From: Arenibacter nanhaiticus
Lineage (GTDB): Bacteria; Bacteroidota; Bacteroidia; Flavobacteriales; Flavobacteriaceae
Length of the DNA: 47,248 nt
Reading direction: 5' to 3'
Assembly (NCBI RefSeq): GCF_900141935.1
Contig: NZ_FQYX01000030.1
Coordinates: 1-47,248, forward strand
The notes below the pieces were generated by a model that was not told the DNA's origin, ran no database searches, and saw only the letters and a list, made by a program, of their open reading frames with translations. Position numbers and translations under genes: made by a program. Below are positions 1 to 47,248 of the stretch, piece after piece; the first letter of the stretch is position 1; every line of letters starts with the position of its first letter.

Positions 1-351
1 CAAATACTCCTATGCCATAAAGAGCTGGAGGGACAACTGGGAAGAGCTCACGGTATTCTTTGAGTTCCCGATAGAGATCAGGAAAATAATCTATACTACG
101 AACCTTATCGAGAACCTGAACGGGAAAATTAGAAAGTATACCAAGAACAAACTTTCCTTCCCTACGGATGATGCGGTGATGAAATCCGTATATTTGGCTG
201 TGAGGGAAGCGACCAAAAAGTGGTCCATGCCAGTAAGGAACTGGGGAATCATCCTAAATCAGTTCCTGACGATCTATGAAAAAAGGGTCAGACTTTAGAT
301 AAAAGTCCAACCCCTGTTATTTTAAACTTACACAGTTTACGGGATAGTGTC
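1..351 (+). mobile_element. IS256-family element, 3' end (cut by window edge)
   Basis: This is the right end of an IS256-family insertion sequence. It holds the transposase C-terminus (2-298) and a terminal inverted repeat at about 316-351 ending ACGGGATAGTGTC. The reverse complement of that end resembles the left end found at 16333 (both have a CTATC block followed by a GTGTGTAA-type block), which supports reading both as IS256-type termini. A diverged solo copy of the same end lies at 29449-29484. The rest of the element is outside the window. Confidence 0.75.
2..298 (+). CDS. IS256-family transposase, C-terminal part
   Basis: An open frame enters from the window edge and stops with TAG at 296-298, giving about 98 residues. 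The translation contains the conserved C-terminal IS256 block [19 protein letters not shown], followed by [15 protein letters not shown] and a tryptophan-rich tail ([11 protein letters not shown]). These are hallmarks of the mutator-type DDE transposase family, where the final catalytic Glu lies in the ENLN segment. The enzyme would catalyse movement of its own element. The 5' part is missing, so activity cannot be judged. Family assignment is firm; completeness is unknown. Confidence 0.85.
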
Positions 352-379
352 ATTTGAATTGTTAGTCTCATCCTTTACT

Positions 380-556
380 TTACTTCTGTGCGTTAATTCC
401 TTTATTGATTAATTCTTTCACAACACCAAACATCATTGCTGAAAAGTTCTCTTTGAATTCCTTGTTATCAGAATAAAGCTTGTATAGGTCAAAGTTGGTA
501 GTGATGTGTTTAAGCAGTTCTTCACCAACAATTTTATCGTTGGTAATTTGTAATAT
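380..556 (-). pseudogene. C-terminal remnant of an unidentified gene
   Basis: An open minus-strand frame of 58 codons ends at a TAA (380-382). It has a plausible protein-like composition (GEELLKHITTNFDLYKLYSD, then a helical tail ending KELINKGINAQK). It begins directly after an in-frame stop at 557-559 and has only internal Met codons near its end, so it looks like the 3' end of a gene whose front was deleted. The break lies next to the short palindromic repeat at 563-594. The family is not recognised. Confidence 0.4.
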
Positions 557-562
557 CTAAGA

Positions 563-594
563 CTTCATGTTTTGGCCGTACCGACCACACGAAG
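563..594. repeat. Short palindromic repeat, copy 1
   Basis: This 32-bp imperfect palindrome starts CTTCATG and ends CACGAAG, with GGCCGTACCGACC in the middle. A nearly identical copy (one T shorter) lies at 43506-43536, about 43 kb away. It sits at the junction of the remnant at 380-556, which suggests a recombination or insertion site, or a small mobile hairpin element. Confidence 0.6.
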
Positions 595-616
595 TTCTTA
601 GTTATTGTATGCTGGC

Positions 617-856
617 TTATTTCCATATTTCGTTAAAAGCGTTCATTACTTTTTCTTTCAACTTACTTGGAATGTCTTTGCCTTGGTCAAAGTCTAGTTT
701 CACTTCTCCTTTTTGATTATGAGTTTGCATTGTAAAGTAACCACTTGTATCAAATTCTCCATCATATTCAGTGTGAATTTGGTCAATCGCTTTATTAAAC
801 TTGTCAAGTTTATCCGAATAGTCTTTTCCGTATAAAAACTCGCTTATGCTATCCAT
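617..856 (-). CDS. Small hypothetical protein (79 aa)
   Basis: This is a 79-residue acidic protein with an ATG start at 854-856. It begins MDSISEFLYGKDYSDKLDKF and ends in a Lys-rich helix (KLKEKVMNAFNEIWK). No signal peptide or membrane segment is visible, so it is probably cytosolic. It has no recognised family. Its clean start, balanced composition and lack of a competing frame make it a credible gene. It stands alone in a gene-poor, repeat-rich stretch beside a truncated gene, as expected for cargo such as a small immunity or antitoxin-like protein, but nothing shows that function directly. Confidence 0.5.
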   Translation of the reverse strand: MDSISEFLYGKDYSDKLDKFNKAIDQIHTEYDGEFDTSGYFTMQTHNQKGEVKLDFDQGKDIPSKLKEKVMNAFNEIWK

Positions 857-997
857 TTAACCGTTTTATAAATTAAAATACTTATTAAAATCAGAAATAT
901 AATTCCGGAAGTTATGCCCTTGTCTTTCCTTGAACAAAACCGAACCCTTACAAATTCAACGGTTAGTAAGAAATAGCACATTTTGCTCCGATAACAT

Positions 998-1080
998 TGC
1001 TACAAATCGAACCGATAATTTTCATCCTTCCCCAAAAACAACTCTTTGCTTTTTTGACCTTTCTCACGAGGGCTTAGGGG
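998..1080 (+). repeat. R1 dispersed repeat, copy A
   Basis: This copy carries CAAATCGAACCGA followed by the core TTGCTTTTTTGACCTTTCTC (1046-1067) and a tail ACGAGGGCTTAGGGG. It belongs to the 'CTCAC..GGGCTTAGGG' subtype shared with copy C (15125-15270). All R1 copies in the window point to the right. Confidence 0.75.
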
Positions 1081-1134
1081 TTTACTTGGTCTTTTTAAAT
1101 GACATGTTTTCTTTACAAGAAAGATGACTGTTTT

Positions 1135-1275
1135 TTAATCACCACGTTTGTGTTTATGGGTTTTTAAACCTGGATGTTTCGGTTTAGTTTCTGGTGTTAC
1201 ACGTCTTCTTTTATCATTAGTTCCATCCTCTTTTTTAGGTTTTGGACCTGGTTTAATCGCTTGAATCGTATTCAT
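1135..1275 (-). CDS. Small basic Lys/Pro-rich protein (46 aa)
   Basis: A 46-codon ORF has its ATG at 1273-1275 and TAA at 1135-1137. The product is strongly basic and rich in Pro, Lys, Arg and His (MNTIQAIKPGPKPKKEDG at the start, KPKHPGLKTHKHKRGD at the end). It has no hydrophobic core and is probably disordered. Such compositions occur in small nucleic-acid-associated or signalling peptides, but no family is recognised. It is shorter than common gene-calling cut-offs. The only support is that the frame is intact and its composition differs from the AT-rich flanks. Confidence 0.4.
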   Translation of the reverse strand: MNTIQAIKPGPKPKKEDGTNDKRRRVTPETKPKHPGLKTHKHKRGD

Positions 1276-1935
1276 GTTTTTATATTAAAAGATTTTATTT
1301 AGTATTTTCTTTTGAACATATTATTTTTCAAGTCATAAATGGTTATGAATTCTTCGTTTTTACCAAAACACAACAAATTTCATTAATGTCTTCTCCTACA
1401 AATATATAAAGATAACTATGTATTATGTCTTTTAAAATCCGATAGTTACAAACATTATTTGTTGATAAACGCGGTTTTTTATTACAAGAAAAATCATTAG
1501 GCCTATTTATAAGTTATTTGTTTAATAGGATCACTATAAGTGCTGATTGGTAGTATCTTATTCTTATGAAGCACCTTGAGGGATCTTAAATGTTTGTAGT
1601 ATTATAGATGTATATTTTACCTTCTGTATTTATAATTATAGTTTAGATTTCATCTTTATTTCTATTTAAAGACCTTATTTGACCTTTCTCACACCTCTAG
1701 GCCCTATGCTTAACAAATTCAGCGTTAAGCTATGGAATGGCACAATTTACTCCTTTAACATTGCCAAAAAACGAACCGATATTTTTCATTTCCCCTATAA
1801 ATACTTTTTTGCTTTTTTGACCTTTCTCACCAAACCATGCTAGGCACACAGCCCCTTACCTTACAGAAGTAAATTCCGACACATAAAGCAGGACAAACAA
1901 CAAAAAAAACCTACTTTAGTAAGTTAAAAAATATA
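1276..1935. other. Gene-poor AT-rich stretch
   Basis: No convincing gene is visible here. The stretch is very AT-rich up to about 1670, then carries a partial R1 core (1677-1694) and a fuller R1 copy (1766-1832). At 1707-1729 a short inverted repeat GCTTAAC/GTTAAGC with a 9-nt spacer lies between the two R1 pieces. Confidence 0.6.
1766..1832 (+). repeat. R1 dispersed repeat, copy B
   Basis: This copy shows an AAAACGAACCGA block, a variable spacer and the core TTGCTTTTTTGACCTTTCTC at 1809-1830. A second, partial core (TTTGACCTTTCTCAC) lies at 1677-1694, so the site may be a nested or tandem pair. The orientation matches every other copy. Confidence 0.75.
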
Positions 1936-1951
1936 GGGGTTCCCGAACCCC
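1936..1951. promoter_or_regulatory. Perfect inverted repeat upstream of the WYL gene
   Basis: GGGGTTC-CC-GAACCCC is a perfect 7-bp inverted repeat with a 2-bp spacer. It lies 34 bp upstream of the WYL regulator start. WYL-type defence regulators (BrxR/CapW group) are known to bind inverted repeats in their own promoters, so this is a candidate operator. An alternative is a hairpin terminator for leftward transcription, because the minus strand runs into T-rich sequence after it. Confidence 0.5.
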
Positions 1952-1984
1952 ATAAAAAAACTTGTTCCCTAAAAACAACCCTCA

Positions 1985-2998
1985 GTGGCCAAAAACAAAC
2001 ACCAACACATCCGTTACAACACCTTGGACAAATGCTTTTCCAATTTCTTTATCGCCTATTCCTTTGAGGACCTGCTCCATGAGGTCAATAAAGCCATCGC
2101 CGAGTTCGATCCTACCTCCGGGGGCATCAACCAACGGCAATTGCGCAAGGACATCGCCTGGTTTAAACATGCCGATGGGTATAATGCCCCGTTAAAGGCC
2201 TATAGGGGCCCCAACGGCTATTACTACCGATATGAAGATAAGGGCTTTTCCATTAACAAAAGTCCGTTGAGCGAAACCGAAATGGTACAGTTGAACAATG
2301 CCCTTTCCATTTTAAAACGCTTCGAGGGCAGTCCCGAATTCGAATGGATCAATGAAACCACCACCATCCTAAACGATAAACTGGGACTTCAGGACCCCGA
2401 CCAGAAGGTATTGGTATTAGAGGCCAATGTAGATTATACCGGCTATGAGCATATGGCGCCCATTTTTAATGCCATCATTCACAAAAAAGTGCTACGCATT
2501 AGCTACAGCCCCTTTGATGAGCAGAAACCCATCAACACCTTTAATTTCCACCCTTACCTCTTAAAACAGTACAACAACCGTTGGTTTGCCTTTGGCAAGA
2601 ATGAAGCCGCCGACCACATGCAGTGGAATGTACCCCTGGACCGTATTGCGGCCCTGGAGATCCAAAAAGAAGTGCCCTACTCCAAGGACACTACCGATTG
2701 GAAAGCTTTTTTTAAAGATTTTGTAGGGGTCACCAAGGAAGAAGGACCCGTAGAAAAGATAAAGCTGCGCTTTAAGCAGCACCGCCTACAGTACTTCACC
2801 ACCAAGCCTATACATACCGAATGGGACGAGGTCACCGAGGACGGCACCACCTATATAACCCTGGACGTGCTCATCAATAAAGAGCTGATTCAGCAATTGC
2901 TGTCCTATGGCCAAGACGTAGCCGTTATAGAACCCGCATCCTTAAAACAACAAATGAAAAAACACGCAGAAGCCATGGCCGACTATTACAAAAACTAA
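1985..2998 (+). CDS. WYL-domain transcriptional regulator (YafY-like)
   Basis: This 337-aa protein is predicted to control the restriction locus that follows. The N-terminal ~80 residues contain a helix-turn-helix-like region (GGINQRQLRKDIAWF). The WYL domain spans about 150-240, where the signature motif appears as RWFAFGKNEA and is preceded by LRISYSPFDEQK. A C-terminal WCX-like segment covers about 255-337. WYL domains sense nucleic-acid or nucleotide ligands, and related regulators keep phage-defence operons silent until infection. The start is a GTG, because an in-frame stop lies only 15 bases upstream. Palindromes lie just before it (1936-1951) and just after it (3001-3017). The gene runs in the same direction as the hsd genes and shares their GC-rich composition. 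The target is inferred from position. Confidence 0.8.
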   Translation: MAKNKHQHIRYNTLDKCFSNFFIAYSFEDLLHEVNKAIAEFDPTSGGINQRQLRKDIAWFKHADGYNAPLKAYRGPNGYYYRYEDKGFSINKSPLSETEMVQLNNALSILKRFEGSPEFEWINETTTILNDKLGLQDPDQKVLVLEANVDYTGYEHMAPIFNAIIHKKVLRISYSPFDEQKPINTFNFHPYLLKQYNNRWFAFGKNEAADHMQWNVPLDRIAALEIQKEVPYSKDTTDWKAFFKDFVGVTKEEGPVEKIKLRFKQHRLQYFTTKPIHTEWDEVTEDGTTYITLDVLINKELIQQLLSYGQDVAVIEPASLKQQMKKHAEAMADYYKN

Positions 2999-3000
2999 GA

Positions 3001-3017
3001 GTGCACTAACAGTGCAC
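3001..3017. promoter_or_regulatory. Perfect inverted repeat between the WYL gene and the hsd operon
   Basis: GTGCACT-AAC-AGTGCAC has 7-bp perfect arms and a 3-bp spacer. It begins two bases after the WYL stop codon and lies 45 bp before the start of the next gene. It is not followed by a T-run, so an operator for the hsd operon fits better than a terminator. The regulator that binds it is inferred. Confidence 0.5.
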
Positions 3018-3062
3018 CCTTCGCTTTTACTTTTATAGCGTAATTATAAAACGGATAAAGAA

Positions 3063-3437
3063 ATGCGACTAGTGCCCATTGCAGACGAGGTGAATTTTAC
3101 CCCTGAGGAAGTACTCGATTTTTTGGTAGATACCATTAAATTGCCCATGAATGAAAACGATACCCTGGCCCTAATAAAAATCAGTGGGCTTAGCTTTTTT
3201 GATCTGTATAGGCTAGCTTTGGCGGTGAATGAACAGTTCTCTTTTTTAAAGGCCAGTTTCCCTAAAGACACGCTGACCATAGACTTTGCCCTGATTTTTA
3301 TGGGGACTATTTTAATGCTGGAGGAAGAAGACTGGGAATTTAATGAAAACGATCGGGCCATTGCCAAAGCACTAAAGACAAAATTGGGCATGGCAAAAGC
3401 CATTGGCACCTATAAGAACGATTTAGAAACACAATAG
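3063..3437 (+). CDS. Hypothetical protein, first gene of the hsd operon (124 aa)
   Basis: This is a 124-residue acidic protein starting MRLVPIADEVNFTPEEVLDF. It is predicted to be mainly helical, with an internal hydrophobic stretch (DFALIFMGTILMLEEEDWEF) too short and acidic for a clear membrane anchor. No known family is recognised. It lies 64 bp after the WYL gene and ends 5 bp before hsdM, so it is very likely co-transcribed with hsdM. A small conserved gene directly before hsdM could be a modulator, antirestriction-like or assembly factor, but none of these is shown by the sequence. Confidence 0.65.
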   Translation: MRLVPIADEVNFTPEEVLDFLVDTIKLPMNENDTLALIKISGLSFFDLYRLALAVNEQFSFLKASFPKDTLTIDFALIFMGTILMLEEEDWEFNENDRAIAKALKTKLGMAKAIGTYKNDLETQ

Positions 3438-3442
3438 ATAAT

Positions 3443-4966
3443 ATGATTACCGGAGAATTAAAATCACAAATAGACCAGATCTGGAATACCTTCTGGACAG
3501 GTGGTATCAGCAATACCATTACCATTGTAGAGCAGCTTACCTACCTTATTTTTATCAAGGATTTGGACGAGACCGAAACCCGTAACGAGCGCAAGGCCCA
3601 ACGTGGTTTCGCCCATACCCCCATTTTTGGGGAAGACCAGCAGGATTTTAGGTGGAAAAACCTAAAGGAAATGGACGTAAACGCCCGCCACAATATTTTT
3701 AGCAATACCGTAGACGGAGTTTTTCCCTTCATACGCTCCCTGGGGAGCGAAAAAAGCTTGTTCAGCACCTATATGAAAGGGGCCACCTTTGGGATTTCCA
3801 AACCGGCGGTATTGGACCAGGTGATGGAAAAACTGGAGCGCATCGATATGAGCAACCAGGATACCAAGGGAGATATCTATGAGTATTTGCTGTCCAAACT
3901 CGAAGGCGGTGGCACCGCGGGGCAGTTCAGGACCCCGCGCCATATCATCAAGCTGATGGTAGAGCTGATGCAACCTAGCTTGGAAGATACTATTTGCGAC
4001 CCTTCTGTGGGGACGGCCGGTTTCTTGGTCGCCGCCAAGGAGTATATCGACAAACACAATGGGGTGACCGAACTGGACAAACACAGCGGTCACATTAACA
4101 AAACCATGTTCAACGGGACCGAGTTTGATGCTACCATGTTGCGTATTGCTTCTATGAACCTGTACCTGCACGGAGTGGAAGAACCCAATATCATGGATGT
4201 AGATGCCGTGAGCAAGGACAATACCGTTTCGGATGCCTATTCCTTGGTATTGGCCAACCCGCCATTTAAAGGGACCATTGACAAGGACAGTATTGCCCCC
4301 GGACTAAAGAATGTGACCGATACCTCTAAAACAGAGCTGTTGTTTTTGGCCCTGATGCTGCGCCAGCTAAAGACCGGTGGCCGTGCTGCGGTCATTGTAC
4401 CGGACGGGGTGTTGTTCGGTAGCGGCAAGGCCCATAAGAGCATCCGCCAGGAGATCGTGGCCAATAACAAGCTGGAGGCGGTGATCTCCATGCCCTCGGG
4501 GGTGTTCAAGCCTTATGCCGGGGTAAGTACCGCCATTATTATTTTTACCAAAACAGGTTCCGGAGGAACGGATAAGGTGTGGTTCTACGATATGTTGGCC
4601 GATGGAAAAAGTTTGGACGACAAGAGAAACCTGTTGGTAGACCAAGAGCTTTTTGAGGCCTTTAGTTTTGGCGAAGGTGCCGATGCCCTTACCGAAGCGG
4701 AGCAGAAAGCCTTGCACGACAATTTCAACCTTCCCGATATTATAAAACGCTACCCTAACCGTGCCCAGGACCAAGGTGCCCGTACCGAGCAAAGCTTTTT
4801 GGTGCCGTTTGAGGAAATTAAGGAAAACGACTGGGACCTGAGCATTAACCGCTATAAGGAAATAGTATACGAGGAAGTGGAATACGATGCACCCAATATT
4901 ATAGTTGAAAGAATTAATAAACTTTCTGAAGAAAGAATGAATTTATTGTCTCAAATCAAAAATTAA
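3443..4966 (+). CDS. hsdM: Type I restriction-modification DNA methyltransferase subunit
   Basis: HsdM is the modification subunit of a type I R-M complex. It transfers a methyl group from AdoMet to adenine N6 in the recognition site chosen by HsdS. The 507-aa length is normal. The N-terminal helical HsdM_N domain covers about 1-140. The AdoMet-binding motif I appears as DPSVGTAGF (D186-F194), and the catalytic N6-adenine motif IV as NPPF (N272-F275). GGTAGQFRTPRHIIKLM before motif I is also typical. The gene follows the 124-aa gene by 5 bp and precedes hsdS by 4 bp, so translation is probably coupled. All key residues are present, so the methylase should be active. Confidence 0.95.
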   Translation: MITGELKSQIDQIWNTFWTGGISNTITIVEQLTYLIFIKDLDETETRNERKAQRGFAHTPIFGEDQQDFRWKNLKEMDVNARHNIFSNTVDGVFPFIRSLGSEKSLFSTYMKGATFGISKPAVLDQVMEKLERIDMSNQDTKGDIYEYLLSKLEGGGTAGQFRTPRHIIKLMVELMQPSLEDTICDPSVGTAGFLVAAKEYIDKHNGVTELDKHSGHINKTMFNGTEFDATMLRIASMNLYLHGVEEPNIMDVDAVSKDNTVSDAYSLVLANPPFKGTIDKDSIAPGLKNVTDTSKTELLFLALMLRQLKTGGRAAVIVPDGVLFGSGKAHKSIRQEIVANNKLEAVISMPSGVFKPYAGVSTAIIIFTKTGSGGTDKVWFYDMLADGKSLDDKRNLLVDQELFEAFSFGEGADALTEAEQKALHDNFNLPDIIKRYPNRAQDQGARTEQSFLVPFEEIKENDWDLSINRYKEIVYEEVEYDAPNIIVERINKLSEERMNLLSQIKN

Positions 4967-4970
4967 AGCA

Positions 4971-6140
4971 ATGAATTTATTTGTGCCAATAACTGAAGTG
5001 TGTGATTTCCAGGGAGGAACGCAACCCCCAAAGAGTGAATGGAGATCTAAACCATTAGATGGATACATAAGAATGTTACAGATTAGGGATTTTACTCAAC
5101 CTGAAAAAAATAATGTGGAATACATTCAACATAAAAAAAACACTAAAACGTGCAATAAAGAAGATGTTTTAATAGGCAGATACGGAGCCTCGATTGGAAA
5201 AATATGTACAGGATTAGAAGGGGCATATAATGTTGCCCTCGTCAAGACAATACCAAATTTAGATAAACTAAATAGGAAATTTTTAATGCACATTTTGAAA
5301 AGTGATAATTTTCAACATTTTGTTTTGAATATTGGTTCAAGGGCAGCCCAAGCAGGGTTTAATAAAGATGATTTAACAAATTTCAAAATCCCCCTCCCCC
5401 CCCTTGCCACCCAACAAAAGATCGCTCAAATTTTGGATGATGCGGCGGCCCTGCGCGATAAAACCGCCCAACTCCTCAAAGAATACGACGCCCTGGCACA
5501 AAGTATCTTCTTGGAGATGTTTGGGGATCCGGTGACCAATCCGAAAGAATGGGTTGTGAAGAAGCTTGACAAATTAACCAATTTAATTACAGATGGTAAA
5601 CACGGGAATTGTAGCGATGAAGAAAATTCTGGCTACTTTTTTATAAGTGCCAAGGATGTTAGAAATAATAAAATTAATTACACTAATACAAGACAGATTC
5701 CCAAAATTGAATTCGAAGAAGTGGATAGAAGAACTAATTTGCAAGCGGGCGATTTAGTAATGATTAATACAGGAGCTACAATTGGTAGAATGGCTATAGC
5801 TCAAGATATTCCTGAAACAAGAATGACAACATTCCAAAAAAGTGTTGCTGTAATAAAGACGAAAAAGGAGATCTTAATGCCTCTTTTTCTACAATACGTT
5901 TTTGAATTAAGATTGGAAAGTTTTGTAAACAAAGGCTCTGGCTCTGCTATTAAGAATCTACTTCTTTCTGAAATGAGAAGATTTAAAATTATTGTACCCC
6001 CAATCGAACTCCAAAACCAATTCGCCGAAAAAATAGCCTTGATAGAACAGCAAAAGGTATTGGCCAAACAGGAATTGAAAGAAAGCGAGGATCTCTTTAA
6101 TTGTCTGTTGCAAAAGGCTTTTAAGGGGGAAATACAATAA
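4971..6140 (+). CDS. hsdS: Type I restriction-modification specificity subunit
   Basis: HsdS recognises the bipartite DNA target and docks HsdM and HsdR. The 389-aa protein has the usual two-fold layout: TRD1 (about 1-138), a conserved central helix with PLPPLATQQKIAQILDDA (about 141-185), TRD2 (about 190-335), and a second conserved helix starting PPIELQNQFAEKIALIEQQK. The central helix is GC-rich like hsdM, while both TRD-coding parts are AT-rich, a mosaic expected from swapping of recognition domains. A C5-T-C8 tract (5390-5403) encodes the PLPPL turn and could slip, changing the frame between TRD1 and TRD2. The present frame is intact. No hsdR follows directly: the RT insert comes first. 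Confidence 0.93.
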   Translation: MNLFVPITEVCDFQGGTQPPKSEWRSKPLDGYIRMLQIRDFTQPEKNNVEYIQHKKNTKTCNKEDVLIGRYGASIGKICTGLEGAYNVALVKTIPNLDKLNRKFLMHILKSDNFQHFVLNIGSRAAQAGFNKDDLTNFKIPLPPLATQQKIAQILDDAAALRDKTAQLLKEYDALAQSIFLEMFGDPVTNPKEWVVKKLDKLTNLITDGKHGNCSDEENSGYFFISAKDVRNNKINYTNTRQIPKIEFEEVDRRTNLQAGDLVMINTGATIGRMAIAQDIPETRMTTFQKSVAVIKTKKEILMPLFLQYVFELRLESFVNKGSGSAIKNLLLSEMRRFKIIVPPIELQNQFAEKIALIEQQKVLAKQELKESEDLFNCLLQKAFKGEIQ

Positions 6141-6628
6141 ACAGTTAGCAATGATCAATGAGTGAACTTCCCTGATTTTCGTTGACCGGTTTTAGAAATT
6201 GAGTTCATTCAGTGGCGCCCTTCTTGTTCCTTGTTAAAAAAAGGGACAGGACAAGTATTAATCGGATAAAAAATAAATTTAATATAAAGAATACTAAAAT
6301 AGGGTCAAGATGGCCGAGAAGAACGTTTAGCACGATTACTATCATTTGGGACATACGCCAGATGAGATGCTTATACCAAAGTCTAAAGATGACACATTTA
6401 TTTGTGCAACTAAGGACACTATGGCAAGCAGCAAGCTTGTTATATGGTTAAGTAAGATGTTGTTCATTATTTGAGCTGTTATGTTTATGACAGTTAATAC
6501 AAAGATAGCAATATTTATACCTGAAAAGAGTAGCGACATCGTAACCAGAAGTGGTAAAAATGTCGATAGAGCACTGTTCAATCATAAGCCTGCTACTGAC
6601 GAATCTTGGCCCTTATTTTAAAACTTAT
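6141..6628 (+). other. Long non-coding leader of the RT, possible structured RNA
   Basis: About 410-490 bp of AT-rich sequence separates hsdS from the RT. A hairpin is visible at 6223-6255 (CTTGTTC pairing with GGACAAG, one wobble). A degenerate reading frame (about 6310-6473, MAEKNV then an in-frame stop, then HDYYHLGHTPDEML...) may be a gene remnant. Many defence RTs of the UG/Abi group work with an RNA encoded next to the RT gene, so this region is a candidate. No family match can be stated. Confidence 0.4.
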
Positions 6629-8188
6629 ATGGAAGATCATCCTTGGATTAAACTGAAAAAATATCCTCATATAGGTTTCCCTTTAGAACCTAAGGATATT
6701 TCGTATTTGGAGAACTATATAACAAACCCTGATGTAATTGCAAAACATAGTTTTCTTCCTTTTTTACACCGTACCATTTTTCAAAGAAAATTTAGAGCAA
6801 ACACAGAGGGTGTACTCAATAAAAGCAAAAAACGAACGCGTGTTAAAGCAATAAGACCAAAAGCAAGAGAAATATATTTTGCTAGTCATTTCGATGCTCA
6901 GATTTATTCCTATTACAGTTATTTGCTTTCAGAAAAATATACACAGTTACTCAAAACTAAAAGTTTCGATAAATCTATAGTAGCCTATCGAAAACTTGGA
7001 ATTGAAGGCAAGAACAAGTGCAATATAGATTTTGCTTTAGAAGCCTTTAAGTTTATAAAGAGAAATCAAGACAAAGAGCTTACTGTTATAGTCGCAGATG
7101 TCACCAATTTTTTTGATAGTTTAGATCACAAAATTCTTAAACAAAAATGGGCATCAGTTTGGGATGGTTCAATAACGTTACCTAAAGATCATTACAGAGT
7201 GTACAAGTCTCTAATCAATATGAGATATGTAAATGAGGACTTACTATTTAGAAATTATAAGGACAGGATATGGGTTAAAACATTCATAGAGAACGATCCA
7301 AAACAATCCCAAAAGCGACAAAAAAGTATTAAGCACAAACGATATTTAAAAGATAATAACGCCATTGCCTATTGCGATAAAACTGATTTTTTCAAAAACA
7401 GTTTAAACTTAATTACAAAATCCACAAGGACAGAAGGAATTCCGCAAGGAACTGCGCTTAGTGCAACATTAGCCAATATCTATATGATAGATTTTGACCA
7501 AGAAGTTCAAGATTTTATAGATAGTGATAATATAAAAGGATTTTATCAGAGGTATAGTGACGATTTAATTATAATCATCCCGAGGGAATTTCAAGAAGAA
7601 GCCATAAAACGGCTACGTTCATTGGTATACAATAAAGTAAAACTAGAAATACAATCTAAAAAAACAAAAGTCTACCAGTTTCAGGAAGTCAACGGTACAT
7701 TTAAAGGTTTTGAAGTTGATGAATTAACAGGAGAAAAAACTAACAAAACCTTGGAATACTTAGGTTTTGAATATAATGGACAAAGAGCAATTTTAAAAAC
7801 GTCTGGCTATTCAAAATTTTATAGAGCAATGAAACGATCCTTCAAACGATCGACATCCCTAGCCATTAACGCCAAAAGCACTGATGATAAAATCCATAAA
7901 AGCGCGTTATATAAAAGGTTTACTTATAAAGGAGCAAAACGACGAAAGTTATATACATCAGATCCTCAGAATCCTAATAAGTTCAAAGAAAGATTTCGCT
8001 ATGATTGGGGTAACTATCTAAGCTATGTAAGCAAGGCCAATGATGCTTTCAGGCAATTCAATCAAGGAGATCAAATCAAAAGACAGTCCAGAAACGCTTG
8101 GTCAAATTTTCATGTTTTAATGGTTAAATCTCTTAATAAAATTGAATTAAAAAAGAAGTTATTTTCTTCGTTCAAGAAGATAAGCTAA
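6629..8188 (+). CDS. Reverse transcriptase embedded in the type I R-M operon (UG/Abi-like, unclassified)
   Basis: This is an RNA-directed DNA polymerase. Numbered from a GTG at 6551 (545 aa), the palm motifs are: motif A VADVTNFFDSLDH with Asp183; motif B EGIPQGTALSATLANIY (295-311); catalytic motif C YSDD (335-338); and a later LEYLGFEYNG block (401-410). About 95 residues separate A from B, longer than in retron RTs. A ~135-residue basic C-terminal domain (KRSFKRSTS, KGAKRRK) follows the palm. There is no maturase X or HNH endonuclase domain, which argues against a group II intron enzyme. This matches the defence-related unknown-group/Abi RTs. I prefer the ATG at 6629 (519 aa), just before MEDHPWIKLKKYPHIG; ATG 6560 and GTG 6551 are alternatives. 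The gene is clearly more AT-rich than the hsd genes on both sides, so it was probably inserted. The exact clade is not determined. Confidence 0.85.
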   Translation: MEDHPWIKLKKYPHIGFPLEPKDISYLENYITNPDVIAKHSFLPFLHRTIFQRKFRANTEGVLNKSKKRTRVKAIRPKAREIYFASHFDAQIYSYYSYLLSEKYTQLLKTKSFDKSIVAYRKLGIEGKNKCNIDFALEAFKFIKRNQDKELTVIVADVTNFFDSLDHKILKQKWASVWDGSITLPKDHYRVYKSLINMRYVNEDLLFRNYKDRIWVKTFIENDPKQSQKRQKSIKHKRYLKDNNAIAYCDKTDFFKNSLNLITKSTRTEGIPQGTALSATLANIYMIDFDQEVQDFIDSDNIKGFYQRYSDDLIIIIPREFQEEAIKRLRSLVYNKVKLEIQSKKTKVYQFQEVNGTFKGFEVDELTGEKTNKTLEYLGFEYNGQRAILKTSGYSKFYRAMKRSFKRSTSLAINAKSTDDKIHKSALYKRFTYKGAKRRKLYTSDPQNPNKFKERFRYDWGNYLSYVSKANDAFRQFNQGDQIKRQSRNAWSNFHVLMVKSLNKIELKKKLFSSFKKIS

Positions 8189-8446
8189 AATAAACTTTAG
8201 GATCTATCGATCATGACAAAGACAAAATGGGTACAATTCTTTGTTTTAAAGACTAGTGTTTTATCCTGAGTAGGCGACGATGGGGCAAGTACAACTCTTG
8301 TTATCTGGGAGCAGCATCTTTAAAAACGGTTCCTTCTCTGCGTTGCTATGGTCATGGGACTACAGCCTACGGCCATAATAGTAGGAAATAATCTACTTAT
8401 ACTTTTAAAATTACTGTATATTTAACCATTCATTTAACCTTCTAGT
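8189..8446 (+). other. Intergenic region RT-hsdR, possible structured RNA
   Basis: This stretch of about 260 bp has no ORF. A 7-bp stem (8347-8353 with 8371-8377, one G-U pair) closes a 17-nt loop, and a second possible pairing CCTAC/GTAGG overlaps it. GC content rises locally between about 8270 and 8380 compared with the flanking AT-rich sequence, as often seen for structured RNA. It also separates hsdR from the upstream genes, so hsdR may need its own promoter here; no clear TAnnTTTG box was found. Confidence 0.35.
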
Positions 8447-11400
8447 ATGAGCACTAACTTTCAGTTTATTAAGGCGGAGTGGCCTATTTTTTTCGATAGG
8501 GCCCAAAAAGCGGAACAATTGGTCATTACCGATCCAAGGGCCTCTCTTTTTTATGCCCGTATGGCGCTGGAAGTGGCCGTGAACTGGATGTATACCAATG
8601 ATGAAGAATTAGAATTGCCCTACGATACCGGCTTGCACAACCTTTTGTTACAGCAGGAGTTCAAGCAGCAGTTTAAGAACGCTGCCCTATATGACGACCT
8701 GCACCTTATTAAAAGAAGAGGGAATTTAGCGGCACATAATAGGACGGTTACCGATGTAGATGCCCATATTACCATTGAACAGCTCTATTATTTTGCCAAA
8801 TGGTTTGGAAGAACCTATTCTCAAGAAGCCCTAACAATCCCTGGGATCTTTGATTTTGAAGTAATTCCCAAAAAAGGGGACAATGCCCTTTCGAAAAAGA
8901 AAATACAAGATTTAGAAAATAAACTGAATACGGACTTGTCCAAATTTCAGGAGGAGCTACAAAGGAAAGAGAAGGAAAGATTGGCCTTGGCGGCCGAAAA
9001 CGAACTGCAGAGAAAACAGCTGGAAATCCAGCAGGCCCAAATTGAGGCCAATAAGATTGTCGCCAATACCCAGGACCAGGTACAGCACCCCAGGAATGAG
9101 GCGGAGACCCGAAAACAGTTTATAGATCTGGCCCTGCGCGAGGCCGGGTGGGATTTAACAGGGGTAAACGTCAAGGAGTTTAAGGTGCAGCATATGCCCG
9201 TGTCTACCAATCCCTCGGGCATTGGTTATGTGGACTATGTGCTGTGGGACGATGACGGACTGCCCTTGGCCCTGGTAGAGGCCAAAAGGTCTATGGAAAA
9301 CGCTACCAAGGGCGAGAACCAGGCCCAGTTGTATGCCGATAGCTTGGAAAAAATGTACGGGCGGCGTCCGGTGATGTACTACACCAATGGCTTTGAGACC
9401 TTCCTTTGGGACGATCGCTTCTATAAGCAGGCAAGGCCGGTACACGGCTTTTATACCAAGGCCGAGTTACAGACTGTGATGTTCCGCCGTCAGCACAGAA
9501 AGGATATCCGTACCGCCCCCATAGATACCGATATTGCGGGGCGTACCTACCAGATGCGGGCCATAAAAAGTATAGCCGAACATTTTTCGGGCACCGATAA
9601 ACAAACCGGGAACTTAATAGGCACCCATAGGGGCGCCTTATTGGTTTTGGCCACGGGGACCGGAAAAACCAGGACCAGTATCGCCCTGGCAAAAATGATG
9701 CTGGAATGCAATTGGGTAAAAAGGGTGCTGTTTTTGGCAGACCGCAAAAGTTTGGTGAGCCAGGCGAAATCTAATTTCGTAAAATTCTTGCCGGAGCACT
9801 CCAGTGTAAACCTGATCAAGGAAAAGGACAATCCCGATGCCCGTTTTGCCTTTTCCACCTATCAGACCATGATGGGCCTTATCGATAATTCTAGGGACGA
9901 GGAACACCGTTTTTATGGGGTAGGCCATTTTGATTTGATCATCATTGACGAGGCCCACCGTTCCATCTATAAAAAATACCAGGCCATTTTCGATTATTTC
10001 GATGCCCTTTACCTTGGGCTAACGGCTACCCCAAAACATAGTATCGATAAAAATACCTATGCCATTTTTGGCCTGGCCGATAAATCGCCCACGGACGCCT
10101 ATACCTTTGAGGAAGCTGTATTCAACGGCCATTTATCGCCCTACCGTTCTTTGGAAGTACCTACCAAATTCATGAGGGACGGCATCAAGTACGATGAACT
10201 GAGCGAAGAGGAAAAAGAAGCCTTTGAGGAGGAGATCCTCGACGGGGAGGAAGCTTCGGGAAATGAATGGATTGAATCCGCCGAACTAAACCAATGGTTG
10301 TTCAATAAGGACACCGCCATCAAGACCCTCCGCTTTGTCCTGGAACACGGCATAAAAAAACGCGGTGGGGATGAATTGGGAAAAACCATCGTTTTTGCCC
10401 GCAATAAAAAACACGCCCAGTTCCTAAAGGATATGTTCTTGGAACTGGACAAAGAACAGTTTGGCAACGATTATGTAAAGGTAATAACCCATGGGGAACC
10501 CAAGGCCGAGGAAATGATCAATAGGTTCTGTGACGAGGAAAAAGAGCGCTTGCCACAGATTGCCATTTCCGTGGATATGATGGATACCGGAATAGATGCC
10601 CCTAGCTGCGTAAACCTCGTATTTTACAAACCCGTTAAATCCTACGCCAAATTCTGGCAGATGATAGGCCGTGGTTCTCGTTTGCGCCCCAATTTATTTG
10701 GGGAAGGAAAGGACAAGGAGCGTTTTTTGATCTTTGATCTCTGTCAGAATTTCGAGTTCTTTAAGGAGAATCCCGAAGGGATGGAAACCAGTGCCCAAAA
10801 AGGGCTCACAGAGCTTGTTTTTGGACTAAAATTGCAACTGGCGGAATACCTGAAATCCGAGCAGTTCACGGAAGATACCGATTTGCAGGACTACCGCACC
10901 GCTTTGTTGAACGATTTGCACGAAACCATAGCAACCATGGATACCGATCGTTTTGATGTAAAAATGCAGCTGAAAACGGTTTTGGACTATGGCAATGGGA
11001 ACAGGGAACTATGGAACCATCTTACCAAAAAGGACGTCAAGACCATCACCGAGGTATTGGCCCCTTTGGTAAAACCGCCCAAGGGCGATAACGATTTGGC
11101 GCGCTTTTACGACAAGTTGTTGTACTCCCTAATGGTCAAAAGGCTGGAAACCCCCAATACCCCCGAATTCATTTCCAAACTGAACGTCCCGATAACCAAG
11201 GTAGCGACCACTTCCAATAAGCTGTTGAAAAAAACCACTGTTCCCGAGGTAAAAACACAAGAAGCCTTGATAAAACTGCCCTTGGATGAAAAATTCTGGG
11301 AGAAGGACGGGATCCGACATTTGGAGAAAATACGGGCCGGCATCCGGGAATTGGTAAAATATATAGATCCGGTAGATCAGAAATATGTCACCACCGATTA

Positions 11401-11944
11401 TACCGATAATTTGCAGCAAGACCAGGTAGTAATAACAGACTATGTTCGGGAGAATCCAGAAACCTACCAGACTCCCTTTGCATCTACCCTGCACCGCTTG
11501 GAGAAATTGATCCGCGAGAATAATAACAACCTGACCATCTCCAGGATCCATAAGGGAGAAACTATCACAGAGGAAGAACTAAAGCTCTTGGAAGGGATCC
11601 TATTTTCTGACGGGATCCAAAAAGAACAGGTAGAAAAGGAACTGGGCGAACGTTTGAATTTGGTACAGTTTATAGTCTCCCTTATAGGCCTCTCCGCCGA
11701 AACGGTGGACAGGGCATTTGCGAATTTTATCAACGAACACCAGTTAAGTGCGGTACAGATCCAGTTTTTGGATACCATCAAGTTGTTCCTGACCAAGAAC
11801 GGAAGAATAGACCCTACCAAATTATACGATTCCCCCTTTAAAAACTACCATAGCATGGGCATAGACGGCGTATTTAACGCCGAACAGGCCGATACCATCT
11901 TTAGCATCATCCAAGACTTCAACAAAACCGAAGTAGGCGCTTAG
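8447..11944 (+). CDS. hsdR: Type I restriction endonuclease subunit R with N-terminal DUF4145
   Basis: HsdR is the ATP-driven translocase and nuclease of the type I complex and cuts unmodified DNA far from the recognition site. The 1165-aa protein begins with a DUF4145-like helical domain (about 1-130), then a coiled coil rich in Lys, Glu and Gln (about 150-210). The PD-(D/E)xK nuclease follows, with D263 (GYVDYVLW) and E278-A-K280 (LVEAKR). The SF2 motor has motif I ATGTGKT (402-408), DEAH (501-504), LTATP (525-529) and motif VI QMIGRGSR (738-745). The C-terminal helical domain should bind the methylase core. All catalytic motifs are intact. The gene matches hsdM in composition, which supports that the AT-rich RT between them is a later insertion. 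A terminator follows 32 bp after the stop. Confidence 0.95.
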   Translation: MSTNFQFIKAEWPIFFDRAQKAEQLVITDPRASLFYARMALEVAVNWMYTNDEELELPYDTGLHNLLLQQEFKQQFKNAALYDDLHLIKRRGNLAAHNRTVTDVDAHITIEQLYYFAKWFGRTYSQEALTIPGIFDFEVIPKKGDNALSKKKIQDLENKLNTDLSKFQEELQRKEKERLALAAENELQRKQLEIQQAQIEANKIVANTQDQVQHPRNEAETRKQFIDLALREAGWDLTGVNVKEFKVQHMPVSTNPSGIGYVDYVLWDDDGLPLALVEAKRSMENATKGENQAQLYADSLEKMYGRRPVMYYTNGFETFLWDDRFYKQARPVHGFYTKAELQTVMFRRQHRKDIRTAPIDTDIAGRTYQMRAIKSIAEHFSGTDKQTGNLIGTHRGALLVLATGTGKTRTSIALAKMMLECNWVKRVLFLADRKSLVSQAKSNFVKFLPEHSSVNLIKEKDNPDARFAFSTYQTMMGLIDNSRDEEHRFYGVGHFDLIIIDEAHRSIYKKYQAIFDYFDALYLGLTATPKHSIDKNTYAIFGLADKSPTDAYTFEEAVFNGHLSPYRSLEVPTKFMRDGIKYDELSEEEKEAFEEEILDGEEASGNEWIESAELNQWLFNKDTAIKTLRFVLEHGIKKRGGDELGKTIVFARNKKHAQFLKDMFLELDKEQFGNDYVKVITHGEPKAEEMINRFCDEEKERLPQIAISVDMMDTGIDAPSCVNLVFYKPVKSYAKFWQMIGRGSRLRPNLFGEGKDKERFLIFDLCQNFEFFKENPEGMETSAQKGLTELVFGLKLQLAEYLKSEQFTEDTDLQDYRTALLNDLHETIATMDTDRFDVKMQLKTVLDYGNGNRELWNHLTKKDVKTITEVLAPLVKPPKGDNDLARFYDKLLYSLMVKRLETPNTPEFISKLNVPITKVATTSNKLLKKTTVPEVKTQEALIKLPLDEKFWEKDGIRHLEKIRAGIRELVKYIDPVDQKYVTTDYTDNLQQDQVVITDYVRENPETYQTPFASTLHRLEKLIRENNNNLTISRIHKGETITEEELKLLEGILFSDGIQKEQVEKELGERLNLVQFIVSLIGLSAETVDRAFANFINEHQLSAVQIQFLDTIKLFLTKNGRIDPTKLYDSPFKNYHSMGIDGVFNAEQADTIFSIIQDFNKTEVGA

Positions 11945-11975
11945 GTACCACCACTTTTATTGGAACAATAGTAAA

Positions 11976-12012
11976 AAACCCCACTATGCAGCTAAACTGC
12001 ATAGTGGGGTTT
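11976..12012 (+). terminator. Rho-independent terminator after hsdR
   Basis: A perfect 16-bp stem (11976-11991 with 11997-12012) encloses the loop CTAAA. The stem ends in GGGGTTT, with a short T-tract at its foot. It lies 32 bp after the hsdR stop and marks the end of the restriction operon. The A-rich left side makes it likely to work in both directions. Confidence 0.85.
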
Positions 12013-12237
12013 CATATTTGCAGTGTTCATCTATAATACTGTTCCTATGAAACCATTTTTAAACCCCCGGTCTTTCCATCGTGGAAACGTGCCAAAACCC
12101 ATCAGGGGCTACCCACAAGCCCATTCAACATCAATTTCTATCCCTTAAAAAGAGGGAAATCGGTACCATTCCCATCCTTTTCTAGGGAACATAAAATATT
12201 AAAAAACATTATTAACACTATCAGAATCAGACACCAA

Positions 12238-12927
12238 ATGAAAAAACTATTGCTAGCCATCATTTCTTTAACCGCTACCACAGCTATTGCCCAAAAACAA
12301 CTCGATGAACTAAGCTTCGAGGACAGCCAGAACGCTTCGGTATTCCAACAGATTAAAAACAACACCAAGATCCTTAAATATACCGCCGCGGACGGCTCCG
12401 TACTGGCCGTGGGCGATACTTTGGTGATAGGCTATCCATCGGGCAGCACCACGTCCACTACCGCCGTCGGCGGCGGCTATAGAGTGGGCGCTGCCAAGGC
12501 CAGGTCCAAGACCAAAAGCAGTTTCCAGACCATCATCATGGGGAAACCGGCAGGATTTGGCAATGTTATGGCCGCTATGGGCGGGGAGGAACCCAACACT
12601 GCGGGGGCCGAAATGCAGGGGGAAATAGTGGTGATCTCCGAAATGTCCGTATTTCATAAAGGCAGCAGGAAGAAACCCTTGAAACTGACCGTTCTTTTGG
12701 GAGATCCCAACGGCAGGGCCTTTGGGATCAACAAATACATGTCCGTAACGGACTATGAAAAATCCGTCCTGAGCGGCGAAATAAAGAGCATCAATGCTCC
12801 CATGACCCGGGAAGAAGCCATTGCCAAACTAAAGGAATCCAAGGATTTGTTGGACCTGGGCATTATGGCAGAGGACGAATACCAAGCCTTAAAAGAAGAG
12901 CTCACCCCTATCATCAAATCAGAATAA
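12238..12927 (+). CDS. Secreted protein with C-terminal SHOCT-like domain
   Basis: This 229-aa protein has a clear signal peptide (MKKLLLAIISLTATTAIAQ, cleavage after about residue 19), so it is exported to the periplasm. A Gly/Ser/Thr-rich segment lies near residues 60-80. The last ~35 residues (EEAIAKLKESKDLLDLGIM, then AEDEYQALKEEL) match the short SHOCT pattern of two helices around a Leu-Gly-Ile turn, a motif often linked to oligomerisation. The middle has no recognised fold. It is 21 bp upstream of the next gene, a predicted beta-barrel protein, and both share GC-rich composition with hsdR, so they may form an envelope operon. The function is unknown. Confidence 0.7.
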   Translation: MKKLLLAIISLTATTAIAQKQLDELSFEDSQNASVFQQIKNNTKILKYTAADGSVLAVGDTLVIGYPSGSTTSTTAVGGGYRVGAAKARSKTKSSFQTIIMGKPAGFGNVMAAMGGEEPNTAGAEMQGEIVVISEMSVFHKGSRKKPLKLTVLLGDPNGRAFGINKYMSVTDYEKSVLSGEIKSINAPMTREEAIAKLKESKDLLDLGIMAEDEYQALKEELTPIIKSE

Positions 12928-12948
12928 GCGCTATAAAAAGACAAAAAA

Positions 12949-13677
12949 ATGAAAAGAATATTGGTATTGATGGTATTGGCCCTGGTAAGCACTACTGCCT
13001 TGGCGCAAGATAACTATCGTGACATCGTGTACTTAAAAAACGGCAGTGTGGTCCGTGGGATCATTATAGAGCAGTATCCGAACGTTTCCATAAAAATAGA
13101 AACAGCGGACCAGAGCATCTTTGTATTCCGCATGGAAGAGATCGAAAAGCTCGGCAAGGAATTACACCGTCAAAAAGACAGGCGCTTAGGCCCGGCCACG
13201 GGGCTGGGATCCGGGCATATCAGAACGGTGGACATAGGCTACCAGAAAAGAATAGGGGATTATGGTATGGACCGTTGGAAATTGAATATCGTAAACAGCT
13301 ATGCCTTTAACCCTATTGTATCCTTAGGGATAGGCACAGGGCTACGGTATTATAAAGAGTCGGAGGCCGCCCTGATCCCTCTTTTTGCCAATGCCAGAAT
13401 AAACTTTTTGGATGCCCCTTCCACCCCTTTTATCGCCTTTGATATCGGCTACAGTTTTGATGCCACCTATAGGCTAGAAGGCGTGGGAATGCTACTGAGT
13501 CCCACCATAGGGGCCCGTTTTGGCACCTCGCAGGGAACCACTTTCACTATAGGAGTGGGGTATGAGATGCAGAAAATGGATTTTTTCTACCTCTATGATA
13601 ATGGGGGGTACTACGACCTAGTGACCACCTCCGAAAATTCGGGGGCCGTAAGCATCAGTATAGGGTTATTCTTCTAA
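12949..13677 (+). CDS. Outer-membrane beta-barrel-like protein
   Basis: This 242-aa protein has a signal peptide (MKRILVLMVLALVSTTALAQ). Residues about 25-65 carry a domain common in Bacteroidota envelope proteins, DIVYLKNGSVVRGIIIEQYP, which reads as a small beta module. The remainder alternates aromatic and glycine residues in strands typical of an 8-10 strand barrel (VDIGYQKRIGDYGMDRW, ARINFLDAPSTPFIAFDIGY) and ends with Phe-Phe (SISIGLFF), the usual outer-membrane insertion signal. It probably sits in the outer membrane. It follows the SHOCT protein closely. The role is unknown, and adhesin, porin or structural function cannot be told apart. Confidence 0.7.
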   Translation: MKRILVLMVLALVSTTALAQDNYRDIVYLKNGSVVRGIIIEQYPNVSIKIETADQSIFVFRMEEIEKLGKELHRQKDRRLGPATGLGSGHIRTVDIGYQKRIGDYGMDRWKLNIVNSYAFNPIVSLGIGTGLRYYKESEAALIPLFANARINFLDAPSTPFIAFDIGYSFDATYRLEGVGMLLSPTIGARFGTSQGTTFTIGVGYEMQKMDFFYLYDNGGYYDLVTTSENSGAVSISIGLFF

Positions 13678-13746
13678 ATGCGGATATTCTTGCGTCCTTT
13701 TAAAAAATAAATAAAGATAAAAACAACCGGATAAAAATTAGAAAAA

Positions 13747-14385
13747 ATGAATATGAGAAAAAGAAAAACCACAGGGATATTGGCCAAGCGAGTTATGGTA
13801 TTATTTTTTGGCGTTACCGTTACAACAATGGGCCTAACATCTTGTGAATCCCATAAAGCCCCTACCCAGCAAGACATAGTAAGGAAAAACATAGAAGAGC
13901 ATATAAAACCAAAAATGAATGATCCTGAAAGCTATGAATTTGCGGAGCTCATATTGGCAGACTCAGTACTCTACAAGGACAATATAGAGTATCGCAAGGA
14001 ATATTTTGAAAGGAACCTGGGGTACGACCAGGAAAATCTTGAACGGCAAGAAAAATATAAAAAGGAGATCCCTAGTATATTTAATCCCGAAGAAGTCGAA
14101 GAGCTCAATTCCAAAATAGAAACAAACAAGAAAATACTATCAGAAATCGACAGGTTAGAATCCGAACTGGGAGAATCGGTACATGAGGTAGCCTCATACA
14201 CCTACATTTTTAGGTTCCGGGCGGTAAATGGATTAGGGGCCAAGATGTTAAATGAATATTTAGTACAAACCAATCCAGCACCGGATCTGGGAATCATAAA
14301 TATTGCAGAGGACAGGAATGAACTACTACTAAACCCGAATGATTTTCCCGGTTATAAAGCGATGATCCTCGCTACCGATAAATAA
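13747..14385 (+). CDS. Putative lipoprotein with coiled coil
   Basis: This 212-aa protein has an N-terminal basic stretch, a hydrophobic segment and a lipobox (GLTSC, Cys about residue 33), so it should be lipid-anchored. Residues about 80-150 are highly charged and heptad-like (NLERQEKYKKEI, EEVEELNSKIETNKKIL), indicating a coiled coil. The C-terminal part (about 155-212) is a mixed alpha/beta region without a recognised family. It is the third of a run of envelope genes on the plus strand, 69 bp after the barrel protein. The start could also be the Met at residue 3. Its function is not known. Confidence 0.6.
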   Translation: MNMRKRKTTGILAKRVMVLFFGVTVTTMGLTSCESHKAPTQQDIVRKNIEEHIKPKMNDPESYEFAELILADSVLYKDNIEYRKEYFERNLGYDQENLERQEKYKKEIPSIFNPEEVEELNSKIETNKKILSEIDRLESELGESVHEVASYTYIFRFRAVNGLGAKMLNEYLVQTNPAPDLGIINIAEDRNELLLNPNDFPGYKAMILATDK

Positions 14386-14575
14386 TGGTTAAAGGCATGC
14401 CTATTGAAAAGGGAAACCAGCAATGGGATTGAAATAGAACTGTTGTATAAGGCCCTAGCATGGGAATTAATAGAACCCATGCTAGAGCAATACAAAGACC
14501 TAAGAAATAGTATTAATTAAGAATAAGCTTGATAATTCAAGCGCTAAAAGAACAAAAAAATTTAAACCATTTAAA
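14386..14575. other. Intergenic region with perfect hairpin
   Basis: A perfect 10-bp inverted repeat (CTAGCATGGG at 14455-14464, complement at 14476-14485) encloses an 11-nt loop. A short open frame through it (ending LEQYKDLRNSIN) has no ATG and may be a gene remnant. The hairpin lacks a T-run, so it is only weakly supported as a terminator for the envelope genes upstream. Confidence 0.4.
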
Positions 14576-15046
14576 ATGAAAAAATATGTAATTCTACTAA
14601 GCATTTTACTTTCTTCATGTTACACCTATGAGAGAGTTCCTATAACGATGGAACCTATAGATAGGACCATTATGGTAGAAGGAACAAAAAGCGATTTATT
14701 CGTAAAGGCAAATAACTGGATGGTTGAAATTTTCACTAGCCCAAAATCCGTCATTCAATTTTCGGACAAAGAGGCTGGCGTCGTTACGGGCCGTTATCTT
14801 TTTAAGGATTTTGGATCCACGGTAGTAATGGGCGAAGTGGTCGATTTCGGACAGATTTATGCTATCATCAAATTAAATGTCAAGGATGGGGCCTCAAAAA
14901 TCACGATAGACGCAGAAAATTTCATCGAATTACACAGCAAAACAAATGAGAGCTACCGATATACCAAAGAAAAGGCAGTTCAAGAGATACAAGTTCTAAT
15001 GGATAACTACGAACAATATCTAAAAACTACTGATATTTCTTTTTAA
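14576..15046 (+). CDS. DUF4468-like lipoprotein
   Basis: This 156-aa protein starts with MKKYVILLSILLSSCY; the lipobox SSC places the lipidated Cys at about residue 15. The mature part (about 30-125) resembles the DUF4468 type of Bacteroidota proteins, with the pattern DLFVKANNWMVEIFTSPKSV, a GVVTGRY strand and a long amphipathic helix at the C-terminus. It probably sits in the periplasm attached to a membrane. It is AT-richer than the genes before it, marking the start of a different sequence block. No neighbours suggest a pathway. Family assignment is by overall pattern and is moderate. Confidence 0.6.
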   Translation: MKKYVILLSILLSSCYTYERVPITMEPIDRTIMVEGTKSDLFVKANNWMVEIFTSPKSVIQFSDKEAGVVTGRYLFKDFGSTVVMGEVVDFGQIYAIIKLNVKDGASKITIDAENFIELHSKTNESYRYTKEKAVQEIQVLMDNYEQYLKTTDISF

Positions 15047-15124
15047 AAAGAAATTATAAAAACGGAGAGCTATATCAAATGTCAGAATAGAGGATTACTA
15101 TCAAAAATATTATAAATAGCTGTA

Positions 15125-15270
15125 AAACAGTGTAGTAATATATTATATATATGGGTCATATTTAATACATATAAGATATTATATATACCTATTCCTGGCA
15201 CAAATCGAACCGAGATATGGAAGAACAATTATTTGCTTTTTTGACCTTTCTCACGGGTGCTTAGGGTTAA
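15125..15270 (+). repeat. R1 dispersed repeat, copy C (with AT module)
   Basis: This is a full copy: AT module GTAGTAATATATTATATATA (about 15130-15150), then CCTGGCACAAATCGAACCGA (15194-15213), the core TTGCTTTTTTGACCTTTCTC (about 15232-15252) and ACGGGTGCTTAGGG. The tail matches copy A. Confidence 0.8.
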
Positions 15271-15368
15271 ACTCTCCTATAAAAATATCAAAAATCGTAA
15301 TAGTCTTTATAACGATAATGGTATTTGTGCAATATATTTTTAATTGAAAGTAGCGTCTGACAGTCTAG

Positions 15369-15410
15369 GAATTACTCATAAACAATCAAGGGGTTGTTTA
15401 TGAGTAATTC
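15369..15410 (+). terminator. Strong hairpin with T-tract
   Basis: The arms at 15369-15386 and 15393-15410 pair over 18 bp with one G-T wobble around a 6-nt loop, followed shortly by a run of six T. It lies more than 300 bp beyond the previous gene. It may stop read-through from the left, or end an unannotated small RNA that starts after R1 copy C. Confidence 0.7.
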
Positions 15411-15436
15411 GGTGTTTTTTGTACGCATAAACACCT

Positions 15437-15444
15437 TAGATTTG
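15437..15444 (+). promoter_or_regulatory. Bacteroidota -7 promoter box
   Basis: TAGATTTG fits the Bacteroidota -7 consensus TAnnTTTG. It lies 73 bp upstream of the lipoprotein gene at 15518 and just after the terminator hairpin. A TTTTG lies about 15 bp upstream as a possible -33 element, a slightly short spacing. Confidence 0.5.
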
Positions 15445-15517
15445 TAGTATATAAGTGCCTTTTTTGATATATTACTTATATTAACAAGTTACCACACATT
15501 TTTAAACAACCAATCGA

Positions 15518-16018
15518 ATGACAAAAAATATTACAAACGGATTTTTAATTTTATTAATTGCTTTAACTTTAAACTCTTGTGGTTCAGCAAAAGTTTACGT
15601 AAAACCAAATACCAATTTCAATCGAGATATGTCTTTAACAGTTAGAGGTACAGATAACGATGCCGCTGGGTTAATTGGCGAATTACAATTTGCATTGACA
15701 TCAAATGGTTTTAATGTAGTGTCTGAAAGTGTAGCTCGTAATGGAATTAACTTATCTCAAAAAGGCGAAATTGAAAATAGTAATTTTGATATTAAATCTC
15801 AATTGTATAAAAGTATTGAGCTAAAATCAGTTTATGTATTGATACCAAGGTACAATTGGCATATTTATGCTTTTTCATACCGAATAACTAATTTTCAAGC
15901 TGAATTAGTTGATTTATTCTCAGGAGAGGTAGTAATGAATATAAGCTTTCAAGGAGATAGGACGCCAACTGGTGTAACAAACAGAGTTATAGAAGAGTTA
16001 AACAAACAACTAAAATAG
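15518..16018 (+). CDS. Putative lipoprotein (166 aa)
   Basis: This 166-aa protein has a signal sequence and lipobox (TLNSCGSAK, Cys at about residue 21). The mature part shows a pattern of alternating strands and helices (VYVKPNTNF, SLTVRGTDNDAAGLIGEL, VYVLIPRYNWHIYAFSYRI) and resembles small periplasmic lipoproteins in which conserved Gly-Glu-Leu helices follow a beta strand. No specific family is recognised. It is followed 2 bp later by a small gene on the same strand, so the two are probably co-transcribed from the promoter at 15437. The function is unknown. Confidence 0.6.
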   Translation: MTKNITNGFLILLIALTLNSCGSAKVYVKPNTNFNRDMSLTVRGTDNDAAGLIGELQFALTSNGFNVVSESVARNGINLSQKGEIENSNFDIKSQLYKSIELKSVYVLIPRYNWHIYAFSYRITNFQAELVDLFSGEVVMNISFQGDRTPTGVTNRVIEELNKQLK

Positions 16019-16020
16019 TT

Positions 16021-16263
16021 ATGGAAAAGGATTTTTTCAAAAGACCAGAATTTCAAAATAGATTAGATAAAGCGAATGAAAAAATATCCTCTTATTTAAC
16101 TGAAAAAGGATATATATTAAAAGATTTGAAAGCAGAAGAACTTATTCAATGGCACGATATAACACCAGAAGAAAGAAATGTTTATCCAAATGAAAAGTGT
16201 CCTACCGAAATAAAAAATATTGTTGCGGAAATTATTCAAGACGAATTCAATATCGGGGAATAA
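16021..16263 (+). CDS. Small acidic hypothetical protein (80 aa)
   Basis: This 80-aa protein begins MEKDFFKRPEFQNRLDKANE and is charged and probably helical, with no signal peptide or membrane segment. It starts 2 bp after the lipoprotein gene and so is likely translated from the same message. A cytosolic helical partner encoded beside a lipoprotein suggests cargo of a small two-gene unit, but no family is recognised. An IS256-type left end begins 70 bp downstream, which could have removed further genes of the unit. Confidence 0.5.
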   Translation: MEKDFFKRPEFQNRLDKANEKISSYLTEKGYILKDLKAEELIQWHDITPEERNVYPNEKCPTEIKNIVAEIIQDEFNIGE

Positions 16264-16332
16264 AACGTATGATAACGGTGGTGCTACGCAGCGTATTTTT
16301 GTGTTGCACCTGCGCCAAAGCTATGATGTAAG

Positions 16333-16480
16333 GGACTATCTCATAAAGTGTGTAAATAGAAAAATAACGGGGGCCGGCCCCCGTTATTTTTTTTGTTTAA
16401 TTTTAATTTTTTGCACTTTATGAAAAAAGAAGATTTATTTGACGATGATTTCCTAAAACAGTTCAAGACCGCGAAACAGT
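16333..16480 (+). mobile_element. IS256-type left end with truncated transposase N-terminus
   Basis: The segment starts with an IS256-type terminal repeat (GGGACTATCTCATAAAGTGT). A perfect palindrome follows, then an ATG at 16420 that begins MKKEDLFDDDFLKQFKTAKQ, the usual N-terminus of IS256 transposases. The frame then runs into unrelated IS110-like sequence, so the element was cut after about 24 codons. The terminal repeat matches the inverted right end at 316-351 in pattern. Confidence 0.7.
16361..16390. terminator. Perfect 15-bp palindrome inside the IS256 left end
   Basis: The left arm 16361-16375 ends GGGGGCC and the right arm begins GGCCCCC with no spacer, followed by a run of T. Insertion sequences often carry such hairpins to block transcription entering from outside. 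Confidence 0.75.
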
Positions 16481-16884
16481 TTTCCTCTTGGCCCAGGCTC
16501 GCCACCGAACAACAAGGTATCAGAGGGAAAGCTACTCACTAACCGCCTGCCAAAGGGAAGCAACCTACTGAAAATCGTCCTGCGGCAAGCAGCGAATGCC
16601 ATAGGCAACCTAAAGGATACCCACCTCTCCTATTTTTCCGAAGGGTCGCCTATAGAAAGGGTAGACATTCCGCGGTCAGTGCCACGGAACGGAAATTAGC
16701 GGTAATTATTTGGAATATGGTTACCAAAAAAATAAAGTATCAACCACCTAGACAATATTTGTTCCTTGATCAAAAAAGAAAACTTGGACTGGTGAACCGA
16801 ATTAAAAAACAAATAGATAAATTTGAATTAAAACCTGAAGATCTAGGATTTACAAATACCTTAGATATCAGCAACTTAATTTGA
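16481..16884 (+). pseudogene. IS110-family transposase remnant, C-terminal part
   Basis: Reading across at least two frames gives pieces of the IS116/IS110/IS902 C-terminal domain: SSWPRLAT, then KGSNLLKIVLRQAANAIG, KDTHLSYF and VIIWNMVTKKIKYQPP, ending in a basic tail (LDQKRKLGLVNRIKKQIDKF) with a TGA at 16882-16884. The frame changes near 16540 and 16700 show decay. The front of the gene was replaced by the IS256 left end. The remnant ends 20 bp before the start of the Mrr-like nuclease gene, so any promoter of that gene lies within it. Confidence 0.65.
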
Positions 16885-16904
16885 CGTTAGTTGGAATTTT
16901 AATC

Positions 16905-18296
16905 ATGGATATATTTAACAAAACTAAAATAAATGAATTATCTTCTTTAATAAACGAGAAAGAAGATGAAATAATTAACTTAAAAAAGGCTGTTGCTGAA
17001 CTTCAAAAGGAACTCAATATAGAAGAAAAAAAAGTTCTTTCGTTATTGAAAAAGAAAGATGACTTATCTAAAGAATATCAAATCATACAGAGTATTAATT
17101 TAGAATTGTCATCAGATTTGCATGCTTTAAAAAAAGATATTGAGATCAGTATTGAAAAGCAAAAGGAAGATATTGATATTTTGACAAGGTCTTATGAAGA
17201 GAAATTAATAAATCAAAACGATGATTTTAAGTTAAATCTTCACACAGCAAAACTTACAAAATGTAAAGAGTTGCCTTTGAGAATTGAGGAAGATCTTCAA
17301 AAAATTATTTCAGAAAAAGAAATAGGTTTTCCATGGCTTGCAACTGCTATTTCAGAATATTATAAAAATTTAGATAACATATATGCTAGTTATTTAGAAA
17401 GAAAGAAAAGGCCTGCATTCAAAGAAGCGGCTAAAATCAAAGAAGTAGCAAAGGAGAAAGCTCTATTCAAAAAAGAATATTTCATAATGAAATATACCAT
17501 AAAATATTATGAGTCATTGTTTCCTTGGCTTTCTGAATATGTTGGAATTAACTCTGATGAATTAATTGAGGTACTACACTCTGAAAAAACATCAGAAAAA
17601 AATGAAGATCCTGTTCTAAATTATATACAAAGAGGTGAATATGCTAAATTGAACGCTACCGAAAGAAATCAAAAAGCATTAGATAGGTATTGGTCGAGCA
17701 CTAAAACACCATGGCAGATAGGGCGTGATTATGAGAGATATATTGGATATTTATATGAAAAGGAAGGTTATCGAGTTCAATATTTTGGAATAGAAAAAGG
17801 GTTAGAAGATCTGGGTAGAGATTTAGTCTGTACCAAAGATAATATAACCGAAGTCATTCAATGTAAATACTGGTCAAAAAACAAAAATATACCTATTAGA
17901 GAAAATCACATTAATCAATTATTCGGCACAACTGTCAAACATTACATGGATTTTTCAGTAAATAAGCAGAATAATCTACATTATTTTTTAGAAGATTACT
18001 ATAAAGGTAAAATTGTCGGAACAATGGTAACATCAACAATATTGTCTGATACCGCTATAGAATTCAGTAAAACTTTAAATATTAAAGTAAAACAGGAAAT
18101 AGAACTAGATTTTGAATACCCCTGCATAAAATGCAATATAAATCCTACCACTAAAGAAAGGATTTATCATTTACCATTTGATCAACAATACGATAAAACA
18201 AAAATAGATTTTAATTCCGGTGAATTTTATGCTAAAACTGTAAGAGAAGCTGAACAAAAAGGATTTAGAAGAGCATATAGATGGATGGGCGAATAA
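16905..18296 (+). CDS. Coiled-coil Mrr-like restriction endonuclease
   Basis: This 463-aa protein (ATG at 16905; a TTG 24 bases earlier is less likely) is a predicted DNA-cleaving defence enzyme. The first ~115 residues form a long coiled coil (INEKEDEIINLKKAVAELQK). A helical linker follows, and the Mrr_cat fold covers about 265-400. Its PD-(D/E)xK residues are visible as E277 in GRDYERYI, D306 in LGRDLVC and Q319-C-K321 in VIQCKYW. Two C-terminal Cys (PCIKCN) could bind a metal but are only a single pair. Mrr-type enzymes cut modified or foreign DNA. Here there is no methylase beside it, so type IV-like or stand-alone action is inferred. It is strongly AT-rich and flanked by IS remnants, which suggests transfer. 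Confidence 0.75.
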   Translation: MDIFNKTKINELSSLINEKEDEIINLKKAVAELQKELNIEEKKVLSLLKKKDDLSKEYQIIQSINLELSSDLHALKKDIEISIEKQKEDIDILTRSYEEKLINQNDDFKLNLHTAKLTKCKELPLRIEEDLQKIISEKEIGFPWLATAISEYYKNLDNIYASYLERKKRPAFKEAAKIKEVAKEKALFKKEYFIMKYTIKYYESLFPWLSEYVGINSDELIEVLHSEKTSEKNEDPVLNYIQRGEYAKLNATERNQKALDRYWSSTKTPWQIGRDYERYIGYLYEKEGYRVQYFGIEKGLEDLGRDLVCTKDNITEVIQCKYWSKNKNIPIRENHINQLFGTTVKHYMDFSVNKQNNLHYFLEDYYKGKIVGTMVTSTILSDTAIEFSKTLNIKVKQEIELDFEYPCIKCNINPTTKERIYHLPFDQQYDKTKIDFNSGEFYAKTVREAEQKGFRRAYRWMGE

Positions 18297-18317
18297 AAAC
18301 TACCGCCAACAACTAAG

Positions 18318-18355
18318 AAGTATTCGGCCCTGGCCTATCGGCGGGCCGAATACTT
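18318..18355. terminator. Bidirectional terminator
   Basis: Perfect 13-bp arms (AAGTATTCGGCCC at 18318-18330; complement at 18343-18355) enclose a 12-nt loop. It lies 21 bp after the nuclease stop and 25 bp before the end of the converging minus-strand gene, so it probably serves both. Confidence 0.75.
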
Positions 18356-18380
18356 AATTTGTAATTATTACCAGCAGTTT

Positions 18381-19340
18381 TTAAGCTATTATTATTCCAC
18401 ATCGACTTTTTTCTACGTGCTTATATTCTTGCTCAAAATATTTAAATCGCTTATACCATCTTTTAATATAGTCTTTATGGAAACCTATTTTTTTTAGATG
18501 TTCAATGTCATACTCATAAGCTGACCTAGGAGGGGTGGATTTATTAATCTCACTTGTTTTATAACTAATCTTTGTTGTTGCTAATAAACCTAAATAATCG
18601 ATATTGTTAAAAAACTCAATGAAATTAGTTTTAGAATACTCTGGTTTTGAATAAATAAAATATGCGTTGTCTTTGGTTAATTCATATGTTCGATAGTAAA
18701 TTCTGTATTTGTCAATCAAATCAGATTCTAAGGCTACTATCGGTTCTTTATCTTTAAACATCTTGGTTATAACAGGCAGGCAACCAACACCAGATCCATA
18801 AATAATGGAATCCATTGTTGTCATGTGAAATAGAAAATCTGAGATTAATGGAAATCTTTCAGACATTGTTTTTGTATCGTATTTGGAAGATGATATATAG
18901 ATTTCAGTAGTATTATATTTTGAGTCCAGATTTATGTTGTTGTGATAACGTTTTTTCTTGTAGACTATCTCAGACTCTTGATTTACTGTCACTCTGCAAA
19001 TTGGTATAGGCACAATTAAGTTTCTCAGTTCTAAATCTATGATCTCTTGAGAAATTGGAACTCGTTCATTGTCGTTCTTATATTTGGGTAAAATGCAAGG
19101 TTTTATATGTCTCTCATTTGAATTATGATATGTAACCTCATGTGTTGCAAGTCCAAAGTCGGAGTAATTAAAAAGATTCTCAGTGTTTTTTTTATTTGCT
19201 TCAAAGCGTCTTATTATAAATGATTTATCTAAGAAAGAAAACTTAAGCTCAGCTTTGTCTCCTGTTGATCCAAAAGGTATTATTCGAATACAATCCTTCC
19301 CGTTTTTACTTATTGCGATACTTTTATGATCATTTTGCAT
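18381..19340 (-). CDS. Hypothetical protein (319 aa)
   Basis: This 319-aa protein starts MQNDHKSIAISKNGKDCIRI. It has mixed alpha/beta composition, no signal peptide and no obvious membrane segment. The N-terminal ~110 residues are strand-rich. The middle contains a small Gly-containing hydrophobic stretch (SIIYGSGVGCLPVITKMF), and the C-terminus is rich in Tyr, Lys and aromatic residues (DYIKRWYKRFKYFEQEYKHV). No catalytic motif can be picked out. It is AT-rich and alone on its strand except for the gene behind it (19408-19884), with 67 bp between them. Its position next to a restriction-like nuclease and an AbiL pair fits a defence-island gene of unknown type, which is inference only. Confidence 0.6.
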   Translation of the reverse strand: MQNDHKSIAISKNGKDCIRIIPFGSTGDKAELKFSFLDKSFIIRRFEANKKNTENLFNYSDFGLATHEVTYHNSNERHIKPCILPKYKNDNERVPISQEIIDLELRNLIVPIPICRVTVNQESEIVYKKKRYHNNINLDSKYNTTEIYISSSKYDTKTMSERFPLISDFLFHMTTMDSIIYGSGVGCLPVITKMFKDKEPIVALESDLIDKYRIYYRTYELTKDNAYFIYSKPEYSKTNFIEFFNNIDYLGLLATTKISYKTSEINKSTPPRSAYEYDIEHLKKIGFHKDYIKRWYKRFKYFEQEYKHVEKSRCGIIIA

Positions 19341-19407
19341 GTAGCCGAAATTTAAATTGCCTTAAGTTTGATTTTTACCTCAGTTCTTTGTTGTTGTACG
19401 TAGTTTT

Positions 19408-19884
19408 TTAAAAGTTCATTGAAATTCCCAATCCATTTCCATCAGATATAACTTTAAATTCAGGCTTAAACTCATAAAATGAAGTTGAATTCAGCGATGA
19501 ATTATACAATTCTACTGCTTGTTTTGCTTTTTTATTCGCACTTGATGAAATCGGGATTCCAATTGCAACTAATCCAGCACCAATTCCAGCTAAAGTCCAG
19601 TTTGCATCACCGCCTCCAATAGCAGTTCCAATTGGCCAGCCTATAAGTCCGCCACCAGCAAATCCAATAATTGAAGCGAGAGTATTGTTCGATTGTGCTT
19701 TTTTTATTAAATCAAATGCTTGTTGATTAGATGTCATTGTTTTGACCAAATCCTTCATAGTCATTTGATTTTCGTTTTGGGAATATTTGTATCCGCCAAA
19801 TACTTTTTCTATTTCAATTTTTTGAGCATTACAGAAAGTAATTGTCACTAAAGCAAAAATTAGAGTTAAAATTGTTTTTTTCAT
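19408..19884 (-). CDS. Exported protein with Gly-rich membrane hairpin (158 aa)
   Basis: The 158-aa product has a signal peptide (MKKTILTLIFALVTITFCNA). A glycine-rich double hydrophobic stretch at about 70-112 (ASIIGFAGGGLIGWPIGTAI and LAGIGAGLVAIGIPI) looks like a membrane-inserting hairpin of the glycine-zipper type. The C-terminal ~45 residues are soluble. Such proteins occur widely in Bacteroidota as envelope proteins of unknown role. The gene lies on the minus strand upstream of the 319-aa gene. R2 repeat sequence begins about 30 bp upstream of its start, the same arrangement as the GNAT gene at 32770-33231. Confidence 0.6.
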   Translation of the reverse strand: MKKTILTLIFALVTITFCNAQKIEIEKVFGGYKYSQNENQMTMKDLVKTMTSNQQAFDLIKKAQSNNTLASIIGFAGGGLIGWPIGTAIGGGDANWTLAGIGAGLVAIGIPISSSANKKAKQAVELYNSSLNSTSFYEFKPEFKVISDGNGLGISMNF

Positions 19885-19912
19885 TTTTTATAGTTGATGT
19901 TCGGTTAAATTA

Positions 19913-19985
19913 CGTACAACTCCTTATATCAGTTTAACATATAAACTGTTTATTGGTTTATTACTTTGGATAACAGCAATAATAA
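19913..19985 (-). repeat. R2 dispersed repeat, copy 1
   Basis: The pattern AACTCCTTATATCAGTTTAA, an AT-rich spacer containing ACTGTTTA, then TTTGGATAAC and a run of AATA repeats. It recurs at 33226-33300 with most positions kept, each time just upstream of a minus-strand gene. It may carry the promoter region of the cargo gene or mark a unit boundary. Confidence 0.55.
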
Positions 19986-20116
19986 GGTAAGTTTATCCAT
20001 TTATAAACGGCAGTACCAATATTATTATTTAGGTAGGGGAATAACAAATAAAATTTTAAGAAAATACAACAGTTTAGTTATGTGTTGCGTGTGGTGTAGT
20101 GTGACTCCAACCTTTG

Positions 20117-20243
20117 GCACAAAACGAACCGAAATTTTTCTTCTTCCCTGTAAATACTTTTTGCTTTTTTGACCTTTCTTCATTTTACAACTATGTCATA
20201 TACAGTATATGGCCCCTGTTGACAGCTACCCTTCGATGGGTCT
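20117..20243 (+). repeat. R1 dispersed repeat, copy D
   Basis: Contains GGCACAAAACGAACCGA (20117-20133), the core TTGCTTTTTTGACCTTTCTT (20161-20180), the CATATACAGTATATGG palindrome and GACAGCTACCCTTCGATGGG. This is the 'CTTCATTTTA' subtype shared with copies F, G, J, K and L. Confidence 0.8.
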
Positions 20244-20766
20244 AAATTGAAACCCCTAAAAACATGTTGGACTTCTGAAACCAATACAAAACCACGGCAA
20301 GTCTGCCGAAATACGACTTTTGCTCCAGTTGGGCGAACCGTCCTGTCTCTTTTTGGTTTAACATTTACCTTTAGGCACATAGCGTTCGCCCTCCCGGTTT
20401 ACAAATAATAATATTTAGTATAGGAATTTTCTAATAGTACGTGAATTAATTGTGTAAAAAACACTTAGGACACTTATGTCCATACTTGGCTCAAAGGAGC
20501 TCAAAAACAGGTTAAAATGGGTAGAAAACGGCAAGAATGCAGGACGCTGTTATAGGTAATGTGATAAAATCTATTGTCTATCACTTTTTACTATATTTCT
20601 ACGTCAAACTACTTTGATGTAAATTCGTATTCCTCAAATACATTTGATTATCACTTTATCGAAAATATGATTATCAAATAACTTTGACACTAATAGATAC
20701 ATGTCAAGTGTCTTTGTCTATCAAAAAACAAATATTATTAACGACCTCTCTGCAATTTAATCAAAC
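20244..20766. other. Intergenic stretch before the AbiL pair
   Basis: A 66-codon minus-strand frame (20180-20380) reads from here into repeat copy D and may be a small gene or a remnant whose end is supplied by the repeat. From about 20560 the sequence is AT-rich and full of short inverted and direct repeats: ATTTGAT/ATCAAAT at about 20641-20681, GATTATCA twice, and GACACT/AGTGTC nearby. This could be an extended regulatory region of the AbiL operon. Confidence 0.4.
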
Positions 20767-20825
20767 TATAGTGAGAAATATTCTCACTATATTTCTATAT
20801 TTGCAAAGAATGAGATATTTTCTCA
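20767..20825 (+). promoter_or_regulatory. Promoter with palindromic operators of the AbiL pair
   Basis: A perfect 11-bp inverted repeat (TATAGTGAGAA-ATA-TTCTCACTATA, 20767-20791) is followed directly by the -7 box TATATTTG (20796-20803, TAnnTTTG). A second, related half-palindrome TGAGA...TCTCA (20811-20825) sits at the expected transcription start. A dimeric repressor bound here would cover the promoter. The arms share the motif TGAGA/TCTCA. Confidence 0.7.
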
Positions 20826-20841
20826 CTAATAATTAGAAATA

Positions 20842-22128
20842 ATGATTATTGAATTTACAGTAGGAAACTTTTTATCCTTTAGGGAGAATAAGACTTTATC
20901 CTTAGAAGCTACAAATATTACGGAATACAAAGAATCAACATTCAAATCAGGAAAATTTAAGCTTTTGAAAAGTGCGGTTCTTTATGGCGCAAATTCAAGT
21001 GGAAAATCAAATTTCATCAAAGCAATGTCAACAATGAAAAGAATTGTAATGACATCTGTTGAAAAAACATCTGCATCCAAATTTGAAATTATTCCTTTTT
21101 TGCTGAATACTAGCACTGAAAATAAACCAACCTTTTTTGAATTAGTATTCTTAATTGATAAAACAAGATATAGATATGGTTTTGAAATAGATAATAGTTC
21201 AATCCATGGAGAGTGGTTGTTTAAATTAGAAGATGATAATGAGATTCCTTTATTTATTAGAGAGGTAAACGGAATTGGAGTAACAGATGACTTCAAGGAA
21301 GGTCATGGTCTTGAATCAAAAACTCGGGAAAATGCCTTATTCCTTTCCGTTGTTGACCAATTTAATGGAGAAATTGCAGCTAAAATAATTAGTTGGTTTA
21401 ATGATTTAGGAACTATTTCTGGATTGAGTCATGATAATTACAGAGGGGTTACTTTTTCATTATTAGATAAAAAGGAATCGAAAGAAAGACTTTTGGATTT
21501 CTTTAAGGACTTAGATTTAGGATTTGAACAACTAAAATTCAGGAAAGAAAAATTTCAAGAAAGCTTTTTACCTAGTGATTTGCCCACAGAACTTTTGAAT
21601 GATATTATCAATGATTTGCAAGGGAAAACTATTGCAAGGATAAATACAGTTCACAATAAATATGACGAAAAAGGTAAAAAGGTTGGGTTTAGAGATTTTG
21701 ATTTACGTGAACAAGAATCATCAGGAACAAATAAAGTATTTGATATTTCAGGACCAATTTTTGATACTTTAATCCGTGGTGGAGTATTGGTTATTGATGA
21801 ACTAGATGCAAAACTTCACCCATTAATGACTGCTGCAATTACTAATTTGTTTAATTCTCCTGAGTATAATACAAATAATGCACAATTAATTTTTGCAACT
21901 CATGATACGAATTTATTATCGTACGGCAGATTTAGGAGAGACCAAATTTATTTTCTGGAGAAAGATAAATTTGAAGCAAGTGATTTGTATTCATTGATTG
22001 AATATAAAGAAGAAGGCTCTGATAAAAAAATTAGAAAAGATAGGTCTTTTGAAAAAGACTACATTAATGGAAGATATGGAGCAATTCCATTTATTGGTAA
22101 CTTTGAAGAACTTTTAAGTAATGGCTAA
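20842..22128 (+). CDS. AAA ATPase of an AbiL-type abortive infection pair
   Basis: This 428-aa ABC/OLD-type ATPase is the AbiLi-like partner. Walker A is GANSSGKS (49-56), Walker B with the acidic pair is VIDELD (317-322), and the switch histidine is H354 in ATHDTN. The N-terminus [20 protein letters not shown] is the usual strand motif of AAA_15/AAA_21 proteins. In AbiL systems the ATPase works with an RloB-like Toprim partner to abort phage infection. The next gene is that partner, overlapping by 8 bp, so the two are translationally coupled. The operon has its own palindromic promoter and AT-rich composition. No defect is visible. Assignment rests on the pair of domains. Confidence 0.85.
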
Positions 22129-22840
22129 TATTATTAAAATAGACAATGCCGTTCTTAAAAGACGAGCAAGAGAAGAAAAGAAACGTAAAACTGAATTTAA
22201 ATCGAAACGAAAGTTTTATTTAATTGTTTGCGAAGGTGAAAAGACTGAACCAAATTACTTTGAATCTCTAAAATCTTCATTGCCTAAAGGAGTCTTAGAA
22301 TTAACTAACATTGACATTGATGGCACTGGAAAAAATACTTTATCAATAGTTGACGAAGCGAAAAAACTAAGAAATAAGTATGAGGAGAAGTATTTGCGAA
22401 AAATTGATAAGGTCTGGGCTGTATTTGACAAGGATAGCTTTCCAACAGAAAACTTTAACAATGCAATAAACAAAGGAGAAAACTCAAAACCGAAAATTAA
22501 TTGTGCTTGGACTAACGAAGCATTTGAACTTTGGTATCTATTGCATTTTAACTTTTATAACACGGGTATTTCACGAGTACAATATCAGAAACTGATTGAA
22601 AAAGAAGTTAATAAAGCAGCAAATCGGACTGACTTTAAATATCAGAAAAACTCAAGGGAGATGTTTGTTATTTTAAACAAATTTGGGAATCAAGAGAATG
22701 CAATAAAGAACGCAGAAAAACTTGAAAATCTTTATTTTGACCGAAGTTTCTCAAATCATAATCCTTGCACTAAGGTTCATAAATTGATTATTGAGTTGAT
22801 TGAATTGACAGAAAAGTACGCTGCCCAACAACAGGTATAA
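22121..22840 (+). CDS. RloB-family protein (AbiLii-like, Toprim fold)
   Basis: This 239-aa RloB-like protein starts with a basic N-terminus (about 10-31, [20 protein letters not shown]). The family's Toprim-type start follows, [16 protein letters not shown], with the conserved Glu in CEGEKTE (38-43). The acidic pair WAVFDKDSF (about 102-110) and [12 protein letters not shown] (about 131-142) are also typical. Toprim folds bind metal and cut or join nucleic acid, so this is the probable nuclease effector, with the upstream ATPase as sensor or regulator. It overlaps that gene by 8 bp. Length is normal for the family. Known AbiL function is from lactococcal plasmids; here it is inferred. Confidence 0.85.
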
Positions 22841-23003
22841 GTAATGTCAGGCAAAGTGTCAAATATCAAGGCTTGTAGCCCGCTCAAACTTCTCAGCAGT
22901 CTGACAGGAATGTACCACGCAATCTGCCACTACTCATAGTGTGCCGAGACCGTCAGACTGTCTCAAAACTTAACAACTCTGTTAATAACCACTAAAAGCG
23001 CCA

Positions 23004-23048
23004 CCAAAACCAAACTTCTTTGCTTATTTGACCTTTCTCAGGCGGGTT
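23004..23048 (+). repeat. R1 dispersed repeat, copy E (short)
   Basis: A short copy with CAAAACCAAAC and the core TTGCTTATTTGACCTTTCTC (23020-23039), followed by AGGCGGG. It lies between the AbiL pair and the serine recombinase. It lacks the AT module and the downstream part. Confidence 0.65.
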
Positions 23049-23098
23049 TGTATTCTATTTTTTATAAAGTGGTTTAAGGCGGTTTCTCTTACTTATAT

Positions 23099-23132
23099 AT
23101 TGTCCCATAAAACGTCCGTTTTAAGGGACAAT
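23099..23132. promoter_or_regulatory. 34-bp palindrome upstream of the serine recombinase (candidate crossover site)
   Basis: The arms ATTGTCCC-A-TAAAACG and CGTTTTA-A-GGGACAAT meet at a central TC, with only one mismatched pair. Small serine recombinases act on palindromic sites with a central 2-bp overlap, and their res or inversion sites often lie upstream of their own gene. A further half-like sequence TGTCCTTTTTACCG lies at about 23163-23176. Function is inferred. Confidence 0.5.
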
Positions 23133-23218
23133 GGGCCAAGGGATAAAATATGCCTGTTAACTGTCCTTTTTACCGTCTTTTTTAGTAGTTTCGTAAAATA
23201 ACTTTTTATAGGACTAAA

Positions 23219-23794
23219 ATGATTGTTGGATACGCCAGGGTTTCTACCAAGGACCAGAAATTAAAAGTACAGGTCGATTTATTAAAGGAAGCGGGTTGTG
23301 AAAGGATCTACTCCGATGTAGCGAGTGGGGTGAGACAGGACCGGTCTGGACTGAACGAAATGATCGGACAGCTTCGCAAAGGCGATACCGTGATCACCTA
23401 CAAGAACGACCGTATATTCAGGTCTTTAAAGAATATGATCGATTTGATAGACCTTTTCAATGAAAAGGGAGTACATTTTAAAAGCCTTAGCGAACCGGAA
23501 TTTGACACCACATCTGCCAACGGCAAGTTCTTATTGCAGATTTTTGCGGCCGTGGCCGAATTTGAACGGAACCTTATTCGGGAGAGGACCAAGACGGGAC
23601 TGGATAGTGCCAGAAAGCGCAACAAACTATTGGGCAGGCCCAAGGGCGCCTCAGAGGCCACCAAGGAAAAGTACCAATTTGCCAAACACCTGTACGAGAA
23701 CAAAAGCATTCCTATTCAAGAAGCCTGTAAAAAAGCAGGGATAAGCAAAAGCACTTTTTACAGGGTAGAACAGTCTTTAAAAACGCTTGGATAG
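23219..23794 (+). CDS. Small serine recombinase (resolvase/invertase family)
   Basis: This 191-aa site-specific recombinase has the N-terminal catalytic domain with MIVGYARVSTKDQKL, where Ser9 of RVST is the nucleophile. The conserved arginine regions are GVRQDRSGLNEM and KNDRIFRSLKNM. The E-helix AAVAEFERNLIRERTKTGL leads to the C-terminal HTH (about 145-190, IQEACKKAGISKSTFYRV). Length matches Hin/Tn3-resolvase enzymes. It would cut at paired sites through a phosphoserine link and either invert or delete DNA. A palindrome fitting its crossover site lies 87 bp upstream. The gene is GC-richer than the AbiL genes. A 98-bp copy of its 3' end lies at 26909-27006, so a second recombinase was lost nearby. 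Confidence 0.9.
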   Translation: MIVGYARVSTKDQKLKVQVDLLKEAGCERIYSDVASGVRQDRSGLNEMIGQLRKGDTVITYKNDRIFRSLKNMIDLIDLFNEKGVHFKSLSEPEFDTTSANGKFLLQIFAAVAEFERNLIRERTKTGLDSARKRNKLLGRPKGASEATKEKYQFAKHLYENKSIPIQEACKKAGISKSTFYRVEQSLKTLG

Positions 23795-24091
23795 CGACTT
23801 CCGGATAAAGGAGGCATGGTCATACATGCATGTTTTTATAAAGAGTAAGGTGGAACTTCATTTTAATACTAATGAAGTACTAAATTATAAACATATAAGG
23901 GCGTATTTATTTCAGGTATTCCCTATGTTTAAATATCCAAAGGAAGTATTAAGGACTACTTTGTAGGAATTCAAAAAATGACAACTACCAAAAATAAAAA
24001 GGAGCGGTTATTAGAAAAGAACTATGAGCATTGGAAGAAGATAGATCCAGTAAGGGGATAAAAACCAATCAAATGAAAATCACCATCAGCC
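23795..24091. other. Intergenic, nothing firm
   Basis: About 300 bp without a firm gene. A 27-codon frame (23979-24062, MTTTKNKKERLLEKNYEHWK) ends 29 bp before the HEPN gene and could be a leader peptide or a remnant. No hairpin of note was seen. Confidence 0.35.
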
Positions 24092-24574
24092 ATGAGTAAA
24101 GAAGATATCAGATGGGAGCAGCGCTTTTCCAATTATATAAAAGCATTTAATAAGTTAGACCAGGCAGTAACTAAAATCAAAGAAGATTTTGAAATTGGCA
24201 AGGATGGTAATATTAATGATGATGAATTTTTAGATGAAATCATTAAAGAAGGGTTGATACATCGTTTTGGGTACACGCATGAACTTGCGTGGAACGTAAA
24301 GAAAGATTATGCAGCATATCAAGGGAACCCAAATGTTGGAGGTTCCAGAGATGCTGTCAGGGAAGCATTTCAGTTACAATTAATTACCGAGGGAAAGACA
24401 TGGATGGAAATGATAAAAAGCCGGAACAAGACCTCCCATACTTATAATGAAGAAACAGCTGACGAAATATTTAGAGATATAATTTACGTGTACCATGCAG
24501 CGTTCAAGACATTTTATAATACCATGGAAGCAAAGCGAAGTGGAGAGCAAGAAAAACTTTTTGAAGAGGAATAA
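24092..24574 (+). CDS. HEPN toxin (HI0074-family nucleotidyltransferase-binding protein)
   Basis: This 160-aa protein is the HEPN half of a HEPN-MNT toxin-antitoxin module. The helical bundle matches the HI0074 family (WEQRFSNYIKAFNKLDQAV near the start, FGYTHELAWNVKKDY in the middle). The RNase motif RX4HXY is complete: R111-N-K-T-S-H116-T-Y118. In this class the toxin is an RNase, and the MNT partner silences it by attaching AMP to the tyrosine of that motif. The stop and the ATG of the next gene overlap by one base (TAATG), giving coupled translation. The acidic insert at about 38-50 (GNINDDEFLDEI) is not typical. Toxicity is inferred from intact residues. Confidence 0.85.
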   Translation: MSKEDIRWEQRFSNYIKAFNKLDQAVTKIKEDFEIGKDGNINDDEFLDEIIKEGLIHRFGYTHELAWNVKKDYAAYQGNPNVGGSRDAVREAFQLQLITEGKTWMEMIKSRNKTSHTYNEETADEIFRDIIYVYHAAFKTFYNTMEAKRSGEQEKLFEEE

Positions 24575-24885
24575 TGTACGGATTGGAACAAGAGGACATA
24601 GATAACATGAATTCGGTTTTTGTCAAATGTCCGGAAGTTGAAAAAGCTATACTATATGGCTCAAGGGCTAAAGGCAATTATAAGCCATACTCGGATATAG
24701 ACATCACTTTAGTCGGCCCGTCTTTAACCTTATCACTGCTATTTGAAATAGAAACAGCTTTGGACGATTTACTGTTGCCTTATAAGATGGATGTTTCCAT
24801 TTTCCATAAAATAGAAAATAAAGATTTGATCGATCATATTAATAGGATTGGTATTACCCTTTATGATAATAAGGCTGATTTATAA
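24574..24885 (+). CDS. MNT-type nucleotidyltransferase antitoxin
   Basis: This 103-aa minimal nucleotidyltransferase of the MNT class has the signature GSRAKGNYKPYSDIDI (29-44), where G29-S30 and the D41/D43 pair coordinate nucleotide and metal. The C-terminus has the family's YKMDVSIFHKI strand-helix part. It is expected to AMPylate the HEPN partner encoded just upstream and thereby block its RNase activity. The one-base overlap with that gene ensures linked production. Order toxin-then-antitoxin is common for this family. All catalytic residues are present. Confidence 0.88.
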   Translation: MYGLEQEDIDNMNSVFVKCPEVEKAILYGSRAKGNYKPYSDIDITLVGPSLTLSLLFEIETALDDLLLPYKMDVSIFHKIENKDLIDHINRIGITLYDNKADL

Positions 24886-25217
24886 AAATCGCAAGACGAA
24901 TTAGTAGGATCGCTAGCGCTGAATTTAGAGGAGTTTGCCCGTCCCGAAGCTATGGCTATAAAACAGCCATGTTCTTGCGGGTGGTATCCAGGGTTTCATG
25001 ATGTTTCGACTTGTTACCACCCTAAGAACCGCACGGCAACCGCTTTCTTGTTTCCGCCCGCTCCAACAACCAAGCCCTTGTCTTTGACATTTTTGGGGAT
25101 TCTTCGTAAGAGGTACGATCGGTTAATTGTAGTTTTGCGAATTAAGTAATACTTTTTTTGCTTTACCCTATAGTTTTTCTTAGAAAATCAATAACACTTA
25201 TAAATTGTATAACAATT
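24886..25217. repeat. Intergenic with two duplicated modules
   Basis: No firm gene. About 25013-25107 contains a block (ACCGCACGGCAACCGCTTTC, then CCCGCTCCAACAACCAAGCC) that recurs at 26808-26897, there with an extra tandem CGGCAACCGCT unit. About 25122-25231 is repeated, more diverged, at 28970-29078 (AATTGTAGTTTTGCGAATTA-type start, then TACTTTTTTTGCTT). Both duplications flank the AraC and HTH genes. Confidence 0.6.
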
Positions 25218-26390
25218 CTAACAATTTTCCTGAATTTTTAGTATGTATTCGCTAGGACTAAGGTTCTTTAAATTCTTAAAAGCCTTGCTAAACGAACTTC
25301 TATTGGCAAAGCCACACTCCTCGGCCAGGGCCTCCATGGTGTTATTTTCTAAAAAACCGTTATCGATTAAATATTTGGCATGCTCCATCCGTAAATTATT
25401 CTTATAAGTAGTAAAACTTATACCGTAATATTGGTGTATGAAATACGATAAATGATGGGCTGGCATTTCTAGTTCCCTAGCAAATTTAGTTACAGTGAAA
25501 TCCTGCTTCAGGTATAATTTCCTTTGGGCAAGGAGCTCCAATTTCTCTTTTATCTCGGTTTCATCCAAGCCAAATTTTAAATCGGCACCTACATCCGTAG
25601 TTTCATCTTTAATAAGTGGTATTTTTCTTGATCGGGGATACCCATAAAGGATCATGGGGAAATATATGGGAACCACTCCAATAGCAAAGAGAATTAAATA
25701 CAGTAAAACCGTAACAATAACGCTTCCGTTTTCCAAGCCAAAAAAGTGGTTAAATATACTGAAATCGATCCATTTTTCAACAGCATGCGCAATCGCCATC
25801 AAAGACATCACCATTAGCATCAGCCAAAAAAACATTAACCATTTGTTCAATGTCATCTTCAACTGATCCGTAGCGCCTTCATTTAAGAAAGCCCATAACT
25901 TAGGTAATATAACCAACAAGAAAACACATTGCCAAATATGACGGAGCAGATAATGTTGGTACAAAGTCAATAACCAATAATGGGCTTTAAACCTATTTTC
26001 AGTATCTGTAATTGCTCCCTGCAAAATGTCCTCGTAAACCTTACTCGGGGCTGCGTAAACAGCCCCCACATCTACTACCCCCAATAAAAAAGGCACAAAC
26101 AAAAGCAAGTATTCTTTTTTCCATAAAAATTTATCCTCTATAAGGGCTTCGAAATAAAAATAAATCGGAACGATTATGAGATTATATAGAATAAGGGGCC
26201 ATAAAAAAAACCAAGAGAATTGATTAAGGTGTCCTGCTTCTACAACATAGGTCTGCAAGGTATAAATGGAGATAATAAAGTAAAAACAGCCTAAAAATAA
26301 AGTGGCTTTGGTATTCGTAAATTTTTTAAAGAAAAACAAGGAGGTCAAAACAATACCAAAGAGGGAGGTTATTAATAAAATACTATTCAA
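25218..26390 (-). CDS. Membrane-anchored AraC-family transcriptional regulator
   Basis: This 390-aa regulator starts with several hydrophobic helices that form about seven membrane segments across residues 1-255 (SILLITSLFGIVLTSLFFF, LFLGCFYFIISIYTLQTYV, FWLMLMVMSLMAIAHAV). A cytosolic AraC-type double HTH of about 100 residues follows at the C-terminus (LYLKQDFTVTKFARELEM; NNTMEALAEECGFANRSSFS; KNLSPSEYI). This layout is widespread in Flavobacteria, where the membrane part is thought to sense an external or lipid signal. It is on the minus strand and alone, between two copies of short duplicated blocks. Target genes are not evident. Confidence 0.85.
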   Translation of the reverse strand: MNSILLITSLFGIVLTSLFFFKKFTNTKATLFLGCFYFIISIYTLQTYVVEAGHLNQFSWFFLWPLILYNLIIVPIYFYFEALIEDKFLWKKEYLLLFVPFLLGVVDVGAVYAAPSKVYEDILQGAITDTENRFKAHYWLLTLYQHYLLRHIWQCVFLLVILPKLWAFLNEGATDQLKMTLNKWLMFFWLMLMVMSLMAIAHAVEKWIDFSIFNHFFGLENGSVIVTVLLYLILFAIGVVPIYFPMILYGYPRSRKIPLIKDETTDVGADLKFGLDETEIKEKLELLAQRKLYLKQDFTVTKFARELEMPAHHLSYFIHQYYGISFTTYKNNLRMEHAKYLIDNGFLENNTMEALAEECGFANRSSFSKAFKNLKNLSPSEYILKIQENC

Positions 26391-27293
26391 ATTACAATTA
26401 TTTAAAAAAATTAAAACCCTAGTGTTATTTAAATAATAGGCAATATACTTGAGCTATTTTATGAGCAAAAGAGATATTTAGCCATACATGGAAAAAAACA
26501 ACTTTGGACTTTTCAGTTCAAATAAGTCCATTAGTGCTTTACTTATTTTTTAGTGCCACAAGAGCGTTTATACATAAAGAAGTTAAAATTCCTACATTAT
26601 TAGACGAAACTAAATTTTTATTCGGTTAAAAGGAATAAATCTTGATTTATATCAAGTTATTACAACAATTCAAAACGGATAATAGTATTTTACAATTAAA
26701 AATTGACAGACATTTTATGAAAGGATGATAGACTCAGTAGGATAATGAGGGGGCTAACTGCTCAAGAAAAAGGCCGATTCTGGGACCAAGCAAACAATTA
26801 TCGCCACTACCCTCAGAACCGCTCGGCAACCGCTCGGCAACCGCTTTCTTGTTTCCGCCCGCTCCAACAACCAAGCCCTTGTCTTTTGCATTTTTGGAGA
26901 TCCTTAGTACGAGAACAAAAGCATTCCTATTGAAAAAGCCTGTAAAAAAGCAGGGATTAGCAAAAGCACTTTTTACAGGGTAGAACAGTCTTTAGGAATG
27001 TTTGGATAACGACTTACTTGTAATATGTTTTTCGCAATGATATCGTAAAGCAATATGAGTTCAGAAGGATGTGCCGAAAGTACTGAAAATTCTAGATTAG
27101 AGTCTAATTCATGCTTCAGGGAATCTCTATGTGATCGCCAACTGTATTTTTCTTTGAGTGCGATTAAGGTATTTTCATTTGGCGGTCGGAATCGAAATGC
27201 ATATGGTATTCCATTTTTACGGCCATTTCATGGTCTTGATTAAAACTACTATACATAGTCTAAAACTATAAATGTTGTATATTATCCACAAAT
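26391..27293. other. Gene-poor stretch with repeat modules and a recombinase fragment
   Basis: About 900 bp without an intact gene. It is AT-rich up to 26740. A duplicated block shared with 25013-25107 lies at 26808-26897. The 3' fragment of a serine recombinase gene follows (26909-27006). The end (27200-27290) is AT-rich and should hold the promoter of the HTH gene at 27294. Short open frames here have no protein-like features. Confidence 0.5.
26909..27006 (+). pseudogene. 3' fragment of a serine recombinase gene
   Basis: About 98 bp match the end of the recombinase at 23219-23794 almost exactly: YENKSIPI, then E(A/K)CKKAGISKSTFYRVEQSL and a Gly-stop ending. The few differences (for example a Lys for a Gln-Glu region, and Met-Phe near the end) show it is a separate, diverged copy. 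The rest of that gene is gone and the fragment is fused directly to the duplicated block before it. Confidence 0.8.
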
Positions 27294-27611
27294 ATGATAT
27301 GTTTGTTTTTAATATGCAACAAAATAAATCCAAAGAGATCAATCATACTACCAAAGTATCAGAAGGTTTTTGAGCAGTTAGGTGAAAACATAAAGCTTGC
27401 GCGAAAACGAAGAAAGCTAACGACTGAGCAAGTTTCTGAACGGGCTGGTATTAATCGCACTACACTTTACAGAATTGAAAAAGGTGCCTCAGCTGTTGCC
27501 ATAGGTTCTTATTTTAATGTGATAAGGGTGCTTAATTTAGAGGATGATTTTAAAAAGCTTGCCATGGATGATGAATTCGGCAGAAAATTACAAGATCTTG
27601 ATTTACTATAA
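27294..27611 (+). CDS. HipB-like XRE-family HTH protein, orphan
   Basis: This 105-aa protein has an XRE-type HTH at about 30-85 (LGENIKLARKRRKLTTEQVS, then ERAGINRTTLYRIEKG) and a C-terminal tail (DEFGRKLQDLDLL) typical of Bacteroidota HipB antitoxins. HipB normally represses its operon and binds the kinase toxin HipA. No HipA follows: after the stop there is only a 31-codon frame (27618-27713) and AT-rich sequence. So it is an orphan, left after loss of the toxin or acting as a free regulator. The ATG at 27294 gives a slightly long N-terminus (MICLFLICNKINPK), which may not all be translated. Confidence 0.75.
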   Translation: MICLFLICNKINPKRSIILPKYQKVFEQLGENIKLARKRRKLTTEQVSERAGINRTTLYRIEKGASAVAIGSYFNVIRVLNLEDDFKKLAMDDEFGRKLQDLDLL

Positions 27612-27968
27612 TAAAAATGGCTGGAGGAAAATTTAAAAGCAATTTATTCAATATTATTTTTTTAGGTTCATCTACTTCAGCTTACGAACAATGGAACACA
27701 CATGAAAAGTAGTGTGTAAACAAACACGTACTTTTATTTCAGATGTAGCGTTCATAGATATAACATTTATCATTACTTTGGTATTGAACCAGCTATTTTT
27801 AAATACTTAGTTATTGGCAAACATTGGTTTATTCATTTAATTTGGTAATTTTATCTAAATTATAGTTATCAAGGAGCTATTGTTTTTAATAAATAGGATC
27901 ATTACTTTTGCACAAGTTTTCGAATAGTGTAATTTTAGTAATTGGACTTTAATTGAAAGCGCACTTTT
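27612..27968. promoter_or_regulatory. AT-rich intergenic with promoter for the following pair
   Basis: A 31-codon frame right after the HTH gene (27618-27713) shows no family features. The -7 box TACTTTTG (27903-27910, TAnnTTTG) lies 58 bp before the next start, with a TTG-rich stretch about 20 bp further upstream as a possible -33 element. Nothing else was seen. Confidence 0.45.
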
Positions 27969-28421
27969 ATGTTAGAGAAATCAGAAAATAACTTAAATCT
28001 ATTGGACTTTGGTATTGTTGGAGAGCAACTTACCATTAGTGAACTTTTACATTCTTCTTATGTTAGGGGGCGTGAAGATTTTCAAAAAGAAGTTGAAGTT
28101 GATTTCAAGAAGAATATTCAATCAGCGGCTCATTCATCTTCCTTATTAAAATCTAAATTATCAGAAATTGGCGTAGATGTAAAAGGTATGTTCTTGAAAG
28201 TTATCAATTTCAATACTTTTAAGTGTCTAGTTATTGTTGATGAAGAAGATTTTTATTCTCGAAACAAGCGCTGGAATTCATATAAAATATCTGAGGATAT
28301 TAATAGTACGAATAGTAGAATTGATTTGACATTTTCATTTATGTCCAATTCTGAAGAACTAATGGTTGATAATGTTATTTCTGATGGTTTTATTTTTAAA
28401 TATGGCACAGAAAAAATATAA
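27969..28421 (+). CDS. Hypothetical protein, first gene of an overlapping pair (150 aa)
   Basis: This 150-aa protein starts MLEKSENNLNLLDFGIVGEQ. It has mixed alpha/beta composition, with a strand pattern in the middle (FLKVINFNTFKCLVIVDEED) and no membrane part. No family is recognised. The gene ends 20 bp inside the next one (true ATG at 28402), an overlap that usually means tight translational coupling of two interacting products. Read with the helical, possibly HEPN-like partner, it could be the antitoxin or a regulatory subunit of a two-gene module. It has a well-placed TAnnTTTG promoter box. Very AT-rich, as are other cargo genes here. Confidence 0.6.
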   Translation: MLEKSENNLNLLDFGIVGEQLTISELLHSSYVRGREDFQKEVEVDFKKNIQSAAHSSSLLKSKLSEIGVDVKGMFLKVINFNTFKCLVIVDEEDFYSRNKRWNSYKISEDINSTNSRIDLTFSFMSNSEELMVDNVISDGFIFKYGTEKI

Positions 28422-28842
28422 TGCATTTGACCACGCATCTCACAACTTAAAAGCTCACAATTATATAAAGGAATCTGGTGATTTTCCTGATTGGGAAATC
28501 ACGACAGCTTTTTATTGTTCACTCAAATTTTTTGAGGGAAGTCTTTTTCCTGATACATATTTTCATCCGGGAAAAGAGGATGAAGGAAAAAAAAGAGATT
28601 TTCGTTCATATAATGAGTATAAGCAGGTTTTTTCAAGATTTTGTCAAGGCACTCCGCATGACATAATGAAGAAGTTTGTAAAGCATAACACTACTATCGA
28701 AATTTGGAATAGTTATAATGACCTGTATGACCTTTGCCATAATTCAAGATATAAAAATTATCAAATTGATCCACGAGATTTAATAATAGCAAGAGAATCT
28801 TTAGAGTCCATTAGAACGTATTGCACAGATAATTTAAAGTAA
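28402..28842 (+). CDS. Helical protein, possible HEPN domain (146 aa)
   Basis: The best start is the ATG at 28402 (MAQKKYNAFDHASHNLKAHN); an earlier Met at 28366 would add 12 hydrophobic residues that do not look native. The product is almost all helix. It resembles HEPN-type bundles in having HNYIKESGDFPDWEITTAFY near the start (paired His and an aromatic-rich helix) and LYDLCHNSRYKNY near the C-terminus. The standard RX4-6H nuclease motif is not clearly present, so enzymatic activity is doubtful. It overlaps the upstream gene by 20 bp. A toxin-antitoxin or abortive infection pair is a reasonable guess, not shown. Confidence 0.55.
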   Translation: MAQKKYNAFDHASHNLKAHNYIKESGDFPDWEITTAFYCSLKFFEGSLFPDTYFHPGKEDEGKKRDFRSYNEYKQVFSRFCQGTPHDIMKKFVKHNTTIEIWNSYNDLYDLCHNSRYKNYQIDPRDLIIARESLESIRTYCTDNLK

Positions 28843-29154
28843 TTTCAACGGCTCTGCTCGTATGGTGTTGGAATGGATTTGTATGGACCTTGCAACGGTA
28901 TTGAACGACTTAAAATTTGAGTTTCCTACTACGTTATACCACTGTGCCAATTTTAGTCTTGCTACATAATCGCTTAATTATAGTTTTACGAATTATGCAA
29001 TACTTTTTTTGCTTATCCTACAATTTTTCTTGCATTAACAATAATACTTATTAATTGTGTAAGAATTTTAACGGATATTTAAATGCTTTTATAGGTTTAA
29101 TTGCTTCTTTTGTAGAAAATGAACTTACTTAAGCAGTACTAAAATCATTCAGTT
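28843..29154. other. Intergenic with duplicated AT-rich block
   Basis: No gene. 28970-29078 is the second copy of the block at 25122-25231 (AATTATAGTTTTACGAATTA, then TACTTTTTTTGCTT, then AATACTTATTAATTGTGTAA). The two copies lie on the outer sides of the AraC-to-HEPN segment, so that segment could have been brought in, or could be lost, by recombination between them. Confidence 0.5.
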
Positions 29155-29406
29155 ATGAAACTAAATTATTCCATATTGGAATTTCTTTACAGAAACCGAA
29201 AAAGGGGATTTTCTAGGATAACGCATATTTGTTTAGATCCCAATAGAGCCACGCAAATAGCAAGAAAAATGAAGGAGGAGGGACTGATAGATTTTAAACA
29301 GCGTAGGTTTATGGGAAGCAACGGGGAACTTTCTTTCATTGCACCACCGGCATTGATGATCACACCATTGGGAATAGAGATGATCGAGTCCCAGGATATG
29401 GAGTAA
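29155..29406 (+). CDS. Small winged-helix protein (83 aa)
   Basis: This is an 83-aa basic protein with a compact winged-helix pattern. Residues about 5-45 form helices (YSILEFLYRNRKRGFSRITH; LDPNRATQIARKMKEEGLI). The wing follows as DFKQRRFMGSNGELSFIAP, and the end ITPLGIEMIESQ is the closing helix seen in small MarR/PadR-like or archaeal-type HTH proteins. It should bind DNA in the cytosol. It is a single gene with no partner, bounded by a duplicated block before it and an IS256-end remnant after it. Target and ligand are unknown. Confidence 0.65.
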   Translation: MKLNYSILEFLYRNRKRGFSRITHICLDPNRATQIARKMKEEGLIDFKQRRFMGSNGELSFIAPPALMITPLGIEMIESQDME

Positions 29407-29431
29407 AATCACTCCGTAGGAAGCTCGATCG

Positions 29432-29484
29432 GTAAGTTTACAAAACATGTTATTTTAAACTTACACAGTTAACGGGATAGTGTC
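29432..29484. mobile_element. Solo IS256-type end
   Basis: GTTATTTTAAACTTACACAG followed by TTAACGGGATAGTGTC (29449-29484) matches the IS256 right end at 316-351 with a single clear change. An extra inverted piece, GTAAGTTT (29432-29439), pairs with AAACTTAC inside it (29457-29464). This looks like the trace left by imprecise loss of an element, or a very small derivative. Confidence 0.65.
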
Positions 29485-29501
29485 GTTGTATGTGAATCCC
29501 A

Positions 29502-29698
29502 ACTCTTGGTACAAAACCAACCGAAGGATGAAGGAACAACTTCATGCTTTTTTGCCCCTTTTTCATTTTATAACTATAACATATACAGTATATGGCTTCT
29601 GGTGGCTGCTACCCTTCCACTAGGCCTATTTCAAATTCTTACTTAATTTGTACTTGAGTTCTTAGCGTACGTTTTCGCGCCGATGGGCTTCATACCCC
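29502..29698 (+). repeat. R1 dispersed repeat, copy F
   Basis: Contains TTGGTACAAAACCAACCGAA, a weakened core (GCTTTTTTGCCCCTTTTTCA, 29545-29564), the CATATACAGTATATGG palindrome, CTACCCTTCCACTAGGCC and the distal block GCGTACGTTTTCGCGCCGAT ending CATACCCC. The distal block lies inside the 3' end of the serine hydrolase gene (29662-30723), giving its last 11-12 codons. Confidence 0.8.
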
Positions 29699-30723
29699 TT
29701 TTTCTTTCTAATAATTTTTACAATTCGGTTAATTATAATTTCCGATAAATTCCATTCATAACCTTCAAAATCTGTTGTATTAATAAATTGAACGACTACT
29801 GCATCAATATCTTTATGGTATTCCGCAAGGCTTTGATAACCAACTACCAAACCTCCATGATTATATTCATAAGGATAGATTTCTTGTTCTTCTTCGTCAA
29901 ATACCGAACCATCGTTCAGTGCTCGAAGGAATATACCCACATCTTCTGCTGTGGTCAACATTCCGTATTCACGAGCTTTAAAATCTTCCTCATAACCCAC
30001 ATAATATCCACTCATAACATCATCTAAATCGACTTCGGTAATCGAAAAAAAGGTGTTTTTCAGCTCTAAGGGAATCAATATTTTCTCTTTGATATACTTA
30101 TTGTGGCTATAACCTAAGACATCATCCATAATCCTACGCAGCAGTAAATAATTTGTGTTTGAATATTCATATCCTTTATCAGGTTTAAAACTGGCTGGTA
30201 GGTCGAGGGCAAAATCTAAGGCATTTTTGCCATTTTGCTGTTCATTTTCCCAATAAGATGGATTATCAGTGAAATTTGGAATACCAGAACGGTGTTGAAT
30301 CATCATCTTCAATGTGATTTTTTCAGCATTTTCAATTCTACCTTTGAGCTCTGGGAGGTAGTCAGTGAGCGTTTTATCAAAAGACAAACGCTTTTCCTTT
30401 ACCAATTTAGTAGCTACTACTGCCGTATAAAGTTTGCTAATGCTGGCAATCTTGAAGAGAGATTTTGGGTCGGCTGGTATTTTTTTTTCTCTGTCTTTCC
30501 AACCGCCTGTATAATATGCTGGTGGTTTCCCTGCTTGGTCTACGTAAACAATCATTCCATCAAATCCATATCCGATGGCTTCATCTACTTGTTCTTGAAT
30601 AGTATCAGGAAGAGGTAAAATCCAAGCTTTTACCAAAATCCACGGAACGAAGTATAATGATATTGCTGTTCCAATAAACAATAAAATGCGTACAATCCAC
30701 TTTGCTTTTTTATTTTTTATCAT
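29662..30723 (-). CDS. Serine hydrolase, beta-lactamase class C/PBP-like
   Basis: This 353-aa enzyme of the beta-lactamase/penicillin-binding family has an N-terminal membrane anchor or signal segment (about 12-35, VRILLFIGTAISLYFVPWIL), so the catalytic part should face the periplasm. The SxxK motif is SISK (about 93-96, KIASISKLYTAVVATKLV) and the YxN motif is Y-S-N (about 195-197, GYEYSNTNYLLLRR). A third motif HGG follows at about 301 (YEYNHGGLVVGY). Such proteins act as peptidases or esterases. The last residues (GYEAHRRENVR) are encoded by repeat R1 copy F, so the natural C-terminus may have been replaced. It is 5 bp from the DUF6090 gene upstream, with which it forms an operon. Confidence 0.82.
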   Translation of the reverse strand: MIKNKKAKWIVRILLFIGTAISLYFVPWILVKAWILPLPDTIQEQVDEAIGYGFDGMIVYVDQAGKPPAYYTGGWKDREKKIPADPKSLFKIASISKLYTAVVATKLVKEKRLSFDKTLTDYLPELKGRIENAEKITLKMMIQHRSGIPNFTDNPSYWENEQQNGKNALDFALDLPASFKPDKGYEYSNTNYLLLRRIMDDVLGYSHNKYIKEKILIPLELKNTFFSITEVDLDDVMSGYYVGYEEDFKAREYGMLTTAEDVGIFLRALNDGSVFDEEEQEIYPYEYNHGGLVVGYQSLAEYHKDIDAVVVQFINTTDFEGYEWNLSEIIINRIVKIIRKKKGYEAHRRENVR

Positions 30724-30728
30724 ATTAT

Positions 30729-31493
30729 TTAGTCTGCGGTTGTCCGATCTATTTCTTCAATTATAAGATGCCCTAGTTCTGTTAATTCTTGATATTGTTC
30801 AATCATAGTATCGAATTGCCACGCTGCCAAACTAATAACATTTCGGTAGGCTGGTTTTGCGGTGTACTCAATGAATGCTTGATCATATTCGGACTGGGGT
30901 GTAGCTTTGTTTGCTAATGAATCTAATGGCATAAATGCAGAAGCTAAAATAACTGACCTGTCGAATTGAGTATCGAGGTAATTTTCTTGATGAACGGTAT
31001 ACTGATTATAACTCTTTTCGTTTTCTGCAATAATGTCCACTAATCCGTGGTATTTAGCTAAAAGCGAATCGAGTTTTGTATTGTTTATTTTACCATAATA
31101 GGCAGAGTTTTTCAATGATTCATAACCACCTGAATTGGGTTTGAAATAGAAATCGGCAAAGGCAGTACCAGCTATCATGAATAAAAAAAGATTTTCATTT
31201 TCAGTCTTTTGCAAAATGCTATTTCGCGCTTTTTTACAGAGGTCTGCAATCTGTTTTCTTCCTTTTGATAGTTGTTCTAATTGTTCTATATCTTCTGCTG
31301 TATGTGTTTTAATTTTAGTTAAATATTCATTTAACGAATCATTATCCTTAATCGACTGGTTCCAATTATTTATCTGTATCGCAATCAAAATTCCAATGAC
31401 AACCAGAACGATTTCTCCTAAAGCATACTTCAGGTACTGAGTTTTTTTATTGTCTATAATCAACTTATTTCGAATTTTTCTAAATAATTTCAT
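30729..31493 (-). CDS. DUF6090 family membrane protein
   Basis: This 254-aa protein has the hallmark of the Flavobacterial DUF6090 family: a basic N-terminus (MKLFRKIRNKLIIDNKKTQY), then one membrane helix (YALGEIVLVVIGILIAIQIN) and NNWNQ right after. The rest is a soluble helical domain rich in Gln, Glu and Asn (EDIEQLEQLSKGRKQIADLC, SEYDQAFIEYTAKPAYRN), probably periplasmic. The family function is not known. It is the first gene of a two-gene minus-strand unit with the serine hydrolase (5 bp apart). Family assignment is strong through the N-terminal motif. Confidence 0.85.
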   Translation of the reverse strand: MKLFRKIRNKLIIDNKKTQYLKYALGEIVLVVIGILIAIQINNWNQSIKDNDSLNEYLTKIKTHTAEDIEQLEQLSKGRKQIADLCKKARNSILQKTENENLFLFMIAGTAFADFYFKPNSGGYESLKNSAYYGKINNTKLDSLLAKYHGLVDIIAENEKSYNQYTVHQENYLDTQFDRSVILASAFMPLDSLANKATPQSEYDQAFIEYTAKPAYRNVISLAAWQFDTMIEQYQELTELGHLIIEEIDRTTAD

Positions 31494-32053
31494 GGTTGAT
31501 TCAAATTAGCCACAACGTTCTTGTGTATGATTTCGGTCTGGGAAATCCTTAAGGATTTTTCGGGAAAGGAATCGTTCCGGATTAAAAGTAATGAATTTTC
31601 TCTTTTGCAGGAAGTAAGACTGAATTATAGCCACTATTGTAAGCAGTTTATTCTAAGAGCTATTGAATAGGCACGAATTTATAATTTAGATTTAAATGTC
31701 TCTTGGCAATAAGAATTCGCTTTTCAAGAGTCTATAAAACAGAAGGGAATTGTCATTTTTCCTTGTAAAATCAACCATTTATGGAACTTAGAATTAATCA
31801 AGTTCATGAGTGGTTATATGAAGTTAAATTTTAGGTTTTCATCTCATATTTTCAATAATTAACGGTATAGAAAAAGCCAGTCGTTGTAGTCGTATGGGAA
31901 TCTAGACCGGAATGATTTGAATCATTCCATAAACCTTATTAACCTTGATAATCCCTATCTACATAACATTTAAAGCCATTTTCACAACGTATAATGGGAT
32001 GAAACATGTTATTTACCTACTTTAACGATGATATAAACTGCAAATCATCCCTT
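31494..32053. other. Intergenic region with a perfect palindrome
   Basis: About 550 bp between divergent genes. A perfect 16-bp palindrome AAATCCTTAAGGATTT lies at 31543-31558, close to a CCACAACGTTCTTGTG motif (31510-31525). These could serve as regulator sites for DUF6090. No ORF is convincing, and an R1 copy is missing here. Confidence 0.4.
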
Positions 32054-32749
32054 ATGAAATTAAGAAGTGTAATTGTGGACGATTCATCTTTACAGCGGAT
32101 TGCCGTGGCAAAGTTAATAAATGATCATCCAAACTTATTACTGGTAGCGGAGTACAGCAATGCTCTTGAAGCAAGGAAAGGCATCGAAAGCAATGAGATA
32201 GATCTTATTTTCCTAGATATTGAAATGCCGATCATTAATGGTTTCGATCTTTTGGAGTCTATGAGTAGCCGTCCACAGGTAGTCTTGATAACCGGTAAGG
32301 CCGATTATGCCCTTAAGGCATTTGATTACGATGTAACGGATTATCTTCACAAACCCCTCTCTTCAGCTCGTTTTAATATCTCGGTTAAGAGAGCAGTAGG
32401 TAAATATGAACAGCTAAATAAAGTAAACGAAAATGAGGAGCATATCGTTGTGAAAAGCAACCTGAAAAATCGAAAAGTTTTCCTTGACGACATAAAATGG
32501 ATCGAAGCCCTTGGCGACTATATTAAATTGGTTACGGATGATGCTAATATCGTTATACTATCTACCATGAAATCCTTTAAACAAAAGTTGCCGGAGGATA
32601 AATTCCTTAGAATACATAAATCTTATATCATAAACCTGGATAAGATCGAAAAGTACACTAGTAAGAATGTTGAAGTTTCCGGAAAACAAATACCGTTAAG
32701 CCGAAATAAAAAAACAGAATTGATGGAGGCGCTGAATACGCCCTCTTAG
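32054..32749 (+). CDS. LytTR-family response regulator
   Basis: This response regulator has a receiver domain at residues 1-120 (MKLRSVIVDDSSLQRIAVAK; phosphorylation Asp in LIFLDIEMPI; conserved Thr/Lys in VLITGKADYA and DYLHKPLS) and a LytTR DNA-binding domain at about 135-231 (VKSNLKNRKVFLDDIKWIEA, FLRIHKSYIINLDKIEKY). I prefer the ATG at 32054; an earlier ATG at 32006 would add an unrelated N-terminus. It would bind DNA direct repeats on phosphorylation. No histidine kinase is adjacent, so it is an orphan here. The kinase may be elsewhere or the original partner may have been lost. Confidence 0.85.
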   Translation: MKLRSVIVDDSSLQRIAVAKLINDHPNLLLVAEYSNALEARKGIESNEIDLIFLDIEMPIINGFDLLESMSSRPQVVLITGKADYALKAFDYDVTDYLHKPLSSARFNISVKRAVGKYEQLNKVNENEEHIVVKSNLKNRKVFLDDIKWIEALGDYIKLVTDDANIVILSTMKSFKQKLPEDKFLRIHKSYIINLDKIEKYTSKNVEVSGKQIPLSRNKKTELMEALNTPS

Positions 32750-32769
32750 AAAATTAAGGAGCATTGCTT

Positions 32770-33231
32770 CTATTTCTTCAACTCCATATGTAAAATGGGA
32801 TAAGGTTTTCGGGAAGAATCCAATTCAGAGCGACCTATTATTTCAAATCCGCAATGTTTGTAAAAGCCAACCGCTTGTTCATTCTGTTCATTTACGTCAA
32901 CTTTAGTAACATTTAGATTGTCAATAGAATAATCCAATAATGATTTACCTATCCTTTTCCCTCTATAATCAGGGTGAATGAATAGCATTTCTAAGTTCTG
33001 TTCAGCGGCACCAAGAAAACCGACTATATGGTTCTTATTGTTCCTTATACACCGTAATTCAACTGCATCCAAATATGTGTTTAAGATTAGAGGTTTAAAA
33101 TATTCAATATCTTCTTCTCTTATAAAATGATGTGTTGCTCTTACCGAAGACTCCCATACATTTACTACTTCTTGGTATTCAGTTTTATTTATTATATCTA
33201 TTTTCTGCCCCATTTCCTTTATTCCTGCCAA
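32770..33231 (-). CDS. GNAT-family N-acetyltransferase
   Basis: This 153-aa acetyltransferase uses acetyl-CoA to acetylate amines of small molecules or proteins. The GNAT fold is clear: VVNVWESSVRATHHFIREED at the start, LEMLFIHPDYRGKRIGKSLL as motif A (R/Q-x-x-G-x-G/A type, here RGKRIG), then VDVNEQNEQAVGFYKHCGFE as motif B, and PILHMELKK at the end. It is close to the YjdJ/putative-acetyltransferase group with the IREEDIEYF pattern. It converges on the LytTR gene, with an R2 repeat immediately upstream of its start. Substrate unknown. Confidence 0.88.
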   Translation of the reverse strand: MAGIKEMGQKIDIINKTEYQEVVNVWESSVRATHHFIREEDIEYFKPLILNTYLDAVELRCIRNNKNHIVGFLGAAEQNLEMLFIHPDYRGKRIGKSLLDYSIDNLNVTKVDVNEQNEQAVGFYKHCGFEIIGRSELDSSRKPYPILHMELKK

Positions 33232-33300
33232 CTCCTAACATCAGTTTAATACATACTGTTTACCGGTGTTTTGGATAACCAATATTATTACAATTATAAG
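33226..33300 (-). repeat. R2 dispersed repeat, copy 2
   Basis: AACTCCTAACATCAGTTTAA, then ACTGTTTACCGGTGTTTTGG, ATAACCAATATTATTACAAT and TATAAGG. It is a diverged version of 19913-19985 and begins right at the start codon of the GNAT gene, as copy 1 lies close to the start of a minus-strand gene. A partial copy (CCAATATTATTACAATTGTA) lies at about 40618-40637. Confidence 0.55.
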
Positions 33301-33861
33301 GAAAAAAATACGACTTTAGGAAAACAGAACAATCGATAAGTGCTTTAAAAGTAACCTTCCATTACTAAAAGATATTTCCATAGATCCTAAACTTCTACTC
33401 CTTCCTTGGCCTTTTCGGTAAGGTCATTTTAATACAGTACGGCTGTATTTCATGAACAGAATTAATTGTAAAATATTATATAAGAGTGTCATAATATGTT
33501 ATATATGTACATTATATTAAACATATAGGATACATGAAATATATAAAGTATAAAATGGGGTGTTCCCTATGTTGGGTCTATTTCGGCGCCATTCATTTCA
33601 AAAGGGTATCGAACCCTTTTGAAATGATCAGGGAGTTGTTGGTCTATTAAGGTCCGCGCTGGCCCAAAGATTCATTTTTCATAGGTATGCTGCAAGGTAA
33701 TCAAGCCGCCTTTGCCCTGTCCATGTAGTATTTGAAAAAATGGGGTATCCCTCCTTTCGGGGGAACCCACCGCAATTTTTTAAAATCTCCACATGGACTT
33801 ATCCCCACCGCTGCGCTGCTGTTGATTGTTTTCCGCTGCATAACCTTAAAAATATACTATC
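33301..33861. other. Long intergenic region with AT module and hairpin
   Basis: No gene in about 560 bp. It holds an R1-type AT module without a core (33480-33545, TAATATGTTATATATG), then a perfect hairpin at 33593-33627 (CATTTCAAAAGGG and its complement around TATCGAA). A GC-rich hairpin-like stretch at 33740-33771 and the leader of the RadC gene follow. Confidence 0.5.
33593..33627. terminator. Perfect 14-bp hairpin
   Basis: The left arm 33593-33606 and the right arm 33614-33627 pair fully around a 7-nt loop (TATCGAA). No T-run follows on the plus strand, so a structural or regulator role is as likely as termination. Confidence 0.45.
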
Positions 33862-34323
33862 ATGGAAGACATTAGAATCGCAACCTTCAAAGATTTCGTC
33901 GGTGAGTTAACCGCCATTTACCGAAGAACAGCACTGCCCACTATTAAAATAGACACATCCCGTTCGGTCAGGGAGTTCATTTATCCCTTCTTTGAGCAGA
34001 TTATGGACGATCACGAAGAAGTAAAGATCATACATCTGAACCGAAAAAATCAGGTCGTGAACGTACATCATCTATCCTCGGGAACCGACAGTGGGTGCTT
34101 GATCTCGATAAAGGACATTCTGAGACAAGCCATTCTTATCAAGACAAGCTGCCTAGTGCTAGTCCACAATCATCCCTCTGGGAATCTCACCCCCTCGGAA
34201 GCCGATAAACATATTTCGAACAAATTGAGCGAAGCCTCCAAATTGTTGGACATTGCCACCCTTGACAGCATTATAATCACCAGGGAGGGATACTTCTCCT
34301 TTGCGGACGAAGGGCTTTTATAG
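33862..34323 (+). CDS. RadC-like JAB/MPN-domain protein
   Basis: This 153-aa RadC-type protein has the JAMM metal motif: H102-N-H104, then PSGNLTPSEAD with S107 and D115, and Glu53 in the HEEVKIIHL strand. The JAB/MPN fold is a Zn-dependent hydrolase fold. In bacteria, RadC/DUF2466 proteins are very often encoded on plasmids, prophages and integrative elements, and their role is still unclear. It lacks the N-terminal HhH domain of full-length RadC, as usual for the Bacteroidota mobile-element version. It starts a GC-richer block of small plus-strand genes reaching to 35671, which points to an imported set. The end is followed by a short T-tract. Confidence 0.85.
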   Translation: MEDIRIATFKDFVGELTAIYRRTALPTIKIDTSRSVREFIYPFFEQIMDDHEEVKIIHLNRKNQVVNVHHLSSGTDSGCLISIKDILRQAILIKTSCLVLVHNHPSGNLTPSEADKHISNKLSEASKLLDIATLDSIIITREGYFSFADEGLL

Positions 34324-34350
34324 CCCTTTTTTTTGCTCGATTATTTTTTT

Positions 34351-34375
34351 AAATGTACGCTTTTGCGTACATTTG
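34351..34375 (+). promoter_or_regulatory. Perfect palindrome over a -7 promoter box
   Basis: AAATGTACGC-TTTT-GCGTACATTT (34351-34374) has 10-bp perfect arms. The -7 box TACATTTG (34368-34375, TAnnTTTG) overlaps the right arm, so binding here would block RNA polymerase. The first start codon downstream is that of the small HTH protein (34402), which makes it a candidate autorepressor. It could also act as the terminator of the RadC gene. Confidence 0.65.
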
Positions 34376-34401
34376 TAATAGCTCAAAGAATCTATGATAT
34401 T

Positions 34402-34596
34402 ATGGATTACAAATATATACCCCTACGGGATTGGCTTTTGGAACGGGATGCCCTTTCCATCAGAAAGTTGGAGGACAACTGTGGGATACCTAAGGATACC
34501 CTACGGCACTTTCTAAACGAGCGCAGGAACTTTCCAGAAAAACATTACCGATCCTTGTTAAAAGAGTTGGTAAAGTATGGCTTCGATCAGGATTGA
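34402..34596 (+). CDS. Small HTH protein (64 aa)
   Basis: Starting at the ATG at 34402 (MDYKYIPLRDWLLERDALSI), this 64-aa protein has a helix-turn-helix pattern of the Cro/transposon-regulator type (IRKLEDNCGIPKDTLRHFLN). A longer start at 34333 would place the promoter and palindrome inside the gene, so it is rejected. The short distance to the palindrome/-7 box (34351-34375) supports autoregulation. It is between RadC and two small acidic genes on the same strand. Such HTH genes are frequent in plasmid-like cassettes of Flavobacteria. Confidence 0.7.
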   Translation: MDYKYIPLRDWLLERDALSIRKLEDNCGIPKDTLRHFLNERRNFPEKHYRSLLKELVKYGFDQD

Positions 34597-34626
34597 AACT
34601 TTTATTTTAGAATTTTAAAAACGACT

Positions 34627-34938
34627 ATGAGTAAAGATTTCACATTACCGGAATTTATTTTCGGAGAATTCCCGATCAAGGACGACAGCTTTAACGACCA
34701 GCGCCAATTTATTGTCCATAGGGGAATATCCCTTATCGAGGTGATAGCGCACGATGAATTTGAAGATGTTGTTTTTGATGGTAAAACGAGAAAGAAATAT
34801 TCTTATTTTGGGGAGGATTTTACCTTTGCCTACCACACCAATAATACCGAACATTCTAACCATGGTGAACTGGAGGTTCTGGACAGCGCCTGGGAGTGGT
34901 ACCGGGAATATTTGATATGGGAAGACACTCAAGAATAA
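34627..34938 (+). CDS. Hypothetical protein (103 aa)
   Basis: This 103-aa acidic protein begins MSKDFTLPEFIFGEFPIKDD and ends with an aromatic/acidic tail (WYREYLIWEDTQE). Strand-rich middle (FIVHRGISLIEVIAHDEFED). No membrane or signal features; no family recognised. It follows the HTH gene by 30 bp on the same strand and shares the GC-richer composition of the RadC block, so it is probably co-transcribed. Proteins of this size and charge are often seen on Bacteroidota mobile elements, but nothing more can be read from the sequence. Confidence 0.55.
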   Translation: MSKDFTLPEFIFGEFPIKDDSFNDQRQFIVHRGISLIEVIAHDEFEDVVFDGKTRKKYSYFGEDFTFAYHTNNTEHSNHGELEVLDSAWEWYREYLIWEDTQE

Positions 34939-34959
34939 TAATTAAACAAACTAAAAATT

Positions 34960-35223
34960 ATGGACAAGGTGTATACGGTAGAACTGGAAACGGAGCAAAT
35001 GGACATTGAATCATTTTGGATGTACCAGGGTTTTGGAAATGATCTGGCCGAAGCGGAAAAATGTGCTGAAATGTTGAGCAGGTTTTTTCCTTATGATGAA
35101 TATCCTACCAAGGTTTTTCTATATGTGGAAGATGAAATGGAAGATGGCCGTCTTATCAATAAACGAGTTCTAAAGGAATATGAACTGAAAAATGAAGAAG
35201 GTACCATTGTAAGGGCTAAATAG
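34960..35223 (+). CDS. Hypothetical protein (87 aa)
   Basis: This 87-aa acidic protein starts MDKVYTVELETEQMDIESFW and has a KVFLYVEDEMEDGRLINKRV strand-turn segment. There is no signal peptide. No family is recognised. It is 21 bp after the 103-aa gene and in the same orientation, so the two form part of the RadC-HTH small-gene block. Confidence 0.55.
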   Translation: MDKVYTVELETEQMDIESFWMYQGFGNDLAEAEKCAEMLSRFFPYDEYPTKVFLYVEDEMEDGRLINKRVLKEYELKNEEGTIVRAK

Positions 35224-35395
35224 GCCGTTAAAGGGGAAAGTGTAATTTAAGGAGGCATCAAAATTCCGGGGACTTCAAAGTGAAAGAAGAAACCTCCGTA
35301 TCGGTACCTTTTAAAATGCATCCATTCTATTTTGATCCCTATAGCGGCTTGCCCAAGGAAAATAAACACAATCGATCATAAAACACCCATAAATT

Positions 35396-35671
35396 ATGGC
35401 ACATATCCGTTATAGAGCAATCATCAAAGTCCTTTGTGGAGAATGCCAGGCAAAGGTCAACGAGAATAAAAGGATCGACGTCAAATGCCCGAACTGTTCT
35501 TTCAAGAAGTATCAGAACGTCAACAACCTTTTGAGCTTTAACAGTTTTATCACCAAGGCATTTCCCAACTGGATATGGTTCAACATCTATGAGTATAAAA
35601 AAGGGGAATTGGGGGCACTTTTGAAAAGCTTTCAAAGGGGAAAGAACGAACCTACGGCAAAGACCCTATAA
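35396..35671 (+). CDS. Small zinc-ribbon protein (Com-like)
   Basis: This 91-aa protein has one zinc ribbon: CGEC (residues about 19-22) and CPNC (about 35-38) with 12 residues between. This matches the Mu Com-type zinc ribbon that binds RNA or DNA, but only by overall pattern. The C-terminal part is basic (EYKKGELGALLKSFQRGKNE). It starts 172 bp after the 87-aa gene and ends just before a terminator hairpin. It closes the RadC block. Function unknown. Confidence 0.65.
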   Translation: MAHIRYRAIIKVLCGECQAKVNENKRIDVKCPNCSFKKYQNVNNLLSFNSFITKAFPNWIWFNIYEYKKGELGALLKSFQRGKNEPTAKTL

Positions 35672-35683
35672 AAATAAAAAAAA

Positions 35684-35708
35684 CGGAACTACCATTACAG
35701 TAATTCCG
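35684..35708. terminator. Bidirectional terminator after the zinc-ribbon gene
   Basis: CGGAACTAC and the complementary arm GTAATTCCG (9 bp, one G-T wobble) enclose ATTACA-type loop sequence; T-rich sequence follows, and the minus strand runs into a T-tract as well. Confidence 0.7.
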
Positions 35709-35767
35709 CTTTTCGATTCAAACTTGCGTTTGCTTCTTTCAAGGTAAAAATACGGATTTTCTTTTAA

Positions 35768-35914
35768 TTTTGTTGCTTTTTTGACTCTTTTTCTAGCGGT
35801 AAATATGTAAGTCAAGCTTTTGGTCACGGGTGGAAAAACGAGTATTCCCGATCAGGCCATTTATGATGGCTTGCCTTCCTCTGCCCCTACCCCTATATCC
35901 GGAAATATTTTATA
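35768..35914. repeat. Partial R1 core and intergenic sequence
   Basis: TGTTGCTTTTTTGACTCTTTT at 35769-35789 is a partial R1 core without the usual upstream block. The sequence to 35914 has no gene and no clear structure except a short GC-rich stretch. Confidence 0.45.
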
Positions 35915-36225
35915 AATCCCTATATGTTTTTGTGTAAAAAACATATATAAAGTAGATGTTAATACATTTGAATACAGCGAAGTAATATATTATGTATGTA
36001 CACTATATTTAACATATTGCATTATGGCCTTATTCTTGGCACAAATCAAGCTAAAGTGTAGATTAAACTTCTTGCTTTTTTGACCTTTCTTCATTTTATA
36101 ACTATATCATATTTAGTACATGTCCTCTGTTGATAGTTATCAATCCACTGGGCCTATTTCAAATTCTTACTTAATTTAAACATGAGTTCTTAGCGTACGT
36201 TTTCGCACCGATGGGCTTCATACCC
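35915..36225 (+). repeat. R1 dispersed repeat, copy G (longest form)
   Basis: The fullest copy: hairpin TATATGTTTTT-N5-AAAAACATATATA (35921-35948), AT module (AGTAATATATTATGTATG), TTCTTGGCACAAATCAAGC, core TTGCTTTTTTGACCTTTCTT (36072-36091), CATTTTATAACTATATCATA, GGGCCTATTTCAAATTCTTA, and the distal block ending CTTCATACCC. The first 130 bp are almost identical to copy H. Confidence 0.85.
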
Positions 36226-36289
36226 TTAAAACGGTTAAAGAGGAAAGGTTATGTTAGTCTATGGGAATACTACAAACGTTAAGTTTCAT

Positions 36290-36386
36290 TATCGAACCGC
36301 CCAGTACGATACCCGTACGCTGGGAGGTGTGAGAGGCGCAGTCCGTTTCTATTTAGGGGCGGCTCCGTCTAGTTAATTGTGCCCAG
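36290..36386 (+). mobile_element. Group II intron 3' remnant (domain V/VI-like)
   Basis: CGAACCGCCCAGTACGATAC followed by CCGTACGCTGGGAGGTGTGA and GAGGCGCAGTC has the typical look of the sequence just after group II intron RT genes. The stem CCCAG/CTGGG plus TACG/CGTA (36300-36324) with a short bulge is a domain V-like hairpin. No intron RT or domain I is present here. It is directly behind repeat copy G and before the end of the Fic gene. Confidence 0.5.
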
Positions 36387-37340
36387 TTATTTTAATCGGT
36401 AGATGGTTTTATTCTTTTCTCCAATTTTCTCAAATAAGTTTAATCCAACTCCTTTTTTTAAATCTCTACTTGCTGTTGCTGAAGAAATATCTTTAAAAAC
36501 ATCCATATAATCTTTTCTAGTGAATTCAGTTTTATTTAATGTAATGAAATAGTCAAGCCTATCTTTTTCGTTTAATGTCCTGTTATTAAATTTTAGAAGT
36601 TCGCTAATCGATAGGTCAATGACACTTAACATGTATTCAATAAAATTTGTTGATTGCCCAGCTTTATCAGATTCTGCTAAAGCTTTATAGTATTTTTCTT
36701 GATCGTTACTAATAAGTGTTTCAAAAGGCAAAAACTCAAACACCGGATATTTTTCCATTAGAATTAAGGTTTGCCATAGTCTTCCCATTCTGCCATTTCC
36801 ATCTAAAAAAGGATGAATAAATTCCATTTCGTAATGAAACACACAGCTTTTAATAAGTTCAATTTCGTCTTCATTTTTTAAGTAGTCAAAAAGCTCTTTC
36901 ATTAAAAACGGAACATTCTCAAAAGGTGGAGCTAAATGTTCTACTTTCTCCCCTTTTACAATCCCAACACTTTGATTTCTGTATTTTCCAGCATCATTAA
37001 TGAGATCCTTCATTAAGTGTTTATGTGCCTCTAGAAAAGACTTTTCTTTTTTGGGATCGTATTTTTCTAAATTTTCATAAATCTCAATTGCGTTTAAAAC
37101 TTCGATAACGTCTTTTTTAGGCCCAATCACCCTTTTGTGTTCTACAAGTGCCGTAATCTGTTCTTCAGTTAAAGTGTTTCCTTCAATTTTTAATGAAGAA
37201 TGAATTGTTTTGATTCTATTCTGTTTTCTTAATTTCGGGGAAGGTCTGTTTAAAAAGTTAGCATTTACTTCTCCGATTTTTTCAGAAATGGAAGTTATTA
37301 ATTTTAAAATTTTAGGTGTTATTTCGTAAGGAGGTTTCAT
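36387..37340 (-). CDS. Fic family protein (class II, autoinhibited)
   Basis: This 317-aa Fic protein (ATG at 37340; the ATG 39 bases upstream would run through the palindrome and is rejected) transfers AMP from ATP to target proteins. The catalytic motif HPFLDGNGRMGR (176-187) is complete, with His176 as base. The N-terminal inhibitory helix motif S-x-x-x-E-G appears as SLKIEGN (49-55), so it is the class II type in which the inhibitory helix is in the same chain. The C-terminal ~80 residues (TRKDYMDVFKDISSATASRD) form a winged helix that often binds DNA. A 13-bp-armed palindrome covers the promoter just upstream, which supports autoregulation by that domain. Confidence 0.9.
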   Translation of the reverse strand: MKPPYEITPKILKLITSISEKIGEVNANFLNRPSPKLRKQNRIKTIHSSLKIEGNTLTEEQITALVEHKRVIGPKKDVIEVLNAIEIYENLEKYDPKKEKSFLEAHKHLMKDLINDAGKYRNQSVGIVKGEKVEHLAPPFENVPFLMKELFDYLKNEDEIELIKSCVFHYEMEFIHPFLDGNGRMGRLWQTLILMEKYPVFEFLPFETLISNDQEKYYKALAESDKAGQSTNFIEYMLSVIDLSISELLKFNNRTLNEKDRLDYFITLNKTEFTRKDYMDVFKDISSATASRDLKKGVGLNLFEKIGEKNKTIYRLK

Positions 37341-37372
37341 TTTGATACTATCATTTGATAGTATCAAAAGTA
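37340..37372 (-). promoter_or_regulatory. Fic promoter with perfect palindrome
   Basis: TTTTGATACTATC-ATTT-GATAGTATCAAAA (37340-37369) has perfect 13-bp arms. On the minus strand the -7 box TACTTTTG (TAnnTTTG, 37365-37372) overlaps the outer arm, and a TTG-rich -33 candidate lies 17 bp further upstream. Transcription would start inside the palindrome, and the mRNA has almost no leader. Fic C-terminal wHTH binding is the natural hypothesis. Confidence 0.75.
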
Positions 37373-37607
37373 CAATCATTTATCCACAATTAATGTAACA
37401 GAACGAAATTTATTAATTCCAACTAACGTCAGTCTGTCTCAAAACCACCCTTTAACGGTTGAAAATAGGATTTTATTCGAAGTTCGGAAAATAAACAAGG
37501 AATAGTACACTATTGGTAAGTTAATAACAAATTGAATAGATAGAAAATACAACAATTCGATGCTGCTTGAGGGGGAGGTATATAGAATTTGCTCTTGTAT
37601 GTTTTTT

Positions 37608-37850
37608 AAATCCCTATATGTTTTTCACACAAAAACATATATAAAGTAGATGTTAATACATTTGAATACAGCGAAGTAATATATTATGTATGTGCACTAT
37701 ATTTAACATATGGCATTATGGCCTTATTCTTGGCACAGGTCGCACCGAGGTAGCGATGAGCAACTTTTTGTTTTTTGACCTTTCTTCCCTTTATATCTAT
37801 GGCCACTATAATACATTGCCTTTGGTGACAGCTACCCCTCCAGTGGGGAT
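37608..37850 (+). repeat. R1 dispersed repeat, copy H
   Basis: Starts AAATCCCTATATGTTTTT and shares hairpin, AT module and TTCTTGGCACA with copy G, then diverges (GGTCGCACCGAGGTAGCGAT). Core TTGTTTTTTGACCTTTCTTC at 37769-37788, followed by CTATAATACATTGCC and GACAGCTACCCCTCCAGTGG. It separates Fic from the 144-aa lipoprotein. Confidence 0.85.
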
Positions 37851-37868
37851 AAAGGCTCAATTTTAAGA

Positions 37869-38303
37869 TTACCTGATTTTTTGGGATTTTAGAATTAAGT
37901 AAGCCTGACTTAATGCAGTTGCGCTTCCTGGCCCACTTTCTTTAAAATCTACCATAATTTTTCCATCATTTTCGTACACCTTGTCAATGGTTATTTCACT
38001 ACAGCAATAATTATAAAACTCTCCAATGACAAATATTAAATTATTACTGGTAAAATCGAATTTTAGATTTCTCAAACTTTCTGCTTGATCAGGATTTACT
38101 CTTTCAATTACTGGGAGAAAATCCATCCATTCATTTTCACTTTCAAAGACTTTAAACTGCTTAGGGATTTTATTTTCGTCAGAATAGCTTAAAGTACTTT
38201 GGTCAATTATCTCATATGAAATCTGATTGTCTATTTCTTTTTTACTGCAAGAAATAAGTAAGAATATTGAACATAAAAATGCAATTATATTTTTAGAAGG
38301 CAT
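37869..38303 (-). CDS. Putative lipoprotein (144 aa)
   Basis: This 144-aa protein has a signal peptide and lipobox (LLISCSKKE, Cys about residue 19), so it is membrane-anchored. The mature part shows strands and a hydrophobic core (LIFVIGEFYNYCCSEITIDK) with a Cys-Cys pair that might form a disulphide or bind metal. The C-terminus (SATALSQAYLILKSQKIR) runs close to repeat copy H. No family recognised. It stands alone between two R1-type repeats, as do several other single minus-strand genes here. Confidence 0.55.
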   Translation of the reverse strand: MPSKNIIAFLCSIFLLISCSKKEIDNQISYEIIDQSTLSYSDENKIPKQFKVFESENEWMDFLPVIERVNPDQAESLRNLKFDFTSNNLIFVIGEFYNYCCSEITIDKVYENDGKIMVDFKESGPGSATALSQAYLILKSQKIR

Positions 38304-38495
38304 ATTGTCTTTATTTATTAATTAGACACAAAAGTTCAAATTCGGTTGCTTTAAAACTTGCATCAAATTGATAAAATGAACTAGTTCACTTTCTGTTTTT
38401 TATGCTGGCATCATGAATTTAATCCTTTGTGAATCAGTATTTAGATATTTATTGTTTTTTGCGGTATGTATAATTCAAATTGCTGAATTATAGTG
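38304..38495. other. Intergenic, upstream part of interrupted R1 region
   Basis: About 190 bp before the IS3 element with no gene. Removing the IS3 element joins this sequence (ending GCTGAATTATAGTG) to TAGTAATATATTATATATAT at 39761, the AT module of R1 copy I. Confidence 0.5.
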
Positions 38496-38552
38496 TGGAT
38501 GTGCTAACTTAGCCTGCACTACGAGTTAAGTACAAAATCTTAAATTTGGACT

Positions 38553-38852
38553 ATGACACAAAAAAGAAAAACCTATGACACAGCCTTTAAACGCCAAGCT
38601 GTAGCGTTAAGTAAAGGGAGAAAGAACCTTTCAGAACTAGCTAGAGAGCTTGGTATAAAGCCGTATCTTTTATATAGTTGGCGCAAGGAATTCAAAGAAT
38701 TTGGCGAGGGTAGTTTTCCAGGTAATGGCAACTTAAAGCTATCCCCAGAGCAAGAAAGAATCCATGAGTTAGAGAAAAAGTTACGTGATGTTGAGTTAGA
38801 ACATGAGATATTAAAAAAAGCGGTGGCCATTTTCTCCAAGACCGATCGTTGA
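38553..38852 (+). CDS. IS3-family transposase OrfA (HTH)
   Basis: This 99-aa OrfA has the N-terminal HTH of IS3 elements (KTYDTAFKRQAVALSKGRKN; LARELGIKPYLLYSWRKEF) and a leucine zipper-like C-terminus (RIHELEKKLRDVELEHEILK). It ends KKAVAIFSKTDR, the usual OrfA tail. A run of seven A (38814-38820, within TTA AAA AAA GCG) is the slippery site for the -1 frameshift that makes the OrfAB fusion transposase. OrfA alone binds the ends and lowers activity in well-studied IS3 relatives. Confidence 0.88.
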   Translation: MTQKRKTYDTAFKRQAVALSKGRKNLSELARELGIKPYLLYSWRKEFKEFGEGSFPGNGNLKLSPEQERIHELEKKLRDVELEHEILKKAVAIFSKTDR

Positions 38853-39727
38853 TATATGCATTCATAAAAAACAATGAGGGTATATTTCCGATTGATAAAA
38901 TGTGCAAAGTCCTAGCTATAGGACTACGGAGCTATTACAGGTGGAAGCGGTCTTCTACTAGTAAAAGAGAGTTGAAAAAAGAGAAGTTTAAAAAGTTGAT
39001 AACCGAAGTGTATTTCGAGTTTAAACAGCGATATGGCAGTCCTAGGATCACTGTGGAGCTACACAGTAGAGGGTATAAGATATCGCGAATTACTGTAGCT
39101 AAATATATGCGAGAGATGGGGCTGCGTAGTAAGCTAGCTAAGAAGTTTAAAGCGACCACAGACTCTAAGCACAACTACCAAGTGGTAGAAAACGTTTTAG
39201 ATCGTGAGTTTGAGCCAAATAAACCTTCCCAAGCTTGGGTATCCGATATCACTTACATCTCTGTAAAAGAAGGCTTTTTATTTCTGACAACAGTAATTGA
39301 CCTGTATGATAGAAAACTCATAGGCTGGAGCTTGAGTAAAAGCATGGCTACCAACCTAACAACATTACCTGCTTGGCGAATGGCTATTAAAAACCGTAAG
39401 ATTGCCGAAGGCCTTATTTTTCATTCTGATCAAGGAATTCAATACGCTAATAGAGCATTTGCCAATACACTGGAATCTTACAAAGTAGTAAGAAGCATGA
39501 GTAGAACAGGTAACTGTTGGGATAACTCAGTGGCAGAAAGCTTTTTTAAATCGCTTAAAACGGAACTGATTTACGGGAACACCCTGTTAACTAGAGAGGA
39601 GATGGAAAGAGAAATCTTTGAATATATTGAGTTGTGGTATAATAAAAAAAGACGACACTCCTACTTGAACTATATGACCATTGAAGAATTTAATAACAGA
39701 AAAATTAATTACGAATATGCTGCTTAA
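38849..39727 (+). CDS. IS3-family transposase OrfB (DDE integrase core)
   Basis: OrfB (292 aa counted from a TTG at 38849) is the DDE catalytic part. The N-terminal HTH_21 segment (YGSPRITVELHSRGYKI) precedes the integrase core. First Asp in WVSDITYISV, second in FHSDQGIQYA, Glu in NSVAESFFKSLKTEL. All three catalytic residues are present and the frame is intact, so the element may be active. It is normally produced by -1 frameshifting from OrfA rather than from its own start. Confidence 0.9.
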   Translation: MIYAFIKNNEGIFPIDKMCKVLAIGLRSYYRWKRSSTSKRELKKEKFKKLITEVYFEFKQRYGSPRITVELHSRGYKISRITVAKYMREMGLRSKLAKKFKATTDSKHNYQVVENVLDREFEPNKPSQAWVSDITYISVKEGFLFLTTVIDLYDRKLIGWSLSKSMATNLTTLPAWRMAIKNRKIAEGLIFHSDQGIQYANRAFANTLESYKVVRSMSRTGNCWDNSVAESFFKSLKTELIYGNTLLTREEMEREIFEYIELWYNKKRRHSYLNYMTIEEFNNRKINYEYAA

Positions 39728-39757
39728 CTTATAGGGCAACTTTCGTTTGCATATCCA

Positions 39758-39885
39758 GTGTAGTAATATATTATATATATAGATTAAATTTAACATGTGT
39801 AATGTATTTCATTCTGCTCCTATTCATGGCACAAATCAAGCTGAAGAGTAGATAGAACTTCTTGCTATTTTGACCTTTTTCAATC
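39758..39885 (+). repeat. R1 dispersed repeat, copy I (split by IS3)
   Basis: GTGTAGTAATATATTATATA at its left edge abuts the IS3 right end. Then CATGGCACAAATCAAGC (39825-39841) and a core TTGCTATTTTGACCTTTTTC (39862-39881). The part left of the insertion lies before 38496. Confidence 0.75.
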
Positions 39886-40049
39886 GCCCTTTTTTCCTGT
39901 GAAGCTCTTTTTTCCGAGGACGGTTTAGGGTAGAGGCATTTTTACCTACTCAGTACTTTCCCCATTTAAAAATACCGAATCCGTCAACAAGACCTTTAGC
40001 TCTGGATTGTTGGCGGCCCGAACTTATTTATTGGTGTTTCGTTTTTTTA

Positions 40050-40472
40050 TTATTTCGTGTATTCAAATCGATATTCTCCGTTTTTCAAGATCAAACTATC
40101 TTTAGTTAGCTTATCAATAACGTAGGTTTCATTATCAATAAAAGATGTGCCATTTCCAATACTTTCAACAGTGAAGGTAATTTGGTTTCCTTGTACTTCC
40201 CAGGTTCTGTAGAGAAAGGTTTTCATATTGTCGGAACTAGCGGAGCCATCTTTAAAAAGGGTGAAATGTAATGCAAATTCAGATTGGTCTTTCCAGGGCC
40301 CGACAAGAAGTTCTTTATCTATGGTCGAACTATGTTTGTCTTTGTTTTGTATTTCAGATGTGACTTTGCTTTCGGTTGCATTTTTTCCTTCGTTTCTACA
40401 AGAACCTAAAGAAAGTATTCCAATTAGAAATAGAACTTGAATTGCCCTTGTTTTGAGTATTAAATTTTTCAT
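40050..40472 (-). CDS. Putative lipoprotein, lipocalin-like (140 aa)
   Basis: This 140-aa protein has a signal peptide and lipobox (LSLGSCRNE, Cys about residue 24), a charged linker rich in Lys and Ser, and then a small beta-barrel-like domain (LLVGPWKDQSEFALHFTLFK, RTWEVQGNQITFTVESIG, DSLILKNGEYRFEY). The GPW...L.F..DG pattern resembles lipocalin-like DUF domains of Bacteroidota. It should sit on a membrane facing the periplasm. Single gene between R1 copies I and J. Function unknown. Confidence 0.6.
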   Translation of the reverse strand: MKNLILKTRAIQVLFLIGILSLGSCRNEGKNATESKVTSEIQNKDKHSSTIDKELLVGPWKDQSEFALHFTLFKDGSASSDNMKTFLYRTWEVQGNQITFTVESIGNGTSFIDNETYVIDKLTKDSLILKNGEYRFEYTK

Positions 40473-40749
40473 TGCTGTGTGACTATATCAATGTTTTTAT
40501 CTCTAATATATTTTGATTGATTTTAAATCAACGGTTACTAGTTATATCCAAATTCTATGTATTTGTAATTACCGTTTACAACCAAAGCCATATGGTCCTT
40601 TCCTTATAAATATTAGATCCAATATTATTACAATTGTAGGGAAATAAAAAAAAATCTTAGAATAGATTCAACATACTTTACATCCAAAGGTCTATTTGGA
40701 ATGTAATATAGCTTGTAAAAATCTATTTAAAACATTATAATATAACGTA

Positions 40750-40922
40750 GTAAAATATTATATATATAGACTATATTTAATATGTATAATACACTGCGTT
40801 CTGCCCTATTCTTAGTATAAATCGATCTAGATTATTCTTTTGCTTTTTTGGCCTTTCTTCATTTTATAACTATAGCATATACAGTACATGGCCACTGGTG
40901 ACGGTTGCGCTTCCACTAGGCC
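40750..40922 (+). repeat. R1 dispersed repeat, copy J
   Basis: AT module GTAGTAAAATATTATATATA, then TATTCTTAGTATAAATCGAT (40807-40826), core TTGCTTTTTTGGCCTTTCTT (40840-40859), CATTTTATAACTATAGCATA, TACAGTACATGG and a tail CTTCCACTAGGCCC. Confidence 0.8.
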
Positions 40923-41118
40923 CAATAATAAATTTATACCGGAAAATTTGTCCTGTTTTTGGGATATAGCCAACTTAGTATACTTGTTTTTAAGCCCTCC
41001 AGAATATAGCTGGACCGTCAAGTGGACACAATAAGAAAGCCCTAAAAAGGGCTTAAATGAATTCGGTTTTCGTGAATTTATGGGCTTGTGCAACGGTTAC
41101 CGGTTTTGTGGAACGGTT

Positions 41119-41421
41119 TTATATTTTCTTTTTTTTCGGATTTTTTCTATTGGAAAACAAAGAAACGATCTCAATTGAATTTTGATTAATTCTGTAATAG
41201 AGATTATTATGTTTTTCAACTACAGCCTTTCGGATATTCTTTTTTTCAAAAGATGTAGGGAAGATTTCAGGTGACTTTGAAATCAGTTCAATTGTGTGGT
41301 CTAATTTAGCTGAAAATGTTCTTAATTCTCTTTCAGTCCAATTATTTTCTAGGTATTCTAAAGTTTCTTTAAGTTCAGATATTGCGTGGTCAGTCCACAG
41401 TATTTTATAACCACTTTTCAT
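41119..41421 (-). CDS. ParE/RelE-family toxin
   Basis: This 100-aa protein is a type II toxin of the ParE/RelE superfamily. The fold is visible: YKILWTDHAISELKETLEYL, two helices (NWTERELRTFSAKLDHTIEL), KSPEIFPTSFEKKNIRKAVV, NNLYYRINQNSIEIVSLFSNRKNP (given here in pieces shorter than full). The terminal R-x-N-P motif is typical. ParE-type members poison gyrase, RelE types cut mRNA; the sequence does not decide which. It overlaps the antitoxin gene by 17 bp in a shared operon, with the antitoxin first. Very AT-rich cargo between R1 copies J and K. Confidence 0.85.
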   Translation of the reverse strand: MKSGYKILWTDHAISELKETLEYLENNWTERELRTFSAKLDHTIELISKSPEIFPTSFEKKNIRKAVVEKHNNLYYRINQNSIEIVSLFSNRKNPKKKKI

Positions 41422-41638
41422 AAATTCCTTTCACGTTTGAGTGAGAAGTCAAATTTCCGTTATCAGCATCTAAAATTCCTTTTTCAATGGACTCTTTTTC
41501 TTTTGCAGAAATTTCATTCCACCAATCGCTTTTTTCTTTTTCTCTTAATTTCATTAATTTATCAATCAGAGACTTATCATTCAATGTAGATAACCATTGA
41601 ATTAATTCAATTTTCTTATTTTCTAAACTTAAACCCAT
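41405..41638 (-). CDS. Antitoxin of the ParE/RelE pair
   Basis: This 77-aa acidic protein starts MGLSLENKKIELIQWLSTLN and carries a two-helix N-terminal part (KSLIDKLMKLREKEKSDWW) followed by a charged tail (ISAKEKESIEKGILDADNGN, then YEKWL). The pattern matches Bacteroidota antitoxins found before ParE toxins. The gene lies upstream of the toxin and overlaps it by 17 bp. It should bind the toxin and repress the operon. Family name not certain. Confidence 0.75.
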   Translation of the reverse strand: MGLSLENKKIELIQWLSTLNDKSLIDKLMKLREKEKSDWWNEISAKEKESIEKGILDADNGNLTSHSNVKGIYEKWL

Positions 41639-41693
41639 AATACCAAAGTTACAATTTTAATCTTATGATTCTATTTTTGAACACGATTTTAAA

Positions 41694-41820
41694 CCGTTGT
41701 ATAACGGTAAGTATAACCGTCAGTTACGGGTTTATGTGCGTTAATTTTCGGTTTAGCACAGATTTTAGCAATTCCGAGTGGATTCGGACGTAGTCCAATC
41801 CGCGGTAATTGCGGTTATAC
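41694..41820. repeat. Large imperfect palindrome (cassette-boundary-like)
   Basis: CCGTT-GTAT-AACGG (41694-41707) leads into GTATAACCG (41711-41719), which pairs with CGGTTATAC (41812-41820). Inside, CAGTTAC pairs loosely with GTAATTG. The whole ~110 bp could fold as one strand hairpin with outer and inner arms, an architecture like integron attC sites, though the consensus boxes do not match exactly. It separates the toxin pair from the next minus-strand gene. Confidence 0.5.
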
Positions 41821-41853
41821 ATGGTGTGTTTATTCCGTATTGCTTTATTTGGA

Positions 41854-42330
41854 TTATCTATTCTGTTCAATTTTAACTGAGTCAAATTGTGCTCGTTGCA
41901 ACTCACTTAAATAATCTATTAACTCTTTTTCAGAGGTAAAGATTTTATCAAAAGCACCTTCTATTATCGCATTTAATTTCGAGTCAATAAATGAGGCTCT
42001 CATATCAGTATGTAGTCCAATTATATGTTTATTTTGATTATATGCTATTCCTAATTCAAAACAAGCGCCTTCGTCCGGAACTCTGCCATCTAGAACAAAT
42101 ATGAAAATATCACAGCTTAGCACTTGTCTAATATCAAGGTCAAATATGGCTTTATTTCTTTCTGATTGCGTTATTCCGATAAAAGGTGGTTTATCTAATT
42201 CGGCACCATCTCTTTGCGGTAAGAAAACCTTAAAATAAATACTTTCAATTTTTGAAGTAAGGTTTTCATTAAAATTTCTTTCTGCCATGCTGAAAAGGGG
42301 TCCAGCAAAGTATATTTTATTTCTTGTCAT
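41854..42330 (-). CDS. Nucleoside 2-deoxyribosyltransferase-like protein
   Basis: This 158-aa protein (ATG at 42330; a start at 42363 adds MVHLLRFNKEQ and is less likely) belongs to the nucleoside 2-deoxyribosyltransferase family. Start IYFAGPLFSMAERNFNENLT carries the YxAGPLF motif; QSERNKAIFDLDIRQVLSCD and DGRVPDEGACFELGIAYNQN hold the D-G-R..D-E-G..E motif with the catalytic Glu. These enzymes cut or swap the bond between base and sugar and share the Rossmann-like fold of TIR/SLOG nucleotide hydrolases. In an island of defence and toxin genes a role in nucleotide depletion is possible but unproved. Confidence 0.8.
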   Translation of the reverse strand: MTRNKIYFAGPLFSMAERNFNENLTSKIESIYFKVFLPQRDGAELDKPPFIGITQSERNKAIFDLDIRQVLSCDIFIFVLDGRVPDEGACFELGIAYNQNKHIIGLHTDMRASFIDSKLNAIIEGAFDKIFTSEKELIDYLSELQRAQFDSVKIEQNR

Positions 42331-42372
42331 TTGTTCTTTGTTGAATCTTAATAAATGCACCACAACGGTTCT

Positions 42373-42780
42373 GCAAGTAGGGCCGGCGAGGAAACGTTTC
42401 GTTTCCGGACGGGCCCGTAGCCAAAGCTTTTACATTCTGTTCTTAATTTTTTTGTTACAAGCGCCAAAACAAAAGATTAGGCGGACTTTTCAAACACGCC
42501 CAAGCTAATGGATTCAACACTTAACGCTCTATTTGTTATAGCAATTGTGTGTGCCCAGCATGGGCATCTTTTATTTACAGCAAAGTAGCTAATTAATCTA
42601 GAGGGTGCAAGTCCCTTATAGCTAGGGTAAACCCTTTGACTTCGGTATTTGGACAGGATAAACAGGAATCGGCTACGGGACTGTATATGAGAAACCTGAA
42701 TGGAAATGCAACAAGCTGATTTTTTGATTGGATAGATATTCTGGAGCATGTAGCCCCTCTTTAGGACTGGACTGTAAATT
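42373..42780 (+). mobile_element. Duplicated block copy 1 with truncated group II intron 5' end
   Basis: Begins GCAAGTAGGGCCGGC with a hairpin GGAAACG-TTT-CGTTTCC (42390-42406), then TTAGGCGGACTTTTCAAACA. At 42549 GTGTGCCCAGCATGGGCAT starts a group II intron-like 5' end (GUGYG), followed by GAGGGTGCAAGTCCCTTA, a typical domain I element. No intron RT follows. The block, with repeat K behind it, recurs at 45845. Confidence 0.65.
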
Positions 42781-42799
42781 ACTTATTTTAAGAAGTTGA

Positions 42800-43074
42800 A
42801 ATATAGTTACGTAAAACATGTAATATATGAATGATGTTTAATATATATAATATATTTTGTTGAAATCCCTGCTCCTAGCACAACACTAAGCGATGTAAGT
42901 ATCAATATGTTTCTTTTGTTTTTTTGACCTTTCTTCCTTTTATTACTATAGCATATACAGTATATGGCCTTAGGCGACAGCTACCCTTCCTTCCCTTGGG
43001 CCTATTTCAAATTATTACTTAATTTGAACTTGAGTTCTTAGCGTACGTTTTCGCACCGATGGGCTTCATACCCC
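42800..43074 (+). repeat. R1 dispersed repeat, copy K
   Basis: AT module TAATATATGAATGATGTTTA, then CCTAGCACAACACTAAGCGA, core TTGTTTTTTTGACCTTTCTT (42916-42935), CATATACAGTATATGG, GACAGCTACCCTTCC, GGGCCTATTTCAAATTATTA and the distal block GCGTACGTTTTCGCACCGAT ending CATACCCC. It forms one 700-bp duplication together with the block before it. Confidence 0.85.
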
Positions 43075-43292
43075 TAAAAAGAATGAGTTGCTCCCTTTAT
43101 TGCAACAGGCCCTTGGTAGAGCGATGATACCTGAACGGCCACTCTTAAAACATCGTCGATGTCTTTATTGCAACGTCGGGCTTAAGGTGACCGTAGCGGT
43201 ATTCGACAGCCGTGGCCCGCCAGGAATATGGGCGGACCGGTTGAAAAATAGTACCCCCTGCAAAACGCCCCAAAAAGCGTAAGGGGACCCCC

Positions 43293-43451
43293 ATGGCCAA
43301 AATCAAGATAACGGGCATAAAGGATGGTCTTGGACAGAATAAAAGGTATAGAAATACCACAATGGAACCCGGACAGACAAAGGAAAAGGGTTTTTTGGTC
43401 ACTTTAGAGAACCCGACAGAACTTAGCTATCCATCTATAAAACTCCATTAA
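43293..43451 (+). CDS. Possible small protein (52 aa), uncertain
   Basis: ATG at 43293, TAA at 43449-43451. The product MAKIKITGIKDGLGQNKRYR, then TTMEPGQTKEKGFLVTLENP, has a protein-like composition and is GC-richer than the flanks. It could be the start of a longer gene that was cut off, as the region beyond it holds a repeat. No family recognised; strand is opposite to the genes around it. Confidence 0.25.
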   Translation: MAKIKITGIKDGLGQNKRYRNTTMEPGQTKEKGFLVTLENPTELSYPSIKLH

Positions 43452-43505
43452 ACCATAGCAATCCCCATAATAGGGAGCATCCTGACCCGGTTCAGTCAAC
43501 TAGGC

Positions 43506-43536
43506 CTTCATGTTTGGCCGTACCGACCACACGAAG
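43506..43536. repeat. Short palindromic repeat, copy 2
   Basis: CTTCATGTTTGGCCGTACCG followed by ACCACACGAAG, identical to 563-594 except for one T. The ends pair (CTTC with GAAG, then ATG with CAC-type wobble). Confidence 0.6.
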
Positions 43537-43597
43537 ACGTATTGTTGTAAGCCGTTTTATTTTCACAATAACTTTAGACACCCTCTAATTGTCTATA

Positions 43598-44068
43598 TTA
43601 CTTAGTTCGTCTAGGTGTAGACTTTCTGTATCGTACGATAAGAATTGTCATGGAACCAAGTATAAAGCCTGGAATAATTTGAACGAGAGCTCCATAAACA
43701 ACATGGTTTAGGAGTGTTTGTGCCCAGTTATCAAAGTAGAGACCATAATGAGTTCCAATTTCCCATTTAGTATCAACCCACCAAGCAGCAACAACAGGAA
43801 GCCTTGAAGCAGGTGAAAATATAATTAAATTAAACAGCAGCAGGAGGTATGCTTTCTTTTCGGTATATAGTTTAAATCCCCAATAAATGGAAAAGGCTAA
43901 GGTTAACCAGAGCAGTCCAATAATAAAAATAGCATATTCAGGTAGACCAGATAGTTCAAGTAGAAAACGAACAGGTGTTAAAAATAGACTAATTACTATA
44001 GGGATCTTTGCAAGATGAAATGCTTGTTGAAAATCTCCTTGTTTGTTGCTTAATTCCTTTTTAGACAT
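43598..44068 (-). CDS. Multi-pass membrane protein (156 aa)
   Basis: This 156-aa protein has four hydrophobic helices (about 22-40 IPIVISLFLTPVRFLLEL; 44-66 YAIFIIGLLWLTLAFSIYW; 72-88 AYLLLLFNLIIFSPASR; 120-145 LLNHVVYGALVQIIPGFILG). It is therefore an inner-membrane protein with short loops. No transporter motif is visible. It starts inside the end of the hydrolase gene (8-bp overlap, 44061-44068), so the two are translated together. Its role, perhaps support of the hydrolase pathway, is not known. Confidence 0.65.
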   Translation of the reverse strand: MSKKELSNKQGDFQQAFHLAKIPIVISLFLTPVRFLLELSGLPEYAIFIIGLLWLTLAFSIYWGFKLYTEKKAYLLLLFNLIIFSPASRLPVVAAWWVDTKWEIGTHYGLYFDNWAQTLLNHVVYGALVQIIPGFILGSMTILIVRYRKSTPRRTK

Positions 44069-45032
44069 TCTGTTGTTTCAACCATTTTAGAATTGCTTGA
44101 GTGGTTTCTTTTGGTTTTTCTTGTTGAATACAATGACCACAATCTAGACTAATCACTTCTACATTAGGAACGAAATCTGTCAGGCTCTCGGACTTAGGAA
44201 TCATATCCTGTTCACCATATATCATAAGTGTAGGATGTTGAATGATTGGGTTTACATTTGCCAGTAAATGCCAATTTCTGTCAAGGTTTCTGTACCAATT
44301 AATAGCTCCTGCAAATCCTGATGTTTCGAAGGCAGAAATATAAATAGCCAACTCACTTTCATTCATTATTGGTTCGCCAAGTGGTTTTTCTGCTCTTGCA
44401 AGATTAATCATTAACATTCCTGGCTCTGGCGGTGCAAGGGGTACGTTCTTTCTGAATAAATTTCGAAGGAAATTAGTTTTGTTTTCATCTAGTATAGCAT
44501 CTGCGACTCCTTGTTGGCGATTAAAGTGAACAAAATAATTATCTTCTCCGAAAATTTCCTCCATCCATTCAACCCAAGGTTTTTCTCCGCGCACTTGGTA
44601 AGGTAGTGCCAAGTTTATTATTTTATTTACTCGCTTTGGATGCAATAATGCAAGGCTCCATACAACATTTGCTCCCCAATCATGACCAACAAAAGTGGCA
44701 TTTTCGTAACCATAGTAATCGAGTAGTGCAATTAAGTCATCTGTTAAATGTACAATGTCGTACTCCGTTATTTTAGTTGGACGATATGAGTTACCATAAC
44801 CACGCTGATTTGGAGCAATGACATGATAGCCAGCTTTAACAAGTTCCGGAATCTGAAAACGCCAAGAATACGCAGTCTCTGGAAAGCCGTGGCAGAGTAC
44901 AATAGGTTTGTCTGTATTTTCAATACCTGCTTCTAATACTTCAAGTTCTAAGCCATTGAAGGAAATCATTTTTGAGTCTGAATATCCAACTGATTGAAGT
45001 TCTTTGTAACTTACATTTTTCATTATTTTCAA
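44061..45032 (-). CDS. Epoxide-hydrolase-like alpha/beta hydrolase
   Basis: This 323-aa alpha/beta-hydrolase fits soluble epoxide hydrolases. The oxyanion-hole motif is HGFPE (48-52), the nucleophile elbow is GHDWG with Asp118, and GFAGAINWYRNLDRNW in the cap is the classic epoxide-hydrolase cap helix. The catalytic acid should be in YGEQDMIPKSE and the base His in LDCGHCIQQEKP. An Asp nucleophile (not Ser) indicates an ester-intermediate mechanism on epoxides or haloalkanes; the cap pattern favours epoxides. A shorter start at Met4 is possible. It precedes the membrane gene by overlap and lies 70 bp from the YafY-type regulator on the same strand, which may control it. Confidence 0.88.
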   Translation of the reverse strand: MKIMKNVSYKELQSVGYSDSKMISFNGLELEVLEAGIENTDKPIVLCHGFPETAYSWRFQIPELVKAGYHVIAPNQRGYGNSYRPTKITEYDIVHLTDDLIALLDYYGYENATFVGHDWGANVVWSLALLHPKRVNKIINLALPYQVRGEKPWVEWMEEIFGEDNYFVHFNRQQGVADAILDENKTNFLRNLFRKNVPLAPPEPGMLMINLARAEKPLGEPIMNESELAIYISAFETSGFAGAINWYRNLDRNWHLLANVNPIIQHPTLMIYGEQDMIPKSESLTDFVPNVEVISLDCGHCIQQEKPKETTQAILKWLKQQNV

Positions 45033-45102
45033 TGTTTAAATGAATTAATGATACAAATGTAAAATTGACCTGTGACAGCCTTATGGCAAGGGGCAAAAAG
45101 AA

Positions 45103-45792
45103 TTAATGATATTTGTCAAAATATTCTTGTAAAGTCATATTATGAGGTTCAAATACTTCTGATAGAATTTCCATTTTTTGAATTCTGTCTGAACGAAAAA
45201 ATCGAAATTCCTTGCGTAAACGACACCAAGCAATCAAATACCAATTTTCAGCACTCAAAAGGGCAAAAGGCTCTATCAACCTTTTAGTAGCAGTCCCTTC
45301 TTTATTGACATATTCTATACTCACCAATTTGTAACTGGTAAGTGCATATTGTAAATCTGATAAATAATTACTGTTCCGCTCTTGATTTATCACTTCATCA
45401 TACTGAGTTCTGTTGGCAAGTATATTTACTTTGTCTTTGATAGAATATTTAAGAATTGATTTTATTTTATCAATCGCTTCCGAATAATCTTTTACTAATG
45501 AAGCATCTTTGTTTTTTAATACTAACTGTTCTGTGAGTATTAAAGCATTTGCTTGATTCTCTGTGAACATTACTGGAGGTATTCTAAATCCCTCCATTAT
45601 AGTGTACCCTTTCCCATCTTCTGTTAAAATTGGGACACCTGCTTTTTCCAATGCTTTTATATCTCGGTAAATAGTCCGTTTACTGACACCAAATTTTTCA
45701 GAAAGACTTTTTGCTGTCAATATTCTTTTGGTTTGCAGTTGTGTCACAATTGCAGTCAACCTTGAAATTCTCTTGATGTCGTCTCCTTCCAT
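45103..45792 (-). CDS. YafY-type HTH/WYL transcriptional regulator
   Basis: This 229-aa regulator has an N-terminal HTH_11 domain (about 5-60, RISRLTAIVTQLQTKRILTA; EKFGVSKRTIYRDIKALEKA) and a WYL domain (about 140-215) with YKLVSIEYVNKEG and the signature ENWYLIAWCRLRKEFRFFR. It lies upstream of the hydrolase and membrane genes on the same strand, 70 bp away, and is probably their local regulator and co-transcribed. The WYL domain would sense a ligand. It is unrelated in detail to the WYL protein at 1985. Confidence 0.88.
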   Translation of the reverse strand: MEGDDIKRISRLTAIVTQLQTKRILTAKSLSEKFGVSKRTIYRDIKALEKAGVPILTEDGKGYTIMEGFRIPPVMFTENQANALILTEQLVLKNKDASLVKDYSEAIDKIKSILKYSIKDKVNILANRTQYDEVINQERNSNYLSDLQYALTSYKLVSIEYVNKEGTATKRLIEPFALLSAENWYLIAWCRLRKEFRFFRSDRIQKMEILSEVFEPHNMTLQEYFDKYH

Positions 45793-45844
45793 TTAGGATA
45801 TGTTGATTTTGTTTTTCCGAATGGCATACAATGGTCCTGCTATG

Positions 45845-46262
45845 GCAAGTAGGGCTGGCAGGGAAACGTTTCGTTTCCGGCCGCGCCTGTAGCCAAAGCT
45901 TTTGCATTTTGTGATTATCTTTTCTTTTTCAATTGCCAAAACAAAAGATTAGGCGGACTTTTCAAACACGCCCAAGCTAATGGATTCAACACTTAACGCT
46001 CTATTTGTTATAGCAATTGTGTGTGCCCAGCGGGGGCATCTTTTATTTCCTGCAAAGTAGCTAATTAAACTAGAGGGTGCAAGTCCCTTATGGGCAGGGG
46101 AAACCCTTCGACTTCGCTATTAGGACAGGCTAAACAGGAACCGGCTACGGAACTGTATATGAGAAACCTGAATGGAAATGCAACAAGCTGATTTTTTGAT
46201 TGGATAGATATTCTGGAGCATGTAGCCCCTCTTTAGGGCTGGACTGTAAATTACTTATTTTA
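45845..46262 (+). mobile_element. Duplicated block copy 2 with truncated group II intron 5' end
   Basis: Second copy of 42373-42780: GCAAGTAGGGCTGGC, hairpin GGAAACG-TTT-CGTTTCC, TTAGGCGGACTTTTCAAACA, then the intron-like start GTGTGCCCAGC at 46021 and GAGGGTGCAAGTCCCTTA. Several substitutions separate the copies (for example AGCATGGG to AGCGGGGG), so the duplication is not very recent. Confidence 0.65.
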
Positions 46263-46277
46263 ATTAGTTGAAATATA

Positions 46278-46546
46278 GTTACGTAAAACATGTAGTATAT
46301 GCATGATATATAACATATATAATTTATGGAATTCCATTTCTGTCTGTGGCACAAAACCAACTGAGTTATCGATGAACAACTTTCTTGCTTTTTTGGCTCT
46401 TCTTCATTTTAAAACTATATCATATTTAGTACATGTCCTCTGTTGATAGTTATCAATCCACTGGGCCCTATTTCAAATTCTTACTTAATTTAAACATGAG
46501 CTCTTAGCGTACGTTTTCGCACCGATGGGCTTCATACTTCATACCC
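46278..46546 (+). repeat. R1 dispersed repeat, copy L
   Basis: AT module with GTAAAACATGTAGTATATGC, then TGGCACAAAACCAACTGA, a weakened core TTGCTTTTTTGGCTCTTCTT (46385-46404), CATTTTAAAACTATATCATA, GGGCCCTATTTCAAATTCTT and the distal block GCGTACGTTTTCGCACCGAT ending CATACTTCATACCC. Closely follows copy G in its second half (TTTAGTACATGTCCTCTG). Confidence 0.85.
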
Positions 46547-46575
46547 GATGTTAGACCACGTTTTTCTCCTTGTTT

Positions 46576-46824
46576 CTAATTGGAAGTTGGATGACCATCA
46601 CCATATTTTATTGAACTTGTGTCTATTTTGATTCCAGGAGAATTTTGTAGAAACTCTAAATAATTCTTTTCGCGCTTTGATTTTATCCATTTAACTAGAA
46701 TGAAATAGAAAACTATCGTGACGGCATATGGAATTAACTTAGCCCAATTTATTGTAGATTCTTCCCATGTTAAAAATAGACCATCATAGATTCTTGTTAG
46801 GAAGTGGTAAAGTATCCATCCCAC
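46576..46824 (-). CDS. Small membrane protein, N-terminus perhaps cut by IS66
   Basis: The 82-aa frame starts with GTG at 46824 (MGWILYHFLTRIYDGLFLTW) and contains one clear membrane helix (LIPYAVTIVFYFILVKWIK), followed by a basic turn and a soluble tail. No family recognised. The start lies within ~50 bp of the IS66 transposase end, close to where that element's right end must be, so the true N-terminus may have been removed and the GTG may be accidental. Confidence 0.45.
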   Translation of the reverse strand: MGWILYHFLTRIYDGLFLTWEESTINWAKLIPYAVTIVFYFILVKWIKSKREKNYLEFLQNSPGIKIDTSSIKYGDGHPTSN

Positions 46825-47248
46825 GAACCACGTCTTGCAAGGCAGATTAACTCTTCTAAGGTCTTCCCTCTGTAGTATGTTTACGCTTTTTTAAGTTTTT
46901 TATAATTCTGTGGATAAAGGTCTCGGATGTCCTTATGGTTGATGGTCATGATATTCTCCAAGGTATACTTTAACCATTCATATGGATTTACCTCGTGTTT
47001 TTTGCAGGTAGCAAAAAAGGAATAGATACCAGCGGCCCTTTGTGCGGCATCATGGGAGCCTGCAAAGAGGTAGTTTTTTCTTCCCAATGCCAGGGGTCTT
47101 ATGGCATTTTCCACCAGGTTATTATCGATTTCCAGGATGCCGTCATAAAGATAGGTGCTGAGCTGGTCCCAACGGTTCATGGTATATAGGAAAGCTTTTC
47201 CGATGGGACTCTTGGGTAGGACCAGTTGCTGTTTCATCTGCTGGAACA
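46825..47248 (-). mobile_element. IS66-family element, 3' end (cut by window edge)
   Basis: The IS66 transposase gene enters from the right window edge and stops at 46881. The right end of the element should lie about 46825-46850, where AACCACGTCTTGCAAGGCAG separates it from the preceding gene. The terminal repeat could not be paired without the other end. Confidence 0.7.
46881..47248 (-). CDS. IS66-family transposase, C-terminal part
   Basis: An open frame running in from the window edge. It has the IS66 C-terminal core LYDGILEIDNNLVENAIRPL with the DDE glutamate in NLVENAIRP, then LGRKNYLFAGSHDAAQRAAG and an IS66-C tail (CKKHEVNPYEWLKYTLENIM). This is diagnostic of IS66 TnpC. The catalytic aspartates and the accessory genes tnpA/tnpB are outside the window. 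Confidence 0.9.
   Translation of the reverse strand, partial: FQQMKQQLVLPKSPIGKAFLYTMNRWDQLSTYLYDGILEIDNNLVENAIRPLALGRKNYLFAGSHDAAQRAAGIYSFFATCKKHEVNPYEWLKYTLENIMTINHKDIRDLYPQNYKKLKKA

Follow-up and report, generated by a model that had tools for sequence, protein, structure and literature searches.

The locus and its reverse transcriptase

A reverse transcriptase (RT) gene between the specificity and the restriction gene of a type I restriction-modification (R-M) operon raises the question of what kind of enzyme it encodes and what the enzyme does inside a restriction system. The window, i.e. the whole 47,248-nt stretch of Arenibacter nanhaiticus DNA that was analysed, corresponds to contig C71 in a genome of 85 contigs. 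Positions 6141-8446 proved to be exactly the gap between the stop codon of hsdS (6140) and the start codon of hsdR (8447), with the RT gene as the longest frame inside. The genes concerned are:

1985..2998, plus strand: WYL-domain regulator upstream of the hsd operon (Pfam WCX/WYL)
3443..4966, plus strand: hsdM, type I methyltransferase subunit (PADLOC MTase_I, E 1.1e-166)
4971..6140, plus strand: hsdS, specificity subunit (PADLOC Specificity_I, E 3.6e-70)
6629..8188, plus strand: Drt2-like (UG2) RT of 519 aa (PADLOC Drt2, E 1.2e-131; KpDRT2 structures 9c0i etc., E 1.2e-47)
8447..11944, plus strand: hsdR, restriction subunit (PADLOC REase_I, E 2.4e-183)

The palm motifs listed in the sequence-only reading of this DNA (VADVTNFFDSLDH, GIPQG and YSDD) were all found, RVT_1 was the sole Pfam domain detected, in agreement with an RT that has no maturase or HNH part, and the long spacing between motifs A and B was confirmed by an alignment with KpDRT2, whose row is gapped at this place. 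The same reading had called the RT unclassified, and this was wrong: PADLOC, NCBIfam and the PDB all give Drt2 (UG2) as the top match. In PADLOC, Drt2 scored 438 bits, and the RT family ranked second 70 bits. The KpDRT2 structures were matched with a single sequence at E 1.2e-47 and with a profile at approximately 1e-90. In NCBIfam, Drt2 was the best match as well, but its 317.4 bits lie under the equivalog cut-off of 390, and the RT is therefore filed as a divergent DRT2-type variant and not as an NCBIfam equivalog. The catalytic residues are present in YSDD and VADVT, with D157, D311 and D312 invariant among 46 aligned RTs.

In an RT tree of 50 rows, the window paired with Arenibacter latericius (locus L001; SH-aLRT 98) within a clade of 12 members (clade 1; 100). 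Clade 2, with ten members in this tree (99), is the sister of clade 1, the joining node reaching 89 only. Annotated Drt2 proteins of Psychrobacter and Nitratidesulfovibrio stood far off on long branches. A place in a known, characterised clade, which would have spoken against the first reading, was found in part: the gene lies beside the characterised family DRT2, but on a divergent branch and with another template-border repeat. Four loci were dropped as duplicates before counting (L026, L027, L029 and L030, equal to the window, L004, L023 and L016, respectively, and identical over 1540 bases). L022, which has a split RT, L025, L050 and L052 were excluded from the RT alignment and tree.

The RT most likely starts at the ATG at 6629, which gives 519 aa. 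An extension of the frame over 6551-6628 was rejected as protein; the equivalent frame is closed by stop codons in L002, L003, L009 and L018, so that this segment looks like conserved RNA. The gene had also been described as AT-richer than GC-rich hsd genes on either side. This holds for hsdM and hsdR (31.7% GC in the RT versus 48.1% and 46.5%), but hsdS next door is AT-rich too, with 36.2%. Scans of viral contigs by protein and by the RNA motif described below gave no relative, a weak negative since these scans need short exact matches; phage records contained three distant matches.

A predicted structured RNA upstream of the reverse transcriptase

The expectation that an RT of the UG/DRT group is accompanied by an adjacent non-coding RNA (ncRNA) was borne out by the profile matches together with a conserved, alignable upstream RNA in the relatives. 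The RNA itself, which stops just short of the RT start codon, had been missed in the sequence-only reading. Its predicted parts are:

6299..6618, plus strand: DRT2-type ncRNA with approximate ends, consisting of 5' handle, template and 3' scaffold (comparative alignment)
6301..6309, plus strand: 5' arm of the closing stem P1, paired with 6605-6613 in every cell of alignment A1 (100%)
6342..6365, plus strand: hairpin that immediately precedes the template, with 6342-6349 and 6358-6365 as its arms (3 of 8 pairs changed on both sides)
6605..6613, plus strand: 3' arm of P1, pairing with 6301-6309 (9 bp)

The ncRNA could be aligned in all 12 clade-1 and all 11 clade-2 loci. RNAalifold predicted 63 pairs for the clade-1 RNAs, 12 of them changed on both sides. 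The covariation test was limited to four helices (26 of the 63 pairs), including P1 and the hairpin 6342-6365; 98.7% of their cells pair and 9 of the 26 pairs were changed on both sides. None of 500 shuffled alignments reached the observed pairing, both-side changes or covariation score, and 28 of 500 reached the count of further pair types; the structure was derived from the same alignment as was tested, which favours it, and the shuffles ignore relatedness. A slid control that keeps the relatedness paired in 25 to 44% of cells. In clade 2, the closing stem P1 is re-formed with different letters. A pentamer GUAGC after the second border repeat is complementary to GCUAC near the 3' end of the ncRNA and could form a pseudoknot in the 3' scaffold, as in DRT2; this pairing was noticed by eye, and the letters are near-invariant and without covariation.

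Within the 12 clade-1 loci the flanks of the ncRNA are better conserved (identity 0.885 and 0.895) than the template between them (0.798), and the flanks of the Kp ncRNA are described as likewise better conserved than its template (PMC12039810). A motif of 20 bases at the 3' template border was present without mismatch in four of 397 family genomes, all four with an RT of clade 1 or clade 2; in a fifth genome with such an RT (G011) it is one base off. Sense-strand frames over the ncRNA, e.g., 6212-6451 on the plus strand, were rejected as genes, being lost in the relatives.

Border repeats and an antisense frame

The variable region of the ncRNA is bordered on both sides by the pentamer AUACC, and the opposite strand between the repeats is an open frame, referred to as neo after the KpDRT2 system:

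6373..6377, plus strand: AUACC copy 1 at the template 5' end, read as GGTAT on the opposite strand (unchanged in all 23 loci)
6517..6521, plus strand: AUACC copy 2 at the template 3' end (invariant in 23 of 23)
6378..6521, minus strand: neo repeat unit of 144 nt or 48 aa, stop-free and antisense to the ncRNA (GGTAT spacing and stop counts)
6465..6467, minus strand: ATG at residue 19 of the unit, the candidate start codon of neo (all 23 units have an ATG in frame within residues 17-21)

The 23 loci are the 12 of clade 1, window included, and 11 non-duplicate loci of clade 2, i.e. the ten of the tree and L022. All 23 ncRNAs carry AUACC at both borders, and on the opposite strand a GGTAT pair 141-159 nt apart, a distance divisible by three and stop-free in the frame of GGT, occurred in each of them. 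Among the 27 other non-duplicate loci no GGTAT pair at 141-159 nt was present. In a survey of pentamers only GGTAT had such a pair in all 23 loci, the runner-up in 11, and the strand control, ATACC on the RNA strand, gave a stop-free pair of this kind in seven. The loci are related, so they do not count as 23 independent events.

Stop codons are absent from the neo frame, whereas the remaining five frames hold 5 to 115 per clade. A unit would be stop-free by chance in 1-4.5% of cases, as simulated for seven units. The unit lengths vary by whole codons. In 6 of 12 clade-1 RNAs a stop lies outside the unit, two codons beyond the point where copy 1 starts. The 48 residues of the window unit are 62% hydrophobic and had no Pfam match. 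All 23 neo members together gave three weak single Pfam matches (best E 0.0077), and the best PDB match of a neo profile had an E of 0.16. For the neo frame, pN/pS was 0.57 among clade-1 units and 0.85 among clade-2 units, with a lower value (0.74) for one sense frame of clade 2. These values are modest and not decisive for coding; the case for neo thus rests on frame, length and stops.

The ACA motifs of the published DRT2 systems do not recur in the 23 RNAs: no invariant ACA column was seen, and in three of them an ACA lies no more than 12 nt from each border. AUUC occupies both border places in L031-L036, the group that follows in the tree, and in L075, a plasmid locus outside the tree. Units of 129-141 nt, divisible by three, stop-free and with similar-looking proteins, were obtained in five of these seven loci (L032, L033, L034, L035 and L075); the anchors were unmatched in L031 and L036, yet GAAT pairs occur there at 129 and 153 nt. 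With ACA in the Kp type, AUACC and AUUC at the same places, the position of the repeat is thus kept in these groups while its sequence changes. As a control, the repeat search, which finds identical 4-mers or longer, was applied to the Drt2 locus of Psychrobacter (L072) and gave one pair and no clear ACA unit, hence the support for the repeat method is internal and does not come from a known system. Upstream of the RT in L038, an antisense 10-base repeat, TTGTAAAATA, recurs after 138 nt, again divisible by three and stop-free; in this more distant DRT2 it is a candidate for a jump repeat of greater length.

A putative promoter split between the template ends

Bacteroidota promoters follow the consensus TTTG / TAnnTTTG. 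Promoter-like halves were found on the neo strand at opposite ends of the template:

6384..6387, minus strand: -33-like half TTTA on the copy-1 side, one mismatch to TTTG (all 11 clade-2 units have TTTGG here)
6500..6507, minus strand: -7-like half TATCTTTG on the copy-2 side, fitting TAnnTTTG (matched by eye)

Placed at opposite template ends, the halves would be joined only in head-to-tail copies. Calculated across the repeat junction of the window, which is arithmetic on a join that was not made, the two elements are 20 nt apart. The halves were picked by eye, without a chance expectation, and with this proviso TTGACA precedes copy 1 in 8 of 12 clade-1 units, TATATT follows copy 2 in 10 of 12, and the arrangement TTGACA-N17-TATATT results in 8 of 12 (neo strand). 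In clade 2, TTTGG and TAnnTTTG are 20 nt apart in 10 of 11 units; TAnnTTTG is also present in the units of the window and L001. L017 has no exact -7 box. In the 22 units with a -7 box found, the first in-frame ATG follows 20-39 nt past it. For KpDRT2, the reported promoter consists of TTGACA and TATAAT with 17 bp spacing (PMC12039810). A sigma-70 scan of the native DNA from 6000 to 8500 revealed 10 promoter-like sites versus 9.3 expected, thus no excess. As far as the letters go, RT family, predicted RNA structure, both AUACC copies, the stop-free antisense frame of whole codons, the placement of the putative promoter halves and the candidate ATG can be read directly from this DNA.

The restriction operon as a cargo site

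The proposal that the RT is a cargo unit nested between hsdS and hsdR was strengthened by its recurrence in 11 of 12 clade-1 loci; the remaining one, L009, carries no hsd gene on its 7.4-kb piece. The associated idea of a shared regulation through the WYL regulator was not upheld. A tblastn search (E <= 1e-5) upstream of hsdM found the regulator only in the window and L001, two of the ten clade-1 loci that hold this DNA. Clade-2 loci have no close hsd genes, and in four of them distant hsd-like genes are located nearby.

In 7 of the 11 clade-1 hsdS-RT-hsdR loci an extra 0.6-2.5 kb separates the RT from hsdR. Proteins from five of these seven were scanned against Pfam. L018 has a Schlafen AlbA_2/HTH protein (6726-8141), L007 a 431-aa protein that matches no Pfam family, together with a weakly GIY-YIG-like protein under the Pfam cut-off (6512-8391), and L006 a weakly GIY-YIG-like protein, also under the cut-off (6521-7102). 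L008 (6624-8514) and L002 (6785-8804) contain frames of similar size, and the scanned proteins, which exclude the last frames, had no Pfam match.

Among 397 genomes, a survey of HsdR yielded 18 relatives, spread over 16 genomes. DRT2 occupied the gap in two of the 18 (the window and L058, which is the L004 locus); hsdS directly adjoined hsdR in one (L069), hsdS plus another frame was present in two (L059 and L061), and 13 had other frames with no HsdS match within 1.5 kb. Filled by varied genes, the hsdS-hsdR gap is thus a cargo site, as described for DarTG2 and TgvAB, with DRT2 as one settled tenant. The genome of the window encodes a second HsdR of 44% identity (G000:C70:47176-50604).

Further defence-like genes are present in the window. 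A two-gene AbiL-like unit at 20842-22840 (plus strand), AbiLi with an AAA_21 and AbiLii with an RloB domain, represents a second defence system; a Fic protein matching PADLOC SoFic (E 1.3e-44) is encoded at 36387-37379 (minus strand), and a protein with an Mrr-type restriction endonuclease domain (Pfam Mrr_cat, 2.3e-06; no PADLOC match) at 16881-18296 (plus strand). With these three the window looks like a defence island. An integrase-core (rve) transposase-like protein is located at 38849-39727 (plus strand).

Proposed mechanism and alternative explanations

The gap very probably houses a divergent Bacteroidota member of the DRT2-type (UG2) abortive-infection phage-defence systems, which would make a Neo protein from concatemeric cDNA and has the space between hsdS and hsdR as its cargo site. 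The model of its expression, cDNA synthesis, triggering by phage and toxicity follows KpDRT2 as described in PMC12039810, PMC11100668 and PMC12596737. The RT would bind the upstream ncRNA. Upon infection, it would prime near AUACC copy 2 and, starting there, copy the template of 144 nt as far as AUACC copy 1. The nascent 3' end, GGTAT, could then re-anneal to copy 2, and continued synthesis would yield a head-to-tail cDNA. Once a second strand is made, each junction would unite the -33-like and the -7-like element and transcription may begin. The stop-free frame would be translated into a repetitive hydrophobic Neo protein, and the cell would be arrested. One 5-mer, GGTAT, could serve both priming and jumping, for which KpDRT2 is reported to use a DNA primer GATAT and a jump via TGT (PMC12039810, PMC11100668).

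A bolder version of this mechanism is tentative, and we regard it as rather doubtful. Resembling telomerase, AUACC would be both primer-binding and jump site, so that each lap remakes the primer GGTAT; the motif would be free to drift between DRT2 clades (ACA, AUACC, AUUC) provided that the copies match and the lap is divisible by three, the promoter would be tuned to the host sigma factor, and in the clade of the window the unit would have become a fixed component of type I R-M operons, serving as a backup to restriction.

The recurrent position invites the reading that the DRT2-type system is coupled to the R-M operon as a guard, comparable to PrrC, and fires when a phage disables restriction. 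The hsdS-RT-hsdR order of nearly all clade-1 loci fits such a role, PrrC and PARIS are termed R-M guardians (PMC12707154), the trigger of KpDRT2 itself is described as unknown in the published work, and RT distances track those of HsdM (Mantel test, 10 taxa, r 0.74, p 0.0005). However, genes of the same genome correlate anyway, and for the same taxa the correlation with HsdR is weak (r 0.43, p 0.06; for HsdS, r 0.38, p 0.03), several HsdR being cut by the locus end and that of L002 comprising just 45 aa. The clade-2 relatives share the design of ncRNA and Neo without close hsd genes (four with the distant hsd-like genes), L009 has the system without hsd on its piece, and in most other loci different genes occupy the gap. 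Coupling is an improbable explanation. An effector role of the repetitive cDNA itself, with a real rolling-circle template and an open antisense frame that is a by-product of constraints from RNA folding and promoter, appears less probable still. It could draw on the weak pN/pS of the neo frame and on other families, since toxic DNA homopolymers are the reported product of DRT9, and what the repeat DNA of DRT10 does is described as unclear. A by-product is difficult to reconcile with 23 of 23 units that stay divisible by three and stop-free across 141-159 nt, with the conserved ATG and the promoter-like order, and with an antisense strand open in 23 loci versus a sense strand open in seven.

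That the RT belongs to a group II intron-like element or a retron, or is a degenerate remnant, can practically be dismissed, although the RVT_1 fold is common to such RTs. An identity as group II intron, retron or other DRT was rejected: RVT_1 stands alone, the Drt2 profile is far ahead with group II and retron profiles at about one fifth of its bits or less (46 bits for retron St85 in NCBIfam versus a cut-off of 235), and the Rfam scan of the window gave no family at gathering score, neither a group II intron RNA nor an msr/msd match. The RT frame is intact and falls into a supported clade, which speaks against a remnant. A DRT2-type system as cargo remains the preferred reading.

Comparison with known systems

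As far as KpDRT2 is described in the cited sources (PMC12039810, PMC11100668; PDB 9c0i, 9jl3, 9lv5), both systems combine an RT with an upstream ncRNA. They also have in common a template between short repeats, a stop-free neo frame that is antisense to the ncRNA and has a length divisible by three, and a hydrophobic Neo, predicted in the window, without known domain. At the two template ends KpDRT2 has its promoter halves, and the window has promoter-like ones. The window differs in a longer RT (519 versus 425 aa, with additional residues between motifs A and B) and, compared with the published values, in an ncRNA of approximately 320 nt between predicted ends versus 280 nt, a border repeat of five (AUACC) versus three letters (ACA), and units of 141-159 nt in clades 1 and 2 versus 111-129 nt in 42 homologues. 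Unlike KpDRT2, it has a putative -7 element of the Bacteroidetes type and is housed inside a type I R-M operon. The published DRT2 work mentions that Neo is harder to annotate in more divergent clades and that the mechanism might differ there.

Defence genes within type I R-M operons are on record for PrrC in EcoprrI, TgvAB on VPI-2 and DarTG2 in the RRDM island (PMC12707154, PMC11411939, PMC12255303). As described there, all three resemble the RT of the window as a second defence unit inside hsd genes, and DarTG2 even shares the position between hsdS and hsdR, a site termed a potential recombination hotspot (PMC12255303). The cargo of the window is in contrast to these an RT with a predicted ncRNA template. 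Titles and abstract openings among the literature matches listed, a scope that leaves supplements and most subscription journals outside, contained no DRT2 between hsdS and hsdR and no Neo with an AUACC repeat; some of the ncRNAs may be among those tabulated by Tang et al.

Judged by its sequence features, the locus would represent a DRT2 of a distant phylum with a different border repeat, a longer unit and promoter elements of the host type that apparently follows the same logic. Matching short repeats, an antisense frame divisible by three and a split promoter may serve as a rule for seeking hidden neo genes elsewhere. The differing border repeat would make it possible to test directly what specifies template jumping, and the regular place in the restriction operon would make the question of a backup defence testable.
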